Positions 1 through 64,000 of a DNA stretch of 64,000 nt are shown piece after piece. The notes below the pieces were generated by a model that was not told the origin of the DNA, did not search any database, and worked only from the letters and a program-made list of their open reading frames with translations. The stretch lies in NCBI GenBank assembly GCA_018432935.1, contig JAHDSF010000012.1, positions 62,001 through 126,000 of the forward strand, in the 5' to 3' direction. The DNA comes from Rhodospirillales bacterium (GTDB lineage Bacteria; Pseudomonadota; Alphaproteobacteria; Rhodospirillales; Shumkoniaceae). How positions within the stretch are numbered: position 1 is the first letter of the stretch; every line of letters begins with the position of its first letter. Both the position numbers and the translations under genes were made by a program.

Positions 1-57
1 GAGCAGCCCGCCCACGGCAACCACGACGGCAACGGCGTACAGCAAAGCCTTCTTCAT
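1..57 (-). CDS. Start of an exported protein, cut by window edge
   Basis: Only the first 19 codons lie in the window. They begin with ATG (complement of 55-57) and encode Met-Lys-Lys followed by a run of Ala, Leu and Val, which is the start of a signal peptide or N-terminal membrane anchor. The start is well supported by a strong Shine-Dalgarno GGAGGAG eight bases upstream and by a consensus -10 box further upstream. The mature protein is outside the window, so no function can be given. Confidence 0.7.
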   Translation of the reverse strand, partial: MKKALLYAVAVVVAVGGLL

Positions 58-114
58 CGGTACTCCTCCATGACAAGCTCCGGCATAGGCGAAAGGGACC
101 GATGAGATTAACAT

Positions 115-143
115 ATTATACTATTCTCTCATAATGCCTTGAC
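115..143 (-). promoter_or_regulatory. Putative sigma-70 type promoter for the gene at 1-57
   Basis: On the minus strand a perfect TATAAT lies at 115-120, preceded after a 17-base spacer by GTCAAG (138-143), a poor -35 match. It sits in a short AT-rich patch (about 105-140) that stands out in GC-rich DNA, and about 60 bases from the start codon at 57. The -10 is good; the -35 is weak and may not matter. Confidence 0.5.
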
Positions 144-196
144 AGGACGACGGGTGCCACCCGAACGCCTATTCAGTTAGGCTGACGCTGCACCCC

Positions 197-2500
197 TTAT
201 GACGTCCGCGTCCGGTACGCCGGGAATACGACCCGCACCTGGGTGCCCGCGCCGACCCTGCTTTCGATCTCCAGGCGGGCCCCGTGCAGTTCCGCCAGTC
301 GTCTGCTCAGGGGCAGTCCGAGGCCGGCCCCCTCCCGGGTCCGCGTCAACGGATCCTCGATCTGGCCGAACACCGACATCGCCAGCTCCAGCTTGTCCTC
401 GGCGATGCCGATCCCGGTATCGACGACCTCGAGCACGATACGGCCCAACGGGTCGAGACGGCCGCGCACCGTCACCTCTCCTCCCGCGTGGGTGAACTTG
501 AGCGCGTTGGACAGCAGGTTGGCGAGGATCTGCCGCACCCGCTGCGCATCGGCGTAGAGCTCCGGCACCGGCCGGGTATCCACCCGCAGCGCAATGCCGC
601 CTTCGCGGGCGCGCTGCTCCAGAGCGGCCGTCACCTCCTGGAGGATTGAGAGGGGGTCGCACCATCCTTCCGACAACGTCATTCGGCCCGCTTCGATGCG
701 CGAGACGTCAAGGATCTCGCTGAGAAGATGGAGCAGTGCCCGGCCAGAGGACAGGACGTCGGTGACATGCTCCCGGTACTTGGCGTGGCCGAGCGGACCG
801 AAGACCTCCTCCCTCATGAGCTCGGTGAAGCCGATGATCGAGTTGAGGGGCGTTCGCAGCTCGTGGCTCATGTTGGCGAGAAACTGGGTCTTGGCGCGGC
901 TCGCCACCTCGGCGGCTTCCTTCGCCAGGCTGAGATCCTGCTCGAACCGCTTGCGGGCGCTGATATCGGTCGCGATGGCACCGATCATGGTCACTCCGCC
1001 CAGAGCATCGAAGATCGGGAACCTGGTGACCAGGGCGGTGATGGTGGTGCCATCGCTGAGCGGCACCTCCTGCTCGTGCTCGAGAGGGGCTCGCGTCAGC
1101 AGGACCTCGCGGTCGACCCTTTCGATCCGCTCCGCCTCGGGCAGCGGATAGATGTCAGAAGCGGTCTTCAGGCCGGTTTTGCCGCCGATCCGCCCGTGCC
1201 AAGCTTCGAAAGTCCGGTTGACCAGGACATAGCGTCCGCACAGGTCCTTGAGATCGACGGCGGCCGGAATGTGGTCGACCAGCGCGCGGAGCAAGGTCTC
1301 GCTGGCGCGCATCGCCTGCTCGATGCGCCTGGTCTCGGTCACATCGGCGATCACGCCGCCGATTCCGAGAAGCTCGCCGCTGCGGCCGCGAATCGGGAAT
1401 TTGACGTCCGAAAAGTGCCGTTGCACGCCGTCGGCACCTTCCCGCCTGAACTCGCCGGACACCATCGGCGCCCCCTGCCGGATCGCGGCATCGCCGAGGC
1501 GCGCGCGTTCCCCCAGGTGAGGCGGGTGCAAATCCTCCGCCGAGCGGCCCATGACGTCGTCGGGGGACAGGTCCCACAACCGGCAGAGCGTCGGATTGGC
1601 CAACACGAACCTGCCCTCGGGATCCTTCAGGAAGATGCCGGTCGGAGAGGCTTCGACGATCGCTCGCAGCCGCGCCTCGCTCTCTTCCAGGGCCGAGCGG
1701 ATCCGGCTGTCGTCGGTGACGTCCTCGAAGATGACCTGCTGAGCCGGCTTGCCGCCCAACAAGAAGCAGCGGCTGTCGACCTTGATCGCGATCGTCCTGC
1801 CGTCGCCGTGCCGATACCGGACCTCGATACGCTCGGCACTGCCCCGGCCGCCGCGCTCGATACCGTCCCTCACGGCCTGCCAGGTCTCCGCCGTCAGGAC
1901 GGTGGAGAGGTCACGGCCGATCATCTCGGCTGCAGAGGCAAGGCCGCAGATGTTGGCCGCCTTCGCGTTGGCAAATGCGACGGCGCCGCCCTGAAGCACG
2001 CAGACCCCGACCGACGCCGTTTCCACCAGGCTGGCGTACAGGCTCTGCCTCTCGCTCAAGGCGCTCTCCTCCGCGAGGCGTTCCGTGATGTCGGTCGAAA
2101 TCCCCCGGTAGCCGATGAACCTGCCCGCAGCATCGAAGCGGGGATTGGCGCTGACACGCAGCCACCGTACCGCCCCTGCGGAATCCCTCATGGCGGTGAT
2201 CGCGTCGCGGAACGGCAGATGCCGCTCGATCGCCTCCCGGCACACGGCGAGGCCGCTTTCGCAGAGGTCGGCCGCCAGCAGCGAAAGGACCGGCCGGCCG
2301 AGGCACGCCGTCGCCGCCAGGCCGACCGCCCGCTCGAAACCGTCGGAGAGGTACGCCAGGACCCCGTCCGCATCCTGCTCGAAGAGCCAGTCGGCGGCAC
2401 ACTCGACGAAGTCGCGGTAGGCCGTGGGGTCCGGATCCGCTCCCGCCTTCAGGTCCGGCGGCGTAGTTGCATGATCAGGAAACGCGGTCCGCGATGGCAC
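197..2500 (-). CDS. Cytoplasmic multi-PAS sensor histidine kinase
   Basis: A 767-residue protein with four PAS-like domains in tandem (about residues 28-140, 150-265, 275-395 and 400-520), several ending in the usual DITER/DVTE-type linker. These are followed by a HisKA dimerisation domain with the phospho-acceptor motif MSHELRTPLNSIIGF near residue 545 and a HATPase domain (N box LLSNALKF, G boxes DTGIGI and GAGLGLPLS). No signal peptide or membrane segment is seen, so it probably senses a cytosolic cue such as redox state or a small ligand. No receiver domain or adjacent response regulator is present, making it an orphan kinase. The chosen start is GTG at 2500, with no clear ribosome binding site, so the N terminus is uncertain. 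Confidence 0.9.
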   Translation of the reverse strand: MPSRTAFPDHATTPPDLKAGADPDPTAYRDFVECAADWLFEQDADGVLAYLSDGFERAVGLAATACLGRPVLSLLAADLCESGLAVCREAIERHLPFRDAITAMRDSAGAVRWLRVSANPRFDAAGRFIGYRGISTDITERLAEESALSERQSLYASLVETASVGVCVLQGGAVAFANAKAANICGLASAAEMIGRDLSTVLTAETWQAVRDGIERGGRGSAERIEVRYRHGDGRTIAIKVDSRCFLLGGKPAQQVIFEDVTDDSRIRSALEESEARLRAIVEASPTGIFLKDPEGRFVLANPTLCRLWDLSPDDVMGRSAEDLHPPHLGERARLGDAAIRQGAPMVSGEFRREGADGVQRHFSDVKFPIRGRSGELLGIGGVIADVTETRRIEQAMRASETLLRALVDHIPAAVDLKDLCGRYVLVNRTFEAWHGRIGGKTGLKTASDIYPLPEAERIERVDREVLLTRAPLEHEQEVPLSDGTTITALVTRFPIFDALGGVTMIGAIATDISARKRFEQDLSLAKEAAEVASRAKTQFLANMSHELRTPLNSIIGFTELMREEVFGPLGHAKYREHVTDVLSSGRALLHLLSEILDVSRIEAGRMTLSEGWCDPLSILQEVTAALEQRAREGGIALRVDTRPVPELYADAQRVRQILANLLSNALKFTHAGGEVTVRGRLDPLGRIVLEVVDTGIGIAEDKLELAMSVFGQIEDPLTRTREGAGLGLPLSRRLAELHGARLEIESRVGAGTQVRVVFPAYRTRTS

Positions 2501-2971
2501 TTTCGGCGACTACCTACAGGAGCTTTGATGGTCTCGAACTGTGTATCGGCAATGAGGCCTTGGTGCAAGGTCCCCGCGTTACGATGGGATACAAGGATGG
2601 CCGTATAGGAAGCATCCTGCAAGTAATCACCAACCGGAGGTCTGTAGATCTCGTCGTATTCAACCATGTGTACTCTTTGGCCGATTGCCACAGAAGGGCG
2701 AATGATTGTTCCCACGGCAAGCATGAGTAGAACCTGAGCGTCCCGGAAATTGGACGGCGCCTCCGCGGGTGGCATGCCCCCGTTTGCCGGGAAGCACTAT
2801 CCCATTGTCGGGTCACCCCCGCGGAAAACGAGAGTACGCGTCGGGGAGGTGGCGGCAGGTAGCCAATTTTCCCGCCGATTCTACCAACAAGTGGCCCTGA
2901 CAGGCGGCGCCACGGCGACCATGTCAGCAGCAGCTTACCACCATCACGACAGGCACCGAGGGACGCGGCAC
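2501..2971. other. 470-base gap with two competing small low-GC ORFs
   Basis: This stretch lies between the divergent histidine kinase and inositol-phosphate synthase genes and must hold their promoters. Its first 230 bases are less GC-rich than the surroundings. Two overlapping reading frames look partly protein-like: plus strand 2494-2730 (78 codons from ATG, beginning MALSATTYRSF) and minus strand 2449-2724 (91 codons, beginning MLAVGTIIRPSV, with a modest AGG ribosome site). Third-position G+C is only about 60% and 54% respectively, unlike the genes around, so neither can be called with confidence. From 2750 to 2971 I see no gene and no convincing terminator. Confidence 0.35.
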
Positions 2972-4069
<1,098 letters not shown>

Positions 4070-4071
4070 AG

Positions 4072-4671
4072 ATGGCGGTTACCCTGCTGCTGGTCCGGCA
4101 TGCCGAGCACGAGCTGCTGGGAAAGGTGCTGACGGGGCGCATGGGCGGGGTCCGCCTCGGAGCGCGCGGCCGCGACCAGGCGGCGCGGCTCGCCCGCCGG
4201 CTTGCTGCGACAGAGGCCCGAGCGGTATGGAGCAGCCCGCGGGAGCGCACCCGGGAGACCGCCGCACCGATCGCCGAAGCGCTCGGGGTCGTCCCGCGGG
4301 ACGACGAGGCGCTGGACGAGATCGACTTCGGCGCCTGGACGGGTCGCAGCTTCGCGGAACTGGAGAACGACGAGACGTGGCGGTCCTGGAACGCCGAACG
4401 CGGCCGCGCCCGGGCGCCGGGCGGCGAGACCATGGCCGAGGCACAGGCCCGCATCGTCACCCGCTTGGCCGGCGAGGCGGAGACGTCCGACCGACGTCCG
4501 GTGGTGCTGGTCAGCCATGGGGACCTCATCAAGGCCGCGGTCCTGCACGTGCTGGGCGCGCCGCTGCAATCCGTCCACACCTTCGACATCGATCCGGCCA
4601 GCGTCACCACCCTCGTCTTCGGCACCTGGGGAGGAAAGGTGATCGGGCTCAACGAGCGGATTGTCCCGTGA
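4072..4671 (+). CDS. Histidine phosphatase superfamily protein
   Basis: A 199-residue phosphoglycerate-mutase-like (branch 1) phosphatase. The catalytic motif reads LLVRHAEH (His10, with Arg9), so the usual RHG/RHGE is RHAE; Arg57 in SSPRERTRET, the acid Glu83 in DEIDFG and the second histidine His149 in VSHGD are all present, so the active site is complete. It starts 2 bases after the inositol-phosphate synthase stop, and its TGA overlaps the GTG of the glycosyltransferase gene. An obvious hypothesis is dephosphorylation of inositol phosphate or of a sugar phosphate in the same pathway, but this superfamily is too broad for the substrate to be read from sequence. Confidence 0.88.
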   Translation: MAVTLLLVRHAEHELLGKVLTGRMGGVRLGARGRDQAARLARRLAATEARAVWSSPRERTRETAAPIAEALGVVPRDDEALDEIDFGAWTGRSFAELENDETWRSWNAERGRARAPGGETMAEAQARIVTRLAGEAETSDRRPVVLVSHGDLIKAAVLHVLGAPLQSVHTFDIDPASVTTLVFGTWGGKVIGLNERIVP

Positions 4672-5753
4672 AGATCGTCGTCTTCGGGCTCACGGTTTCC
4701 TCGTCCTGGGGCAACGGGCACGCCACCCTGTGGCGCGGGCTATGCCGGGCCCTCGGCGCATTGGGGCACCGCGTGGTGTTCTTCGAGAAGGACGTTCCCT
4801 ACTACGCCCAGACCCGCGATCTCCTTGCAGTGCCGGGGGCCGAGCTCGTGCTGTACCCCGAATGGGGAGCGGTGCGCGACCGCGCGACAGCCGAGATTGC
4901 CGACGCCGACGCCGGAATGACGACCTCCTACTGCCCCGATGGCGCCGCCGCCGCCGAGCTTCTGTTCGAGAGCGGTCGCACCTTTCCGGTCTTCTATGAT
5001 CTCGACACCCCGGTGACGCTCGCGCGCTTGGCGGAAGGCGGCAGCCTGCCGTACCTGCCCGCACGCGGCTTGCGCGATTTCGGGCTGGTGCTCAGCTACA
5101 CCGGGGGGCCCGCGCTGGCCGCCCTGCGTGATCGTCTGGGCGCGCGGCAGGTTGCCCCGCTCTACGGCCATGCCGATCCGGAGGTGTACCGGCCGGGGCT
5201 GCCGGTAGACCGTTACCGGGCCGACCTTTCGTACCTGGGCACCTATGCAGCCGACCGCCAACGCAGGCTTGAGGAGCTGTTCGTCGCCCCGGCGGCTCGG
5301 CGGCCGCGGCAGCGTTTCCTGATCGGCGGCGCCCAGTACCCGACCGACTTCCCGTGGACCCCCAACATCTGCTTCGTGCGCCACCTGCCCCCCGACGAGC
5401 ACGCCCCGTTCTACGCCTCGTCCCGGCTGACCCTGAACGTAACCCGGCGCGACATGGCGGCGATGGGCTGGTGCCCTTCGGGCCGGCTGTTCGAGGCGGC
5501 GGCCTGCGGCGCCGCCATCCTCTCCGACCAGTGGCCGGGCCTGGAGCAGTTCTTCATGCCGGGGCGGGAAATCCTCACCGCGGCCACCACCGGGGACGTC
5601 CTGGCGGCGCTCGACCGCGACGACGCCGAGCTGTCGCGCATCGCCGCCGCCGGACGCGAGCGGCTGCTCGCCGAGCACACCTCGCACCACCGCGCGGCCG
5701 AGCTCGTCACCCTCATCGCCGCGGCCATGTCCCACCAGCGAGCGGAGGCCTGA
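4668..5753 (+). CDS. CgeB-like family glycosyltransferase
   Basis: A 361-residue GT-B type glycosyltransferase. The N-terminal Rossmann half starts VKIVVFGLTVSSSWGNGHA. The C-terminal half has the CgeB/Glycos_transf_1_2 signature: CFVRHLPPDEHAPFYASS, then LNVTRRDMAAMGWCPSGR and LFEAAACGAAILSD, with a donor-binding glutamate region. The GTG start at 4668 overlaps the preceding TGA (GTGA), and the frame is open upstream, so the start rests on this overlap and on the conserved N terminus. Related proteins often occur beside the nucleotidyltransferase-methyltransferase found next here. It probably acts at the cytoplasmic face on a surface glycan; donor and acceptor are unknown. Confidence 0.85.
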   Translation: MKIVVFGLTVSSSWGNGHATLWRGLCRALGALGHRVVFFEKDVPYYAQTRDLLAVPGAELVLYPEWGAVRDRATAEIADADAGMTTSYCPDGAAAAELLFESGRTFPVFYDLDTPVTLARLAEGGSLPYLPARGLRDFGLVLSYTGGPALAALRDRLGARQVAPLYGHADPEVYRPGLPVDRYRADLSYLGTYAADRQRRLEELFVAPAARRPRQRFLIGGAQYPTDFPWTPNICFVRHLPPDEHAPFYASSRLTLNVTRRDMAAMGWCPSGRLFEAAACGAAILSDQWPGLEQFFMPGREILTAATTGDVLAALDRDDAELSRIAAAGRERLLAEHTSHHRAAELVTLIAAAMSHQRAEA

Positions 5754-5755
5754 GG

Positions 5756-7279
5756 ATGTGGGGAATCGTGCCTGCGGCGGGTCGCGGCAGCCGGATCCAG
5801 CCCCTCGGCTTTTCGAAAGAGCTGCTGCCGGTAGGAAGCCGCACCGAGGAGGACCAGGACCGCCCGTGTGCGGTCAGCGAATACCTGGTCGAGCGGATGA
5901 TCCGCGGCGGCGCCGACAAGATCTGCTTCGTCATCTCGCCCGGCAAGTCGGACATCGTCGAATACTTCGGCGGCGCCTGCGGCACCGCCTCGGTGGCCTA
6001 CGTCGTGCAGCCCGAGCCGGTCGGCCTGTGCGACGCCATCTTCCGTGCCCTGCCGCTGATCCCGCGGGACGAGCCGGTTCTGGTGGGCCTGCCGGACACC
6101 GTCTGGTTTCCCGAGGATGGCCTGGCCGACCTGCCCGACCGGTTCTCCTTCCTGCTGTTCCCGGTCGACCGTCCCGAGTTGTTCGATGCCGTGGTCCTGG
6201 ACGGCGACCGGGTGACGCAGGTCCAGGTCAAGACGCCGGGCGCCTCCTCGAACTGGATCTGGGGCGCCTTCAAGATGCCGGGTCCGGTGCTCCGCGAGCT
6301 CCACGAGCTCTGGCTGCAGAGAGACCGCCGCGACGAGTACGTCGGCACCCTGGTCAATGCCTACCTCGCGGCCGGGGGCGAGGCGGTCGGCATCAAGGCG
6401 GGAGACTCGTATGTCGACGTCGGCACCCTGCACGGCTACCGCGCCGCGATCGGGCTGTTGCAGCAGGCCAAACCGACGGCGATCGAACCGATCCGGCGGC
6501 CGGCTCCGCAGCTGGAGCCGGCGATAGTCGAGGCCGAGCGCATCCGCGACCGCGCCCGCCGGCTCGGCCCGTGGTTCCACAACCTCGACCTGAACGGGGT
6601 GAAGACCGCACCCGACCACTTCCTCGGCGATTACCCGGCGGTGAAGTGGCAGCATTTCCGCGAGGCGATCCCGGCCGATCTGTCCGGCAAGTCGGTGCTA
6701 GATATCGGCTGCAACGGCGGCTTCTACTCGATCGAGATGAAGCGGCGCGGGGCGGCGCGCGTGCTGGGCATCGATTTCGACGACGCGTATCTGGAGCAGG
6801 CCCGTTTCGCCGCCGAGGTCACCGGCCAGGAGATCGAGTTCCGCCACCTCTCGGTCTACGACGTCGCCGCCCTCGGCGAGCGCTTCGACATCGTCCTGTT
6901 CATGGGCGTGCTCTATCACCTGCGGCATCCGCTGCTGGCTCTCGACCTGATCCGCGAGCACGTCGTGCGCGAGCTGTTCGTGTTCCAGTCGATGCAGCGC
7001 GGTTCCGCCGAGGTGGAGCCGGTGCCGCCGGACTGCGGCTTCTGGCAGACCGAACTGTTCGACCGCCCCGGCTTTCCCAAGCTGCACTTCGTCGAGCACC
7101 GGCTCGCCGACGATCCCACCAACTGGTGGATCCCGAACCGCGCCTGCACCGAGGCGATGTTGCGCAGCGCCGGGTTCGAGATCCTCACCCACCCCGAGGA
7201 CGAGGTCTACGTCTGTCGCCCGGCCGCCGGCCACGGCGGAGGCGAGGCCGTCTATCCCGTGAAAGGAAGGTCCGCATGA
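5756..7279 (+). CDS. Sugar nucleotidyltransferase fused to SAM methyltransferase
   Basis: A 507-residue two-domain protein. Residues 1-240 form a nucleotidyltransferase domain with the NTP loop GIVPAAGRGSRIQPL (3-17), KELLPVG (21-27), a G-L-P-D metal motif (111-114) and VDVGTLHGY near 220-228, as in glucose-1-phosphate nucleotidyltransferases. Residues 265-490 form a class I methyltransferase with motif I VLDIGCNGGFYS (314-325) and motif II acid Asp340; it resembles the CmoB-like/TIGR04290 group. The ATG at 5756 follows the previous stop by 2 bases with a GGAGG site. Coupling NDP-sugar synthesis to methylation in one chain suggests one pathway, perhaps a methylated surface sugar; this is inference. 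Its stop overlaps the next ATG. Confidence 0.85.
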   Translation: MWGIVPAAGRGSRIQPLGFSKELLPVGSRTEEDQDRPCAVSEYLVERMIRGGADKICFVISPGKSDIVEYFGGACGTASVAYVVQPEPVGLCDAIFRALPLIPRDEPVLVGLPDTVWFPEDGLADLPDRFSFLLFPVDRPELFDAVVLDGDRVTQVQVKTPGASSNWIWGAFKMPGPVLRELHELWLQRDRRDEYVGTLVNAYLAAGGEAVGIKAGDSYVDVGTLHGYRAAIGLLQQAKPTAIEPIRRPAPQLEPAIVEAERIRDRARRLGPWFHNLDLNGVKTAPDHFLGDYPAVKWQHFREAIPADLSGKSVLDIGCNGGFYSIEMKRRGAARVLGIDFDDAYLEQARFAAEVTGQEIEFRHLSVYDVAALGERFDIVLFMGVLYHLRHPLLALDLIREHVVRELFVFQSMQRGSAEVEPVPPDCGFWQTELFDRPGFPKLHFVEHRLADDPTNWWIPNRACTEAMLRSAGFEILTHPEDEVYVCRPAAGHGGGEAVYPVKGRSA

Positions 7280-8202
7280 TCGAAGCGGCGATGATCTGGA
7301 ACGAGCCCAACAACAAGTCCCACTGGGACCTCGAGCTTGATCCCGAGTTCGCGCTGTTCGCCGAGACCTGCATTGCGGCCGGCAAGGCGATCGGCAGCGC
7401 CGCGCCCGGCCTGCCGCGGGCGCTCGGCGGCATGTCTCCGATCGATCCGTTGTTCGTCGCCAACATGATCGGTCGCGGCGTGCTCGACCACGTTGACGTG
7501 GTGGCGGTGCACGGCTTCCCGCTCGACTGGAACCTGTGGCAGATCCAGGAGTGGCCGGCCAAGCTGGACGAGATCCGCACCGTGACCGCGTTGCCGATCT
7601 GGGTTTCCGAGGTCGGCGTTTCCAGCTTCGGCGCCGAGGAGGTCCAGGCCTGGGGACTCGACCGCACCGCCGAGCTGCTCGCGGGCCGCTCGCCGCGGAT
7701 CCACTGGTACAGCCTGTACGACCTGCCGCAGTCGTGGGGCGCCACCACCCGCCACAAGGAGGCGGAAGGCTCGTCCTACTACCGCCACTTCTACATGGGC
7801 CTGCTGCGCGAGGACGGCTCGCGCAAGCCGGCGTTCGAGAGGTTCGGGCGCCACACCCCGGAGATCGGCATCTGCCAGTGGTTCCACTTCGAGGACCCGC
7901 GGTTGGACGACGCGATCCGCTGGATGCGGCGACTGGGCGTGCGCTATCTGCGCACCGGCCTTTCGTGGGCGGACTACTACCGCCCCAACGCGATCGACTG
8001 GTTCGACCGCCAGATGGACGCACTGGCCGAGTTCGACGTCACCGTCACCTTCTGCTTCACCCCCGAGCATCGCGGCATCGCGCCCCACCACACCAGCCCG
8101 CCGATCGACAACGCGGAGTTCGGCGACTTCTGCGCTGCCATGCTGGACCGCTACGCAAGCCGGACCGGGATGGCGAAGCACTCGATGGCGGTCGCGGAGT
8201 GA
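7276..8202 (+). CDS. Glycosidase-like TIM-barrel protein with permuted motif order
   Basis: A 308-residue protein resembling GH39-type beta-xylosidases. The acid/base-like motif MIWNEPNNKSHW lies at residues 6-17 (Glu10) and the nucleophile-like IWVSEVGVSSFG at 108-119 (Glu112), followed by HWYSLYD at 143-149. The part that would normally precede the NEP motif in a (beta/alpha)8 barrel, namely DDAIRWMRRLGVRYLRTGLSW and FDVTVTFCFTPEHRG, instead lies at residues 211-267. The barrel therefore looks circularly permuted. No signal peptide is present, which is odd for a secreted glycosidase. The ATG overlaps the previous TGA (ATGA). It may process a glycan intermediate or act as a glycan-binding regulator; activity is unproven. 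Confidence 0.75.
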   Translation: MIEAAMIWNEPNNKSHWDLELDPEFALFAETCIAAGKAIGSAAPGLPRALGGMSPIDPLFVANMIGRGVLDHVDVVAVHGFPLDWNLWQIQEWPAKLDEIRTVTALPIWVSEVGVSSFGAEEVQAWGLDRTAELLAGRSPRIHWYSLYDLPQSWGATTRHKEAEGSSYYRHFYMGLLREDGSRKPAFERFGRHTPEIGICQWFHFEDPRLDDAIRWMRRLGVRYLRTGLSWADYYRPNAIDWFDRQMDALAEFDVTVTFCFTPEHRGIAPHHTSPPIDNAEFGDFCAAMLDRYASRTGMAKHSMAVAE

Positions 8203-8217
8203 CCGTCTCGCCCGGAC

Positions 8218-8400
8218 ATGAGCCTCGCCATCCTCAACGTCGCCTATCCCTTGGCCCCCGTCGCGTCCGACACGGCGGGAGGGGCCGAGCAGATGGTGCG
8301 GATGCTGGATGGCGCCCTCTGCCGCGCCGGCCATGAATCGCTGGTGATCACCTGCGCCGGCTCGTCGGTGGCGGGAAGCGTTCGCTTCGAAAGCCGGGGC
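8218..8400 (+). pseudogene. 5' remnant of a glycosyltransferase gene
   Basis: About 58 codons from ATG 8218 read as the N terminus of a family 4 glycosyltransferase: MSLAILNVAYPLAPV, then a glycine-rich GGAEQMV, then GHESLVITCAGSS. After about 8390-8400 the similarity stops; the frame runs on only to a TGA at 8473-8475 through sequence that is meaningful in another frame (the methyltransferase remnant). The first 15 bases after the glycosidase stop hold no clear ribosome site. It is read as what remains of a full glycosyltransferase of the cluster after an internal deletion. Confidence 0.7.
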
Positions 8401-8666
8401 GTATCGACTCGTTCCCCTATCTGGTGGACGCCGGTCTGGCGGCCGCCCACGTCGCCGAGTCGTCCCGGGTGCTGAAACCCGGAGGAACGCTGCTGGTGAT
8501 GAACTGGTCCTACCGGGGCGACGAAGCGGCCGACCGCGCCGAAGCAGCCGTTGCCGGCGGCGCTGCCGGGCTTGTCGTGGCGGCGCCGGAAAAACCGGGC
8601 TTGCGCGCCTGGGACGGTCGGATCTATCGCCTGGACAAGATCGGGCAGTCGGATCGGGAGGTCTGA
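8400..8666 (+). pseudogene. 3' remnant of a SAM-dependent methyltransferase gene
   Basis: In the frame starting at 8400 the translation reads RIDSFPYLVDAGLA, then HVAESSRVLKPGGTLLVMNW and further residues to the TGA at 8664-8666. The SSRVLKPGGTLLVMN block is the standard C-terminal strand motif of class I methyltransferases, but motif I and the whole SAM-binding half are missing. An ATG-less piece such as this, starting next to the point where the glycosyltransferase fragment ends and in another frame, is best explained by a deletion joining two genes. deoB follows after 3 bases. Confidence 0.7.
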
Positions 8667-8669
8667 GAG

Positions 8670-9923
8670 ATGGCACGTGCGTTCCTCGTCGTTCTCGACT
8701 CGGTGGGCATCGGGGGCGCGCCCGACGCCGCCGCGTTCGGCGACCTCGGGGCCGATACCGTAGGCCATATTGCCGACGCCTGCGCCCAGGGCACAGCCGA
8801 CGTGCCCGGCTTGCGGGCCGGAGCGCTGAAGCTGCCCAACCTCGTGGGCCTCGGCCTCGGCGAGGCCTGCCGACTGGCGACCGGCCGAGTGCCTCCGGGC
8901 CTGGAATGCCCCGCCCCCCGCGCCGCCTTCGGCTGCGCGCGCGAGATCTCGTGCGGCAAGGACACCCCGTCCGGGCATTGGGAGCTGGCCGGGGTGCCGG
9001 TCAACTTCGACTGGGGCTATTTCCCGAGGACGCAGCCGTGCTTCCCCGCGGAACTGATCGAGTCCCTCTGCGACGAGGCGGCGCTGCCCGGCATCCTCGG
9101 CGATTGTCATGCTTCGGGGACCGAGATCATAGCCCGACTCGGCGCGGAGCACCTGAGAACCGGCAAGCCGATCTGCTACACCTCGGCCGACAGCGTGTTC
9201 CAGATCGCGGCCCACGAGGAATCGTTCGGCCTGGAGCGGCTGTACCGGGTCTGCGCCGTCGCCCGTCGCCTGGTCGAGCCGCTGCGAATCGGTCGGGTCA
9301 TTGCACGTCCTTTCATCGGCAGCACCGGGGATGGATTCGCACGCACCGCGAATCGTCGCGACCTCAGCGTGCCGCCGCCCGCCCCCACCCTGCTGGCGGT
9401 GGCCGAATCGGCGGGGCGGGAGGTGATCTCGGTCGGCAAGATCGGCGACATCTTCGCCCACATCGGCACCGGCAGCGTGCGCAAGGGCAAGACCACGGCC
9501 GAATTGGTCCAGCGTACGGTCGAGGGGATAGGGGAGCTGGCGGACGGAGGCCTCCTGGTCGCCAACTATGTCGACTTCGATTCGCTCTACGGCCACCGCC
9601 GCGACGTCGCCGGCTATGCCGCCGCCCTCGAGGAGATGGACGCCCTGATCCCTGCCCTGACCGCCGGCCTGCGCCGGCACGATCTCCTGATCCTCACCGC
9701 CGACCACGGCTGCGACCCGACCTGGGACGGAACCGACCATACCCGCGAGCAGGTGCCGGTGCTGGCGTGCGGCGCCCGGCCGGGCCCGATCGGCGCCCGG
9801 GCGACATTCGCCGACGTCGGTGCGACCCTCGCGTCTTGGCTCGGATTGCCCCTCCCGAAGGCGGGCACCCCCTTCACGGAACCGCGAATCGAGAGCCCGA
9901 TTCGCGGCCTCAGCAGGTCTTGA
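8670..9923 (+). CDS. deoB: Phosphopentomutase
   Basis: Interconverts (deoxy)ribose 1-phosphate and 5-phosphate, linking nucleoside breakdown to the pentose phosphate pathway. At 417 residues it has the full alkaline-phosphatase-superfamily fold of DeoB: the metal motif VVLDSVGIG (residues 7-15), the phosphothreonine motif [11 protein letters not shown] near 95, KIGDIF and the metal-binding [16 protein letters not shown] near residues 343-358. The start at 8670 has GGGAGG about 10 bases upstream. No other deo genes adjoin it. Its last 14 bases overlap the convergent RlpA-like gene. Confidence 0.95.
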
Positions 9924-10368
9924 TGGCCTTGATTCGGACCGGCGCGAGGCCTTCCGTGGTGAATTCCAGGACCTCGGCCGCCCTCCGGGAAACGTCGACC
10001 ACCCGTCCCGGCACGAACGGCCCGCGATCGTTGACGACGAGCTCGACCGAGCGGTTGTTGTCGAGGTTGGTGACCAGGATTCTGGTGCCGAAGGGAAGCC
10101 GGCGGTGGGCCGCGGTATAGCCGGTCATATCGAAGGTTTCGCCGCTGGCGGTGGTCAGTCCATCGAAGTCGGGGCCATACCACGAAGCCTTGCCAATCTC
10201 CGAGAATCCGCGGGCTGCGCTGCAGCTCAGCGGCGGTTCATCCATGCCGAACAGGTGACCGCAAGCGAGGGGCGCGGCACAGGCCATGACCGCGATCAGC
10301 CGGCGTGGATCACGGCGGCTCAAGACGGACTCGAATCGGCTTGCGCTGCGGCTCTCGTCGCGTCGCAC
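9910..10368 (-). CDS. RlpA-like septal-ring protein (DPBB domain)
   Basis: A 152-residue exported protein with a double-psi beta-barrel domain typical of Rlp[20 protein letters not shown] (residues about 59-77), [20 protein letters not shown] and [21 protein letters not shown]. RlpA proteins are lytic transglycosylases or peptidoglycan-binding proteins at division septa. The catalytic acidic residue region of RlpA (D in GP-DF and the DRGPF motif) is present. The N terminus starts at GTG 10368 with an Arg-rich stretch, then a hydrophobic segment near residues 24-36 ending in two cysteines, so it may be a lipoprotein, although no perfect lipobox is visible. There is no SPOR domain, so it is a short form. 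It overlaps the deoB 3' end. Confidence 0.88.
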
Positions 10369-10588
10369 GCGGACACCCTTTGTCGTGAATGGGACTCATA
10401 TTTCGGGTCTCGGCGACGGATCTCAACACCCTTCCGGCAAGTAGGATGCTCTTTGGGCTTTGCCGAAAAGCCCAGAGACCCTTACAATCGTGCATCATTC
10501 TGCTCAGGGTGTCGGCCAGGGCCGTTCCCCGAAAGCCGAACGATGCGCCGTATCGACGCGGCGCCCCATTACTACTCGGAGGACAAAG

Positions 10589-10798
10589 ATGCCTGTCGGC
10601 ACCGTCAAGTGGTTCAATAGCACCAAGGGTTACGGGTTCATTCAGCCGGAAGGCGGCGGACCCGACGTGTTCGTTCACATTTCCGCCGTTGATCGCGCCG
10701 GTTTGCGCGGGCTGGCCGAAGGCCAGAAGATCTCCTACGAAGAGGAGATGGACGCGCGGAAGGGCAAGACGTCGGCGACCAACCTCAAGGCGGTCTGA
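10589..10798 (+). CDS. cspA: Cold shock protein
   Basis: A 69-residue single cold-shock domain with both RNA-binding motifs: KGYGFIQ (RNP1) and VFVHISAV (RNP2), beginning [14 protein letters not shown]. It binds single-stranded nucleic acids and acts as an RNA chaperone. The ATG at 10589 has a strong GGAGGA site. About 220 bases separate it from the divergent RlpA-like gene, leaving room for the long 5' leader usual for csp genes; I could not identify a particular fold there. A strong hairpin follows the stop codon. Confidence 0.95.
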
Positions 10799-10812
10799 CG
10801 AACGACGAGTGA

Positions 10813-10841
10813 AAGGGGCGCCAGCAGAGCTGGGGCCCCTT
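10813..10841 (+). terminator. Hairpin after the cold shock gene
   Basis: A 13-base arm AAGGGGCGCCAGC (10813-10825), a 3-base AGA loop and its complement (10829-10841) with one mismatch form a very stable stem starting 15 bases after the stop codon. No T run follows, so it is an intrinsic terminator only in the loose sense common in GC-rich genomes; it could equally be a 3' stabilising stem. Confidence 0.7.
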
Positions 10842-10932
10842 CCGCTTCACGGCGGACCGAAATCTCTCCCCGATTCGAACATCTCGCGTGGGCTGAGCTG
10901 TTGGCGGTGAGTATTGCCCATCGCCCGGCGCG

Positions 10933-11859
10933 TCATTGCCGTGCCTTGTCCAGGAAGGCCCGCGTCGCCGCCAGATCGGGAATGCCCGGCCGTCCGCCGG
11001 CCTGCGCGCATTTCAGGGCCGAGACCGCGGCCGAGAACGTCACCGCCTGATCGAGCTCGGCGCCGGCCCCGATCGCGAAGGCAAATGCCCCGTGGAAGAC
11101 GTCGCCGGCCCCGGTGGTGTCGACGACCTCGACCGCGAACGCGGGGAACCGCCGGAACGTGCCGTCGACCAGCCACAGGCTGCCCTCGGCCCCGAGAGTC
11201 GCCGCTACCACGCGCGCGCCCCGGGCAGCGGCGGCCTGCAACGCGGCTTCCCGCGAGCTGCCGGGGACAAACGAGGCCAACCCGGCGTCCGAGAACACCG
11301 CATAATCGGTGTACGGCAACACCCGCTCGAAAGCCTGGGGATCGCCGACCTCGCCATCGAGAACGGTAGGCACGCCGCGCGCCCGCGCCGCCTGGAACAG
11401 CGCCAGCGTTCCTTCGACCCAGCGGGGATCGGCAAGCACCGCGTCGGCGGCGGCAACCTCGTCCAGCGGCAGCCAGTCGGCCGCTTCCGGCAGCCCGGCG
11501 CCGCGGAAATTGACGATCGTGCGCTCGCCCGCCGCGTCGACGAAGATCCCCGAGGTCGACGTCCGCCGACCGGGGAACAGGCGATAGTGCGCCGTGCCGA
11601 CGCCGTAGCGCTCGAACTCCTCCCGGGTCGCCCGTCCGGCAGGGTCATCGCCGGCCCGTCCCCAGAATGCGGTGCGCGCGCCCAGCCTGGCCGCCGCCAT
11701 CGCAGCGGTCGCCGCCATCCCGCCGCCCATTTCGATGAAGCCTTCGGCGCGCACCTTGATGCCGCCGGCCGGCAGCTCGGGCACGCTCCAGATGTAGTCC
11801 ATGACGGAGATGCCGAGACAGATGATGCTCGGCCTCGGCTCGTCGGTCAGAAAGCGCAT
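10933..11859 (-). CDS. PfkB family carbohydrate kinase
   Basis: A 308-residue ribokinase-fold sugar kinase. The N-terminal substrate-binding strand (IICLGISVMDYIW) and glycine-rich MGGGMAATAAMAAARLGA are followed by the anion-hole/catalytic motif VVDTTGAGDVFHGAFA near residues 247-262, with the catalytic Asp in GAGD. It phosphorylates a sugar using ATP; the overall pattern resembles ketohexokinase and sulfofructose-kinase-like members, but no sulfosugar genes are adjacent, so the substrate is open. Start at 11859 has only a weak ribosome site. It is not obviously in an operon. Confidence 0.88.
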   Translation of the reverse strand: MRFLTDEPRPSIICLGISVMDYIWSVPELPAGGIKVRAEGFIEMGGGMAATAAMAAARLGARTAFWGRAGDDPAGRATREEFERYGVGTAHYRLFPGRRTSTSGIFVDAAGERTIVNFRGAGLPEAADWLPLDEVAAADAVLADPRWVEGTLALFQAARARGVPTVLDGEVGDPQAFERVLPYTDYAVFSDAGLASFVPGSSREAALQAAAARGARVVAATLGAEGSLWLVDGTFRRFPAFAVEVVDTTGAGDVFHGAFAFAIGAGAELDQAVTFSAAVSALKCAQAGGRPGIPDLAATRAFLDKARQ

Positions 11860-12005
11860 GAAGGTTCACCGCCGGCAGGAACGAGGGGCGGCGATGATCG
11901 GGTCTCCGGCACCAGCTTGTCAAATCTCACAGGGAATCCCTGCTCCCCCGAGCCGAGAAGCGGGAGAAGAGAACAGGGAGGTCCCCGCAGGCGCGCCGAG
12001 CCGCG

Positions 12006-13712
12006 TCAACCGTTCGCGGTGATATTGCCGTCCTGGTCGAGGGTCAGGCCCGACGCCGCCTGGTTCTCGATCACCACCACAGTCTGGCCGGTATCGCCGA
12101 CCTGCACCACGACGCCCTCGGCGCTGTCGAGCAGCAGCAGCGCCCCGACATCGTCGGCGAAAAAGTCGACGACGTCGCTGAGGTCGAGGGTGTCGCCCGC
12201 CGCGAAATCGGTAACCGTATCGGTGAAACTGCGTACTCCGTCGCCGAGGTCGTCGCGGCCGATGACGAAGACGTCGTCCCCTGCACCGCCCGACAGCACG
12301 TCGTCGCCGCGGCCGCCGAACAGGACGTCGGCGCCGGGGCCGCCGGCCAGGATGTCGTCCCCGGCACCACCGTAGATGCCACCGGCGCTGCCGCCGAGCG
12401 TGAGGCTGGCGAGTTGGGGCGCCCCGTCCTCGGCGCCGACGATGGCGATTTCCACCGTCTTGCTGGCGATGCCGCCGTGGTTGTCCTCGACCCGCACTAC
12501 ATAGCGCTGGATCAGGGTTTCGCCGGCCGCGAGATGGTCGACGTCGCCATCGCCGACGCTGAAGGCCCACGCGATCGAGCCGCTCCCGTCCCCGGTCGCC
12601 TGGTCGGAGATGATGGCGGTCAGGTTGCCGAAATAGCCGGTCCCCTGCGGCAGCACCGTCACGGCGTGGACGTCGGCAAGATCGGCGTCGCTGAAGGCGA
12701 TGGCGCCGCCGGTCGTCAGCGCGGCAGCGCCTTCGCCCGGGGCTCCATCCTCCAACTCGTGGACCGTACGGGCGCCGGCCAGGGCTCCGATCACCGGACC
12801 GTCGTTGCTGCCGACGATCGTGATCTCGACCAGCTTGTTGGCGATGCCGCCCTCGCCGTCGGAGACCCGCACCACATAACGCTGGGTCAGGGTCTCCCCG
12901 GCAGCCAGATGGTCGACCGCGGCATCGTCGACGCTGAAGCTCCACGCGATGCTGCCGGTGCCGTCGCCGGTCGCCTCGTCGACCAGCGTCGCGGCAAGCG
13001 TGCCCAGATAACCGGAGCCTTCGGGCAGGACCGTGACGGTATGGGTGTCGCCGAGATCGCGGTCGGTGAAGGCGATCGTGCCGCCGGTCGTCAGCCGCTC
13101 CGCATTCTCGCCGCAGCCGCAGTCGTCGGTCTCGGTCACGCTGCGATGCCCCTTCAAGGCCCCGATCATCGGCCGCTGGTTGGCGTCCTCGGCAACCGTG
13201 CCGGCGACGGGATCGGGACTTTCCTCGTCCTGCAGCGGCGGTGGCGTCACCAGGTCCTGCGAGCCGATGCCAAACGGGAGCGGCGGGCCGAGGCCGAGCG
13301 GGTCGCCGCCGCCGCCCTCGAGCCCCTGCTCGTCGATGCTGCCGTCGCTGCCGAACCCGGAGGCCGGGCCGATGCCGGCCGAAGCTCCACCGGCGGCAGT
13401 CGAGAAGCCGGCGAGAAGATCCTCGATGGACGCGATCACGGTTTCCGAATCCCCATCGACGACCCTGATCTCGACCTCCCCCTCGGCGAGCGCGGGGACA
13501 AGGCTCTGAAAGCGCGCCGCCTCGGCGCCATCGGACCAGGCGAGCACGGCGTCATCGCCGTCAAGCGCCAGCGTGACGCCCCGGCCGTCGCCATCGACGA
13601 TCTCGATCCGGTCGCCCGGCGCGACCGCGATCGCGGGCAACGCCTGGCCGTCCTTCATCGTGAAGGTCTGGCTGGCGCCGTTAGCGCTGGTAATGCGGAT
13701 GGTGACGGACAT
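12006..13712 (-). CDS. Type I secreted VCBS-repeat protein with RTX block
   Basis: A 568-residue acidic, Gly/Asp-rich protein. Residues 1-100 are a small N-terminal domain; 105-175 a Gly/Pro-rich linker; 181-302 and 306-427 two VCBS repeats, each running from an IGAL-like start through TTGG-IAF-D-DL and VLPxGxGY to a VEIxIVG end; 447-481 carries RTX nonapeptides (GGAGDDILAGG, GGRGDDVLSGG); the rest is a DxLDLSDV-rich C terminus of the type I secretion kind. It is probably an extracellular or surface calcium-binding adhesin. There is no Sec signal peptide, as expected. No ABC exporter genes lie in the window. Repeat 1 alone contains a Cys-Gly-Cys (198-200), unusual in such proteins. Confidence 0.85.
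   Translation of the reverse strand: MSVTIRITSANGASQTFTMKDGQALPAIAVAPGDRIEIVDGDGRGVTLALDGDDAVLAWSDGAEAARFQSLVPALAEGEVEIRVVDGDSETVIASIEDLLAGFSTAAGGASAGIGPASGFGSDGSIDEQGLEGGGGDPLGLGPPLPFGIGSQDLVTPPPLQDEESPDPVAGTVAEDANQRPMIGALKGHRSVTETDDCGCGENAERLTTGGTIAFTDRDLGDTHTVTVLPEGSGYLGTLAATLVDEATGDGTGSIAWSFSVDDAAVDHLAAGETLTQRYVVRVSDGEGGIANKLVEITIVGSNDGPVIGALAGARTVHELEDGAPGEGAAALTTGGAIAFSDADLADVHAVTVLPQGTGYFGNLTAIISDQATGDGSGSIAWAFSVGDGDVDHLAAGETLIQRYVVRVEDNHGGIASKTVEIAIVGAEDGAPQLASLTLGGSAGGIYGGAGDDILAGGPGADVLFGGRGDDVLSGGAGDDVFVIGRDDLGDGVRSFTDTVTDFAAGDTLDLSDVVDFFADDVGALLLLDSAEGVVVQVGDTGQTVVVIENQAASGLTLDQDGNITANG
12432..13172 (-). repeat. Two tandem VCBS-coding units
   Basis: Two units of about 366 bases (13172-12807 and 12797-12432) encode the VCBS repeats of the secreted protein. 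They share long stretches at protein level, for instance ATGDG-GSIAW-FSV and VDHLAAGETL-QRYVVRV, and are partly alike in DNA, so unit gain or loss by recombination is possible. Confidence 0.75.
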
Positions 13713-13937
13713 GGCGGCGATCCTCCGATCCGCGGCGATGATCCGCCGCCTCGTTCAGGTCACCAGCGCATGCCGCTGCGCCATCACCCGGACGGGTGAT
13801 GCGGCCCGGCAACAGTCCCGGCCCGTTCGAAAAGTCCGTTCTTTTTCAGAGAGTTGTTAGGTCAATGGTCGGATGGCTACGAGGCGGTGCGTTCGAGCAT
13901 GCCCAGTCGTCCCCGGCGGCCCACGGCCGGGTACCCG

Positions 13938-14765
13938 TCAAAGCCGGCCGCCGCTCCGATCGGTCGCGCTCCCCATCGTCCCGTCTATATCCGAGAGGGG
14001 GAGAAGACGGTCGCGGACGGCGCTGCAGTCGCCGTCACGGCGGATCGCCTCCAGCGCCTCGCGGGTCGCCCGGAGCGCCGCCCGCTGCACGTCGCCGGGA
14101 ATCACGACAAGGACGTACCCGAGCTCGTCCAGCCGGTCCCGCTCCAACGGCGGAGTCTCGATTCCGTCGGCAATCTCGATGAGCTTCGGGTGGGGGAAAC
14201 GCCGCGCCAGCTCGACCAGCTGATCCTCGCGCCGCGGCGCCTCCAGGGCCACGATGTCGGCGCCGGCTTCGCGATAGGACTCCGCGCGGATGATCGCCGC
14301 CTCGAAACCTTCTTCCGACAACGCCGAGGTACGCGCCACCAGGATCAGGCCGGGATCCCTGGCGAACGTCCGGACGGCGCGGATTCGCTGCACCGTCTCG
14401 GGCAAGGTCACCAGGGCCTTGCGGCCGGCATAGGCGCGATCGCCGAGCTGGAAGGCTGCGACACCCGCCCGCTCGTAGAGGCGGACCGCGCGCTCCGCCT
14501 GGACGACCCCGCCGAAGCCGTCGCCGGCGTCTGCGACGACAGGCAGCGTCTCGGCGATCTGCCCCAGCCGCTCGGCGGCCTCGCTCATCCCGAGCAGCCC
14601 CGGGTCCGCCAGCCCGGTGCCGCGGGAGAGCTCGACGATGCCCGCGTAGAGGACCGGGAATCCGGCCTGCTCGGCAAGCCGTGCGGACGCGCCGTCGAAG
14701 ACCCCGGGAACGATGCTCGTCTCGCCGCTGTCGATGAGCTGCCGAAGCATGGCCGCTGGACCCAT
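13938..14765 (-). CDS. Isocitrate lyase/PEP mutase superfamily protein, altered active site
   Basis: A 275-residue PEP-mutase/isocitrate-lyase-type TIM barrel. Family landmarks are present in changed form: VPGVFDGASARLAEQAGFPVLYAG (19-42), LPVVADAGDGFGG (74-86, normally ADxDxGYG) and AGVAAFQLGDRAYAGRKAL (100-118). In usual members the last reads IEDQ-x-KKCGH; here the EDQ becomes GDR and the KKCGH loop with its cysteine is missing. It therefore probably is not a C-C lyase of the 2-methylisocitrate type, and may be a divergent oxaloacetate- or phosphonate-related enzyme, or inactive. It stands alone, divergent from the lectin-like gene. Confidence 0.75.
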   Translation of the reverse strand: MGPAAMLRQLIDSGETSIVPGVFDGASARLAEQAGFPVLYAGIVELSRGTGLADPGLLGMSEAAERLGQIAETLPVVADAGDGFGGVVQAERAVRLYERAGVAAFQLGDRAYAGRKALVTLPETVQRIRAVRTFARDPGLILVARTSALSEEGFEAAIIRAESYREAGADIVALEAPRREDQLVELARRFPHPKLIEIADGIETPPLERDRLDELGYVLVVIPGDVQRAALRATREALEAIRRDGDCSAVRDRLLPLSDIDGTMGSATDRSGGRL

Positions 14766-14870
14766 CGCTGCCTCCGCCCGGAATGAATCGCCCTGCCAAG
14801 GTGTTTAACACAGGATGGCGCTGCCATCGAGGCACCCTCGCCGTGCCGCAACCCAGCAACGGAGACGTCC

Positions 14871-15500
14871 ATGATCAGACTGTCAGCGGGACTGTCGTGC
14901 GCCGCAGCCCTGGTCGCTGCCCTTTCGGCCGCCCATGCGCAACAGGCGCCGATGAGCTTCTTCGTCACCAGCCAGGGCATCGGCAAGGGAGCCGACCTTG
15001 GCGGGCTTGAGGGCGCGGACGCCCACTGCCGGCAGTTGGCAGAGGCGGCAGCCCCCGGCAACGGCAGGACCTGGCGTGCCTATCTCAGCACGTCCAGCGT
15101 CGATGCCAGAGACCGCATCGGAGCCGGCCCCTGGCACAACGCCAAGGGCGAGCTGGTCGCCAGGGACGTTGCCTCCCTCCACAACGGCGCCAGCAACCTC
15201 ACCAAGCAGACGGCGCTGTCGGAAAAAGGCGAGCTCGTCAAGGGCCGCGGCGACGACGTCAACATGCACGACATCTTGACCGGCTCGAACCCGGACGGCA
15301 CCGCGGCGGCCGAGACCTGCAACGATTGGACCAGCAGCGGCGACGGCGCGGCGATCGTCGGTCATCATGACCGGATCGGCCTGCGCGACGACGCGCCGTC
15401 GAAGTCGTGGAACTCGTCCCACCCCTCGCGCGGCTGCAGCCAGGAGCAGCTCAAGGCAAGCGGAGGAGCGGGCCTGCTCTATTGCTTCGCCGCCAATTGA
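14871..15500 (+). CDS. Secreted lectin-like protein
   Basis: A 209-residue protein with a clear signal peptide (residues 1-23, ending AHA-QQ). The mature part begins with FFVTSQGIGKGADLGGLEGADAHC-like sequence, then TWRAYLSTS and ARDRIGAGPWHNAKG, features of an alphaproteobacterial family often labelled lectin and distantly like the endostatin/C-type lectin fold. Cysteines near residues 43, 147, 184 and 205 could form disulfides in the periplasm. Ligand is unknown. Its ATG at 14871 follows GGAGACGTCC; it is divergent from the PEP-mutase-like gene. Confidence 0.75.
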   Translation: MIRLSAGLSCAAALVAALSAAHAQQAPMSFFVTSQGIGKGADLGGLEGADAHCRQLAEAAAPGNGRTWRAYLSTSSVDARDRIGAGPWHNAKGELVARDVASLHNGASNLTKQTALSEKGELVKGRGDDVNMHDILTGSNPDGTAAAETCNDWTSSGDGAAIVGHHDRIGLRDDAPSKSWNSSHPSRGCSQEQLKASGGAGLLYCFAAN

Positions 15501-15625
15501 TCCGTCTCCTGGACGGTCGGGGGGCGGCGGGACCCCTGGCCGGCCAGGTTGACCATCCCCGGGAGCTTCCCACATCGAGCCGCAGCGGCGGTTGCCGCAC
15601 CCACGACAATCGGCGGAGCGAACCC

Positions 15626-16099
15626 ATGGCAAGCGCGACGAAGCCAATACCGCACGGCTATCACGCGGTCACCCCGTACCTGATGGTGGCCGGGGCCTCG
15701 GGAGCGATCACCTTCTACAAGAATGCGTTCGGTGCTCGCGAGCGGATGCGCATCGAGGCGCCGGACGGCAAGATCGGACACGCCGAGCTGCAGATCGGCG
15801 ATTCGGTCATCATGCTGGCGGACGAGTTCCCCGACATGGGCAACCGGAGCCCCCGCTCGATCGGCGGCAGCCCGGTGACGATCCACCTCTATGTCGATGA
15901 CGTCGACCGAACCGCCGCCGCGGCAGAAGCCGCGGGAGCCAGGATCACGAGACCGGTGAAGGACCAGTTCTACGGCGACCGCTCGGGCATGCTGGAGGAC
16001 CCGTACGGCCACGTCTGGAACATCGCCACCCATGTCGAGGACGTTCCCGAGGACGAGATGCGCCGCCGCGCCGAGGCGGCGATGAAGGGCGGCGGCTGA
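15626..16099 (+). CDS. VOC superfamily protein, PhnB-like
   Basis: A 157-residue vicinal-oxygen-chelate fold protein. It begins with a short leader then HAVTPYLMVAGASGAITFYKNAFGA, followed by GHAELQIGDSVIMLADE, VTIHLYVDDVD and a C-terminal GDRSGMLEDPYGHVW, the pattern of the PhnB/glyoxalase-like group. A metal-binding role is possible through His and Glu residues, but substrates of this group are mostly unknown. The start at 15626 is chosen because conserved sequence begins soon after; the frame is open upstream into the previous gene. Confidence 0.85.
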   Translation: MASATKPIPHGYHAVTPYLMVAGASGAITFYKNAFGARERMRIEAPDGKIGHAELQIGDSVIMLADEFPDMGNRSPRSIGGSPVTIHLYVDDVDRTAAAAEAAGARITRPVKDQFYGDRSGMLEDPYGHVWNIATHVEDVPEDEMRRRAEAAMKGGG

Positions 16100-16127
16100 C
16101 GACTGCGGCTGCCCCCCGGCCGGCTCG

Positions 16128-16868
16128 TCACGCCGGCATGGCGCTGCGCGGCAGGATCACCTGGTCGCGGGCGTAGAGGACGCACCGCTCGGCCAGCACG
16201 TCGAGGGCATCGATCATCGGCCTCCGGACTTCTTGGTGGCTGACGACCAGCGAAAGCTCGGCGCTGCCGACGATGACGACCTCGGCGCCGGCCTCGACCA
16301 GGGTGTTGCAGAACTTCGCGACCGCCGCCTTCACCTTGTCGTCCCGCTGCCCCGCCTTGATCGCCTGCACCACCTTCTGCAGGATCGCCCGCTCCTTGAA
16401 GCCGAGAGGCAGCGGCTCCAGGTTGCGACGGCTCAGGGCGACGTCATAGAGCTTGGCGTCGAGGGTTCCCTGCTCCGCCAGCACGCCCACCTTCCTGGCG
16501 CCGGTATCGCGGCGCAGGATCTCCTCGCAGGCCTCCTCGATCAGGCTGACGAAGGGCAGCTTCACCGCTTCGCGGATCGCCGGCTCGTAGACATGGGCCG
16601 ACGCGCACGTCATGACCAAAAAGCCGGCCCCGGCGCGCTCCAGGCTCTTCGCCATGGCGGCGAGCGCATGGCGCGGCGAGGGGCCCTTGCCGGCGATCGC
16701 ATCGTCGCGGTCCGGAACCTGCGGCAGGCTCTGGATGATGACGGGGACGTGGTCCTGGTCGCGACTCCCCCCGCCCACCTCGATCAGGCGGCTGTAAAAG
16801 CGCGCCGTCGCGGCAGGCCCCATGCCGCCGAGCACACCGATGATCTTGAGACGCGCGGCGTCCGCCAT
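16128..16868 (-). CDS. Asp/Glu racemase-family protein, second cysteine replaced
   Basis: A 246-residue member of the aspartate/glutamate racemase superfamily: IIGVLGGMGPAATARFYSRLIE (9-30), first catalytic cysteine Cys88 in VMTCASAHVY, and a late motif VIVGSAELSL (198-207). True racemases carry a second cysteine in GCTEL; here the position is Ser202 (GSAEL). One-base racemisation is therefore doubtful. It could be a non-racemising relative (a decarboxylase, hydantoin-like racemase relative or hydrolase). The gene lies convergent to the VOC gene and has no operon partner. Confidence 0.8.
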   Translation of the reverse strand: MADAARLKIIGVLGGMGPAATARFYSRLIEVGGGSRDQDHVPVIIQSLPQVPDRDDAIAGKGPSPRHALAAMAKSLERAGAGFLVMTCASAHVYEPAIREAVKLPFVSLIEEACEEILRRDTGARKVGVLAEQGTLDAKLYDVALSRRNLEPLPLGFKERAILQKVVQAIKAGQRDDKVKAAVAKFCNTLVEAGAEVVIVGSAELSLVVSHQEVRRPMIDALDVLAERCVLYARDQVILPRSAMPA

Positions 16869-17003
16869 CTTCCTGCTCCACCTCCGGTAAGGAGGCGAAC
16901 ATAGCAGCGTCGCGAAACGGGAGCCAGATCAACGATCGTCCCGCCGACGGTGCGGCCCAGTCCTTCCATCGTTTCGATGGAGGGACGGGGCCCTGCAACC
17001 GCC

Positions 17004-18461
17004 TCAGGTACCGATGCCGCCGATCAGGGCGTACTTGATCTCGATGTAGTCCTGGATGCCGTACTTCGACCCCTCGCGGCCCATGCCCGACTCCTTGAAG
17101 CCGCCAAACGGCACCGCCGCGTTCGAAAGCAGGCCCTCGTTGATGCCAACAAGACCGTATTCAAGGGCTTCCATGACCCGGAATACGCGGCCGACGTCGC
17201 GGCTGTAGAAGTAGGCCGCCAGGCCGAACTCGGTGTCGTTGGCCAGCCGGATCGCCTCTTCCTCGGTCTTGAAGCGGAAGATCGGGGCGAGAGGCCCGAA
17301 GGTCTCCTCGCGCGCCACTGCCATCGCCGGCGTCACCTCGGTGAGAACGGTCGGCTCGAAGAAGGTGCCGCCAAGGGCATGACGACGGCCGCCGGCCGCC
17401 ACCTTGGCGCCTTTCCCGACGGCGTCGGCGATGTGGGCCTCGACCTTCTCGACGGCCGCGGTGTCGATCAGTGGCCCCTGATCTACGCCCTTCTCAAGGC
17501 CGTTGCCGACCTTCAGCTCGCCCACCTTGGCGACCAGCTTCTCGACGAAGGCGTCATACACCTTCTCCTGGACCAGCAGGCGATTGCTGCAGATGCAGGT
17601 CTGGCCGGTGTTGCGGTACTTCGAGACCAGCGCGCCCTCGACAGCGGCATCGAGGTCGGCATCGTCGAAGACGATGAACGGCGCGTTGCCGCCCAGCTCC
17701 ATCGACACCTTCTTGACCGTCTCGGAGCACTGCTTGATCAGGATCTTGCCGACCTCGGTCGAGCCGGTGAAGGTCAGCTTGCGCACGATCGGGTTCGAGG
17801 TCAGCTCGCCGCCGACCTCGCGGGCCGGACCGGTGACGACGTTGAAGACACCCTTCGGCACTCCGGCGATCTCGGCGAGTTCGGCCAGGGCGAGGGCGGA
17901 ATACGGGGTCTGGCTGGCGGGCCTGACGATCATGGTGCAACCCGCCGCGAGGGCCGGCCCGGCCTTGCGTCCGATCATCGCGTTCGGGAAGTTCCACGGC
18001 GTGATGGCGGCGACGACGCCGACCGGCTGCTTGATGACGACGGCGCGGGCACCCTTCTTCCAGGTCGGGATGACGTCGCCGTAGATGCGCTTGCCCTCTT
18101 CGGCGAACCACTCGATGAAGCTGGCGCCGAAGGCGACCTCACCGCGCGATTCCGCAAGCGGCTTGCCCTGCTCGGTGGTCATCAGGACGGCGAGATCTTC
18201 CTGGTTCGCCATCATCAACTCGTACCAGCGGCGGAGAATGTCCGCGCGCTCTTTGGCGAGCATGGCGCGCCATGCCGGCAGGGCCCGTTCGGCCGCCTCG
18301 ATGGCGCGCCGCGTCTCGGCGGCGCCGAGCTTCGGAACGGTGCCGATGGTCTCGCCGGTAGCCGGGTTCTTGACTGGCGTGCTCGCACCGGAATCCGCAT
18401 CGACCCAGGCGCCGTCGATGTAGGCCTGTTGCCGGAACAGGGACTGGTCCTTGAGATTCAT
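17004..18461 (-). CDS. gabD: NAD(P)-dependent succinate-semialdehyde dehydrogenase
   Basis: A 485-residue aldehyde dehydrogenase, the normal length for GabD. Catalytic Cys289 sits in NTGQTCICSNR and the general base glutamate in MELGGNAPF; the NAD loop FTGSTEVGK and the C-terminal KESGMGREGSKYG are also present. The TCICSNR context is typical of succinate-semialdehyde dehydrogenases, which finish GABA breakdown to succinate. Start ATG 18461 is preferred over upstream codons because an AAGGAAGG site precedes it and MNLKDQSLFRQQAYIDG is the family N terminus. No GABA transaminase gene is adjacent. Confidence 0.92.
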   Translation of the reverse strand: MNLKDQSLFRQQAYIDGAWVDADSGASTPVKNPATGETIGTVPKLGAAETRRAIEAAERALPAWRAMLAKERADILRRWYELMMANQEDLAVLMTTEQGKPLAESRGEVAFGASFIEWFAEEGKRIYGDVIPTWKKGARAVVIKQPVGVVAAITPWNFPNAMIGRKAGPALAAGCTMIVRPASQTPYSALALAELAEIAGVPKGVFNVVTGPAREVGGELTSNPIVRKLTFTGSTEVGKILIKQCSETVKKVSMELGGNAPFIVFDDADLDAAVEGALVSKYRNTGQTCICSNRLLVQEKVYDAFVEKLVAKVGELKVGNGLEKGVDQGPLIDTAAVEKVEAHIADAVGKGAKVAAGGRRHALGGTFFEPTVLTEVTPAMAVAREETFGPLAPIFRFKTEEEAIRLANDTEFGLAAYFYSRDVGRVFRVMEALEYGLVGINEGLLSNAAVPFGGFKESGMGREGSKYGIQDYIEIKYALIGGIGT

Positions 18462-18620
18462 AACCAACCGCCTTCCTTGGTCAAATTCTGCTGTTTTCGC
18501 GTGAAATCTGCGCGGTTTACTTAGCAGCGCGAGTACCGCACCGCAACCGGCCAATCTGCAATGTAGGCATGCGGACGCCTTCTGGAACCGCTGCCACCCG
18601 TCTTTTTTGCGGCCGCGGGA

Positions 18621-18908
18621 TCAGCCGCCTTCGAGCATGACCAGCATGTCGAGCCGGTCGCCGGGCCGGATGAAATCAGCAAGCGCGAGGATGTCGGCGC
18701 CGCGCAGGACCAGCAGCCCCAGCGGCTTGATGTCCTGCGGCTCCCAACGCGCGTAGGGCTGAAGCCGCGGCTCGCGCTCGCGCAGCACGACCAGGAAGCT
18801 CTCGACCGTGGTCTCGCCGGCGATCGTCTCCTCGCCGGTCTCGCCCATGATGCGGTCGAGCGGCGAGTGCCAGGTGAGATGGACCTTCAGGCTTCCGGTA
18901 TCATCCAT
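18621..18908 (-). CDS. MoaD/ThiS-like small protein ending in Gly-Gly
   Basis: A 95-residue protein whose C terminus is LDMLVMLEGG, the last two residues being Gly-Gly, and whose middle reads FLVVLREREPRLQPY and LGLLVLRGADILAL before the hydrophobic end with PGDRLDML. This matches the ubiquitin-like beta-grasp layout of MoaD and ThiS, where the diglycine is adenylated and thiocarboxylated. Start ATG 18908 has GAGGAG at the right distance. No E1-like adenylyltransferase, MoaE or ThiG gene is nearby, so its partner is unknown. The call rests on motif shape rather than strong identity. Confidence 0.6.
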   Translation of the reverse strand: MDDTGSLKVHLTWHSPLDRIMGETGEETIAGETTVESFLVVLREREPRLQPYARWEPQDIKPLGLLVLRGADILALADFIRPGDRLDMLVMLEGG

Positions 18909-19033
18909 CGCGAACTCCTCGGCGGCAGTCTGCCACGCCGCGTGGGAAGGCGCCAAATGTTCCCGTGCGCCTTCCGGAACTTGCGCTAAGATGACGCCCC
19001 CGCCGCACCGGCTGGCATAAGAGGTAGAAGGCC

Positions 19034-20317
19034 GTGAGACTCGAGAAGGTCAGCATCAAGCTTCCCACCGGGTTCGACTATCCGTTCCCGCGCATGATTT
19101 CGGTCGAGCAGCGCTTCCCGGAGATGCGGGTGACCGACGTCGCGGCGACGGTGAAGGCCTCGCTGCAGGCGCTCGGGCCGTTGCCGGTGGCCGGCAAGCG
19201 TATCGCGGTGACGGCCGGCAGCCGCGGCATCCCGCAGGTGGTGGCGATCTACCGCGCCGTGCTCGACGGGCTGAAGGCGATGGGCGCCAAGCCGTTCATC
19301 GTCACCGCCATGGGCAGCCACGGCGGCGCCACCGCCGAGGGGCAGCGCGGCCTGATCGAGGGCTTCGGCCTCACCGAGCAGGCGCTGGGCGCCCCCATCC
19401 TCGCCAGCATGGACACCGTCCAGGTCGCCACCCTGGACGACGGCACCCCGGTCTACTGCGACCGCCACGCCCACGAAGCGGACGGTATCGTGGTGGTCAA
19501 CAAGATCAAGGCGCATTCCAACTACAAGGCCGACTACGAAAGCGGACTCGCCAAGATGATGGCGATCGGGCTCGGCAAGCACCTCGGCGCCGTCCATTAC
19601 CATCACCATGGCTTCGCCCGCTTCCATGCGCTGGTCCCCGACGTCGCCCGCGCTTTCATGAAGGCGAAGAACGTCGTGTTCGCGGTCGGCATCGTCGAGA
19701 ACGCGACCGACGACCTCGCCATCGTCGAGGCGATCCCGACCGACCGCATCCTCGCCCGCGAGAAGGAGCTGCTGGCGGAATCGAAACGCATCATGGGCAA
19801 GATCCTGGTGCCGCGATTCGACGTCCTGATCGTCGACGAGATCGGCAAGGAATACTCGGGCCAGGGGATGGACCCCAACGTCACCGGCCGCGCCACCTCG
19901 GGCCTGCCCGGCTTCCCTGCGACGGGGGTGCAGCGGATCGTCGTGCGCAACCTCACCGACGGTTCGCACGGCAACGCCGCCGGGATCGGCAACGCCGACC
20001 TGATACCGATGCGCTGCGCCGACCGCATCGACTTCGACGTCACCTACATCAACGGGATCACCGCCACCAATCTGGCCGGGACGCGGCTGCCGATGGTGCT
20101 GAACAACGACCGCGAATGCCTGGCGGTGGCGATGATGAGCTGCAACATGGTGACCCCCGAGACGATCAAGGTCGTGCGGGTGAAGAACACCAAGAAGCTC
20201 TATAGCATCTGGCTTTCCGAATCGTACCTGCCCGAGATCCGGGGCCGCGACGACGTCGTCGTCAAGGGCGACGCGCAGCCGTTCCGGTTCGACGGCGACG
20301 GCAACCTGACGGGCTGA
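19034..20317 (+). CDS. LarA-like (lactate racemase domain) protein
   Basis: A 427-residue protein with features of the LarA N-terminal domain group: TAGSRGIPQVV (about 61-71), a conserved FIVTAMGSHGGATAEGQRGLI segment split around residue 95, NKIKAHSNYKADYESGLAKMM and KHLGAVHYHHHG. It is longer on DUF2088-like sequence than classical nickel-pincer lactate racemase and no larB, larC or larE genes are present in the window, so pincer cofactor supply is unclear. It starts with GTG behind GAGG. The sugar-acid dehydratase follows 93 bases downstream in the same direction, which suggests a shared 2-hydroxy-acid or aldonate catabolic role; that is inference. Confidence 0.75.
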   Translation: MRLEKVSIKLPTGFDYPFPRMISVEQRFPEMRVTDVAATVKASLQALGPLPVAGKRIAVTAGSRGIPQVVAIYRAVLDGLKAMGAKPFIVTAMGSHGGATAEGQRGLIEGFGLTEQALGAPILASMDTVQVATLDDGTPVYCDRHAHEADGIVVVNKIKAHSNYKADYESGLAKMMAIGLGKHLGAVHYHHHGFARFHALVPDVARAFMKAKNVVFAVGIVENATDDLAIVEAIPTDRILAREKELLAESKRIMGKILVPRFDVLIVDEIGKEYSGQGMDPNVTGRATSGLPGFPATGVQRIVVRNLTDGSHGNAAGIGNADLIPMRCADRIDFDVTYINGITATNLAGTRLPMVLNNDRECLAVAMMSCNMVTPETIKVVRVKNTKKLYSIWLSESYLPEIRGRDDVVVKGDAQPFRFDGDGNLTG

Positions 20318-20410
20318 CCCCGTTCTCCCGGCGCCTTTTGCTTGACCGCCGGCGCCGTCGGGTTCCATGAAGGTCGCTGCGACATCATCTTCGGTTTCGA
20401 GAGATTCCCC

Positions 20411-22591
20411 ATGCCTTCCCGTTCCTCCGCCGTCATCAACGGCGAGTTCGCCGATCTCGTGATCGACGAGAGCTACAACCCCTACCGGACCTGTATCCAG
20501 GGCCTCGCCAACGAACCGGTCTGCGTGCAGGAAATCCTGCGCCGGGCCGAGCGGCTGCTGCAGGGCGAGCCCGGCTTCGAGGGACTCGGCGACTACGGCC
20601 AGCCGGCGATTGTCGGCCGCCTGGCCTCGAACCGGCCGCGGGTGGCGATCATCCAGGGTTCGGCCGACCACCCCGCGCACCTCTACGACCACGAGCATAT
20701 GCTGCGGGCGGCGGCGCGGATCTGGCAGAACGGCGGCGTGCCGTTCACCTTCGGCGTGCCGGTGATCTGCGACGGCACCGCACAGAGCAACATCGGGCAA
20801 AGCTATTCGCTGGCCTCGCGCAACCACACCGCGATGGCCGTCAACATCACCTTCGAGGGCCACTGCTACCACGCCGCCTACGTGCTGTCGGGGTGCGACA
20901 AGTCGCCGACCGGCATCCTGTCGGGGCTGGCCGCGGCCGACCGCGCGCGCCGCCAGCCGGAACGCGGCCAGGCCCCGGTGTGGGCGATTTTCGCGCCTTC
21001 CCACGTCCTGCGCGGCGGCGAGATCCCGGCCGCCACCAAGGCCAGGCTGCAGGAGATCCAGGCCGCCGCAAAGGCCGGCGGGGACCCCCAGCTCGCCGCC
21101 GACATCGAGGAGAACTTCCACTACATCCTGCAGTGCTCGTCGGACGAGGCGTTCCTCGGCCAGCTCAACCGCGCGGTCAAGCAGGGCTTCTGCACGCGCG
21201 ACGAGGCCGACCGCATCCTCGACGAGCTCGCCGCCGCCACCTGCCACGACAAGGGCGGGGTGTGCGCCTTCAACGGCACCGGCAACTCGTCACGCACCCT
21301 GATCGCCGCCCTCGGCTTCGCACCGCGCCAGGTCGAGCTGCTGGTCGACGAGCCCGAGACCCTGATCGTCAGCTACACGGTGGACCAGCTTTTCCGCGTC
21401 CTCAACCGGCCCGAGTTCAGCGTCATCAACGTGCTCGCCCGCAATTACGCGAACGCCATCCGCATCCACAACGCGACCGGCTCGTCGACCAACCTGATGC
21501 TGCATATGCCGGCGGTAATGCGCCACGCCGGCTTCGACGTCACCGTGTTCGACTACGAGCGGGTCCAGGAGTCCCACCCCGTGCCCGACGTCTTCGCCCA
21601 CAGCCTGACCGAGGGCCGCGACACGTTTGCACTGGCGATGCAGGCCCAGGCCGGTCGCCACCACGGCATGGAGAGCCTGTACAAGGTGCTGGCCGACCTC
21701 GGGGTGCCGATGGACCTCGATGCCCCGACCATGGCCGGCAAGACGTGGCGGCAGCGGATCGCCAACCTGCGCCATGCGGTCGATCCCGACCTGCCCGAGA
21801 AGGAGGCCGTGATCCGGGTCAGGCCGGTGCGCGACATCTCGGGCACGACCGTGCTGCGCGGCAACTTCTTCTCGACCGGCGTGGTCAAGGTCGCCGGCAT
21901 GTCGACCGAGCAGTACACCCGCTTCGACGGCCGCTGCTTCATCGTCCGCTACTACGAGAACGAGCACGTCTGCTCGGACGAGATGCAGGCTGCCGATCTG
22001 GTCGCCACGCTGTCGCAGATGGACGGACTGAGCGAGCCCTTGCTCGCGGCGGTGCGGAAGGCCAACGGCGGCTCCGGGCCGGGCGACTTCAAGGCGATGG
22101 TCGAGGAGGGCACGCTGGCCTTCGCCTTCGTCATCGCCGGCCAGGGACCGAAAGCCTTCGGCATGCCCGAGATGTTCGCCCCCAGCCAGTACCTGCGCCA
22201 CCACGGGGTGCTGGAGCGGACCTCGATCCTGATGACCGACGGCCGTTACTCGGGCGTCACCAAGGGGGCCTGCATCGGCCACGTCACCCCCGAGGCGTTC
22301 GAGGGCGGCGGCATCGGTGCCCTGGTCAACGGCGACGTCGTCTGGGTGCGGCTGGGCGAGCGCCGCATCGACCTGCTGGACGGCGCGGCCTTCCTCGAGG
22401 GCGCGAAGCGTCCCCTTGCTGCACCGCCCCTGGAAGCGCGCGCCTCGCTCCTCGCCGAGCGCCGCGCCCGCATGGAGAAGCGCCTGCTGCAGGTCGCCGC
22501 CTGCAGCGTGCTCGACCACGTGTCACCCGCCGAACGCGGCGTGGTGCCCGAGGCGGTCGACCGGCGGGCGGTCGAGAAGTGGTCGGTCTGA
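20411..22591 (+). CDS. IlvD/Edd-family dehydratase (large, sugar-acid type)
   Basis: A 726-residue iron-sulfur dehydratase. Landmarks are LSGCDKSPTG (cluster cysteine), a second cysteine in CHDKGGVCAFNGTGNSS, HNATGSSTNLMLH and the C-terminal DGRYSGVTKGACIGHVTPEA. The length is well above the 560-620 residues of dihydroxy-acid and phosphogluconate dehydratases and nearer the YjhG/YagF aldonate dehydratases, with extra sequence between the first and second cysteine blocks. It probably removes water from an aldonic acid to give a 2-keto-3-deoxy acid. ATG 20411 is selected because the conserved domain starts soon after; the frame is open 69 bases upstream. It likely shares transcription with the LarA-like gene. 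Confidence 0.85.
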   Translation: MPSRSSAVINGEFADLVIDESYNPYRTCIQGLANEPVCVQEILRRAERLLQGEPGFEGLGDYGQPAIVGRLASNRPRVAIIQGSADHPAHLYDHEHMLRAAARIWQNGGVPFTFGVPVICDGTAQSNIGQSYSLASRNHTAMAVNITFEGHCYHAAYVLSGCDKSPTGILSGLAAADRARRQPERGQAPVWAIFAPSHVLRGGEIPAATKARLQEIQAAAKAGGDPQLAADIEENFHYILQCSSDEAFLGQLNRAVKQGFCTRDEADRILDELAAATCHDKGGVCAFNGTGNSSRTLIAALGFAPRQVELLVDEPETLIVSYTVDQLFRVLNRPEFSVINVLARNYANAIRIHNATGSSTNLMLHMPAVMRHAGFDVTVFDYERVQESHPVPDVFAHSLTEGRDTFALAMQAQAGRHHGMESLYKVLADLGVPMDLDAPTMAGKTWRQRIANLRHAVDPDLPEKEAVIRVRPVRDISGTTVLRGNFFSTGVVKVAGMSTEQYTRFDGRCFIVRYYENEHVCSDEMQAADLVATLSQMDGLSEPLLAAVRKANGGSGPGDFKAMVEEGTLAFAFVIAGQGPKAFGMPEMFAPSQYLRHHGVLERTSILMTDGRYSGVTKGACIGHVTPEAFEGGGIGALVNGDVVWVRLGERRIDLLDGAAFLEGAKRPLAAPPLEARASLLAERRARMEKRLLQVAACSVLDHVSPAERGVVPEAVDRRAVEKWSV

Positions 22592-22651
22592 GGACGGCGG
22601 GCCGGAGGCGTCCGGGCATGACGGCATCCATCAAGCGGTGCGTGGCTTGCC

Positions 22652-23032
22652 CTACGCATCCCCCGTCGGCGTGACGGTGGCGCCTTCGAACATCAGCATG
22701 GCGGTCCGCACGGGGGCGCGGGTGCGGTGGAGCTTGCCTTTGGGCACGGCGACGCCCTGGTTGGGCCCAAGCTCGACAGTCTCGCCGCCCTCGAGGTCGA
22801 TCAGCAGCCGGCCATCGACGACGTAGAAGAACTCGTCCTCGTTGTCGTGCTTGTGCCAGTGGAACTCGCCCTTGACGACGCCGAGACGGACCACGCACTC
22901 GTTGATCCGGCACAAGGTCTGGTTCGACCAGTCCTCCGTCGTTTCGCCGCGGATGCGGTCGACATCGATGTGCTTGAGGAAGCCGTAGCGGATCGAGGTG
23001 TCGATATTGTAGCGGGCGAATTCGTCGCTCAT
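22652..23032 (-). CDS. Cupin-domain protein
   Basis: A 126-residue single-domain cupin. Metal-binding residues are in FHWHKHDNEDEFFYVVDG (two or three His and a Glu), followed by the second cupin motif VPKGKLHRTRAP. Small cupins of this shape act as isomerases, dioxygenases or sugar binders. The start at 23032 has an AAGGAGAGG site. It converges with the dehydratase and lies directly upstream-adjacent to a lipoprotein gene on the same strand (14-base gap), so it may be transcribed with that gene. Confidence 0.82.
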   Translation of the reverse strand: MSDEFARYNIDTSIRYGFLKHIDVDRIRGETTEDWSNQTLCRINECVVRLGVVKGEFHWHKHDNEDEFFYVVDGRLLIDLEGGETVELGPNQGVAVPKGKLHRTRAPVRTAMLMFEGATVTPTGDA

Positions 23033-23046
23033 CGCGTGCCTCTCCT

Positions 23047-23757
23047 TCAGAACAGCGGCCTGGTTCCCTTCAGGCCGTTGTCGCCGACTTCGACCTCGAA
23101 TTCGAGCCGTCCCTCGCCTCGTTCCGGCGTTACCCGGCCATGGATTTCCAGGGCAGTGGCCTTGCGCGGCGGATTGACCCGCACCCCGGTCTGGTCCCAG
23201 GCGAACAGCAGCTTGGGAACCTGCAGGCGGTCGAAGCGCTCCGACGGCCACAGGTAGGCGTTGAAGGCGAATTTCCCCTTCTCGCACGCCGCCGCCGTCC
23301 AGTAGAAGCGGTCGGAATGCAGCCGCAGGCCCTCCGGCGGAGGTGCGAACAGGCCCGCCTCGCGGGCGGTTGCCGAAAGGGCGGCAACGTCGGCGTCGCG
23401 CAGCCAGGTCTGGGCGATCTTTCCCCTCCAGGGGCCGAGCACGTCCGCCGCCTCGCCGATGGGCACGCTGCCCAGTTGCGGAGGGCCGATGACCCGCGCG
23501 GTCAGCAGGGTCTCGCCGGGCCGGCCGACACCCGTCTGGACGTCGTAGGTGCGGACCTGCTCGCTGTAGATGGCGTTGTAGACAAACCGGTAACGGTCCG
23601 GAGCGCCCTCGACGCAGGCGCTTTTGATGTCGCCGCCGCCCAGATAGTCGTACCAGGACAGCTTGCGCGACAAGGGGTCGGTCGCGCCCTGGTAGGCGCA
23701 TCCGGCAAGCAGAAGCAGCGCACCCACGGCGCGCAGGATCAGGGTCGCAGTCGTCAC
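23047..23757 (-). CDS. Hypothetical lipoprotein
   Basis: A 236-residue protein with a clear lipobox, LLLLAGCAY (Cys20), preceded by a hydrophobic signal. The mature part has two lone cysteines (about 48 and 159) and no domain I recognise; it contains phrases such as YRFVYNAIYSEQVRTYDV and FYWTAAACEKGKFAFNAYLWP and ends with a beta-rich segment. The start is GTG at 23757. It probably sits on the outer membrane inner leaflet. It shares strand and close spacing with the cupin gene. Confidence 0.75.
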   Translation of the reverse strand: MTTATLILRAVGALLLLAGCAYQGATDPLSRKLSWYDYLGGGDIKSACVEGAPDRYRFVYNAIYSEQVRTYDVQTGVGRPGETLLTARVIGPPQLGSVPIGEAADVLGPWRGKIAQTWLRDADVAALSATAREAGLFAPPPEGLRLHSDRFYWTAAACEKGKFAFNAYLWPSERFDRLQVPKLLFAWDQTGVRVNPPRKATALEIHGRVTPERGEGRLEFEVEVGDNGLKGTRPLF

Positions 23758-23820
23758 GGAAAACGCCTCCTCCCACTCCGCTCGTCATATTGGAAAGGCG
23801 GCCAAGGAATCCCAGCACCG

Positions 23821-24876
23821 TCAGTCCCTGTCGGTGCCCTCCACCCAGCCGCGGTCGTAGAAGGCGATGAAGTCGTCGTCGACCAGGGGCCGACCCGGCG
23901 CCCGTTGCGGGCCATAGGCGGCGACGATGCGCAGATGGCTGACCGCGTACTGCTCCTCCGGCAACCGAGCCTGCTTGTACAGGGCTAGGATGCCGTCCTC
24001 GCCGCCTTCGCGCAGCAGGCGGCCGGCGTTCTCGGGCGGGATGCCGGCGCGCACGGCAACGGCGTGCTCGAAGAACTCGTGGTCGCCGACCTCCAGCGAC
24101 CGGAGGACAAGCGCCGGCGTCAGGCGCTGGCGGCGGGCCAGGGCCCGCACGAGGCGCACGACGTCACGGTCGCGCGGCCGCGTTCCCAGCAGCTGCTCGA
24201 CCGCCTTCTCGCGGGTTTCCAGGATCAGCGATTCGGTGAGTTCGGGCGGCAGATCGTGGTTGGCCGCCAGCCGGCCCTTCAGGCTGTCGGACACCACCTC
24301 GACCAGGCACCGCACGATGCGCGGCGGCAGGTAGGCGCGGTCCACCAGCCCTTCCTGGACCGGCGGGCTGTCGCCGAGGTCGTTGATGATGCGTTCGTAG
24401 GTGCGCTCGGCGATGCTGGCCCCGGGATTGGCGACCAGGCTGGAGACGACGGCCGTGCTTCTGGTCCCGGCCAGGACGTCGGCCACGAACTCCGAAACCC
24501 GCGCCCGCCGGGCGATCGCCACCTGGTGTTCCTCGCCCCGGGTATGGATGATGTCGAGCAGGTCGGCGTCGCTGAGGACGACGGCATCATGGAGCACCGG
24601 GCCGGCGACCTCGATGACGTCCTGCGCCAGCGTGCAGGCAACATCGTGCGGCAGGTTGGCGCAGGCGTGGAGCTTCTCCGACAAGGTCCGGCGGACCACC
24701 ACCTCGACGTCCCGGGCGAGCAGGCGGAAGATCGATTCGGCGATCGCGCGTTCGTTGTCCCCCAGGGTCTCTGCGGCAAACGCCGCCGCGATCTTGCCGC
24801 CGACCGCCGCGCGACCCTGGGCCGAGCGGTCTTCGAGAAGCGCCTTCACGTCATCCGGAGTAAGGGTTCCCATCAT
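23821..24876 (-). CDS. DUF2336 protein
   Basis: About 351 residues, all helical in appearance, matching the DUF2336 family of alphaproteobacteria: repeated elements such as RLLARDVEVVVRRTLSEKLH, EFVADVLAGTRSTAVVSSLVANPGASIAER and PPRIVRCLVEVVSDSLKGRLAA, ending in a charged C terminus. The repeats resemble HEAT-like helical pairs. Function is not established. Two adjacent ATG codons (24876 and 24873) begin the frame; the ribosome site is poor. It is divergent from the dCMP deaminase gene, with about 130 bases between. Confidence 0.75.
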   Translation of the reverse strand: MMGTLTPDDVKALLEDRSAQGRAAVGGKIAAAFAAETLGDNERAIAESIFRLLARDVEVVVRRTLSEKLHACANLPHDVACTLAQDVIEVAGPVLHDAVVLSDADLLDIIHTRGEEHQVAIARRARVSEFVADVLAGTRSTAVVSSLVANPGASIAERTYERIINDLGDSPPVQEGLVDRAYLPPRIVRCLVEVVSDSLKGRLAANHDLPPELTESLILETREKAVEQLLGTRPRDRDVVRLVRALARRQRLTPALVLRSLEVGDHEFFEHAVAVRAGIPPENAGRLLREGGEDGILALYKQARLPEEQYAVSHLRIVAAYGPQRAPGRPLVDDDFIAFYDRGWVEGTDRD

Positions 24877-25007
24877 CCACCGTCCCGCCGGGCAGCCTTG
24901 CGCGCATTGTACATCGGCCGCGCCGGTTGCGCGATTTTCGCGATTGCATGGTGCCGACGATGCCACCAAGATCCCAGTTGCACCAGGGACAACGGGGAGA
25001 CAGCGCC

Positions 25008-25535
25008 GTGGCGGAAGAGCCGAAGCGGAAGCGTCCGTCGTGGGACGAATACTTCCTCGACCTCATCGAGGCGGTCGCCAAGCGTGCCACCTGCGACCGC
25101 GGGCGCAGCGCCTGTGTGATCACCAAGGCCAACCGTATCATCGCCACCGGCTATGTCGGCTCGCCGCCCGGGCTGCCGCACTGCGACGACGTCGGCCACC
25201 TGTTCCGCAAGGCGGTCGATGAGGACGGCCAGATCCGCACCCACTGCGTGCGCACCATCCATGCCGAGCAGAACGCGATCTGCCAGGCGGCCCGCTATGG
25301 CGTCGCGCTGGACGGCGCGACCCTTTACTGCACGATGGAGCCGTGCCGGGTCTGCGCGATGCTGATCATCGCCGTCGGGATCAAGCGCGTGGTGGCACGC
25401 CGGCGCTATCACGCGGGCGCCGACACCCGGCAGATGTTCCACGATGTCGGCGTGGCCCTGGAGGTGGTCGAGGACACGATCCAGTCCTACGACAGCCAGG
25501 CGGAGGCGGACCCGCTCAGGAGCGCCGATTCTTGA
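25008..25535 (+). CDS. dCMP/cytidine-type deaminase
   Basis: A 175-residue zinc-dependent deaminase of the deoxycytidylate group. The zinc motif reads IHAEQNAI (His85, Glu87) and MEPCRVCA (Cys113, Cys116). The middle TGYVGSPPGLPHCDD matches dCMP deaminases, in which this region binds the deoxynucleotide, and an additional Cys/His set (CDDVG, THC) could bind a second zinc as in ComEB-type enzymes. It makes dUMP for dTMP synthesis. Start GTG 25008 has a GGGGAG site. The 3' end overlaps the convergent DUF6460 gene by 20 bases. Confidence 0.88.
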   Translation: MAEEPKRKRPSWDEYFLDLIEAVAKRATCDRGRSACVITKANRIIATGYVGSPPGLPHCDDVGHLFRKAVDEDGQIRTHCVRTIHAEQNAICQAARYGVALDGATLYCTMEPCRVCAMLIIAVGIKRVVARRRYHAGADTRQMFHDVGVALEVVEDTIQSYDSQAEADPLRSADS

Positions 25536-25764
25536 CGTAGCGGATCACGGCGAACACCCCCCACACCGGCACCACGATCATGGCGCCGGAGACCAGATAG
25601 ACGCCGAGGTCCCTGGCATTGCGCGCGGCCCAGGCGAAGGTGTCTCCGACCCAGTCGATGAAGCCGCGCAGCACCTGCTCGGGTGTCCAGCCCACCAGGT
25701 GCAGCACGAAGCCGACGACCACCGACAGCACCGCCAGCTTGAGGATCAGGGCGCCCCAACGCAT
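25516..25764 (-). CDS. Small membrane protein, DUF6460-like
   Basis: An 82-residue protein with two hydrophobic segments (about 5-25 and 54-75) and a short charged C terminus (VKNRRS). The mid part, GWTPEQVLRGFIDWVGDTF, fits the DUF6460 family seen in alphaproteobacteria. Likely inner-membrane; role unknown. It ends within the tail of the deaminase gene. Confidence 0.7.
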   Translation of the reverse strand: MRWGALILKLAVLSVVVGFVLHLVGWTPEQVLRGFIDWVGDTFAWAARNARDLGVYLVSGAMIVVPVWGVFAVIRYVKNRRS

Positions 25765-25835
25765 CGGCTCTTCTCCGCCTCAGGTTGTCTTCCTTGATAG
25801 CATCCGCAGAAGCCGACCGGAAGGCAGTCGCCTGC

Positions 25836-26384
25836 TCAGGGCACGACGAGGTTGCCCAGCTTGCTGCGGACCTGCGGCGGCAGCTTGGCATCGAGATCGT
25901 TCACCATGTCGCGGGCCATTTCGGCCCATAGCTGCTCGCGCTGTTCCGGCGTCACGGTGCCGGGGGCGGAACGCCGGCTCGTCACCCTCGCCTCGGCGGC
26001 AACCGGCTGGTTGCTGCGCGGGTCCACCGCCTCGACCCGTACATCGAGGACGCTTTCGTAAAGCCGACCCTGCTGGCCCTGCACCTGCTCGGCGATGCTT
26101 GCGTTCCGGACCACCACCTTCGCCGTCCCGGCCTTGCCCACCGGCTTCAGGCGTGAGTTGGCCCAGGCGCCGACCGCGCTCACCAGCCGGTCGGCAAAGC
26201 TCCGTTCCGCCGGCGTCAGGGTCGCGCTGTCAAAGCCCTGCACCGGAGCCACGTTGGCAACGTCCAGCTTGGTCGTGAAGGTGTAGGCCGGGATGTCCGA
26301 TGCGGCCGGCTTCATCGGCCCGACTTCGCATGCGGCCAAACCGAAGACCGTCACCGCCGCGGCGAGAACGCGAACGATCGTCAT
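25836..26384 (-). CDS. Hypothetical lipoprotein
   Basis: A 182-residue protein with an N-terminal signal and lipobox FGLAACE (Cys19). The rest contains AERSFADRLVSAVGAWANSRL and VTPEQREQLWAEMARDMVNDLDAKLPPQ (broken here across positions), suggestive of a beta-strand core flanked by helices. No family recognised. The ATG 26384 follows a G-rich ribosome site. It lies 54 bases upstream-adjacent to the BvgS-like kinase 3' end on the same strand, so co-transcription is possible. Confidence 0.75.
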   Translation of the reverse strand: MTIVRVLAAAVTVFGLAACEVGPMKPAASDIPAYTFTTKLDVANVAPVQGFDSATLTPAERSFADRLVSAVGAWANSRLKPVGKAGTAKVVVRNASIAEQVQGQQGRLYESVLDVRVEAVDPRSNQPVAAEARVTSRRSAPGTVTPEQREQLWAEMARDMVNDLDAKLPPQVRSKLGNLVVP

Positions 26385-26437
26385 GGAACCCCCCACCAGT
26401 TTGCTGCCCGCTATGATGGTGCGTTCGCGCACGGCCT

Positions 26438-29029
26438 TCAAGCCACCGCGTCAGTCTTCGCCTCGATCCAGACGCTGCGCTCGGGCGGGAAGAGAACGCG
26501 GACCGTCGTGCCCTTGCCGGGAGCGCTGGCCAGCGTCAGCGAGCCCCCGTGCGCCCGGGCGAGGCGGGCGCTAAGCGGCAGCCCGAGCCCGACCCCGTTG
26601 AACTTGCGCGACAACGAGCCGTCGGCCTGGCCGAACGCGCTCATCACCAGCTTCATCTTCTCCGCGGCAATGCCGATCCCGGTGTCGCTCACCTCGAAGA
26701 TAAACCCTCCCTCGGCGCTGAGGCTCGCCGACAGCGTCACCCGGCCGCCTTCCGGAGTGAACTTGACGGCATTGGAAAGCAGGTTGAGGAGGATCTGCTT
26801 GACCCGCCTTTCGTCGGCGCGCAGCGCCGGCAGCGTCGAGGCGGCGTCGATCTCGAACGCGATCTCTTTGTCGCCGGCCCGGCCTTCCGCCAGCCGGCGA
26901 CACGAGCGCAGCATGTGGCGGACGTCGAGCCTGGTCTCCTCGAGCGACGTGCTGCCGGTCTCCAGCCGCGAGACATCGAGGATATCGTTGATGATGGCCA
27001 GCAGGTGCTTGCCGGCGTCGTTGATGTCGCGCGCGTACTCGAGATAGCTGCTGTGCCCGATCGGTCCGAACAGCTGTGCCGCCAGGATATCGGAGAAGCC
27101 GATGATCGAGTTCAGCGGCGTGCGCAGCTCGTGGCTGACGTTGGCGAGGAATTCCGTCTTCGCCTGGTTGGCGCAGGCGGCCACCTCCTCGGCCCGGCGG
27201 CGTTCGGCCACTTCGGCCTGGAGCTCGCGGGTGCGCTGCGCGACCCGTTGCTCGAGGAGCTCGTTGGCCTCCTGCAGCGCCTTTTCCGCGTACTCGCGCT
27301 CGAGGATCTCGCTCTCCATCTCCCGGGTCCGTTCCGAGACCCTGACCTCCAGCTCGTCGTGGGCGTTGCGCAAGGCGTCCCTGGCATGCCGAAGCTCGGT
27401 GATGTCGCGGATGATGACAAGGTAGTGGGGCTGGTTGTCGATGTCGGCGACCGCGGCATGAAGCAGGCCGGTGCGGGCCGCGCCGGCGCGGGTCAGCAGG
27501 CCGAGCTCGCGGTTCCGCGCCGCCCCGTTGCCATGCAGATAGCGCTCCAGCGCCTCCCATTCGTGGGGGTCACACCATAACCCGAGCTCGCCAATGGCGC
27601 GGCCGATGCATTCTCCCGCCGACCAGCCGGAGAGCGCCTGGAACCCCGGATTGGCGTCGACGATCACGCCGTCCCGCGCCCTGACCAGAAGGATGCCGTC
27701 GGGGCTGAGATCGAAGGATGCCCGGGCCCGCTCGGTGCTCTCATGCAACGCGCGCTCCGAGTTGCGCTGCTCGGTCACGTCCGTCACCAGGCATTCGAAG
27801 CGCGAGGCGCTGCCGTCCGGAGCGCGCTGAATGTGAACGCTGCTTCCCATGATCCGGCTGCCGTAGGCGTCGCCGAGACGGAACTCGAGATGGAAGTCGT
27901 CGGGCCCTTCGACTGCGTGCCTCTCGAGGGTTGCGACCACCCGCGCGCCGTCGACGGGGTTCAGCAGGTCGGGCAGCGAAACCCTGCCGTCGAGCACCGC
28001 CTGGCGGTCGATTCCCAGCCGTTCGGCGGTCCGCGAAATGTACTCGCAAGGGAAGCCCGGTTCGAACCGATGCAGACAGGCGATCACGGGGCTGCGGTTG
28101 ATCATATCCTCCAGCAGCTTCGTCTGCTCGGCCTCCGCGGCCAGCTCGCGGGTTTTGCGGCCCACCTGGCGCCGCAGCCCCCACGACCAGGCGGCCCCGG
28201 CGATCAGCAGCAGCAGCAGCGCCCCGAACGCCGACATCACCAGCGGACGGTGCCGGACCGGTTCCTCCTGCAAGGCGGTGTGGTTCCACCGGTTCTGAAT
28301 GGCATCGTAGGCGCCGCTTGCCTTGATCGAGGCAAGCGCATCGTCGAGGCGCCTGGCCAAATCGCCCCTCCCGCGCGGGACGGCGAAGGCCATCGAGCTC
28401 ACGAACGCGTCCTGCCCTAGCGACGCCACCGTGGTTATGTCCTCGTCGCGGGCCACATGCGTCGCGATCAGGCGCGGCAGCACGGCCGCGTCGAAGCGCG
28501 AGGAGGCTACCCCCCGCAGGGCATCGGCGACGCTGCCGGTGGCCTGCACGTGAACGTGCGGCCAGGTATCGCGGATGTAGGTGTGGGCGAGGCTCCCATC
28601 GAGGACCGCGACCCGCCGGGCCTTGAGATCTGCCTGCCCCGTGATGCCGGAATCGCTGCGTACGAACACGGCAAAGGGGAAGACGGCGAACGGCGCCGTG
28701 AAGTCGAAGCCGCGCCGCCGCTCGGGAGTCGGGACGAGGCCCGCCACGATGTCGGCGCCCTCAGCATCGCCAGGGCTGCGGATCTCCCGCCAAGGCATCA
28801 CCCGGTAACGGAATCTGAGCCCGCTGGCGTCGGCCATCTCCTCCATCAGGTCGACGACCAGCCCGCGCGGGCCTCCGGAGTGGTCGAGGAAGATGAATGG
28901 CGAGGTAGCGTTGCTGACGACCGTATAGGTCGGCGGGTCCGCCGCAATGGCCATCGGTGCGAAGCCCAGAAGGGCTCCGATCAGGAGGACAGCTGATACA
29001 GGTCTACGCACCTTTCGTCGGATTGCCAT
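26438..29029 (-). CDS. BvgS-like transmembrane sensor histidine kinase
   Basis: An 863-residue sensor. Residues 1-29 are a signal peptide (ending in AIAA); 35-260 form a periplasmic SBP_bac_3 (Venus-flytrap) ligand domain; about 265-290 is one membrane segment followed by WGLRRQV; two PAS domains follow (about 300-430 and 445-570), then a long coiled coil, HisKA with SHELRTPLNSIIGFSD (His near 633) and HATPase with LLSNAVKFT, DTGIGI and GVGLGLPLS. No receiver or Hpt domain is present, unlike BvgS itself. It likely senses an amino acid-like solute. ATG 29029 with GAGGA supports the start. The M20 peptidase gene lies 52 bases upstream on the same strand, so the two may be linked. Confidence 0.88.
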   Translation of the reverse strand: MAIRRKVRRPVSAVLLIGALLGFAPMAIAADPPTYTVVSNATSPFIFLDHSGGPRGLVVDLMEEMADASGLRFRYRVMPWREIRSPGDAEGADIVAGLVPTPERRRGFDFTAPFAVFPFAVFVRSDSGITGQADLKARRVAVLDGSLAHTYIRDTWPHVHVQATGSVADALRGVASSRFDAAVLPRLIATHVARDEDITTVASLGQDAFVSSMAFAVPRGRGDLARRLDDALASIKASGAYDAIQNRWNHTALQEEPVRHRPLVMSAFGALLLLLIAGAAWSWGLRRQVGRKTRELAAEAEQTKLLEDMINRSPVIACLHRFEPGFPCEYISRTAERLGIDRQAVLDGRVSLPDLLNPVDGARVVATLERHAVEGPDDFHLEFRLGDAYGSRIMGSSVHIQRAPDGSASRFECLVTDVTEQRNSERALHESTERARASFDLSPDGILLVRARDGVIVDANPGFQALSGWSAGECIGRAIGELGLWCDPHEWEALERYLHGNGAARNRELGLLTRAGAARTGLLHAAVADIDNQPHYLVIIRDITELRHARDALRNAHDELEVRVSERTREMESEILEREYAEKALQEANELLEQRVAQRTRELQAEVAERRRAEEVAACANQAKTEFLANVSHELRTPLNSIIGFSDILAAQLFGPIGHSSYLEYARDINDAGKHLLAIINDILDVSRLETGSTSLEETRLDVRHMLRSCRRLAEGRAGDKEIAFEIDAASTLPALRADERRVKQILLNLLSNAVKFTPEGGRVTLSASLSAEGGFIFEVSDTGIGIAAEKMKLVMSAFGQADGSLSRKFNGVGLGLPLSARLARAHGGSLTLASAPGKGTTVRVLFPPERSVWIEAKTDAVA

Positions 29030-29081
29030 GGTCCTCGCTGCGGTCGCGGCGGGGCGGATACCATCCGCCCCGCCGGAATGG

Positions 29082-30209
29082 TCAGGCGAGCGTCTCGAGC
29101 AGGCGGTACATGAGCCTGGCACGCGGGGTGACGCTTGTCAGATCGATGTGCTCGTGGTCGGTGTGGGCGCCCTCGCCGACGACGCCGAGGCCGTCGACGG
29201 TGGCAACGATGGGAGCCGTGAAGTTGCCGTCCGAGGCACCGCCGCCCTTCCCCGGTTCGAGCGCGAAGCCGATCTCCTCGGCCAGGGTGCGGATTTGCTC
29301 GGCGAGCGCCAGCGTGGCCAGGGTGGTCTCGAACGGGGGCCGCATGGCACCGCCCTCGACGGTAATAGCGACCTCGGAATCGTGGGCCGTCAGTCCCCGC
29401 ACCTTGGCGATGTACTCGTCGGCAATGGCCTTGGTCGGCACCCTCATGTCGACCAGCATGCGCGCCTCCTCGGGAACCACGTTGGCCCGCGTGCCGCCGG
29501 CCACCACCCCGACATTGACGGTCAGGTCGAGTCCGTAGTCGGTCATGCTTTCCAGTTTCAGGATCTGGTGCGCCATTTCCTTGACGGCGCTGTGTCCGTC
29601 CCGGTGGTTGGCGCCGGAATGGGCGGCCACGCCACGCAGGGTAATGGTGAACCGCGCCGTGCCCTTGCGGGCGATGACCACCTTGCCGAGCTGCGTCGAG
29701 GGCTCGGCGAGCAGTACGTACTTCTGCTTGCGGGCCTCGGCCTCGATCAGCGGCCGCGAGGTCACGCTCGAGATTTCCTCGTCGGGATTGAAGAAGAAGG
29801 TGATCGGCAACGGCGTGGTACGGCCCGTCCGGTGCAGCTCGCGGTAGGCGTGGAAGGCGAGATAGGCGCCGCCTTTCATGTCGAAGATGCCGGGCCCGTA
29901 GGCCTTGTCGCCCTCGATGCGGAAGGGCAGGCGCTCCAGCATGCCGATCGGGTGCACGGTGTCGAGATGGCTCAGCACCAGGATGCCCGGACCGTCACCA
30001 CCCCACGGCGAGCGCACCTTCAGGCAGTCGCCGTAGCCGGTGGGTCCCGGAATGCGCTCGGTGATCGCACCCTCGGCCGCGAATTCGGACTGCACCCGGG
30101 TCATCATCCGGTTGACGGCCTCGGGGTCGCTGGACGGCGATTCGATCTCGATCCAGGGCCTCAGCCCCTCCAGGATGGCGGCGGTATCGAAACACGGCTC
30201 GGCGGTCAT
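29082..30209 (-). CDS. M20 family metallopeptidase (carboxypeptidase G2-like)
   Basis: A 375-residue co-catalytic zinc peptidase. Metal-site motifs are VLSHLDTVHP (His and catalytic Asp), GIFDMKGG (bridging Asp), FNPDEEISS (catalytic Glu and metal Glu), LLAEPS and the C-terminal GEGAHTDHEHI (His). The layout matches glutamate carboxypeptidases such as CPG2, which release C-terminal glutamate from folate or peptide substrates. No signal peptide is visible. Start ATG 30209 with AAGGAA. The product is likely cytoplasmic; the upstream 250 bases hold only its promoter region. Confidence 0.9.
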   Translation of the reverse strand: MTAEPCFDTAAILEGLRPWIEIESPSSDPEAVNRMMTRVQSEFAAEGAITERIPGPTGYGDCLKVRSPWGGDGPGILVLSHLDTVHPIGMLERLPFRIEGDKAYGPGIFDMKGGAYLAFHAYRELHRTGRTTPLPITFFFNPDEEISSVTSRPLIEAEARKQKYVLLAEPSTQLGKVVIARKGTARFTITLRGVAAHSGANHRDGHSAVKEMAHQILKLESMTDYGLDLTVNVGVVAGGTRANVVPEEARMLVDMRVPTKAIADEYIAKVRGLTAHDSEVAITVEGGAMRPPFETTLATLALAEQIRTLAEEIGFALEPGKGGGASDGNFTAPIVATVDGLGVVGEGAHTDHEHIDLTSVTPRARLMYRLLETLA

Positions 30210-30460
30210 GATGGTTCCTTTTTATCCTGCAGCGAAGGCAAGGGAGCCCACCGGCCCCCCGCAACGATCTTAATCAGCGACCACCGCAATGACCATGGCC
30301 CAGCTCGCCCAACTGCCGTAACGAACGGAACAAACGATACATCTCTCCCCTTGTTTTTACAAGAGATGCGACTGTTACGCCCGCCAGCGATCGGACGGGC
30401 CTGGGGCTCGATGGATGACAAGCTGATCCAGCGGCTGTGAACTGCTCTCGGGCGCCCGGC

Positions 30461-31414
30461 TCACTCCTGAATCCGCTCGCGGTCATGCGGGGCCGAGGGG
30501 TCGATCTCCGGGCCGACCGGCACGATGGCGGTCGGGTTGATGGTGCGATGGCTGCCGTAGTAGTGGCGCTTGATCTGGTCGAGCTTCACGGTCTCTGCGA
30601 CGCCTGGCTGCTGGTACAGATCCCGCGTGTAGGCCCACAGGTTGGGATAGTCGACCAGCCGGCGGACGTTGCACTTGAAGTGGCCGTGATAGACGGCATC
30701 GAAGCGAATCAGGGTCGTGAACAGCCGCCAGTCCGCCTCCGTCAGACGGCCGCCGACCAGCCAGCGGTGGCGCCGCAGGTGCTCCTCGAGGCCGTCGAGG
30801 GTGTCGAACAGCGCCCGGACCGCCTCCTCGTATGCCTCCTGGGTGGTGGCGAATCCCGCCTTGTAGACCCCGTTGTTGACCGGCTCGTAGATGCGCTCGT
30901 TCATCGCGTCGATATCGCGTTGCAGGGGCTTGGGACAGTAATCCCCGGACCTGGCGCCGACCCCGTCGAACGCCGCGTTGAACATGCGGATGATGTCGGC
31001 CGATTCGTTGCTGACTATGGTCTGGCGCCGGATGTCCCACAGTACCGGCGTGCTGGCCCGGCCGCTGACCTGCGGGTCGGCCTTGCGGTAGACTTCGTAA
31101 AGCCGCCGCGCCCCGTTGACGGGGTCGGCCCCCTCGGCGATCGTCCAGCCCTCCTCCAGCATCAGCGGTTCGACGGCGGTGACCGGGATCATGGCTTCGA
31201 GGCCCTTGAGGACGCGGAAGATCAGCGTCCGGTGAGCCCATGGGCAGGCATACGAAACGTAAAGGTGGTAGCGCCCCGGCTCGGCCTTGAAGCCCGAGCT
31301 GCCGTCGGCCGTGATCCAGTTGCGGAACCGGCTTTCCTCGCGCCGGAACCGGCCGCCGCTGGACGCGGTATCGTACCAGCGGTCCTGCCATTCGCCGTCG
31401 ACGAGCACGCCCAT
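30461..31414 (-). CDS. yqjG: Glutathionyl-hydroquinone reductase
   Basis: A 317-residue Xi-class glutathione transferase. The catalytic motif SYACPWAHRT (Cys57) is the hallmark, with STPVLWD, SNESADIIRMFN, and a helical C-terminal domain containing LFTTLIRFDAVYHGHFKCN and YPNLWAYTRDLYQ. It reduces glutathionyl-hydroquinones formed during quinone detoxification. The GGGGAG ribosome site lies inside the end of a short upstream reading frame whose stop is 1 base before the ATG, a sign of translational coupling. wrbA lies upstream on the same strand, so the two quinone-related genes may form a unit. Confidence 0.93.
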   Translation of the reverse strand: MGVLVDGEWQDRWYDTASSGGRFRREESRFRNWITADGSSGFKAEPGRYHLYVSYACPWAHRTLIFRVLKGLEAMIPVTAVEPLMLEEGWTIAEGADPVNGARRLYEVYRKADPQVSGRASTPVLWDIRRQTIVSNESADIIRMFNAAFDGVGARSGDYCPKPLQRDIDAMNERIYEPVNNGVYKAGFATTQEAYEEAVRALFDTLDGLEEHLRRHRWLVGGRLTEADWRLFTTLIRFDAVYHGHFKCNVRRLVDYPNLWAYTRDLYQQPGVAETVKLDQIKRHYYGSHRTINPTAIVPVGPEIDPSAPHDRERIQE

Positions 31415-31415
31415 C

Positions 31416-31526
31416 TCAGGCTCCCCGCGTGGCCGGAATCGGGGTGACGCGGCGGTTCCGGCCGGGGACCTGTGCGCCCGGCGCCTCTCCCACGATCAAC
31501 CCGCAGCAGCGAAACCTCGTCATCAT
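31416..31526 (-). CDS. Candidate 36-residue leader peptide with Cys-Cys
   Basis: A short reading frame from ATG 31526 (a second ATG follows directly) to a TGA at 31416-31418. It begins MMTRFRCCGLIVGEAPGAQ, so consecutive Cys codons occur at positions 7-8. An AAGGAG ribosome site precedes the start at good distance, better than that of many real genes here, and the stop is separated from the yqjG ATG by one base. It could be a leader peptide coupling cysteine or glutathione status to yqjG translation. No attenuator hairpin was resolved by eye. Confidence 0.45.
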   Translation of the reverse strand: MMTRFRCCGLIVGEAPGAQVPGRNRRVTPIPATRGA

Positions 31527-31636
31527 GCATGCTCCTTGCTCTTCTGTCCCTGCAGGAACATCTGGGAAGGCGGCCCGGTTCGACAATCGCCGGGTCGGAC
31601 ACAAGACGGTCCGTACGGAGAAACGTCGACCTGGGA

Positions 31637-32263
31637 CTAACGTGCGGAAGCGTTCGGGCCGCCGCGCGAGGGCGTCATCGCGTAGGCGCCGGCCAGCAGT
31701 TCGGCGACGTAGCGGCCCTGTCGCCGGGCGATGGCCCGCTCAACCTCGCTCGGGCCCTGGCGACCCCGCACACCGACGATGGTGCCTGCCCCGTACGGCG
31801 AGCCGCCATGCACCTCGCCAAGGTCCAGCAGCTCGGGACAGTCGTAGGGCACGCCGGCGATCACCATGCCGTAGTGCAGCAGCGTGGTGTGGATGCTGGC
31901 GATGGTGGATTCCTGCCCGCCATGCTGAGTCGAGGTGCTGACGAAGGCCCCTCCCACCTTGCCGATCATCGCGCCGGTCTTCCACAGCCCGGTGGTGAGA
32001 TCGAGGAACGCCCGCATCGAGGCCGCCATGTTGCCGAAATGGCTGGGGGTACCGATCAGAAGCGCGTCATAGAGCGCGAGCTCCTCGGGAAGCGCAATCG
32101 GGACGTCGCTGCGCTGGCGCCTCTCGCGCACCGGATCGAGGTCGGGAACACGCCGCAACACCGCCTCGACTCCGGCGACCTCCCCCGCCGCCGCAGCGAT
32201 GACCCGCGCCAGCGCCTCGATGTTGCCGGCAGCCGTGTAGAAGAGCACCAGAACCCGTCGCAT
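31637..32263 (-). CDS. wrbA: NAD(P)H:quinone oxidoreductase, WrbA type
   Basis: A 208-residue flavodoxin-fold protein: FMN phosphate loop VLFYTAAGNIEALA (residues about 5-18), GTPSHFGNMAASMRAFLD, and FVSTSTQHGGQESTIASIHTTLLHYGM split around residue 115, all diagnostic of WrbA. It reduces quinones by two electrons, avoiding semiquinones. Start ATG 32263 has GGAAGGA upstream. It reads in the same direction as yqjG about 110 bases before the leader frame, giving a quinone-detoxification pair. Confidence 0.92.
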   Translation of the reverse strand: MRRVLVLFYTAAGNIEALARVIAAAAGEVAGVEAVLRRVPDLDPVRERRQRSDVPIALPEELALYDALLIGTPSHFGNMAASMRAFLDLTTGLWKTGAMIGKVGGAFVSTSTQHGGQESTIASIHTTLLHYGMVIAGVPYDCPELLDLGEVHGGSPYGAGTIVGVRGRQGPSEVERAIARRQGRYVAELLAGAYAMTPSRGGPNASAR

Positions 32264-32430
32264 CCGTCCTTCCGATGTTCCGCAAGACCTCCCGGCCGCC
32301 GTCACAAGCAAAGACACCCCGCCGCCGCACCCCGGCAGGACCCTGACTTGGGCGCTGCCCGACCCTTCGCAATTCCACTACCTCGCCGGAGGTCCCCATC
32401 CGAGAGGGTAAGGAACGGCACGGCCGGGCC

Positions 32431-34470
32431 TCAGCGCCCTTCCCGCCACCATCCGGCTCCCATCACCATCAGGATCAGGCCGCTTGCCAGCAGGCCCGGC
32501 GCGAGAGGAAGCCGCGACAGCCCGGTGACGACGTAGCGGTCGTTGCGCTTGAAGCCGATCCACCCCGGCCCCGCCACGTCGCGGTCGGCGTCGACCCGTC
32601 GCAGGCCCGGCAGGCCATCGACGATCCAGTTGATGCCGCCGCCTGCCGCCTGCACCGCGGGGGCCAGCACCTCGGGCGTCGTTCGCGGATCGGCCCATTC
32701 CTGGGGATTGGCGGGCCCTACGGCGGCGAACGCCTGGCGACGCCCGTCGCCGATGCGGTAGAGCCCGGTCTCGCCTAGAGAGAGCTCGACGCGGCCGACG
32801 CCGTTGGCTGCCGGGGTGACGGTGACCGTCTCCCGGGCGCCCGAAGGGGCTACGACCTCGACCTGGGCCGGCTGCTCCGACAGGCTGCGGCGCTCGACCG
32901 CCAGCCGACCGTTGACCACCGACGCCCGCAGCGCCTCCTCTTCCAGCTCCGGCTCCTTGAGCAGCCAGTGGACGAGCCGGCGCATGAACTCGCCGTGCGG
33001 TCCGCCGCCTTCGAGACCGCGCGACCACAGCCAGACGTGGTCGCTGGCGAGCAGGGCAACCCTGCCCTCATCGACCCGAGAGGTGATCAGCAGCGGCTGT
33101 CCGCCAACGCCCTCCATCAGTGTCTCGCCCGTGTTCCCGCGGACGTCGACCTGGCGGAACCAGCGGCCCCAGGGCGGCGGCCCCTGGCGCGGCCCGGCGA
33201 TTGCCGTGGTAACCGGATGGCGGCGGCCGAGGTCGGTGACGCGGGGATAGAAGCCGGTCTCCTCGACGCCCCCGGTGGGGGCGGCCGGAATGATCTCGCC
33301 CAGTGCCGAGTTATAGAGGCTTTCGTAGCCCGCGAACTCGGGCCCCACCGCCAGCAGCAGGGCGCCGCCTTTGCGCACGTAGCGGCGCACGTTCTCGAGA
33401 TAGCTGTTGGAGACGATGTCGCGCAGCTGGTAGCGGTCGAAGACGATAAGGTCGAACTCGTCGAGCTTCTCCTCGAACAGCTCCTGGACCGGGAAGAAGA
33501 TCAGCGACAGCTCGTTGGTCGGCGTCGGATCCTGGCTCGCCATCGTGCGCAGGATCGTGAAATGGATGAGGTCGACCGAGGGGTCCGACTTCAGCAGGTT
33601 TCGCCACACCCGCTCGCCGCCGTGCGGCCGTCCCGAAACCAGCAGCACGCGCAGACGGTCGCGCACCGACTGGATGTGGGCGACGACGCGGTTGTTGCGC
33701 TCGGTGATCTCGCCGGAAAGGGCGGCGACGCCGATCTCGACCACCGCCTCGCCGGGTCTCCGCAGCGGGATTTCCACCTCGTGGCGGCGGCCGACCGCGA
33801 GCCGGCGGGATTCGAGAATCTCGCCATCGAGGCGGACGGTGACTTCGGCGAACGCCTCCTGCCCGGGGCGGTCTTCGATGCGGAACGCCACCCGCGCGCT
33901 GCTGCCGGAGATCCCGTACTCGGGCGCCGCCTCCAGCACGATCCGCCGGTCCTTCTCGTCGTGCTCGCCACTCAGCAGCACGTGGACGGGGCCGCCCAGA
34001 CGCGACGCCGACTCGACGTCGTGGACGCGGCCGTCGGTCAGCAGCACCACGCCGGCCAAGCGGTCTCGCGGCACGTCGGCCAAGGCCCGCTCGGCGGCGC
34101 CGACCAGCCGCGTGCCGTCGCCCTTCGGATCGGGCTCGAGGGCGGCCTCGCGCAGCTCCAGATTCGGCAGCTCACTCAGGCGCTGGCGCAGCTCCGCCGC
34201 CGCCGCCGCGGTACGCTGGCCGCGTTCGCCGATGGTCTGGCTCTCCGAACGGTCTGCCACCACCACCGCGATGTCGGGTTTGGGAAGCCGGGTCTCGCGC
34301 ACGATCATGGGCCCGGCCGCGGCGAACGCCAGCAGCAGCACGCCGAGGGCGCGCGCCAGTCCCCCGCGACCGCCATGCCAGGCGGCAAGCCCGGCCAGGG
34401 CAAGGCCGACGACGGCGAAGCCGATCAACAGCCAAAGCGGGACTTCCGGCGAGAACTGGATCGTAGTCAT
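32431..34470 (-). CDS. Membrane protein with glutamine-amidotransferase-like domain
   Basis: A 679-residue protein with two N-terminal membrane segments (about 12-30 and 36-54), a vWA-like portion (DIAVVVADRSES and GVVLLTDGRVHDVE), a beta-rich middle, a class I glutamine-amidotransferase-like flavodoxin fold (about 290-480, with FDLIVFDRYQLRD and YVRKGGALLLAVGPE), and a C-terminal membrane segment at 650-672. It is the last gene of the four-gene MoxR locus and its ATG overlaps the preceding TGA (ATGA). Such loci are typical of alphaproteobacteria; MoxR proteins act as chaperone-like ATPases, and the membrane partners are thought to be their clients. Function here is inferred. Confidence 0.8.
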   Translation of the reverse strand: MTTIQFSPEVPLWLLIGFAVVGLALAGLAAWHGGRGGLARALGVLLLAFAAAGPMIVRETRLPKPDIAVVVADRSESQTIGERGQRTAAAAAELRQRLSELPNLELREAALEPDPKGDGTRLVGAAERALADVPRDRLAGVVLLTDGRVHDVESASRLGGPVHVLLSGEHDEKDRRIVLEAAPEYGISGSSARVAFRIEDRPGQEAFAEVTVRLDGEILESRRLAVGRRHEVEIPLRRPGEAVVEIGVAALSGEITERNNRVVAHIQSVRDRLRVLLVSGRPHGGERVWRNLLKSDPSVDLIHFTILRTMASQDPTPTNELSLIFFPVQELFEEKLDEFDLIVFDRYQLRDIVSNSYLENVRRYVRKGGALLLAVGPEFAGYESLYNSALGEIIPAAPTGGVEETGFYPRVTDLGRRHPVTTAIAGPRQGPPPWGRWFRQVDVRGNTGETLMEGVGGQPLLITSRVDEGRVALLASDHVWLWSRGLEGGGPHGEFMRRLVHWLLKEPELEEEALRASVVNGRLAVERRSLSEQPAQVEVVAPSGARETVTVTPAANGVGRVELSLGETGLYRIGDGRRQAFAAVGPANPQEWADPRTTPEVLAPAVQAAGGGINWIVDGLPGLRRVDADRDVAGPGWIGFKRNDRYVVTGLSRLPLAPGLLASGLILMVMGAGWWREGR

Positions 34471-37154
34471 CGCGACAGCCTCTGCATGATCGCCGGGGCG
34501 TGGACCTGGTCGGCCTTGTAGTTGCCTGTCAGCACGTACATCACGAGGTTGACGCCGAACCTGAGCGCCCGCTCGCGTTGTCGCTCGCCGTCTGGCACGA
34601 CCGCGAACATCGGCATGTGCGCCGGGTTGAGCGCCCACGCCGCCGCCCAGTCGTGGCTGCCGACGATGACCGGGGAGACGCCGTCGTTATCGGCCTCGGG
34701 GTTGGCCTGCACCCACACGGTGCCGCCCGCCCAACGGCCGGGGAACCGCTCCTGGTCCTGCTCCAGCAGGTAGAAGGTGCGGCTCAGCACATGTCCTTGC
34801 GGCACCGGGCGCAGAACAGGAAGCTGGAGCGAGCCGCCGAGGCCCGCCAGAGCCGCCGACGCCTCGCCGCCGCCGCCGTCACGGGTGTCGAACAGCACGG
34901 TGCCGCCATTGCGCATGAAGGCGTTGACGTGCTCCGCCGCCAGCTCGTCCGGCTGGGTGTCGGCCGTCACCGGCCAGTACAGCAGCGGATAAAGGGCCAG
35001 ATCGTCGCGCGCCGGATCGACCCCCACGGGGTCGCCGAGCTCGACCGCGGTGCGGCGGTTGACCACCACGCTCAACCCCCACAGCCCGGCGCGGCTGATC
35101 TCGTCGACCTCGGAGTCGCCGCTGAGGACGTAGGCGAGCCGCGTCGAGTTGGCAGCCTCGAGCGCCGCCACCTCGTCGGCGGCGTGGCCGTCGGCAGCTC
35201 CGAGCAGCGCCAGCGCGGCGAGCGCCGCTGCGGCCGGCCGCGCGAACCGCGGCAGCAGCCCCCGCAACAGCAGGGCGATGATCATGTCGCAGAGAAAAAG
35301 CAGCAGGGCCATTGTCCACAGATAGGGCGCCAGATGGTGCTCGCGCTGGGCGCCGAAGGCCCGCGCTTCCGCCTCGGCGGTCTGGAACGGCGCCATGGTG
35401 GCGACGAACGGCGACAGATTGAGCGCCCGGCGCACGTCACCCTGACCGTAGAGACCGGGAGGGTGCTGAGGCCCCGGCCGCACGTCCGCCGCATCGGGCG
35501 GCAGCGCCCGTGCCTCGGCATGCTCGGCACCACCCCGACCGAAGCCGTCGAGCAGGTCGAGCGGGGGCATCGGCACGCCGCCGCTGGCCGAGGTCACGCC
35601 CTTGCTGATGCCGACGAAGCGACGCAGCATGTCCACGAACAGGCTGGAGACCGTCAGGTTGGACCAGCCCGGCACGGTCGCCGTATGGACCAGCACCAGC
35701 CAGCCCTCGCCCCGGCGCTCCCCGGTCACGACCGGGGTGCCGTCGGCGAGCCTCGCCCAGGTCTTGGTGGAAAGGTCGATGGCCGGCTCGGCGAGCACCT
35801 GGGTGGCGATCGTCACGTCCCTGGGCACGTCGAGGCCGCCGAGCGGGGAGTCGGGCGGGAACGGCGCCAGCGGCTCGGGCCGCGCCCATGACAGCGCCCC
35901 GCCCAGGTTTCGGGTGCCCGGCCGCAACCGCACCGGCAGCAGCGGCGGCTCGCTGTTTTCGGACGCCATGCGGGCGAGATTGGGACCGGCGAACCGCACC
36001 AGCACCCCGCCCTGCTCGATCCACGCGGTCAGCCGCTGCACGGAGTCGGCATCGAATCCCGGCGGATCGGCCAGGATCATCAGCGAAAGCGGCTGCTCCA
36101 GCAGCTCGCGGACGCCACCGGTCCGCACATCGGCGAAGGGGGAGATCGCACGCCGCGCATAATGGCGGGGATCGAGCAGCGGCTGCTGCACGGTGGAGCC
36201 GCCGGAATCGGCGATCCCCACCGGCCGACGGCGCCAGCGCTCATCAAGCAGGGCTACCGACGCCGCGGTTTCGCCACCCTCGATCTCGATGCGGGCGACC
36301 CGCTCCAGCAGCTCGGGCGGCAATGCCAGGCGCGCATTGGCTTCGCGCGCATCGGCGGCGAACGTGGCCTGGCCGCGCGCCAGCGGGCGCCCCTGCTCGT
36401 CCCGCGCCAGCAGGCCCACCTGCTGCGTTCCCGCGGCAACCGGACGGGAGACCCGGACAGCCATGGCGTCGGCCATGCGCTCGGGCTGTTGCAGGACCAG
36501 GGGCAGGTTCTCCGGCGTCGGCGTCAGCACGGTCAGCGGTCCGGCCTCGCGCAGGGCCGCCATGGTCGGCTGGACCTCGGGCTTATCGAGGCCGTCGGTG
36601 AGCCAGAAAACAGTGGCACCCTGAAGCGATCGCCCCAGCGTCACCGCCGCCTGCGTGGCATCCGCCGGCCACGGCCTGGGCCGCAGCACTCCCAGCCGCT
36701 CGCGCGCCTCGCGCGGCGCCAGCAGTTCGGGCTCCGTCAGAGGATCGGCCGTGGTCATGACCGCGACGGCGCGGTCCGCCCGCTCGGCGGCCTCCACCAG
36801 CGCCGCCGCCTCCTGGGTCGAGGCGGTCCAGTTGCGCCCCGCGGCCCAGCCGTTGTCGAGCAGGAGTGCGACCGGCCCGCCGCCCGGAGCCAGCGCGATT
36901 GCGTTCCACACCGGCCGGGCCAGCGCCAAGATCACCAGCGTGCAGATCAGAAGCCGGAGGGCGACCAGCCACCACGGCGTCCGCGACGGCGTCTCCTGGC
37001 GCGAGGTCAAGCCCAGCAGGAGCCGCAGCGGGGGGAACCAGATCCGCTTCGGCGCGGGCGGCGTCGCCCGCAGCAGCCACCATAACGCGGGCAGGGCCGC
37101 CAAGGCGGCCAGCGCCCACGGAGACAGGAACACGAGCGGGCCTAGCAGCGACAT
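34467..37154 (-). CDS. BatA-N/DUF4159 membrane protein
   Basis: An 895-residue protein. The N terminus (residues 1-85) has the BatA-like pair of membrane helices with LSPWALAALAALPALWWLLRA, then IWFPPLRLLLGL. A von Willebrand-like part follows (VALLLDNGWAAG at about 100), then a long beta-rich region, membrane helices near 630-690 and a C-terminal DUF4159 domain (about 700-890) with LALYPLLYWPV and GGTVLFDTRDGG. ATG 37154 has GGAGGG eight bases upstream and lies 4 bases after the DUF58 stop. It belongs to the MoxR locus. Confidence 0.85.
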   Translation of the reverse strand: MSLLGPLVFLSPWALAALAALPALWWLLRATPPAPKRIWFPPLRLLLGLTSRQETPSRTPWWLVALRLLICTLVILALARPVWNAIALAPGGGPVALLLDNGWAAGRNWTASTQEAAALVEAAERADRAVAVMTTADPLTEPELLAPREARERLGVLRPRPWPADATQAAVTLGRSLQGATVFWLTDGLDKPEVQPTMAALREAGPLTVLTPTPENLPLVLQQPERMADAMAVRVSRPVAAGTQQVGLLARDEQGRPLARGQATFAADAREANARLALPPELLERVARIEIEGGETAASVALLDERWRRRPVGIADSGGSTVQQPLLDPRHYARRAISPFADVRTGGVRELLEQPLSLMILADPPGFDADSVQRLTAWIEQGGVLVRFAGPNLARMASENSEPPLLPVRLRPGTRNLGGALSWARPEPLAPFPPDSPLGGLDVPRDVTIATQVLAEPAIDLSTKTWARLADGTPVVTGERRGEGWLVLVHTATVPGWSNLTVSSLFVDMLRRFVGISKGVTSASGGVPMPPLDLLDGFGRGGAEHAEARALPPDAADVRPGPQHPPGLYGQGDVRRALNLSPFVATMAPFQTAEAEARAFGAQREHHLAPYLWTMALLLFLCDMIIALLLRGLLPRFARPAAAALAALALLGAADGHAADEVAALEAANSTRLAYVLSGDSEVDEISRAGLWGLSVVVNRRTAVELGDPVGVDPARDDLALYPLLYWPVTADTQPDELAAEHVNAFMRNGGTVLFDTRDGGGGEASAALAGLGGSLQLPVLRPVPQGHVLSRTFYLLEQDQERFPGRWAGGTVWVQANPEADNDGVSPVIVGSHDWAAAWALNPAHMPMFAVVPDGERQRERALRFGVNLVMYVLTGNYKADQVHAPAIMQRLSR

Positions 37155-37158
37155 CGAC

Positions 37159-38031
37159 TCAACGCCCTCCAAGAGCCTGGTGCAGGGCCAGCAGCGCCAT
37201 CTGCGGCGGACGGTCGGTACGGTGCACCAGGTAGTTCCAACCCCAGGCCCGGGCCGCCGCGGCCAGGGCCCGATCGTGGGATTCCGCGCGGGTCAGGTAT
37301 TCCTCCCGCACCGTCTCAGCGCGGCCGATCAGGGTCTGCGCCCGGGCATCGGCATCCTGGAAGCGAACCCGTCCCGCGAACGGAAACTCGGCCTCGGCTG
37401 GATCGATGATCCGCACGACCTGCCCCTTCACACCCTGTCCGGCGTAATGAGCGAACAGGCTCGCCGCCTCTTCCGGCGGCGCCAGGAAATCGCCAAACAG
37501 CACGGCCCGGGCGTGACGCGGCAGCCGCGTCCGCACCGGCAGCTCGCCGGCCGCCGCCTCGCCGCTGCCGACCAGGGCGGCGAGCCGGGCCGGCATCGCC
37601 CGGCCCCCCATCGGCGCCCGCGAAACCCCCAGCAGGGCCGCCCTTTCTCCGGCCCGCGACAACAGGAAGGCGAGCGCGAGCAGGAGCAGGTCGGCCCGCG
37701 ACCGCTTGCTGTCGAGGACCTGGTCCGAGCGGTAGTCCATCGAAGGCGAGCCGGCGCGCCACAGCCACACGGTCTGCGCCGCCTCCCATTCGGTCTCCCG
37801 CACGAACACGGCGTCGCCCTTCGCGGTCTGCCGCCAGTCGACCTGGGTGACGGCGTCGCCGGGCTGATAGCGCCGGAACTGCCAGAAGGTCTCGCCGATG
37901 CCGACGCGACGCCGGCCGTGCACCCCTTGCGAGACCGACATCGCTACGCGCTCTGCCGCAACCAGCAGCGGCGGGAAGCGGGCCGCCAGCTCTTCCGCGC
38001 GGTGACGGACGGAGGTCGCCGGTGTCGCCAT
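37159..38031 (-). CDS. DUF58 domain protein
   Basis: A 290-residue DUF58/vWA-like protein: FWQFRRYQPGDAVTQVDWRQTAK (about 50-72, split here) is the family signature, followed by VFVRETEWE and a Rossmann-like C-terminal half with HARAVLFGDFLAPPEEAAS. DUF58 proteins accompany MoxR ATPases and act with them at the membrane. ATG 38031 follows GAGGGGG and overlaps the end of moxR, whose stop is at 38039-38041; the separation is 7 bases. Confidence 0.9.
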   Translation of the reverse strand: MATPATSVRHRAEELAARFPPLLVAAERVAMSVSQGVHGRRRVGIGETFWQFRRYQPGDAVTQVDWRQTAKGDAVFVRETEWEAAQTVWLWRAGSPSMDYRSDQVLDSKRSRADLLLLALAFLLSRAGERAALLGVSRAPMGGRAMPARLAALVGSGEAAAGELPVRTRLPRHARAVLFGDFLAPPEEAASLFAHYAGQGVKGQVVRIIDPAEAEFPFAGRVRFQDADARAQTLIGRAETVREEYLTRAESHDRALAAAARAWGWNYLVHRTDRPPQMALLALHQALGGR

Positions 38032-38038
38032 CGCCCCC

Positions 38039-39052
<1,014 letters not shown>

Positions 39053-39089
39053 TGCGGCATCTCCACGTCAGGGCGGGGTTTCGGTAAAG

Positions 39090-39659
39090 ATGGATCGGGC
39101 ACTGCACAATTCCAACGACTCGAGGTCCGGACCTCCCGGGCTCGTGACCTTGGTCGTCGACGAACCCTGTCCCGATCTCGGGATCAGGATCGATAGCCAA
39201 GGCGTATGGCTGCACGAGGGAATGCCGATCCGGCGCGAAAGCCTGTTGCATCTGCTTGCCTCCGCCCTCCGCCGCGAGCCCGATGGCAGCTACATCATCG
39301 ACCTGCCGACCGAACGCGGCCGGATCGAGGTCGATGACGCCCCATTCCTGGGGGTCGAGCTGTATACCTCGCACGGCGGCGCGGGTCGGACGGTCAGCCT
39401 GCGCACCAATATGGACGAAATCGTGGCGATCGACGATGATCATCCATTGCGCGTGGTCACCGATCCCGTGACTGGAGAACCGGCACCGTACGTTACGGTT
39501 CGCACCGGGCTGGAAGCCAAGCTTACGCGATCGACCTTTTACGACCTCGTCGGACTGGGACAGGAAGAAGAGACTGAATGCGGCAGAATCTACGGACTCT
39601 GGAGCAGCGGCCGGTTCTTCCCGATCGGCAAAATGGAGGACGGGGAAGCGTCGCGCTGA
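39090..39659 (+). CDS. DUF1285 protein
   Basis: A 189-residue protein of the DUF1285 family: WLHEGMPIRRESLLHLLASAL, DGSYIIDLPTERGRIEVDDAPF, and a C-terminal YGLWSSGRFFPIG. Structures of this family show two beta-rich domains; function is unknown. ATG 39090 has a weak ribosome site, but the family N terminus follows. The 3' end overlaps the NUDIX reading frame by up to 82 bases. Confidence 0.85.
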   Translation: MDRALHNSNDSRSGPPGLVTLVVDEPCPDLGIRIDSQGVWLHEGMPIRRESLLHLLASALRREPDGSYIIDLPTERGRIEVDDAPFLGVELYTSHGGAGRTVSLRTNMDEIVAIDDDHPLRVVTDPVTGEPAPYVTVRTGLEAKLTRSTFYDLVGLGQEEETECGRIYGLWSSGRFFPIGKMEDGEASR

Positions 39660-40273
39660 ACGTCGACCGCCTCGTCCGCGCCTTCGCCGTCCCGGCGGCC
39701 GCCGCGCTTTCAGCCGGCAATCTGCCGTTGCGGGGCGATCACACACTAAACCCCGACCTGTTCCCCGATGCACCTCTGGTTCCCGCCGCGGTGCTGGTGC
39801 CGATCGTGGAACGGGAGGCCGGGTTGACGGTGCTGTTCACTCTGCGGGCGCCGCACCTCCTCAACCATGCCGGCCAGATCAGCTTTCCCGGCGGCCGCAT
39901 GGAGCCGGGGGACGGCACCCCGCGCGAGACCGCCCTGCGCGAGACCGAAGAGGAGATCGGGCTGACCCGCGACAGAATCGAGATCATCGGCCAGCTCGAG
40001 GACTACGTCACCCGGACCGGATTCCGCATCACGCCGATCGTGGCCGTGGTCAAGCCGCCGTTCGCCCTCCGGCCCGATCCGGTGGAAGTGGCGGAGGTGT
40101 TCGAGGTGCCGCTCGATTTCCTGCTCGATTCTGCCAACCACCAGCGGCACACCCGGCTGATCGGCGGCCGCGAGCGGGCGTACTACGCGATGCCGTACGG
40201 CGAGCACTACATCTGGGGTGCCACGGCCGGCATGCTGAAATGCCTGTATGAACTGGTCCGCGGTGACCCATGA
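39578..40273 (+). CDS. NUDIX hydrolase, CoA pyrophosphatase type
   Basis: A 231-residue frame. The NUDIX box is GGRMEPGDGTPRETALRE then TEEEIGL, preceded by LFTLRAPHLLNHAGQISFPGG, the signature of CoA pyrophosphatases (NudL/YeaB). The end is typical too: YYAMPYGEHYIWGATAGML. ATG 39578 (with AGGAAGAAGAG upstream) is the only ATG, GTG or TTG before the conserved core, but it lies inside DUF1285; a non-canonical start nearer 39656 cannot be excluded. The TGA overlaps the ATG of DUF6111. It hydrolyses CoA or its derivatives to 4'-phosphopantetheine and ADP. Confidence 0.88.
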   Translation: MRQNLRTLEQRPVLPDRQNGGRGSVALNVDRLVRAFAVPAAAALSAGNLPLRGDHTLNPDLFPDAPLVPAAVLVPIVEREAGLTVLFTLRAPHLLNHAGQISFPGGRMEPGDGTPRETALRETEEEIGLTRDRIEIIGQLEDYVTRTGFRITPIVAVVKPPFALRPDPVEVAEVFEVPLDFLLDSANHQRHTRLIGGRERAYYAMPYGEHYIWGATAGMLKCLYELVRGDP

Positions 40274-40548
40274 GCAGGGTTCTCCTCAGCTACGTCCTGC
40301 CGCTCCTGCTGCCCACCGCGATCTACTTCGCCTGGGCCTGGTTCGCCAACTCGCGGGCCGACAAGTCGAGCGGAACGGCTGCGGCGGCGCGGCGCACCTA
40401 CCCCTGGTTCTGGCTTGCCGTCTCGGGTTTTGTCCTGATGGTGACGGTGATGGCGGTGACGACCTTCATCGAAGGCAGCGCCCCGGGATCGACATACCAC
40501 CCGCCCCAGTACCGGGACGGCGTCATCATCCCCGGGTATTTCGAGTAG
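40270..40548 (+). CDS. Small membrane protein, DUF6111-like
   Basis: A 92-residue protein with two hydrophobic segments (about 5-25 and 45-66) and a conserved-looking C terminus YHPPQYRDGVIIPGYFE. It matches the DUF6111 family that sits between NUDIX and CCA-transferase genes in Rhodospirillales relatives. ATG overlaps the preceding TGA; the CCA transferase ATG follows 2 bases after its stop. Role unknown. Confidence 0.75.
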   Translation: MSRVLLSYVLPLLLPTAIYFAWAWFANSRADKSSGTAAAARRTYPWFWLAVSGFVLMVTVMAVTTFIEGSAPGSTYHPPQYRDGVIIPGYFE

Positions 40549-40550
40549 CG

Positions 40551-41876
40551 ATGAGCCCGCTTCGCCTGGAGCCGCGCCCCGAACCGACGGGGAAGATCGC
40601 GCCACAGCCCTGGATGGCCGCACCGGCGACCGTCGCCGTGATGACGGCCCTGGCCGCCGGCGGCAAGCCTGCCCGATTCGTCGGCGGCTGTGTCCGCGAT
40701 GCCCTGGCGCGGCAACCAGTCGGGGACGTCGACATCGCAACGCCGGAGCCGCCCGAGCGGGTCATGGAGCTGCTGGCGGAGGCCGGCATCAAGACGGTGC
40801 CGACCGGCCTCAAGCACGGCACTGTGACGGCGGTGGTGCAGCGGCGCCCGTTCGAGATCACCACCCTGCGGGTCGACGTCGAGACCGACGGCCGCCACGC
40901 CAAGGTGGCCTTCACCGACGACTGGACGGCCGATGCGGCGAGACGCGACTTCACCATCAACGCAATGTCGTGCTCGGCCGACGGCGACGTTTTCGACCCG
41001 TTCGGCGGCATCGCCGATCTGGCCGAAGGACGGGTGCGCTTCGTCGGCGAGCCGCGCCGCCGCATCGAAGAGGATGTGCTGCGGATCCTGCGCTTCTTCC
41101 GGTTCCAGGCACGTTACGGACAACCGCCCGCCGACGTCGATGCGCTGGAGGCCTGTCGCACCTTGGCCCACCTGCTGCCGACCCTGTCGGGCGAGCGGGT
41201 GCGGGCCGAGCTGTTCAAGATCCTGCTTGCGCCCGGTCCTGCCGATTCGGTGCAGCTGATGATCGGCACCGGCATCTTCCGCCACCTGTTGCCCGAGGTC
41301 GCCGATGTCGGGCGGCTGCGGGTCGCCGCCTGGCTCGAATCCGACGCGATGCGGATCGCCGGTATCGCTCCCGATGCGTTGCGGCGTTTCGCCGCCGCGC
41401 TGCGCGGCGACGGCCTCGATGCCAAGGCCCTGGCCGACCGTCTGCGCCTGTCGAACCACGAGCGCGAGCGGCTGGCAGTGATGGCGGCGCCCCCCTTCAC
41501 GGTCGCCCCCGAGATGAGCCGGCACGAGGTATCGGTGCTGCTGCACTGCCATGGGCCGCAGGCGGTGCGCGACGTGGCGCTGCTCGCCTGGGCGGGCGAG
41601 CGGGCGACCGGACCCCGGGCGCCGCACGCGCGCTCCGAGGCATGGATGGAGATCCTCGCCGCCGCCGACGGGTGGAGCCCCAAGCGGCTTCCCGTCAAGG
41701 GCGACGACATTCGCGGCCTGGGCGTGCCTCCGGGGCCGCAAGTGGGAAAGCTGTTGCGGGAAACCGAGCAATGGTGGATAGCGGGGGACTTCGAGGCGTC
41801 GCGCGAGGCCTGCCTGGCCTTCATGCGCAACCGCCTCGAGTTCGGCGGCCAGGGCGACGGAGGTCGAGGTGCGTAA
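40551..41876 (+). CDS. cca: CCA tRNA nucleotidyltransferase
   Basis: A 441-residue class II tRNA nucleotidyltransferase that adds or repairs the 3' CCA of tRNAs. Visible motifs: ARFVGGCVRDALARQPVGDVDIAT (residues about 41-64, with Gly45-Gly46 and metal acids Asp59 and Asp61), the motif B AARRDFTINAM, and RRRIEEDVLRILRFFRFQARYG, the neck region that reads CTP and ATP. It lies in the DUF1285-NUDIX-DUF6111-cca-aldolase unit. The start ATG 40551 is followed at once by family sequence. The end overlaps the aldolase start by 8 bases. Confidence 0.94.
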   Translation: MSPLRLEPRPEPTGKIAPQPWMAAPATVAVMTALAAGGKPARFVGGCVRDALARQPVGDVDIATPEPPERVMELLAEAGIKTVPTGLKHGTVTAVVQRRPFEITTLRVDVETDGRHAKVAFTDDWTADAARRDFTINAMSCSADGDVFDPFGGIADLAEGRVRFVGEPRRRIEEDVLRILRFFRFQARYGQPPADVDALEACRTLAHLLPTLSGERVRAELFKILLAPGPADSVQLMIGTGIFRHLLPEVADVGRLRVAAWLESDAMRIAGIAPDALRRFAAALRGDGLDAKALADRLRLSNHERERLAVMAAPPFTVAPEMSRHEVSVLLHCHGPQAVRDVALLAWAGERATGPRAPHARSEAWMEILAAADGWSPKRLPVKGDDIRGLGVPPGPQVGKLLRETEQWWIAGDFEASREACLAFMRNRLEFGGQGDGGRGA

Positions 41877-42654
41877 CCGGATGAAGCAGAAGCTGCTGGC
41901 AGGGCAGCCCGCGTTCGGGGTCTCGGTGATGATTCCCTCGCCGCAGATCGTCGAGATGATCGGCGGCCTCGGCTTCGACTGGGTGCTGCTCGACTGCGAG
42001 CACGGCACCATCGCCCTCGAATCGCTCGAACTGATGATCATGGCCGCCGAAGCCGCCGGCATCACCCCGATCGTACGGCCGGCGAACAAGGAGCCGTCGA
42101 GCATCGTCCGCGTCATGGACCGCGGCGCCATGGGTGTCCAGGTGCCCCACGTCATGAACCCGGCGGACGCCCGCGACGCGGTGGAGGCGGTCAAGTTCCA
42201 TCCGCTGGGCCAGCGCGGCCTTGCCGCCGGCACCCGAGCCGCCCGCTACGACTACAAGGGCGACCTCGACGCCTTCGTGCACGAGGCCAACGACGAAACC
42301 CTGGTCTGCGTGCAGATCGAGGACGAGGATGCCGTCCCCCACGCCGAAGGAATTGCCGCGGTGAACGGCATCGACGTCGTGTTCGTGGGACCGTCCGACC
42401 TGTCGCAGTCGATGGGCTATCCGGGCCGGCCGGCGACCCAGGTCGTGCGCGACGCGATCGACGACGTGGTGGCGGCGACCCTGGCCGCCGGCAAGGTGGC
42501 CGGGCTGCCGGCGACCGCCGAGGCGCTGGCCGACACCCTGGAGCGGGGCATCCTGTACACCTACACCCACCTGCCCAAGCTGCTCGCCGCCGGCGCTCGC
42601 GCCTACCACGACAGGACGCCGAAGGACACCAAAGTCCTCGCTTTCCCGCATTAG
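41869..42654 (+). CDS. HpcH/HpaI family aldolase
   Basis: A 261-residue class II pyruvate-type aldolase. Typical elements: FGVSVMIPSPQIVEMIG, VLLDCEHGTIALES (metal/phosphate site), VQIEDEDAV and VFVGPSDLSQSMG. Such enzymes cleave 4-hydroxy-2-keto acids to pyruvate and an aldehyde. The start is GTG 41869 behind GGAGG, overlapping cca. It may belong with catabolic genes rather than with cca; pairing with the tRNA gene could be chance. Confidence 0.88.
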   Translation: MRNRMKQKLLAGQPAFGVSVMIPSPQIVEMIGGLGFDWVLLDCEHGTIALESLELMIMAAEAAGITPIVRPANKEPSSIVRVMDRGAMGVQVPHVMNPADARDAVEAVKFHPLGQRGLAAGTRAARYDYKGDLDAFVHEANDETLVCVQIEDEDAVPHAEGIAAVNGIDVVFVGPSDLSQSMGYPGRPATQVVRDAIDDVVAATLAAGKVAGLPATAEALADTLERGILYTYTHLPKLLAAGARAYHDRTPKDTKVLAFPH

Positions 42655-42755
42655 GAGCAGTCGTCCGCCCGTCTTCTCGTTGACACCGGCCGCCTTAACC
42701 TTCACGCTTGCTGTGGGGGCAGTGTTCGCGTTTTCCGACGCTTGGGGGGATTTCC

Positions 42756-43823
42756 ATGGACATGGCGACGGCGGCGCAGCCGGGGGTGTTCCGGTTTGCC
42801 GACGCGCCGGGCCTGATGCGGCTTCTGCTCAGGAATCTGGCGCTCAACGTGGTCACGCTCGGCTTCTACCGCTTCTGGGCCAGGACCCATCTGCGGCGCC
42901 ACATCTGGGGACGAATTGAGGTCGCCGGCGATCCTCTCGAGTACACCGGCACCGGCGGCGAGCTGTTCAAGGGCTTCCTGATCGCGCTGGCGGTGCTGCT
43001 GCCGCTGTTCACCCTCTACGGCATCGCCGAGGCGGTGCTGCCCCAGGACGAGGTCTCGATCGCCGTCCGCTCCGCCCTGTTCTACGGCGTGCTCGGAATT
43101 CTCTTCCTGGTCGCCGTGTTCCGGGCCCGCCGCTACCGCCTGTCGCGAACGATGTGGCGCGGCATCCGTTTCGGCCAGGACGGCTCGGCCGGCCGCTACA
43201 TCGTCGGCTCCTGCCTGTGGGCCCTGGCAACCGCGCTCACGCTGTCCCTCGCCCTGCCGTGGTGGCGGATGTGGGAGCAGCGACTGCTGATGAACGCGAC
43301 CCTGTTCGGCGACCGCCGGTTCGAATGCGACGCCCGCGGCGGGCCGATGTTCAAGTACTGGCTGGTGGTCCTCGTCACCCTCGGCCTCGGCTACGTTTGG
43401 TACCGCGTCCGCGAGGCCCGGCATGTCGCCGCCCACACTAGGCTGGGCGCGGCGTCGTTCGCCTCCACGATGCGAGCGCGCGTGGTTTACGGCCGTGGGC
43501 TGCTGTTCGCCCTGGTCTTCCTGCCCATCGCGGTCGGGCTGTGGTTTGGGGTTTCCGCAGGATTGTTCGAAGAGATTGCCTTAACCGGCTCGATCAACGC
43601 AGTGGCGTGGATGCTTGCCAGCACGGCCGTCCTCGCCATCCTGTTCCTCGTCCTGCAATCCCTGCTGATCTGGCCGCTCTTCTACATTCCCATCTTCCGC
43701 CACGTCTGTGCCACCCTGGCCGTCGACCGCCTCGACGTGCTGGCCGACACCGCCCAGTCGTCGCTGGCGGTGTCAACATCCGGCGAGGGGCTGGCGGATG
43801 CTTTCGACGTCGGTTTCGGGTGA
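42756..43823 (+). CDS. YjgN family (DUF898) membrane protein
   Basis: A 355-residue inner-membrane protein with about six hydrophobic segments. The DUF898 motif appears twice: LALNVVTLGFYRFWARTHLRRHIW near residues 29-52 and the VLVTLGLGYVWYRVREARHVA pattern near 210. ATG 42756 is preceded by GGGGGGA. A TTGACA at 42680-42685 could be a -35 but no -10 was found at the right distance. The M48 peptidase gene begins 4 bases after the stop, a pairing often seen for YjgN. Confidence 0.86.
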   Translation: MDMATAAQPGVFRFADAPGLMRLLLRNLALNVVTLGFYRFWARTHLRRHIWGRIEVAGDPLEYTGTGGELFKGFLIALAVLLPLFTLYGIAEAVLPQDEVSIAVRSALFYGVLGILFLVAVFRARRYRLSRTMWRGIRFGQDGSAGRYIVGSCLWALATALTLSLALPWWRMWEQRLLMNATLFGDRRFECDARGGPMFKYWLVVLVTLGLGYVWYRVREARHVAAHTRLGAASFASTMRARVVYGRGLLFALVFLPIAVGLWFGVSAGLFEEIALTGSINAVAWMLASTAVLAILFLVLQSLLIWPLFYIPIFRHVCATLAVDRLDVLADTAQSSLAVSTSGEGLADAFDVGFG

Positions 43824-43826
43824 GCC

Positions 43827-44876
43827 GTGAGAGAGGGCCGCTACAACGACGGACGGCGGGCGACGGCACATCGCGTGACTGTAGCCTTGGGCCGGGACGT
43901 GATCGCGATCCGCGACGCCGACGAGCTGACCATCGCGCGCTGGCCGCTGTCGGAGGTGCGCTGGCTTGGCAAAACGCGGTTCGCCCGCGGCGACGAACGT
44001 CTTGCGCTGGCCGACCGCGAGGTCGCGAAGGCCCTGCGGCGCTCGCTGCCGCGACCGTCGCGGCGCGGCCTGTGGCGCGGCTTTGCGATCGCCGGCTCGG
44101 CGGTCGCGGCGGTCGTGATGTTCTTCTGGATCGGCCTTCCCCTCATCGCCGGGCAGGTCGCCCGGGCGGTGCCGCCGGCGTGGGAACAACAAAGCGGCTC
44201 CTGGATGGAAAAGCAGGTGGTCCGCTTTTTCGGCGACGATCGGGTCTGCGCCGGTACCGAGGGCCGCGAAGCCCTCGATACGGTCGTGGAGCGGCTGGCC
44301 GCTGCCAGTCCGCCGCGCCTGCCGGTGACGGTGACGGTGGTGGATTCCCCTGTCGTCAACGCACTCGCGCTGCCGGGCGGCCGCATCGTGGTGTTCCGCG
44401 GGCTGATCGATGAGGCCGAGCATCCCAACGAGGTCGCAGGCGTGCTGGCTCACGAAATGGCGCACGCCGATCTCCGCCATCCCACCGAGGTGGCGATCGA
44501 GCGGGTCGGCGGCGCCCTGGTCGTCAGCCTGCTGGTGGGCGATGTGTTCGGCGGCTCCGGGTTCGGCATTGCCGCCCAGACGCTGCTGTCGAGCGCCTAT
44601 TCGCGCGAAGCCGAACGCGCCGCCGACGCGCGGGCTCTGGCGACGATGCAAGCTGCCGACCTGGATGCGGCGCCGTTTGCCGCCTTCTTCGAGCGGCTGG
44701 CGAAGGGTGAAGGCGCGATGCCGGACCTCGGCCAGGCGCTGGCCTTTGCGGACACCCACCCGCCCTCGCGCGAAAGGGCGGAGGCGATGCGCGCCTCCTC
44801 GGGAACCGGCGAGGCGCTGGACGCGGCGCAGTGGCGGATGCTGAAGGCCGTCTGCGGGGACAAATCCCCGCGCTGA
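43827..44876 (+). CDS. M48 family metallopeptidase
   Basis: A 349-residue zinc peptidase. The zinc motif HEMAH is at residues 209-213 with the third ligand in SREAERAADARAL; one membrane segment lies at about 85-108, so the protease domain is probably periplasmic. The N-terminal 80 residues are a soluble beta-rich region as in other YjgN-linked M48 proteins. Start is GTG 43827. With YjgN it forms a two-gene unit likely acting in envelope protein quality control; that role is inference. Confidence 0.88.
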   Translation: MREGRYNDGRRATAHRVTVALGRDVIAIRDADELTIARWPLSEVRWLGKTRFARGDERLALADREVAKALRRSLPRPSRRGLWRGFAIAGSAVAAVVMFFWIGLPLIAGQVARAVPPAWEQQSGSWMEKQVVRFFGDDRVCAGTEGREALDTVVERLAAASPPRLPVTVTVVDSPVVNALALPGGRIVVFRGLIDEAEHPNEVAGVLAHEMAHADLRHPTEVAIERVGGALVVSLLVGDVFGGSGFGIAAQTLLSSAYSREAERAADARALATMQAADLDAAPFAAFFERLAKGEGAMPDLGQALAFADTHPPSRERAEAMRASSGTGEALDAAQWRMLKAVCGDKSPR

Positions 44877-44901
44877 GGCCGGCAGCACCCGCCGCCGGGA
44901 A

Positions 44902-45402
44902 TCAGGCGACTTCGACGTACCGCTTCTTGCGGGCGTTGCAGACCGGACAGGCGTCCGGCGGCTCGCCGAGCACCGGGTGGCCGCACACCTCGCACACGTA
45001 CACCGGGGCCTGGGCAAGGTCGCCGCCCGTCTTGACCGCCTTGAGGGCGTCGTTGAACAGGCCGTGGTGGATCTTCTCGACTTCCATGGCGTAGCGCATC
45101 GAGAGCGCCGCGCGCTTGTCACCCTCGGCCTCTGCCGTCGCCACGAAGGGCGGGTACATCTCGTCGAACTCGTACTGCTCGCCGGCGGCAGCGTCGACGA
45201 GGTTGTCGACCGTCGAGGCGACCCCGTCCATCGCCTTGAGGTGGGCGTGGGCGTGGATGGTCTCGGCCGCTGCGACCGCCCGGAACAGCTTCGCCACCTG
45301 GGCGTAGCCGTCCTTGTGCGCCTTCTCGGCGTAGGCGAGGTACTTGCGATTCGCCTGGCTTTCGCCGGCAAACGCGGCCTTCAGATTCTCTTTCGTCTTC
45401 AT
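44902..45402 (-). CDS. rbr: Rubrerythrin
   Basis: A 166-residue protein with a four-helix diiron domain (KTKENLKAAFAGESQANRKYLAYA, then EVEKIHHGLFNDAL) and a C-terminal rubredoxin-like site VCEVCGHPVLGEPPDACPVCN with the two CxxC pairs that bind one iron. It reduces hydrogen peroxide in the cytoplasm. The ATG 45402 follows AGGGGAA. It is alone on its strand, convergent to the M48 gene with 25 bases between. Confidence 0.94.
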   Translation of the reverse strand: MKTKENLKAAFAGESQANRKYLAYAEKAHKDGYAQVAKLFRAVAAAETIHAHAHLKAMDGVASTVDNLVDAAAGEQYEFDEMYPPFVATAEAEGDKRAALSMRYAMEVEKIHHGLFNDALKAVKTGGDLAQAPVYVCEVCGHPVLGEPPDACPVCNARKKRYVEVA

Positions 45403-45480
45403 GAGTTCCCCTGGACAAAGAACGCGGCGGACCGTCCGCTCGATGTCCACAATGCCCGTGCGGGATCAGCGCGGCAAGCC

Positions 45481-46566
45481 TCAAGCGCGCAATGCTTCGA
45501 GCGCCGCCCAGTCCAGTTCCACCCCGTGGCCGGGGCGGCCGGGCGCGGTGGCGAATCCCTCGACGATGCGCATCGGCTCGGCCATGTAGCGCTCCAATCC
45601 GAAGCCGTGCGCCTCGAGGTACGAGGCGTTGGGCACCGCCGCCAGCAGATGGACGTGGATGTCGTGGATGCCGTGGGTGGTGACCGGCAGGTTGTTGGCC
45701 TCGGCGAGGTGGGCGACCTTCATCCAGCCGGTGACGCCGCCGCAGTTCGAGCAGTCGGGCTCGGGGAAATCGACGCCGCCGGCCGCGATCATGGTGCGGA
45801 ACTCGTAGAGGGTGTGGAAGTTCTCTCCGGTGGCCACCGGCAGCGGCGCCTCCCTGGCGATGCGGGCATGGCCGGCGTAGTCGTCCGGGATGGTAGGTTC
45901 TTCCAGCCAGAACACGTCGAACTCGGCCATCGCTCGCGAGGCCCGCAAGGCCTGGTCGACGCTCCACTGCATGTTGGCGTCGACCATCAGCGGGAAGCCG
46001 TCGCCCAGCCGCTCGCGCATCGCCTTGACGCGGGCCAAGTCCTCGCGCAGGTCGGGGCGGCCCACCTTCATCTTGATGGCACGGAAGCCGCGCTCGAGGT
46101 TCTCCTCGGTCTGGGCGAACAGCCGATCGAGCGGGAACCACAGGTCGATTCCGCCGGCGTAGGCGGGCACCCTGGGATCGTGGCCGCCCAGCAGCACCCA
46201 CAGCGGCAGCCGCGCCCGCTTCGCCTTCAGGTCCCACAGGGCGATGTCGATCGCCGAGATGGCGAACGAAGCCTGGCCGCCGCGCCCGGCGTAGTGAAGC
46301 GCCCACCACATGCGTTTCCAGATCTGCTCGGTGCGATCCGCGTCCTCGCCGAGCAGGATCGGCGTCAGCTCCTTGGCCACCAGGCTGAGGATGGCGGCGC
46401 CGCCGCGCCCGACCGTGTAGGTGTAGCCGAGCCCCTCGGCCCCGTCCTCGTCCCGCACCCGCACCGTCACCAGTTCGAAGGCGGGGATGTCGCCATGGGT
46501 CGAATCCGAAAGGGTCTGGCCCAACGGAATCCTGAACAGATCGGCGCGCAGCTCGGCAATCTTCAT
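45481..46566 (-). CDS. Mandelate racemase/muconate lactonizing family enzyme
   Basis: A 361-residue enolase-superfamily protein. Catalytic elements: FRAIKMKVGRPD (KxK, second Lys the base), MVDANMQWS (metal Asp), FWLEEPTIPDD (metal Glu), ATGENFHT (metal Glu) and THGIHDIHVHLLAAVPN (His dyad region). The pattern fits sugar-acid dehydratases or racemases of the MR subgroup; the exact substrate is not visible. Start ATG 46566. It follows DUF6064 on the same strand with 13 bases between, but no pathway link is clear. Confidence 0.85.
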   Translation of the reverse strand: MKIAELRADLFRIPLGQTLSDSTHGDIPAFELVTVRVRDEDGAEGLGYTYTVGRGGAAILSLVAKELTPILLGEDADRTEQIWKRMWWALHYAGRGGQASFAISAIDIALWDLKAKRARLPLWVLLGGHDPRVPAYAGGIDLWFPLDRLFAQTEENLERGFRAIKMKVGRPDLREDLARVKAMRERLGDGFPLMVDANMQWSVDQALRASRAMAEFDVFWLEEPTIPDDYAGHARIAREAPLPVATGENFHTLYEFRTMIAAGGVDFPEPDCSNCGGVTGWMKVAHLAEANNLPVTTHGIHDIHVHLLAAVPNASYLEAHGFGLERYMAEPMRIVEGFATAPGRPGHGVELDWAALEALRA

Positions 46567-46579
46567 CGGCGGTCTTCCT

Positions 46580-47221
46580 TCACCCGGTCCCGGCGCGATT
46601 CTTCCAGAAAGCGGCGACCAGCGCCAGCAGCGCGGCAGGGGCAAGGAACAGCTGCTCCGGCAGCTCCAGGAGGCGCCCGGCCGCCCCCGCCGACAGCGCC
46701 CACAGCACCGGGATCACCATCAGGGCGAGCGGCACCCGCGGCACCGCCAGCAGCAGCATCCCGAGAGTGAACAGTGCCGTCGGCCCGGGTGTCAGCGCGA
46801 ACGTCGGGGTCGCCGCCCAGCCGTGGCCCGCGGCAATGCCGGTCAGCGGCAAACCGGCCAGTCCGGCGACTGCCATCGCGATCCCCGTCCAGCCGGGCGT
46901 CCCCGGGACGAACCGGAAACGGATCGTGCCCCGCACCCCCGCCGCCCAGCCCAGCCACAGGCCCTGCAGGATCGACAGCACGCCGAACGCCTCGGCCGCG
47001 AAATGCAGCCCCGCGAAATGCACGATGTGGAAGAGCCAACCCGTGCAGATCCAGGCGGCGGCGAGGACTGCGCCGATCACCCGGTCGCCGCCGCGGTGCG
47101 GCCGCACCGCCGCCAGCAGCGCCGCCAGACCCAAGAGCAGGGCCGGCACATGGACCGGCCACAGGCCCGCGTTGTAATGGGCGAGGAACGACAGGAAGGC
47201 TTCGCGGGTGAACGGCAGCAC
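46580..47221 (-). CDS. Membrane protein, DUF6064-like
   Basis: A 213-residue protein with six or seven hydrophobic segments and the N-terminal signature LPFTREAFLSFLAHYNAGLWP, fitting the DUF6064 family. The start is GTG 47221; no ATG lies in frame close by. It is an inner-membrane protein of unknown role. The aldo/keto reductase ends 30 bases upstream on the same strand. Confidence 0.72.
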   Translation of the reverse strand: MLPFTREAFLSFLAHYNAGLWPVHVPALLLGLAALLAAVRPHRGGDRVIGAVLAAAWICTGWLFHIVHFAGLHFAAEAFGVLSILQGLWLGWAAGVRGTIRFRFVPGTPGWTGIAMAVAGLAGLPLTGIAAGHGWAATPTFALTPGPTALFTLGMLLLAVPRVPLALMVIPVLWALSAGAAGRLLELPEQLFLAPAALLALVAAFWKNRAGTG

Positions 47222-47251
47222 GGCGTCATTCCCGTGGATGGAGCGGAGGGC

Positions 47252-48172
47252 TCAAAGCGCCTCCACGTATCGGACCATCTCGGCGCGCATCTTCGGGTCC
47301 GGCAGCGGGCCCTGCAGCACGGCCATGTTCTCGCGCATGTGATCGACTCGCGAGGTGGCGGGGATCACGCACGTCACTGCCGGGTGCGAAACGATGAACT
47401 TGAGCAGGAACTGCGCCCACGAGACGCACTCGATCTCGGCCGCCCACGGCGGCAGCGGCAATCCCTTCAGGCGTTCGGTCAGCTCCCCCTGCCGGAAAGG
47501 CCGGTTGACGAGCACGGCCGTCCCGCGGTCGGCCGCCAGCGGCAGCAACCGCCGTTCCGCCTCGCGGTCGAGCACGTTGTAGGTCAACTGCACGAAATCG
47601 ATACGCTGCGTAGCGATGACGCGTTCCAGCTCGTCGTGACGCCTCCCGTGAGAGGTGGTGACGCCGACGTAGCGGATCCGGCCTTCGGCTTTCTGCTCCG
47701 ACAACGTCTCGAGGTGGCTTTCCCAGTTCAGCAGGTTGTGCACCTGCATCAGGTCGAAGCGGTCGACTCCCCACAGCCTCCGCGAATCCTCGATCTGCCG
47801 GCGTCCCGACGCCTGCAGCCAGGTCCACACCTTGGTCGCCGAGAACAGGCCGCCGTCGTTGCCGATCCGGTTCAGGCAATAGCCGATCACCTCCTCGGAG
47901 GAGCCGTACATCGGCGACGAATCGACGACGACGCCGCCCCGCTCGAAGAAGGTGGCCAGCACTTTCGCCCGCTGTTCGCGGAGCGCGGCGTCGCCGCCCA
48001 CGTTGAAGGTGATCCAGGTGCCCATGCCGACCGCGGGAACCGGCTCGCCGGTCCGGGGGATCGCCCGCGTCAGCACTCCCGCCGCCGCGGCGACAGGGCC
48101 GAAGGCCGCCGCCCCGAGGGCGGCAGCCCCCGCCAGGAAGGCGCGTCGGCTCAGGCTTGTGCTGCGTTGCAT
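47252..48172 (-). CDS. Aldo/keto reductase with Tat signal
   Basis: A 306-residue aldo/keto reductase behind a twin-arginine signal: SLSRRAFLAGAAALGAAAFG (residues 6-25). Catalytic tetrad elements are VVDSSPMYGSSE (Asp, Tyr), FSATKVW (Lys) and LMQVHNLL (His). The NADPH binding end is CVIPATSRVDHM. Export by Tat implies it folds with its cofactor before transport. ATG 48172 has no good ribosome site; an in-frame ATG at 48205 adds 11 residues ahead of the signal and is possible. Confidence 0.88.
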   Translation of the reverse strand: MQRSTSLSRRAFLAGAAALGAAAFGPVAAAAGVLTRAIPRTGEPVPAVGMGTWITFNVGGDAALREQRAKVLATFFERGGVVVDSSPMYGSSEEVIGYCLNRIGNDGGLFSATKVWTWLQASGRRQIEDSRRLWGVDRFDLMQVHNLLNWESHLETLSEQKAEGRIRYVGVTTSHGRRHDELERVIATQRIDFVQLTYNVLDREAERRLLPLAADRGTAVLVNRPFRQGELTERLKGLPLPPWAAEIECVSWAQFLLKFIVSHPAVTCVIPATSRVDHMRENMAVLQGPLPDPKMRAEMVRYVEAL

Positions 48173-48229
48173 GGTATGGCTTAGGTAGGGACCTCGGATC
48201 GCCATCGGAACCCCGCACGAGGAGAACCC

Positions 48230-49210
48230 ATGCCCGCCCCGCAGTCCGCCGCCGACCTCATGGCCATTGCCGCCGCCTTCCGGCAGAGCCGCGTGCTTTT
48301 GTCCGGATACGACCTCGGCGTCTTCACCGCGATCGGCGGCGGCTCGCCGACCGCGGCGGAGGTCGCGCAGAAAGTGGGGGCGGACGAGCGGGGCATCGAC
48401 CGCCTGCTCAATGCGTTGGTCGCGATCGGCGTGCTGGAGAAGACCGCCGGGCGCTTCCGCAACGGCGCGGCCGCAGCCCGCTGGCTCGATGCCGCCTCGC
48501 CCGACTGCCTGTCCAGCCTCGGCCACCAGTCACAGCTCTATGCCGCCTGGGCGACGTTGACCGATGCGGTGAAGGCCGGCGGCTCGGTGCGCGAAAGGCG
48601 GCGCGACGGCTCCAGCCTGGAGGCCTTCATCGAGGCGATGGACCGCCGCGCCCGCGACACGGCGAATGCGCTGGCGGCCCGCATCGATCTCGCCGGGGTC
48701 GACAAGGTGCTCGACGTCGGCGGCGGCTCGGGCGCGTTCTCGATCGCCTTCTGCCGTGCCCGCGAAGGCCTGAAGGCGACCGTCCTCGACCTGCCCGAGG
48801 TGGTGCCCCTGACCGCCCGCTACGTCGCTGCCGCCGGCATGCAGAACCGGGTCTCGACGGTTGCCGGCGATTTCCACGACGCGCCGTTCGGAGACGGCTT
48901 CGACCTGGTGCTGTTCTCGGCCATCGTCCATATGAACGGCGCGGAAGTGAACCGCCGCCTGATGGGGAAGGCGTTCGCCGCCCTGAACCCGGGCGGGCGC
49001 ATCGTCATCCAGGACTTCGTGATGGGCGACGACCGCACCGCGCCTGCGGACGGCGCCCTGTTCGCCCTCAACATGCTGGTCAACACCGGCGAGGGCGACA
49101 CCTTCACCGAGGCCGAGATGCGCGCCTGGCTGACCGACGCCGGCTGCGCCCGCGTCACCTGCGACGGCGCCGACGCACGCCTGGCCCTGGTGATCGGCCA
49201 CAAGGAGTGA
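48230..49210 (+). CDS. O-methyltransferase-like SAM methyltransferase
   Basis: A 326-residue protein with an N-terminal winged-helix dimerisation domain (FRQSRVLLSGYDLGVFTAI, ADERGIDRLLNALVAIGVLEK) and a C-terminal class I methyltransferase (motif I VLDVGGGSGAFSIAF at about 163; VLFSAIVHMNGAEVN; ALNPGGRIVIQDFVM). This resembles acetylserotonin/caffeate O-methyltransferase-type enzymes, often acting on small phenolic or tetrapyrrole-like compounds. ATG 48230 follows GAGGAGAA. It is divergent from the Tat aldo/keto reductase by 57 bases. Confidence 0.87.
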   Translation: MPAPQSAADLMAIAAAFRQSRVLLSGYDLGVFTAIGGGSPTAAEVAQKVGADERGIDRLLNALVAIGVLEKTAGRFRNGAAAARWLDAASPDCLSSLGHQSQLYAAWATLTDAVKAGGSVRERRRDGSSLEAFIEAMDRRARDTANALAARIDLAGVDKVLDVGGGSGAFSIAFCRAREGLKATVLDLPEVVPLTARYVAAAGMQNRVSTVAGDFHDAPFGDGFDLVLFSAIVHMNGAEVNRRLMGKAFAALNPGGRIVIQDFVMGDDRTAPADGALFALNMLVNTGEGDTFTEAEMRAWLTDAGCARVTCDGADARLALVIGHKE

Positions 49211-49240
49211 GGGGCGCCCGCTCAGGACGCTGTCTTCCCC

Positions 49241-49711
49241 TCACGAGTGCATGCTGAAGCGCCCGTGGGATGCGCCGCCCAGCAGCCGGCTGAAGTCGCG
49301 GCCGGCCATGTGGACCAGCGTTTTGTGGTCGCCGCCCTCGAAGTAGACCTCGGGCTGGTCGGCGATGCTGTCGTCGACGATGGTGTCGAGCCCGTAGGCG
49401 AACCCCACCGGCGGGATCGCGCCCAGCTCGCAGTCGGCGAACAGCTCCTTGATCTCGCCCTCGGTGGCGAGCTCGACGTGGCGCTCGAGCTGCGTCTCCA
49501 GGTCCTTTACCTCGAGCCGGTTGGAAGCCGGGATCACCGCCAGCACGTAGCGGCTGCCGTCGTTCAGCACCACGCCCTTGGCCACCCGTTCGGCCGGGAC
49601 GTGGCATTCCTGCGCCGTCCACATCGACGACATCGTCGGCGCGTGGGGCACGAGGTCGTAGGGCGTGCCGTGTCGCTTCAGGTATTGCTCGAGCGTGAGA
49701 GCGGTTGCCAT
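49241..49711 (-). CDS. YbaK/EbsC-type aminoacyl-tRNA deacylase
   Basis: A 156-residue YbaK-fold protein: HGTPYDLVPHAPTMSSM near residue 14, ERVAKGVVLNDGSRYVLAVIPASN at about 42-65 with the conserved catalytic-type Lys, and IPPVGFAYGLDTIVDDS. It probably hydrolyses misacylated tRNA (Cys-tRNAPro or Ala-tRNAPro type). The start 49711 has GAGGAGGAC. Alone on its strand. Confidence 0.88.
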   Translation of the reverse strand: MATALTLEQYLKRHGTPYDLVPHAPTMSSMWTAQECHVPAERVAKGVVLNDGSRYVLAVIPASNRLEVKDLETQLERHVELATEGEIKELFADCELGAIPPVGFAYGLDTIVDDSIADQPEVYFEGGDHKTLVHMAGRDFSRLLGGASHGRFSMHS

Positions 49712-50015
49712 GGCATGTCCTCCTCGGCGAAAGCGTCGGTCGGACACCCGCACATCGCAGCGGGCGCTCCGGACCGCTCGCGATGGAACCATTCTACTCC
49801 TCGCGGAAAGGCCCCGGAAGCTGCCCTTGCGGAGGGGGCCGTCGGGAGGGTATAACCCCTGCCCGGTCGGCAGTTCACCCAGGCGTCGCCGCCCCGAGAG
49901 GGGAGCTAAACCTGCCACACTCCACCCTTCGACCCGACACCGTTTATCCCCGTGCCGCGTCGGAAGCCGGCGACCACCGATCCCTCGATCAAGGCGGCAC
50001 GCTTGGAGATGAGCG
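49712..50015. other. 304-base gap without a gene
   Basis: Lies between the divergent deacylase and DUF2087 genes and must hold both promoters. Frames crossing it are low-complexity continuations of neighbours. I see no RNA gene or strong hairpin. Confidence 0.5.
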
Positions 50016-50567
50016 ATGTCCAGAACCGTTTTGCCGTTTTCCGCCCCCGACATGTCCGCCCTCGCCCGCTCGCTGCATGCCGAGCTGGCGAAGCGCGAGG
50101 GCATCCCCGGTCACCTCGAGCTGTTGAACATGCTGGCCAGGGCCGCGGGTTTTCGCAACTTCCAGCACTTCCGTGCCCAGGCGGCCGCCCGCGAGGCGGT
50201 CGAGAACCCCGCCCCGCCGCCGCCCCCCGCGCCGGAAGTCGACTTCGCCAAGGTGCAGCGCATCGCCCGCTACTTCGACGCGGCGGGCCGGCTGATCCGC
50301 TGGCCCGGCAAGCACAGCCACCGCGAGCCCTGCCTGTGGGTGCTGTGGTCGCGCCTGCCGGCCGGGGGAACCCTCGACGAGCGCGCGATCAGCGAGCTGT
50401 TGGGAACCTGGCACCTGTTCGAGGACCACGCGCTGTTGCGCCGCGAGCTGGTCGACTACGGCCTTGCGACCCGCACCCCCGACGGCCGCGAGTACCGCCG
50501 CCTGGAACGCCAGCCCCCGCCCGAGGCGCTGGCGCTGATCCGGCACCTCGCGGCGCGCAATGGGTAA
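50016..50567 (+). CDS. DUF2087 protein
   Basis: A 183-residue protein. Residues 1-60 form a helical region (LARSLHAELAKREGIPGHLELLNMLARAAG), then a proline-rich linker APPPPPAPE, then a DUF2087 domain (about 75-170): IARYFDAAGRLIRWPGKHSHRE, LDERAISELLGTWHLFEDHALLRRELVDYGL (divided) and GREYRRLE. The second domain resembles a small winged helix; DUF2087 proteins are suspected regulators, role untested. It is the last normal gene before the low-GC island. Confidence 0.85.
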   Translation: MSRTVLPFSAPDMSALARSLHAELAKREGIPGHLELLNMLARAAGFRNFQHFRAQAAAREAVENPAPPPPPAPEVDFAKVQRIARYFDAAGRLIRWPGKHSHREPCLWVLWSRLPAGGTLDERAISELLGTWHLFEDHALLRRELVDYGLATRTPDGREYRRLERQPPPEALALIRHLAARNG

Positions 50568-50927
50568 GGTGCAGGAACAAGCAGACGTGGATGGCGGTGC
50601 TCGTCACGGCCATCCACGTCTTCCTTGAGTGGACCCAAAGACGTGCCATTCGGTTGCGACCCCTGTCCACCCGGCGATGGACGGCAGCTCAGCGCCCGTT
50701 GCAGCCGTTCAGGGGTGTAATCGCAGTACGCGACAGCAGCCATCGACTCAAGGGCCTCGGCGCAGCCAAAGCCGATCAAATGCGGGCCGTGAGAGAGTCT
50801 GCTTGTAGACAACCTAAAGGGTTGTGACCAGTGGAAGGGACATGTACCATCCAGAGCAAGAGCGGTGGTGCGTAGAATTTCCACCAGCGTGCGCAAGAAA
50901 GCAATTGTCGCCGGGAGATCGGAGTCC
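50568..50927. other. 360-base gap holding a REP-like hairpin and defence-gene leader
   Basis: No supported gene. It contains the REP-like palindrome at 50583-50621 and, at 50810-50824, a small inverted repeat CAACC-5-GGTTG upstream of the SIR2 gene. Minus-strand reading frames cross it with protein-like stretches (for instance LIGFGCAEALESMAAVAYC) but without a ribosome site or a recognised domain; this may be a decayed sequence. The promoter of the SIR2 gene must be here; none was clear. Confidence 0.5.
50583..50621. repeat. REP-like palindrome (CGTGGATGGC type)
   Basis: A perfect 13-base inverted repeat, AGACGTGGATGGC (50583-50595) and its complement (50609-50621), with a further GTG/CAC pairing inside the loop. 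It belongs by sequence to the widespread GGCCATCCACGTCTT type of intergenic repeats of alphaproteobacteria. It lies 15 bases after the DUF2087 stop. Confidence 0.75.
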
Positions 50928-53900
50928 ATGATCAACGAAGCATCTCTACCTGATCTCCCTTCCACGCTTGTCGAGGCGGTAAAGAGCCGGCGTGCTGTCC
51001 TGTTCCTTGGTGCCGGCGCCTCCAAAGAGGCCCGGGATGCGAAAGGCAACCCTCCACCGAACAAAGATGAGCTTCGCGACCTACTTGCAGCAAGGTTCTT
51101 TAAGAAGGACATGACGAACAGAGATCTTGCCGCCGTGGCAGAGATGGCCATTTCCGCAAGCTCTGGGCAAAATGTAGTATTCGAGTACATAAAGACCATA
51201 TTCGAACCTTTTATGCCGTCAGAAGCACATTATATAATACCAATGTTTCAGTGGCGCATGATCGCCACCACGAACTATGACGTTATCGTAGAGCGAGCAT
51301 ACGATCATTGTACGGAGAAAGCCCAAGATCTCATACGCTTCGTTAAGGACGATGAACCTATCGAAGAACGGCTTCAGGCAGCGCGGAACCCCGTCCAACT
51401 CCTAAAGCTTCATGGGTGCATAGAACATATACACGATAGGGATATCCCGATTGTACTTTCAGCAGAGCAGTACGGTAGGTTTTCCGAACATCGTACACGG
51501 CTGTTCTCTCGCATTAGCGACGTATCTCAAGAGTCAGCAATCGTATTCGTTGGGTACAAACTAAACGACGGACACATTAGAGATCTAATATACAGGCTCG
51601 ATGCAAAGAAGCGCCCAAGGTGGTATATTGTTTCACCTGATTGTGACGGCCATGACGTCGATTTCTGGGGAACAAAGAACGTTGGCGTGATCAAAGGCAC
51701 ATTTGGCAATTTTATGGCGGCGCTAGACAGACAAGTTCCCGATACGGCCCGTCGTCTACAGTTCCATACTGACGTCGCCGAGTTTCCACTACGCAAGTTC
51801 TATGTAACAAACGTAATGGAAGAGCAAATCATAAGAGATGCGATTGGCACGGACCTCACTTTTGTCCACCAAGGCATGTCATACACGGCAGAGGATCCGA
51901 AGCGTTTCTACTCTGGGTACGATACGGACTGGGGAGCCATATTTCGCCATCTTGATGTTCGGAGAAAGGTCGAAGAGGACCTGATGTTGCGGGCTGTCAT
52001 AGAGAACGACAAGGCAAACGGCCCGATGATGTTTTTGGCCTATGGGCCAGCAGGATCCGGAAAGACCATAGCGCTGAAGAGAACTGCCGTTGAAACGGCT
52101 ACGGTCCTCGACGGACTCGTTCTATGGCTGAATTTCGGGGGAGCTCTTCGAAAGACGGTGTTTTCCGAACTATGGGAGCTTTGTCAGAGGCCAGTCTACC
52201 TCTTCGTTGATCATGTGGCTATACACGTTGATAAAGTGTTTAACCTGCTTAGTGCGGCGAAAAAAGATAGGATACCGTTAATCGTTATTGCTGGCGAGAG
52301 AGAGTCTGAATGGAATACATATTGTATGGCTCTTGACAACGAGTTCGCTCCGATATTGCTGCCCGTCGGGCATCTCAACAATGTAGAGGTGGATGGGTTA
52401 CTTGATCTCCTTGAGATGCATGACTGCCTTGGTGCAATGAAGTACATGACTAGAGAGCAACGAGTTGCGGCGTTTATGGATGAAAGGAAGGCAGACCGCC
52501 AGCTTCTCGTTGCGCTGCACGAGCTGACTCAGGGAAAGCCGTTCGAAGATATCATCCTTGAGGAGCATCAGCGCATATATCCAGAGAAGGCGAGACAGTT
52601 GTATTTGGATGTTGCTACAATGCACCAATTCACCGTCCCGATGAGAGCTGGTACGCTGTCACGAATTTCTGGTATAGAGTTTGCAGATTTCGAACAGGAG
52701 TTTTTTGAACCTTTGAAAAACGTCGTCCGTGCGGAAACGGATCCGTACACAAGGGACGTCCTCTATAAGACGCGACATTCCAGAGTGGCATCTCTGGTAT
52801 TTCGGCAGGTTTGCGGGGATGACGAGCAAAAGGCAAAGCAGCTAATTAGAATTATCCAGGGCTTCGATGTCGGATATACGTCTGACCGGACAGCTCTTGA
52901 GCAGATTACCCGGGGAAGGGCGGTAGCGGACAATTTTGGGGCAGCTGACTGGCCCCGGGCCGTCTACGATGCCGCATCGCAGGCGGCGCCTAATGCGGCC
53001 TTCATTTTGCAGCAACGGGCAATTTTCGAACTTAATCACGGAGATGGATCATTGGCTGCAGCGGAGGCGTGCGCTGCAAAGGCGGCGGAGTTGGACCCGC
53101 ACAACCGCACGATCATTCATACGCAGGCCGAGGTTGATCGTAAGCGCGCGAACGTAGAGGAGTCGCCGCTACTCAAAGAGTCGTTAAGGCGGAGGGCCAG
53201 GGAAAGGCTCGGCAAGATGCCCTCTGATGATCGGTTCGCTATCGGCAGTCGATGCAAACTTCTCGTAGACGAGATCGACGAATTGAGCGCGAAGCTGGGG
53301 GACGATGCAAAGGAGCATGATGCGAGATTTTTCGCTGACAAACTGACGGACGCCGAGAAAGCGCTTGAGAAGGCGCAGCAACTGTTTCCAGACGATCCGG
53401 AAGCGTTCCAGGTGGAGGCGCGTCTACTCGGAATTCTAAACATGGGGGATCCGGCGCTTCGGGCTCTAGAGAAGGCCTGGGCGGCCAGGCCGCGCGGGAC
53501 GAGCACGGCGATAAGGATTGCGAGGATATACGACTCCCGGGGCCAAGCCTCTCGCGCATTCAAGATCCTGGGCGACGCCTTGAATCGAGAACCAGATGAC
53601 AAGGCGACGCATTATGCGATGGCTATGCACCTTCTCAGGGAAAGCGAATATGACAGAGAGATTGTAAGGTACCACTTTGGGAAGAGTTATTCTCGTGAAG
53701 ACCGCAACTTTGACGCCAGATTTTCGTTTGGGGAATTTTTATTTTTGGCGGGAGATCTTCAGGGGTGTGTTGAAGTTTTTGCCGACCTCGATAGGAGGGC
53801 TCCAAGGGAATATAGGACGGTAGCTCCGAAGCAGGATGACGCAATTACATCCCGGCTTGAACGATTCTCTGGAACCATCGATACGATGAAAGATAGATTC

Positions 53901-54071
53901 TGCTTCATAAGAAGCGGGTGTTACCCAAACAACATATTCTGCCATTATTCGAGTTTTGGTGGAGGTAACTGGAATGAGTTGGCAATCGGGCAGGGGGTGA
54001 ATTTCCGAGTACGGTTTAACAGATTAGGTCCCCTGGCCGTGGACGTACAACCGGGCAGGCGTGGCACCTAA
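50928..54071 (+). CDS. SIR2-like/P-loop NTPase/TPR protein, candidate anti-phage defence
   Basis: A 1047-residue cytoplasmic protein. Residues 20-265: SIR2-like domain with VLFLGAGAS (24-32), TTNYD (114-118), LKLHG (159-163, catalytic-type His162) and VGYKLND (208-214). Residues 335-600: P-loop NTPase with Walker A GPAGSGKT (373-380) and Walker B YLFVDH (424-429). Residues about 670-960: TPR-like helical pairs (AEACAAKAAELDPHN, DAEKALEKAQQLFPDDPEAF, AFKILGDALNREPDDKATH). Residues 978-1043 resemble a cold-shock OB fold (RFCFI, NIFCHYSSF, then VNFRVRFNRLGPLAVDV). Known relatives (Avs5-type SIR2-STAND proteins) sense phage and deplete NAD. ATG 50928 has GGAG upstream. G+C is near 50% by eye and codons end often in A or T, unlike the neighbours: a transferred gene. 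It is a single-gene unit. Confidence 0.85.
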   Translation: MINEASLPDLPSTLVEAVKSRRAVLFLGAGASKEARDAKGNPPPNKDELRDLLAARFFKKDMTNRDLAAVAEMAISASSGQNVVFEYIKTIFEPFMPSEAHYIIPMFQWRMIATTNYDVIVERAYDHCTEKAQDLIRFVKDDEPIEERLQAARNPVQLLKLHGCIEHIHDRDIPIVLSAEQYGRFSEHRTRLFSRISDVSQESAIVFVGYKLNDGHIRDLIYRLDAKKRPRWYIVSPDCDGHDVDFWGTKNVGVIKGTFGNFMAALDRQVPDTARRLQFHTDVAEFPLRKFYVTNVMEEQIIRDAIGTDLTFVHQGMSYTAEDPKRFYSGYDTDWGAIFRHLDVRRKVEEDLMLRAVIENDKANGPMMFLAYGPAGSGKTIALKRTAVETATVLDGLVLWLNFGGALRKTVFSELWELCQRPVYLFVDHVAIHVDKVFNLLSAAKKDRIPLIVIAGERESEWNTYCMALDNEFAPILLPVGHLNNVEVDGLLDLLEMHDCLGAMKYMTREQRVAAFMDERKADRQLLVALHELTQGKPFEDIILEEHQRIYPEKARQLYLDVATMHQFTVPMRAGTLSRISGIEFADFEQEFFEPLKNVVRAETDPYTRDVLYKTRHSRVASLVFRQVCGDDEQKAKQLIRIIQGFDVGYTSDRTALEQITRGRAVADNFGAADWPRAVYDAASQAAPNAAFILQQRAIFELNHGDGSLAAAEACAAKAAELDPHNRTIIHTQAEVDRKRANVEESPLLKESLRRRARERLGKMPSDDRFAIGSRCKLLVDEIDELSAKLGDDAKEHDARFFADKLTDAEKALEKAQQLFPDDPEAFQVEARLLGILNMGDPALRALEKAWAARPRGTSTAIRIARIYDSRGQASRAFKILGDALNREPDDKATHYAMAMHLLRESEYDREIVRYHFGKSYSREDRNFDARFSFGEFLFLAGDLQGCVEVFADLDRRAPREYRTVAPKQDDAITSRLERFSGTIDTMKDRFCFIRSGCYPNNIFCHYSSFGGGNWNELAIGQGVNFRVRFNRLGPLAVDVQPGRRGT

Positions 54072-54163
54072 GGGTGAGACAGGTTCCGGCAGATCCCTCG
54101 AATCTCGATAGTTTCATGCCATCCCCAATCATTGCCGAAGTCAGACCATCCTGATTCGGCCAG

Positions 54164-54218
54164 CCCTTCGACAAGCTCAGGACGAGGCCCTCATGCTGAG
54201 CCCGTCGAAGCACGAGGG
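54164..54218. repeat. REP-like palindrome (CTTCGACAAGCTCAG type)
   Basis: An imperfect palindrome: CTTCGACAAGCTCAG (54166-54180) and CTGAGCCCGTCGAAG (54196-54210), complementary but for two bases, within a longer CCCTTCG...CACGAGGG unit. This is a repeat common in the intergenic DNA of many GC-rich bacteria. It lies 93 bases after the SIR2 gene and before prfC. Its minus-strand translation gives the telltale LRRAQHEGLVLSLSK string, so reading frames over it are not genes. Confidence 0.85.
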
Positions 54219-54256
54219 CCCGGCCGTCGCATCACACGCTTTCTCAAATCCGGGAA

Positions 54257-55846
<1,590 letters not shown>

Positions 55847-55930
55847 GTCTCTTCCGTGATGCCGGAGCGTTTCGCCTGCGGGGATGTAGCGACTTTGGCG
55901 GCGCCGCGCCAGAGGTTTTGCCCTTTGGCG

Positions 55931-55966
55931 CAACTGTCGTTTTTGCAAAAGTTTTTGCAAAAGTTG
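55931..55966. repeat. Tandem TTTTGCAAAA palindromes between prfC and FIST
   Basis: Two perfect 12-base direct repeats GTTTTTGCAAAA (55939-55950 and 55951-55962), each containing the palindrome TTTTGCAAAA, bracketed by CAACT (55931-55935) and its complement AGTTG (55962-55966). In such GC-rich DNA this looks like a protein-binding operator or a hairpin. Confidence 0.7.
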
Positions 55967-55992
55967 TAGTTCCGACCCTGGGATGCTATCGT
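55964..55992 (+). promoter_or_regulatory. Possible promoter of the FIST-kinase operon
   Basis: TTGTAG (55964-55969) and TATCGT (55987-55992) are separated by 17 bases and point at the FIST start 28 bases on. Both boxes match the sigma-70 consensus partly. The tandem palindromes overlap or abut the -35, so a bound protein would affect initiation. Confidence 0.4.
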
Positions 55993-56020
55993 TTTCAGTG
56001 CACAAAAACCGGACTTCTGC

Positions 56021-57235
56021 ATGCGCGGATACATCGGGTGGTGCGAGGGCACCAATTCGGCCGAGACGGGCCGGGGCTGCGCCCTGCGGGCCCGCCAAGG
56101 CCTGCCCGCGGGAGTCCGCCCGGGGTGGGCGATCGCCTTCTGCGGCGGCCGCCTCGAGCCGGCTGTAACCTTTGCCGCCCTCCGCCAGGCGCTGGGCGGG
56201 GTCCCGGTGATCGGCGGCGCCGCGGTGGGCGCCATCACCCGCGAGCGCTCCTCTTACAGCGGGTTTGAGTGCGCGGTCGCCGTGTTTCCCAACTCGGCGC
56301 CGAAGCCGATTCTCCTCGTCGAGGGCGACCTGCGCGAGGGCGAGCGCGAGACCGGCCGGCGCCTGGGGGCACGCGTCCGCGCCGCCACCGGAGGGAAGGC
56401 CGCGCCGGTGCTGCTCCTCTACGACAGCGTGAAATCGGCGCCGCCGCCGACCCTGCACCCGGGCAGCGAGATCCTCGACGGCCTGTACGACGGCCTCGAA
56501 GGCAGCGAGGTCCATCTGTTCGGCGGCGGGACGATCAGCGACTTCAACCTGCATGCAAGCTTCGTGTTCGATGGCCACCGCGTCGCCCGGCACGTGGCGG
56601 TGGCCGCCATCCTGCCCGATTTCGTCGGGGTGCGGACCACGATCCTGCACGGCTGCATGCCGTCCAGCGGCTTTCTCGAGGTCACCGGAGTCGCGGGCGC
56701 CGCGATCACCGCCCTGAACGGCCGGCCCGCCCTCGACGTGCTCGAGGAGATCCTGGGCTACCGCATCGACGCGGGCAACGCCGGGGCGCTGTCGCTGGAG
56801 GTCACGCTGGGCGAGAAGCAGGGCGATCCGTTCGCGGCTTACGACGAGTCCGCCTATGTCAGCCGGCTGATCGTCCGCGCCGACGCGGAGACCCGGGCGC
56901 TGGTCTTGTTCGAGCCCGATTTCAAGGTCGGCTCCAGGGTCCAGTTCATGACCCGCGACAACCAGCACATGCTGGCCTCGGTACGCCGCCGGGTCGGCGC
57001 CGTCATGGAAGAGCTCGAGGGCGAGGACTGCCTGCTCGCCCTCTACATCGACTGCGCCGGCAGGACACGCTCGTTCAGCGGCTCCCAGGTCGAGGAAGCG
57101 GCCGTCCTGATCGACCATTGCCGGCCCGAAATCCCGCTGCTCGGCTTCTACTCCGGAGTGGAGATCGCACCCCTGATGGGACGCAGCCGCCCGCTCGATT
57201 GGACCGGCGTGCTGTCGGTCCTCTACGCGAGATGA
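56021..57235 (+). CDS. FIST-domain protein
   Basis: A 404-residue FIST (FIST_N plus FIST_C) protein: GWAIAFCGGRLEPAVTFAALRQ (about 35-56, broken here), VPVIGGAAVGAIT, HLFGGGTISDF, and the FIST_C part with YIDCAGRTRSFSGSQVEEA and IPLLGFYSGVEIAPL. FIST proteins are predicted small-ligand sensors, perhaps of amino acids, that feed signalling partners. Only 7 bases separate it from the histidine kinase, which strongly suggests that it delivers the signal to that kinase. The ATG at 56021 has a weak ribosome site. Confidence 0.87.
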   Translation: MRGYIGWCEGTNSAETGRGCALRARQGLPAGVRPGWAIAFCGGRLEPAVTFAALRQALGGVPVIGGAAVGAITRERSSYSGFECAVAVFPNSAPKPILLVEGDLREGERETGRRLGARVRAATGGKAAPVLLLYDSVKSAPPPTLHPGSEILDGLYDGLEGSEVHLFGGGTISDFNLHASFVFDGHRVARHVAVAAILPDFVGVRTTILHGCMPSSGFLEVTGVAGAAITALNGRPALDVLEEILGYRIDAGNAGALSLEVTLGEKQGDPFAAYDESAYVSRLIVRADAETRALVLFEPDFKVGSRVQFMTRDNQHMLASVRRRVGAVMEELEGEDCLLALYIDCAGRTRSFSGSQVEEAAVLIDHCRPEIPLLGFYSGVEIAPLMGRSRPLDWTGVLSVLYAR

Positions 57236-57242
57236 CTCGCTC

Positions 57243-58976
57243 ATGAACGACGCCAACGACCAGGACCTGCTTCGCGAACTCGAGTTCTATCGCCGCCACT
57301 GCGAGGATATGGGGCAGCGGATCATGCGCCTTCAGGTGGAGCGCGGGCAGGCCCAGCGCGAAGCCTGGCGCAACCACATGATCGCAAAGCTGATCAGCCA
57401 GGCGTACCGGTTCGCGGAGACGGCAAAGAGCACGGCCGAGATCGGCCGCCACGTGGTCAGCCTCGTCCTGGGGACGACCGCCTTCGACCTGGCGATGATC
57501 CTGCAGCGGACGGCCGACGGACGCTTTGCCGTGCTCGAGGCGCTGGGATCGCGACCGCACTCCGGCGGACCGTTTCCGTTCCTGCATGACCCGCCCGAGC
57601 GTTTCCTCGTCAACCCGGCAACCCCCTCGGGGTCGCCCGCCGACGAGTTGCGCCGCAGCATCGGCATGGAGTGCCTGATCTGGGTCTACGACCCGCCTAC
57701 CGGCTATGCCTTCGTGCTGGGGTCCAATTCCGAGTTCTATGCCCAAAGCCGGTTCGATGCCGAGGTGGTGGAGGTTGCCGCCAGCAGCCTGCGGGTGTTC
57801 ATCGAGGTCGCCTCGCGCAAGGACGCCGAACGGGCCTTGCGGGCCAGCGAGGAGCAGAACCGGGCCATCTTCGAGAACGCCGCGGTCGGCATCGTCCTGG
57901 TCGACGAGGAAGGGCATTACCTGCGCGCCAACGGCCGCTTCCACGCCTTGCTTGGGTATCATCCGGGGGAGCTGGTCGGCGCCTCCATGGAAGACACCAA
58001 CCATCCCGAGGATCTGCCGGCGGCACGGCAGACCCTGCGCTGGGCCTGGGAAGGCCGACCATCGCCGTTCCCGCTGGAGAAGCGTTTCGTCCGCAAGGAT
58101 GGGGGCATGGTGTGGGGCAGCGTCTCCTGCGCCCTGGTCCGCGACTCCGAGGGCCAGCCGCTCTACTGCGTTGCGGTGGCGGAGGACGTCACCCAGCGCA
58201 AGCGCGCCGAGGACGAGCTGCGTCAGGCGAAGGATCAGGCCGAACGGGATTCGCGGGCCAAGTCCGAGTTCCTGGCCTCGATGAGCCACGAGCTGCGGAC
58301 GCCGCTGAACTCGATCATCGGCTTCTCCGAGATGATCACGGCCGAGATGTTCGGTCCCGTCGGCGTGCCCCGCTACCTCGAGTATGCCGGCCACATCCAT
58401 ACCAGCGGCCTGCACCTCCTCGACATCGTGGGCGACATCCTCGACCTCGCCAAGATCGAGGCCGGGCACATGGAACTGGACGAGACCGCGATCCGCCTCC
58501 ACCCCCTGGTGGTATCGGTCTTGCCGCTGTTCAGCGAGCGGGCAGCGCATCACCGGCTGACGCTGACCGTCGAGATCCCGCCGACCCTGCCCGAGCTGTG
58601 GGCCGACGAACGCTCGACCAAGCAGATGCTGCTGAACCTGCTGTCCAATGCAGTCAAGTTCACGCCGCTGGGCGGCAGGATCACAATCGGCGCGCGGCTG
58701 GAAGCCGACGGGACGCTGGCCGTCTCGGTAGCGGATACCGGCATCGGTATCGCCGAGGCCGACATCGAGAAGGTGATGGAGCCGTTCGGCCAATCCAGCG
58801 GGACGCTGGGCATGAACGGTGGCGGGACCGGGCTCGGCCTGTCGGTGGTGAAGGCGAAGATCGAGCTGCACGGTGGCAACCTGCGCCTGGAAAGCAGGAT
58901 CGGCGTCGGCACGACCGCGACCCTGTGCTTTCCCGCCTGGCGGGTGAGAGGCGCCGGGGACTCGCCGACCGACTGA
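57243..58976 (+). CDS. GAF-like/PAS sensor histidine kinase partnered with FIST
   Basis: A 577-residue soluble kinase. Residues 1-45 are coiled coil (ELEFYRRHCEDMGQRIMRLQ); about 50-195 is GAF-like; about 205-325 a PAS domain ending DVTQRKRAEDELRQAKDQ; HisKA follows with MSHELRTPLNSIIGFSE (phospho-acceptor His349) and HATPase with LLSNAVKFTP, DTGIGI and GGTGLGLS. No membrane segment or receiver domain. It forms a two-gene unit with FIST and the response regulator lies elsewhere. FIST-linked kinases are known in FIST-domain operons in general; the ligand here is unknown. Confidence 0.9.
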   Translation: MNDANDQDLLRELEFYRRHCEDMGQRIMRLQVERGQAQREAWRNHMIAKLISQAYRFAETAKSTAEIGRHVVSLVLGTTAFDLAMILQRTADGRFAVLEALGSRPHSGGPFPFLHDPPERFLVNPATPSGSPADELRRSIGMECLIWVYDPPTGYAFVLGSNSEFYAQSRFDAEVVEVAASSLRVFIEVASRKDAERALRASEEQNRAIFENAAVGIVLVDEEGHYLRANGRFHALLGYHPGELVGASMEDTNHPEDLPAARQTLRWAWEGRPSPFPLEKRFVRKDGGMVWGSVSCALVRDSEGQPLYCVAVAEDVTQRKRAEDELRQAKDQAERDSRAKSEFLASMSHELRTPLNSIIGFSEMITAEMFGPVGVPRYLEYAGHIHTSGLHLLDIVGDILDLAKIEAGHMELDETAIRLHPLVVSVLPLFSERAAHHRLTLTVEIPPTLPELWADERSTKQMLLNLLSNAVKFTPLGGRITIGARLEADGTLAVSVADTGIGIAEADIEKVMEPFGQSSGTLGMNGGGTGLGLSVVKAKIELHGGNLRLESRIGVGTTATLCFPAWRVRGAGDSPTD

Positions 58977-59046
58977 ATTGACCGCCGGTTGGATTTCCGG
59001 GCCGGGGAAGGTATGGTCGGGCCGCCAACCGTATCCGAGGCCCCGC

Positions 59047-60216
59047 ATGGACCGCATCGCCGTCACCCCACGCAACGACTGGAAGGAGCAGGCCGAGGCG
59101 CACGGATTCGTGTTCCACACCATCGGCGGCGCCCCCTATTGGGACGAAACCCACGCCTACCGCTTCTCGCTGTCGGAAGTGGAAAACGAGATCGAGGACC
59201 CCACCGCCGAGCTGGAACGGATATGCTATCAGGTGGTCGAGCGGGCGGTTTCGGAGGCCGGGCTGCTGCACCGGCTGGCCATTCCCGAACCCTTCCACGA
59301 GCTGGTGCGCACCACCTGGCAGCGCGGCGACAAGAACCTTTACGGCCGCTTCGACTTCGCCTACCGCGACGGCGGCCCCGCCAAGCTGCTGGAGTACAAC
59401 GCCGACACGCCGACCTCGCTGTACGAGAGCTCGGTGTTCCAGTGGCTGTGGCTCGAACAGGCGATGGAGCGCGGCATCATTCCGGAGGGCTGCGACCAGT
59501 TCAACTCGCTGCACGAACGGCTGGTCGACGCCTTCGCGCGCTTCGGCATCAAGCCGGCGCGCCTGCACCTCGGCGCCGTGATGGCGAGCGCCGAGGATCG
59601 CGGCACCGTCGAATACCTGATGGACTGCGCCCTTCAGGGCGGCGTTGACGCCGAGCTCATCGACATGGCCGAGATCGGCGTCGACGCCCAAGGCGACTTC
59701 ACCGATCTCGAGGACCGCGTCATCACCCATCTGTTCAAGCTGTACCCATGGGAGTTCATGGTCCACGAGCCGTTCGGCCGCCACCTGCTGGCCGACCGCG
59801 CCCGGGTCATCGAGCCGGCGTGGAAGATGGTGCTCTCCAACAAGGGGCTGCTGGCCCTGTTGTGGGAGATGAACCCGGGCCATCCGAATTTGCTGCCGGC
59901 GTGGTTTGCGGACGACCCGGCGCGGCCGTGGGAGAAGCTCGGGGGACCGCTGGTCAGGAAGCCGCTGTTGTCGCGCGAAGGCGCCAACGTCGAGATCGTC
60001 GACGGCGCCGCCACGCTGGCCCGGACCGAGGGCGGCTACGGCGCGGAGGGCCACGTCATCCAGGCCTACCACCCGCTGGCGACGTTCGGCGACGACCACG
60101 CGGTGATCGGATCGTGGGTGGTTGCCGGCGAGCCGGCGGGGCTGGGCATCCGCGAGGATGCGACCACGGTGACACAGGACTCCTCGCGCTTCGTGCCCCA
60201 TTTCATCTCAGGTTGA
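59047..60216 (+). CDS. Glutathionylspermidine synthase family protein, YgiC-like
   Basis: A 389-residue ATP-grasp-type protein of the glutathionylspermidine synthase preATP-grasp family: YRFSLSEVENEIEDPTAELE near residue 38, FAYRDGGPAKLLEYNADTPT, then LLWEMNPGHPNLLPA and SREGANVEIV, the ligation and metal region. Short YgiC/YjfC members lack the amidase domain of full Gsp enzymes; their activity is not firmly known, although a peptide ligase-like role is suspected. ATG 59047. Downstream on the same strand come a cyclic-nucleotide-binding-like protein and a DUF1190 (YgiB-like) lipoprotein. Confidence 0.88.
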   Translation: MDRIAVTPRNDWKEQAEAHGFVFHTIGGAPYWDETHAYRFSLSEVENEIEDPTAELERICYQVVERAVSEAGLLHRLAIPEPFHELVRTTWQRGDKNLYGRFDFAYRDGGPAKLLEYNADTPTSLYESSVFQWLWLEQAMERGIIPEGCDQFNSLHERLVDAFARFGIKPARLHLGAVMASAEDRGTVEYLMDCALQGGVDAELIDMAEIGVDAQGDFTDLEDRVITHLFKLYPWEFMVHEPFGRHLLADRARVIEPAWKMVLSNKGLLALLWEMNPGHPNLLPAWFADDPARPWEKLGGPLVRKPLLSREGANVEIVDGAATLARTEGGYGAEGHVIQAYHPLATFGDDHAVIGSWVVAGEPAGLGIREDATTVTQDSSRFVPHFISG

Positions 60217-60235
60217 GCGGAAGAGGAGACTTCCC

Positions 60236-60727
60236 GTGTCTTGTCGCTTGATGATGTCGGTGCTGCTGGTTGCCGCCTGCGTGTCCGGAGCGCGGGCTGC
60301 GGACACCGCAGCGGCGCTGGCAGGTTCGGACCTTTTCGCCGCCCTGGCGCCTGCCGAGGTCGAACGGCTCGGCGCGCTGGCGGAGGTCCGGTCCTTCGCC
60401 TCCGGCGCAACCCTGATGAAGCGCGGCGAGCGCATCGACGCCATCTATATCCTCGAGGCCGGGACGGCCGAGGTCCGGCTGGCCGACGGCCGCGCGGTCG
60501 CCAGCGTCGGCAAGGGTGTCACCCTGGGCGAGATGGAGTTTGCCGACGGCGGCCCGCTCAGCGCGTCGGTCGTCATGACCGCGCCCGGCGAAGCGATCCT
60601 CATCGATGCAGCGAGGCTGCGCGCGTTCCTCGAGGCGAACCCCGCCGTCGGCTACCGGGTTATGGACAACATCGCCCGCAAGATCAGCGCCAACCTGCGG
60701 CGCATGAACGAAGCCCGCTGCCCCTGA
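60236..60727 (+). CDS. Exported cyclic-nucleotide-binding-fold protein
   Basis: A 163-residue protein with an N-terminal signal (residues 1-21, ending ARA-A; a lipobox-like VAAC at 12-15 is also possible) followed by one cNMP-binding beta-roll (33-160): LFAALAPAEVERLGAL, FASGATLMKRGERIDAIYIL and VGKGVTLGEMEFADGG. The phosphate-binding cassette keeps Gly98-Glu99 but lacks the Arg of the usual R(S/T)A, since it reads GGPLSAS, so cAMP binding is doubtful. A periplasmic location for this fold is unusual. GTG 60236 follows GAGGAGA. It lies between the YgiC-like and YgiB-like genes. Confidence 0.78.
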   Translation: MSCRLMMSVLLVAACVSGARAADTAAALAGSDLFAALAPAEVERLGALAEVRSFASGATLMKRGERIDAIYILEAGTAEVRLADGRAVASVGKGVTLGEMEFADGGPLSASVVMTAPGEAILIDAARLRAFLEANPAVGYRVMDNIARKISANLRRMNEARCP

Positions 60728-60798
60728 GGAATGACCATATTCTGTTGACCGCCGAAAGCCCGGCAGGTCAGAATGAAGCACCGATAGTGGAGGATCAC

Positions 60799-61359
60799 GT
60801 GCGCCGTTCGCGCTTTATTGCCCTCGTCTCGATGGGAACCGCCACCCTCGCCCTGACCGCATGCGAGGACGCCACCCAGACCACCGTGTTCGAAAACCTT
60901 GACCAGTGCGTCCAGAGCCGGCTGTACAGCCAGGAAGAATGCCAGGCCAACTTCCAGGCGGCCACGACGGTCCATCGACAGGCGGCGCCGACCTTCGCGA
61001 GCCGCAGCGATTGCGAAGCCGACTTCGGCGCGGGCCAGTGCGAACCGGCTCCGCAGCAACAGCAGCAACAGGCCGCCCACGGCGGCGGCTCGCTGTTCAT
61101 GCCGCTGATGCTCGGCTACATGATGGGGTCGATGTCGTCGGCCGGCCGCGCGGTGCAGCCGCAGCCGCTCTATCGCGCCTACGAGGGCGGCGCGCGGGGA
61201 CCCTTCCGCACCGCCGGAGGCACCTCGGTGGCGGCCCGGCCCGGCCCGACGACGGTCGACGCCAAAAGCGCCGTGGCGAAGGCGCCGACCCGCTCGGCCA
61301 CCCTCGCCCGCGGCGGCTTCGGCGGCCGCGCCGCATCCTTCGCCAGCGCCGGCGGCTGA
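60799..61359 (+). CDS. DUF1190 (YgiB-like) lipoprotein
   Basis: A 186-residue protein: MRRSRFIALVSMGTATLALTAC (broken at about 18) is a signal with lipobox LTAC (Cys22). Cysteine-containing repeats follow (LDQCVQSRLYSQEECQANF, SDCEADFGAGQCEP), then a poly-Gln stretch near residue 90, glycine-methionine-rich MLGYMMGSM and a low-complexity C terminus with RGGFGGRAASF. This matches DUF1190/YgiB, the frequent partner of YgiC. GTG 60799 has GGAGG five bases upstream. It is 71 bases after the cyclic-nucleotide-binding-like gene. Confidence 0.82.
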   Translation: MRRSRFIALVSMGTATLALTACEDATQTTVFENLDQCVQSRLYSQEECQANFQAATTVHRQAAPTFASRSDCEADFGAGQCEPAPQQQQQQAAHGGGSLFMPLMLGYMMGSMSSAGRAVQPQPLYRAYEGGARGPFRTAGGTSVAARPGPTTVDAKSAVAKAPTRSATLARGGFGGRAASFASAGG

Positions 61360-61362
61360 GGC

Positions 61363-62130
61363 CTAGACGATCACCACCGCGCGGACGAAGGGGCTGCCGC
61401 CCCCCTCGCGGGCGAGCGCGATCCGGCGCCGCCCGTTTTCGTCGACGCCCAGGCGAGCCTCGACGCGATCGCCGAGCCGGCATTCGGCACGGTAGGCGAT
61501 GTCGAGCGCCGCCGGCTGGAACGGACGCGGCGCGACGCCGTAAAGCGAATCCAGCACCCAGGCGGCGAGGCGGGCGTTGTTGACGTGACTCTGCAGATCG
61601 AGGTCCGAAGGCCGCGGCACCACGGTGCCGGTGCGCTCCACCGCCTCCGGCTCCGGAACCGACGCCCCCTCGAACTCCAGCGCGCCGGGCGCCATCACCG
61701 CGATCCTCTTCTCGGCCACCGCGCCCAGAGGCCGCGGGCGGCGCCGTTCGAGGTCGATGATCGCCCAGGCGGTCGTCGCCACCCCGATCAGCGGTCCGGT
61801 GCCATCGTCCGCCCATAGGGCGAAGTCGCGGTATGCCTTGCCGAGTTCGAGCTGGCGCGGCCAGGTGGCGACAGCGACCCGCTCGCCGGTCGCCGGATAG
61901 CGTCGCATCCGCACGTACAGGCGCGCCAGCACCCAGGCGAGCCCGTTCTCCCGGGTCCAGTCGAGTCCGACGCCGAGGCTTTCCGCATGCTTGGTCGCGG
62001 CCTCCTGAAGCCAGCCGATCACCGCCGGCAGGGCGAGGCAGCCGTCCTCGGCGGCCTCCAGGATGCGGACCCGGAACGAGTCGCGACCCGCCGCCTCGGG
62101 CGCCGTGAACGTTTCGGGGATCGGCTGCAT
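61363..62130 (-). CDS. Acyl-ACP thioesterase-like protein
   Basis: A 255-residue double-hotdog protein of the acyl-ACP thioesterase family. First hotdog: FRVRILEAAEDGCLALPAV, LQEAATKHAESLGVG, AWVLARLYVRM. Second: LDLQSHVNNARLAAWVLDSL (with the catalytic-type Asn/His region) near residue 180. It hydrolyses acyl-ACP to a free fatty acid. The ATG 62130 follows GGGGA. It converges on the DUF1190 gene with a 3-base gap and lies 13 bases after the cupin gene on its strand, so the three minus-strand genes 61363-63384 may be one unit. Confidence 0.85.
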   Translation of the reverse strand: MQPIPETFTAPEAAGRDSFRVRILEAAEDGCLALPAVIGWLQEAATKHAESLGVGLDWTRENGLAWVLARLYVRMRRYPATGERVAVATWPRQLELGKAYRDFALWADDGTGPLIGVATTAWAIIDLERRRPRPLGAVAEKRIAVMAPGALEFEGASVPEPEAVERTGTVVPRPSDLDLQSHVNNARLAAWVLDSLYGVAPRPFQPAALDIAYRAECRLGDRVEARLGVDENGRRRIALAREGGGSPFVRAVVIV

Positions 62131-62143
62131 GGCGGTCCCCGGG

Positions 62144-62485
62144 TCAGTCGACGATGAAGAGCCTAGCCCCGACCGCCGTCCGTGAGCGGTGCGGCTCTGC
62201 CCCGTCCGCCACCTGATAGCTCGTGCCGGGCTTGAGGACGAAGGTGCGGCCGTCGGCGAGCGTCGTCTCCAGTTCGCCTTCGAGGCACAGCAGGATGTGG
62301 CCTTTCTCGCACCAGTGGTTGGCAATGTAGCCGGCGGAGTATTCGACCATGCGGACGCGGATCTGGTTCTCCTCGGGTCCGAAGCTGCGCGTCCGCCACA
62401 ACGCCTCGCCGGCGTCGCCGGCGTGCCGGGTCGGCTCCAGCGCCGACCACTCGGTGGTCCCGAATGGGATCTCGGTCATCTTCAT
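62144..62485 (-). CDS. DHCW-motif cupin-fold protein
   Basis: A 113-residue cupin. The motif NHWCEKGH (56-63) followed by ILLCLEGELETTLADG fits the DHCW group of small cupins, where His, Cys and His may bind metal. The second cupin motif, with LKPGTSYQVADGAEPHRS, is present. The ATG 62485 overlaps the epimerase stop (ATGA). Function unknown. Confidence 0.82.
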   Translation of the reverse strand: MKMTEIPFGTTEWSALEPTRHAGDAGEALWRTRSFGPEENQIRVRMVEYSAGYIANHWCEKGHILLCLEGELETTLADGRTFVLKPGTSYQVADGAEPHRSRTAVGARLFIVD

Positions 62486-63384
62486 CGCTCGTCCGCCCCC
62501 TCCTCTGTCTCCGCCGCCAGCACGGCTGCCAGTCCGGCGCGGTAATCGGGATAGCGCAGACGGACACCGAGTTCACGCCCGATCTTGGCATTGCTGACGC
62601 GACGGCTTTCCGCCCAGAAGCTGCGGGCCATCGGCGACAGCGCCGGAGCGACCTCGTCATAGTCCTGCAGCGGCGGCGGCGCGAGGCCGAGCAGCCGGCA
62701 GGCATGCGCCACCACTTCCGCCTGCGGCGCCGGCTCGTCGTCGCAGACGTTGTAGACGGCCCCGGGATCGGGCCTCCCCATCGAGGCTTCCAGCACCGCC
62801 ACGATGTCCTCGACGTGGATGCGCGAGAACAGGTGCCCTGGCCGGTCGATGCGCTTGGCGCGGCCGGCGCGGACCTGGTCGAAGACGCTGCGGTCGGGCC
62901 CGTAGATCCCCGCCAGCCGAAAGACGTGGAGCGGCAGCCCGCTCGCCTGCCAGGCCTGCTCGGCCGCCAGTCGGCGCATGCTGCGCTCGGCCTGCGGCCG
63001 TGGCGGCGTCGCCTCGTCCACCACCGAACCGGCGGCGTCGCCGTAAACGCCGGTGGTCGAGAGGTATCCCGCCCATTCGAGAGTATCCAGGCCGGCAAGC
63101 GTGCCGCCGTGGCAGTCGAGCACCGGGTCGCCGTGCTGATCGGGCGGCACGGTCGACAGGACGTGGGTGATGCCGGCGAGGACGGCGACCGGATCCGGCA
63201 GCGGCCGCTCGCGGTCGAAGGCCAAGACCTCGCAGCCTTGCGCCGCGAGGGCCCGCGCCTCCTCGGGACGGCGTGACGTCCCCGCCACCCGCCATCCCAG
63301 GCGCAGGAAATGCCGTGCGACCGCGCCGCCGGTGAAACCGAGGCCGAAACAGAAGAGGCGCGAGTTCGTCAACGCATCTCTCAT
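62482..63384 (-). CDS. NAD(P)-binding epimerase-type protein, YeeZ-like
   Basis: A 300-residue extended-SDR-like protein: FCFGLGFTGGAVARHFL (11-27) is the dinucleotide loop; ITHVLSTVPPDQ, GYLSTTGVYGD (active-site-like Tyr), and RIHVEDIVAVLEASM. The pattern matches the YeeZ group, whose members are thought to act on sugars or as unusual SDR proteins; the usual YxxxK is not evident. Its stop overlaps the cupin start. A 45-base gap separates it from the diguanylate cyclase. Confidence 0.83.
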   Translation of the reverse strand: MRDALTNSRLFCFGLGFTGGAVARHFLRLGWRVAGTSRRPEEARALAAQGCEVLAFDRERPLPDPVAVLAGITHVLSTVPPDQHGDPVLDCHGGTLAGLDTLEWAGYLSTTGVYGDAAGSVVDEATPPRPQAERSMRRLAAEQAWQASGLPLHVFRLAGIYGPDRSVFDQVRAGRAKRIDRPGHLFSRIHVEDIVAVLEASMGRPDPGAVYNVCDDEPAPQAEVVAHACRLLGLAPPPLQDYDEVAPALSPMARSFWAESRRVSNAKIGRELGVRLRYPDYRAGLAAVLAAETEEGADER

Positions 63385-63429
63385 CCGGCGAGACGCCGGC
63401 CTGTCCTTTTCCCGAAAACGCCCGCCGAT

Positions 63430-64000
63430 TCAGTGGAAATCGGATTCCCGGATCTGACGCGACGCGAGGGTCGGCGCCGGGATGACGCGGTTGCGGCCGC
63501 TGCGCTTCGCCTCGTAGAGCGCTTCGTCGGCCTTCTTCAGGAGAGCGGCGCTCGAAGTGTCGGCCGCCATCGCATTGCCGACGCCGACGCTGACGGTGAC
63601 GGGGATCTCGAAGCGCGGTTCCTTCACGCTCACCGGCACCTCCTCGATCTTGCGGCGCAGGCGGTCGGCAACCCCGATCGCCACGTCCAGCGGGGTGTCG
63701 GGCATCACCACGACGAACTCCTCGCCGCCGTAGCGGGCGGCAAGGTCGAATCCGCGAATGTTGCGGGCGATGCGTTCCGCCACTTCGCACAACACCACGT
63801 CTCCGACCGCGTGGCCGTAGGTGTCGTTGATCACCTTGAAGCGGTCGATGTCGACCATCAGCACCGAGACCGGTTTCTCCGACTCCACGCTGCGCCGCAT
63901 CACGGCGTCCATGTGGGCGTCGAGATAGCGCCGATTGTGGAGGCAGGTGAGGGTGTCCGTGAGGGCCAGCGAGAGACTCTCGACGAAGATGCTGCGCAGG
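63430..64000 (-). CDS. pleD: PleD-like diguanylate cyclase, 5' part outside window
   Basis: The last 189 residues or so of a GGDEF protein; the start is beyond the right edge. It reads LALTDTLTCLHNRRYLDAHM upstream of VLMVDIDRFKVINDTYGHAVG, then the A site RYGGEEFVVVM (GGEEF) and an inhibitory I site RGFD five residues before it, and ends with KKADEALYEAKRSGRNRV. Active enzymes of this type make cyclic di-GMP. The wording of the LTD-LHNRRY segment resembles PleD, which would have two receiver domains upstream, not seen here. The gene symbol is tentative. Confidence 0.85.
   Translation of the reverse strand, partial: LRSIFVESLSLALTDTLTCLHNRRYLDAHMDAVMRRSVESEKPVSVLMVDIDRFKVINDTYGHAVGDVVLCEVAERIARNIRGFDLAARYGGEEFVVVMPDTPLDVAIGVADRLRRKIEEVPVSVKEPRFEIPVTVSVGVGNAMAADTSSAALLKKADEALYEAKRSGRNRVIPAPTLASRQIRESDFH

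What the first reader, a model, noticed from the sequence alone, without database searches (positions are those of the whole stretch)
50928..54071. SIR2-P-loop-TPR protein with a cold-shock-like C terminus: candidate single-gene anti-phage system
The order SIR2-like effector, P-loop NTPase, TPR-like repeats fits SIR2-STAND (Avs5-type) defence proteins, in which the TPR-like part recognises a phage component and the SIR2 part destroys NAD. Here residues 978-1043 add a segment with spacing like a cold-shock domain (RFCFI, NIFCHYSSF, VNFRVRFNRLGPLAVDV; compare KGYGFIQ and VFVHISAV of the window's own cspA). An OB-fold nucleic-acid-binding tail on such a protein would suggest sensing of RNA or single-stranded DNA. 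I do not recall this arrangement from described systems, but I could not search for it.
Basis: partly seen in the sequence, partly recalled or inferred. Interest (0 to 1): 0.86.

Follow-up and report, generated by a model that had tools for sequence, protein, structure and literature searches.

The report
SIR2-STAND-TPR protein with cold-shock tail
This gene encodes a single large protein that looks like a bacterial immune sensor which would destroy the cell's NAD when a phage infects; it ends in a genuine cold-shock (RNA/ssDNA-binding) domain, a layout shared by a rare but very widespread bacterial family and resembling the core of the animal antiviral protein SAMD9.

Summary
The ORF at 50928-54071 (+; 1047 aa) is SIR2, then a STAND NTPase (Pfam nSTAND5), then TPRs, then a C-terminal cold-shock domain (CSD). 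The CSD passes Pfam's cut-off, is found independently in 35 of 51 homologous C-termini, and folds like CspA (Z 10.8, rmsd 1.7 over 66 residues).

This is not a one-off fusion: 51 full-length proteins from about a dozen phyla carry the tail, and all 51 keep the SIR2 Asn/Asp/His.

Evidence for defence is indirect but consistent. The gene is low-GC cargo; neighbours of homologues include R-M, DISARM, Lamassu and Mokosh genes; an E. coli homologue lies between psu and int of a P4-like satellite, a published anti-phage hotspot.

The SIR2-NTPase part is nearest EfAvs5, but Avs5 models are missed widely.

Best reading: an Avs5-like, NAD-destroying abortive-infection protein whose CSD contacts single-stranded nucleic acid. 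Whether the CSD is the phage sensor is untested. I found no published test of this architecture.

The parts
50928..54071 (+). whole gene, 1047-aa SIR2-STAND-TPR-CSD protein (stop codon included)
   Evidence: open frame and translation; single copy in the genome; full-length AlphaFold2 model pLDDT 86.6, pTM 0.56
50934..51755 (+). SIR2 domain (residues 3-276)
   Evidence: Pfam SIR2_2 111-254; fold match to ThsA 8bto Z 25.1, rmsd 2.9 over 255 residues
51273..51275 (+). Asn116 of TTNYD, SIR2 NAD-pocket/catalytic Asn; 51/51 homologues
51411..51413 (+). His162 of KLHG, SIR2 catalytic His; 51/51 homologues
51903..52325 (+). STAND NTPase, Pfam nSTAND_NTPase5 (residues 326-466)
   Evidence: 98.5 bits against cut-off 34; CED-4-like fold over residues 314-666, Z 16
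52044..52067 (+). Walker A GPAGSGKT (373-380); Lys kept in 40/40 of the clade to which this protein belongs
52194..52211 (+). Walker B VYLFVD (423-428)
52368..52877 (+). most conserved non-catalytic region (481-650), mostly helical, following the NTPase (winged-helix/helical part of a STAND module, inferred)
   Evidence: highest per-domain identity; secondary structure
52878..53807 (+). TPR superhelix (651-960)
   Evidence: Pfam TPR_19/TPR_14; helices in the model
53859..54050 (+). cold-shock (OB) domain, residues 978-1041; Pfam CSD 981-1041
53898..53909 (+). RNP1-like FCFI (991-994), equivalent to CspB F15-G-F17-I
53934..53948 (+). RNP2-like IFCHY (1003-1007), equivalent to CspB V26-F27-V-H29-F30
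50600..54100 (.). low-GC segment (49-58% inside the gene against 62-74% around), taken as horizontally acquired DNA; limits approximate

Best explanation
It is a single-gene, abortive-infection type anti-phage protein of the SIR2-STAND kind. At rest the STAND NTPase and TPR superhelix hold it inactive. A phage-derived cue acting on the C-terminal half (TPR plus CSD) triggers ATP-dependent oligomerisation or filament formation. That brings SIR2 domains together, and they hydrolyse NAD, which stops the infected cell. The C-terminal cold-shock domain binds single-stranded RNA or DNA through a conserved aromatic face, either as part of the trigger or to place the protein at phage transcripts or replication sites. 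Shown here: the domains, their conservation, catalytic residues, predicted fold, and mobile/defence genomic context. Inferred from Avs5, ThsA and DSR2: NAD hydrolysis, oligomerisation, abortive infection. Inferred from CspB: nucleic-acid binding. That the CSD is part of the sensor is a guess (about 0.4).
For: Domains and cut-offs. SIR2 N116, D118 and H162 in 51/51, Walker A Lys in 40/40 of its clade. Full-length fold: top Foldseek hit EfAvs5 9jap (E 3e-23), then SAMD9, AVAST5 filament and DSR2; 697 residues (model 7-785) aligned to EfAvs5. SIR2+NTPase profile: EfAvs5 is the best PDB sequence match, 1.4e-25, two stretches. CSD. CspB base-contact residues F17, F27, H29, F30, F38 (named in PMC4493011), plus F15 from the same binding-site segment, correspond to F993, F1004, H1006, Y1007, W1015 and F991. 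Mobile/defence context: low GC; plasmids; neighbours with R-M, DISARM, Lamassu, Mokosh, AbiE and MADS models against few and generic hits in a control; proviral contigs with integrase and Psu genes; E. coli homologue between psu and int of a P4-like satellite, the hotspot where anti-phage systems, including SIR2-STAND-repeat proteins, were reported (PMC9122126).
Against: No member of this family has a published activity that I could find. The window gene has only ordinary neighbours (a 183-aa gene of unknown role upstream, prfC downstream), so its own locus is not a defence island. CspB W8 and K13 are not kept, H29 is kept in only 19/40, and F30 is variable. No hypervariable region stands out: the distal TPR and CSD evolve only modestly faster than the SIR2 part. 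No effector swaps were seen.
Confidence: 0.62

Rival explanations
1. Same defence role, but the CSD is not a nucleic-acid sensor. It is a structural cap or protein-binding module that helps the TPR superhelix bind a phage protein, as Avs5 recognises the phage protein JADA.
For: Known Avs5 proteins sense a phage protein and need their C-terminal repeats, without any reported CSD (PMC12931631). The sister group of about 810 aa has SIR2-nSTAND5 and no CSD. CSDs can bind proteins: a CspC-endolysin complex is among the fold matches.
Against: The aromatic positions equivalent to CspB F15, F17 and F27 are kept in 35/40, 38/40 and 38/40; a mere cap would not need them, though they also stabilise the fold. 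The tail is present in both major clades of the family.
Confidence: 0.3
2. The CSD binds host RNA or ribosomes and keeps the protein off. Phage-induced loss of host transcripts or translation releases it (a guard mechanism, as one might imagine for SAMD9).
For: The domain order equals the SAMD9 core, whose members act on translation (PMC5445408; PMC13245274). Cold-shock domains bind many RNAs with little sequence preference (general knowledge). The tail evolves at about the pace of the distal repeats, which suits a constant ligand.
Against: No direct evidence. SAMD9's effector is the AlbA/tRNase domain, which is absent here.
Confidence: 0.2
3. It is a non-defence signalling or stress protein (for example a cold- or starvation-responsive NAD regulator).
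For: Its own neighbours are ordinary genes, and no activity has been measured.
Against: Rare and patchy (2 of 297 genomes in its order, 1 of 398 in its phylum, own genome included), carried on plasmids, proviral contigs and a P4-like satellite hotspot, with restriction and other defence genes nearby. This is a defence-gene pattern, not that of a regulator.
Confidence: 0.08

Closest known systems
Avs5 (AVAST type 5; EfAvs5 9jap, PaAvs5; PMC12931631)
   Same: N-terminal SIR2 NADase domain, central STAND NTPase, C-terminal helical repeats, stand-alone gene. EfAvs5 is the best sequence match of the SIR2+NTPase profile and the best whole-protein fold match.
   Different: Fails Avs5 models (NCBIfam 11.2 bits against 1000; PADLOC 10.5 bits). 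NTPase is nSTAND5 rather than nSTAND3. About 180 residues longer than EfAvs5 (869 aa), with additional TPRs and a CSD beyond residue ~785.
SAMD9/SAMD9L family (Mekhedov et al. 2017, PMC5445408)
   Same: Order SIR2-like, STAND P-loop, TPR array, C-terminal OB domain most similar to cold-shock proteins. Second-best fold match. Bacterial members are known.
   Different: No AlbA/tRNase (or kinase) domain. SIR2 catalytic residues intact. P-loop Lys present (SAMD9 has GGT/S). No SAMD9 chain among sequence matches at E <= 1.
DSR2 / ThsA (SIR2 NADase defence proteins)
   Same: SIR2 domain fold and residues (ThsA Z 25, DSR2 Z 23).
   Different: No nSTAND5 NTPase or CSD; different sensing (general knowledge: tail tube protein for DSR2, a cyclic ADP-ribose signal for ThsA).
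Cold-shock domains (CspA/CspB, UNR)
   Same: C-terminal 64 residues in sequence profile and fold, including most base-stacking aromatics of CspB.
   Different: Lacks CspB W8 and K13; part of a large immune-type protein.
SIR2-nSTAND5-TPR proteins of about 810 aa (L105-L116, L003 here)
   Same: SIR2 and nSTAND5 NTPase followed by a helical/repeat region.
   Different: No CSD; shorter repeat region.

Membership tests
Avs5 (AVAST type 5) | N-terminal SIR2 domain with catalytic Asn/His | tested here: met
   Pfam SIR2_2; N116 and H162 in 51/51
Avs5 (AVAST type 5) | STAND NTPase of the nSTAND3 type (PF20720), as reported in PMC12931631 | tested here: not met
   PF25199 nSTAND5 at 98.5 bits; PF20720 not listed at E <= 10
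Avs5 (AVAST type 5) | passes curated Avs5 models | tested here: not met
   NCBIfam Avs5 11.2 bits, cut-off 1000; PADLOC Avs5 10.5 bits
Avs5 (AVAST type 5) | C-terminal helical repeats | tested here: met
   TPR hits and helices 651-960
Avs5 (AVAST type 5) | phage protection by NAD hydrolysis after sensing a phage protein | not testable with these tools
   needs experiment
SAMD9 family | AlbA_2/tRNase domain (lost in some members) | tested here: not met
   protein starts with SIR2; no AlbA_2 in Pfam scan
SAMD9 family | SIR2-like, STAND P-loop, TPR and C-terminal cold-shock-like OB in this order | tested here: met
   definition from PMC5445408
SAMD9 family | P-loop with GGT/S (Lys lost) | tested here: not met
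   GSGKT in the window protein; Lys in 40/40 of its clade, lost only in a sister clade of 11
SAMD9 family | detectable sequence similarity to SAMD9 | tested here: inconclusive
   no SAMD9 chain at E <= 1 with SIR2+NTPase profiles, but Foldseek matches SAMD9 at E 2e-19 with low TM 0.30
Cold-shock domain (PF00313) | score above Pfam's gathering cut-off | tested here: met
   28.9 bits against 27 in the whole protein; 34.5 on the C-terminus
Cold-shock domain (PF00313) | five-stranded OB barrel | tested here: met
   predicted model pLDDT 85.6, five strands; CspA Z 10.8, rmsd 1.7 over 66
Cold-shock domain (PF00313) | base-stacking aromatics of RNP1/RNP2 | tested here: met
   F15, F17, F27, H29, F30 and F38 equivalents kept in the window protein, W8 lost
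Cold-shock domain (PF00313) | binding of single-stranded nucleic acid | not testable with these tools
   needs a binding assay

The most novel reading that the evidence does not exclude
A bacterial counterpart of SAMD9 without the tRNase: a SIR2-STAND-TPR immune protein whose cold-shock tail directly reads viral single-stranded RNA or DNA and switches on NAD destruction. It would be a prokaryotic NLR-like receptor triggered by nucleic acid through a cold-shock domain, and perhaps the stock from which SAMD9's sensor half descends.
Probability: 0.25. Interest if true: 0.88.

Novelty: new variant of a known kind. Interest (0 to 1): 0.64.

Why it matters
The prokaryotic STAND immune receptors whose triggers are best known (Avs proteins) recognise phage proteins. 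A family that ends in a cold-shock domain throughout makes it directly testable whether bacteria also have STAND receptors that read nucleic acid. The layout repeats the core of SAMD9, an animal antiviral protein whose OB domain is only predicted to bind RNA. A smaller bacterial protein with the same core, an apparently active SIR2 and a natural E. coli homologue on a P4-like satellite would be a tractable model for what that tail does.

Tried and rejected
Chance resemblance of the C terminus: rejected by the profile, independent homologues and fold.

Effector swapping (TIR or nuclease on the same NTPase-TPR-CSD block): queries without the SIR2 part found only SIR2-bearing full-length proteins on plasmids. 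In 398 genomes of the phylum they found nothing beyond the window protein and the shorter CSD-less group or repeat-only proteins.

Empty insertion site: two relatives keep the upstream 183-aa gene but no prfC match in the 12 kb around it, so the site cannot be reconstructed.

Phage genomes: no hit with the window or E. coli protein. IMG/VR gave nothing with the single sequence but eight members with a profile.

A direct SAMD9 sequence link was sought with profiles of both clades and not found.

No sigma-70 promoter or terminator above chance near the gene.

The EfAvs5 filament paper is not held. The careful tree did not finish; the quick tree is used.

Full report
Observation. The gene at 50928-54071 (+) is open over 1047 codons and occurs once in the genome. 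Pfam finds SIR2_2 at 111-254, nSTAND_NTPase5 at 326-466 (98.5 bits, cut-off 34), TPRs at about 843-899 and a cold-shock domain at 981-1041 (28.9 bits, cut-off 27).

The tail is a true cold-shock domain. When the last 75-100 residues of 51 homologues are scanned one by one, 35 hit Pfam CSD, and several others hit related OB families such as OB_RNB and S1. A profile of these C-termini finds UNR, CspB and CspA in the PDB at E 6e-13 to 1e-9. AlphaFold2 on the 80-residue tail gives a five-stranded barrel, pLDDT 85.6. Cold-shock proteins fill the top fold matches: UNR Z 11.3, CspC Z 11.2, CspA Z 10.8 with rmsd 1.7 over 66 residues; the first matches outside the cold-shock family score Z 8.9 and 8.7.

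PMC4493011 names the base-contact residues of B. subtilis CspB. Of those, F17, F27, H29, F30 and F38, plus F15 from the same binding-site segment, correspond to F993, F1004, H1006, Y1007, W1015 and F991 here; W8 and K13 are not kept. In the 40-member core clade aromatics (Phe/Tyr/Trp) stand at 991 in 35, at 993 in 38 and at 1004 in 38. Nucleic-acid binding is therefore plausible, but it is inferred. These residues also help stability.

Effector and switch. The SIR2 residues Asn116, Asp118 and His162 are invariant in 51 of 51 homologues, and Walker B Asp is kept in 48. The full-length model has pLDDT 86.6 and pTM 0.56. Its SIR2 domain matches ThsA at Z 25, and residues 314-666 match the CED-4 NTPase module at Z 16. 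As a whole it matches EfAvs5 best (E 3e-23), then human SAMD9 (E 2e-19), the AVAST5 filament and DSR2. The EfAvs5 alignment covers model residues 7-785, so the distal TPRs and the CSD are extra. By sequence, the SIR2+NTPase profile also finds EfAvs5 first (1.4e-25, two stretches), and no SAMD9 chain at E up to 1.

Distribution. Full-length relatives with the tail occur on plasmids of Methylobacterium, Vibrio, Klebsiella, Psychrobacter and Acinetobacter. They also occur in genomes of Pseudomonadota, Myxococcota, Thermodesulfobacteriota, Nitrospirota, Bacteroidota, Planctomycetota, Gemmatimonadota, Armatimonadota, Chloroflexota, Bacillota, Verrucomicrobiota and Actinomycetota; many of these are metagenome-assembled, so single assignments may be wrong. 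They are rare: two of 297 sampled genomes of the order and one of 398 of the phylum, the window's own genome included.

A quick tree (the careful search did not finish) separates two CSD-bearing clades, of 40 and 11, and two CSD-less groups of about 810 aa. The C-termini of the clade of 11 are homologous to the core CSD (hhalign probability 98, E 8e-14). All 11 score above every TPR and CSD-less negative control.

Context. The gene is 49-58% GC in surroundings mostly of 66-74%, and REP-like repeats follow it. I scanned 218 genes within three positions of homologues against PADLOC. They include type I and type II R-M, MmeI-like type IIG, DISARM (DrmD, DrmMI), Lamassu, Mokosh and AbiE models. 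A control of 139 genes from 20 arbitrary places in genomes of the same order gave ten families, mostly generic. The tool counts families, not proteins, and the control is not matched by taxon, so this is supportive rather than a statistic.

Eight members lie on IMG/VR contigs with integrase and Psu genes nearby. In E. coli N18-04097 a 1034-aa member with a textbook CSD lies between psu and the integrase of a P4-like satellite, and one IMG/VR contig has the same order. Rousset et al. 2022 defined exactly this psu-int interval as a hotspot of anti-phage systems. They mention STAND-repeat proteins there with SIR2 in place of TIR, without a cold-shock domain in the main text (PMC9122126).

Mechanism. 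Avs5 proteins hydrolyse NAD through SIR2 on sensing a phage protein, need an active NTPase and an intact C-terminal repeat region, and are thought to be held closed by that region (PMC12931631). I take the same scheme as most likely here, with TPR and CSD as the receptive half. The tail evolves at about the pace of the distal TPRs, only modestly faster than the effector, which suits a constant ligand better than an arms-race surface. That is weak evidence.

Known or new. It has been described: Mekhedov, Makarova and Koonin (PMC5445408) define the SAMD9 core as AlbA_2, SIR2-like, STAND P-loop, TPR, and a C-terminal OB most similar to cold-shock proteins, with bacterial members. The present family has that core without AlbA_2 or kinase, with catalytic SIR2 residues and, in its own clade, the P-loop lysine that SAMD9 lacks. 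It fails curated Avs5 models. I found no paper in the held library testing a SIR2-STAND protein with a cold-shock domain. I therefore call it a new variant of a known kind: it works like Avs5, is laid out like the SAMD9 core, and is a strict member of neither by the tests made here.

Noticed in passing
L086, L087, L088, L091, L092, L094, L095, L096, L099, L103, L104 (NTPase region): A sister clade of the same SIR2-STAND-TPR-CSD proteins from several phyla has lost the Walker A lysine in 11 of 11 (GxAG[YF]G[TIVM][ST]) while keeping Walker B Asp and the SIR2 residues, as SAMD9 has lost its P-loop lysine.
   Followed up: partly
L231 7456-10560; L169 2209-5313: Family members lie between psu and int of P4-like satellites (E. 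coli N18-04097 and an IMG/VR contig).
   Followed up: yes
L033 9992-13126; L034 9992-13012: A full-length copy sits on a K. pneumoniae plasmid named pKPC2_090249 that carries qnrS1 and LAP-2; eight other K. pneumoniae plasmids carry a copy annotated as two pieces, in the one inspected next to an IS110-like element and apparently broken; intact copies exist.
   Followed up: no
L105-L116, L003: A group of SIR2-nSTAND5 proteins of about 810 aa without the CSD; most members also hit nSTAND3 in Pfam, so they may bridge to Avs5.
   Followed up: partly
54165-54254: REP-like repeat just downstream of the gene, with over 20 matches in the genome.
   Followed up: no
50580-50630: Inverted repeat around GACGTGGATGGC / GCCATCCACGTC between the upstream gene and the focal gene; the stretch is unique in the genome.
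   Followed up: no
L162 and L163 (G755 contig C108, 3343-4299 and 7094-7660): SIR2 part and NTPase part of a relative lie in separate ORFs 2.8 kb apart, either a split version, an interrupted gene or two unrelated genes.
   Followed up: no
   Followed up: no
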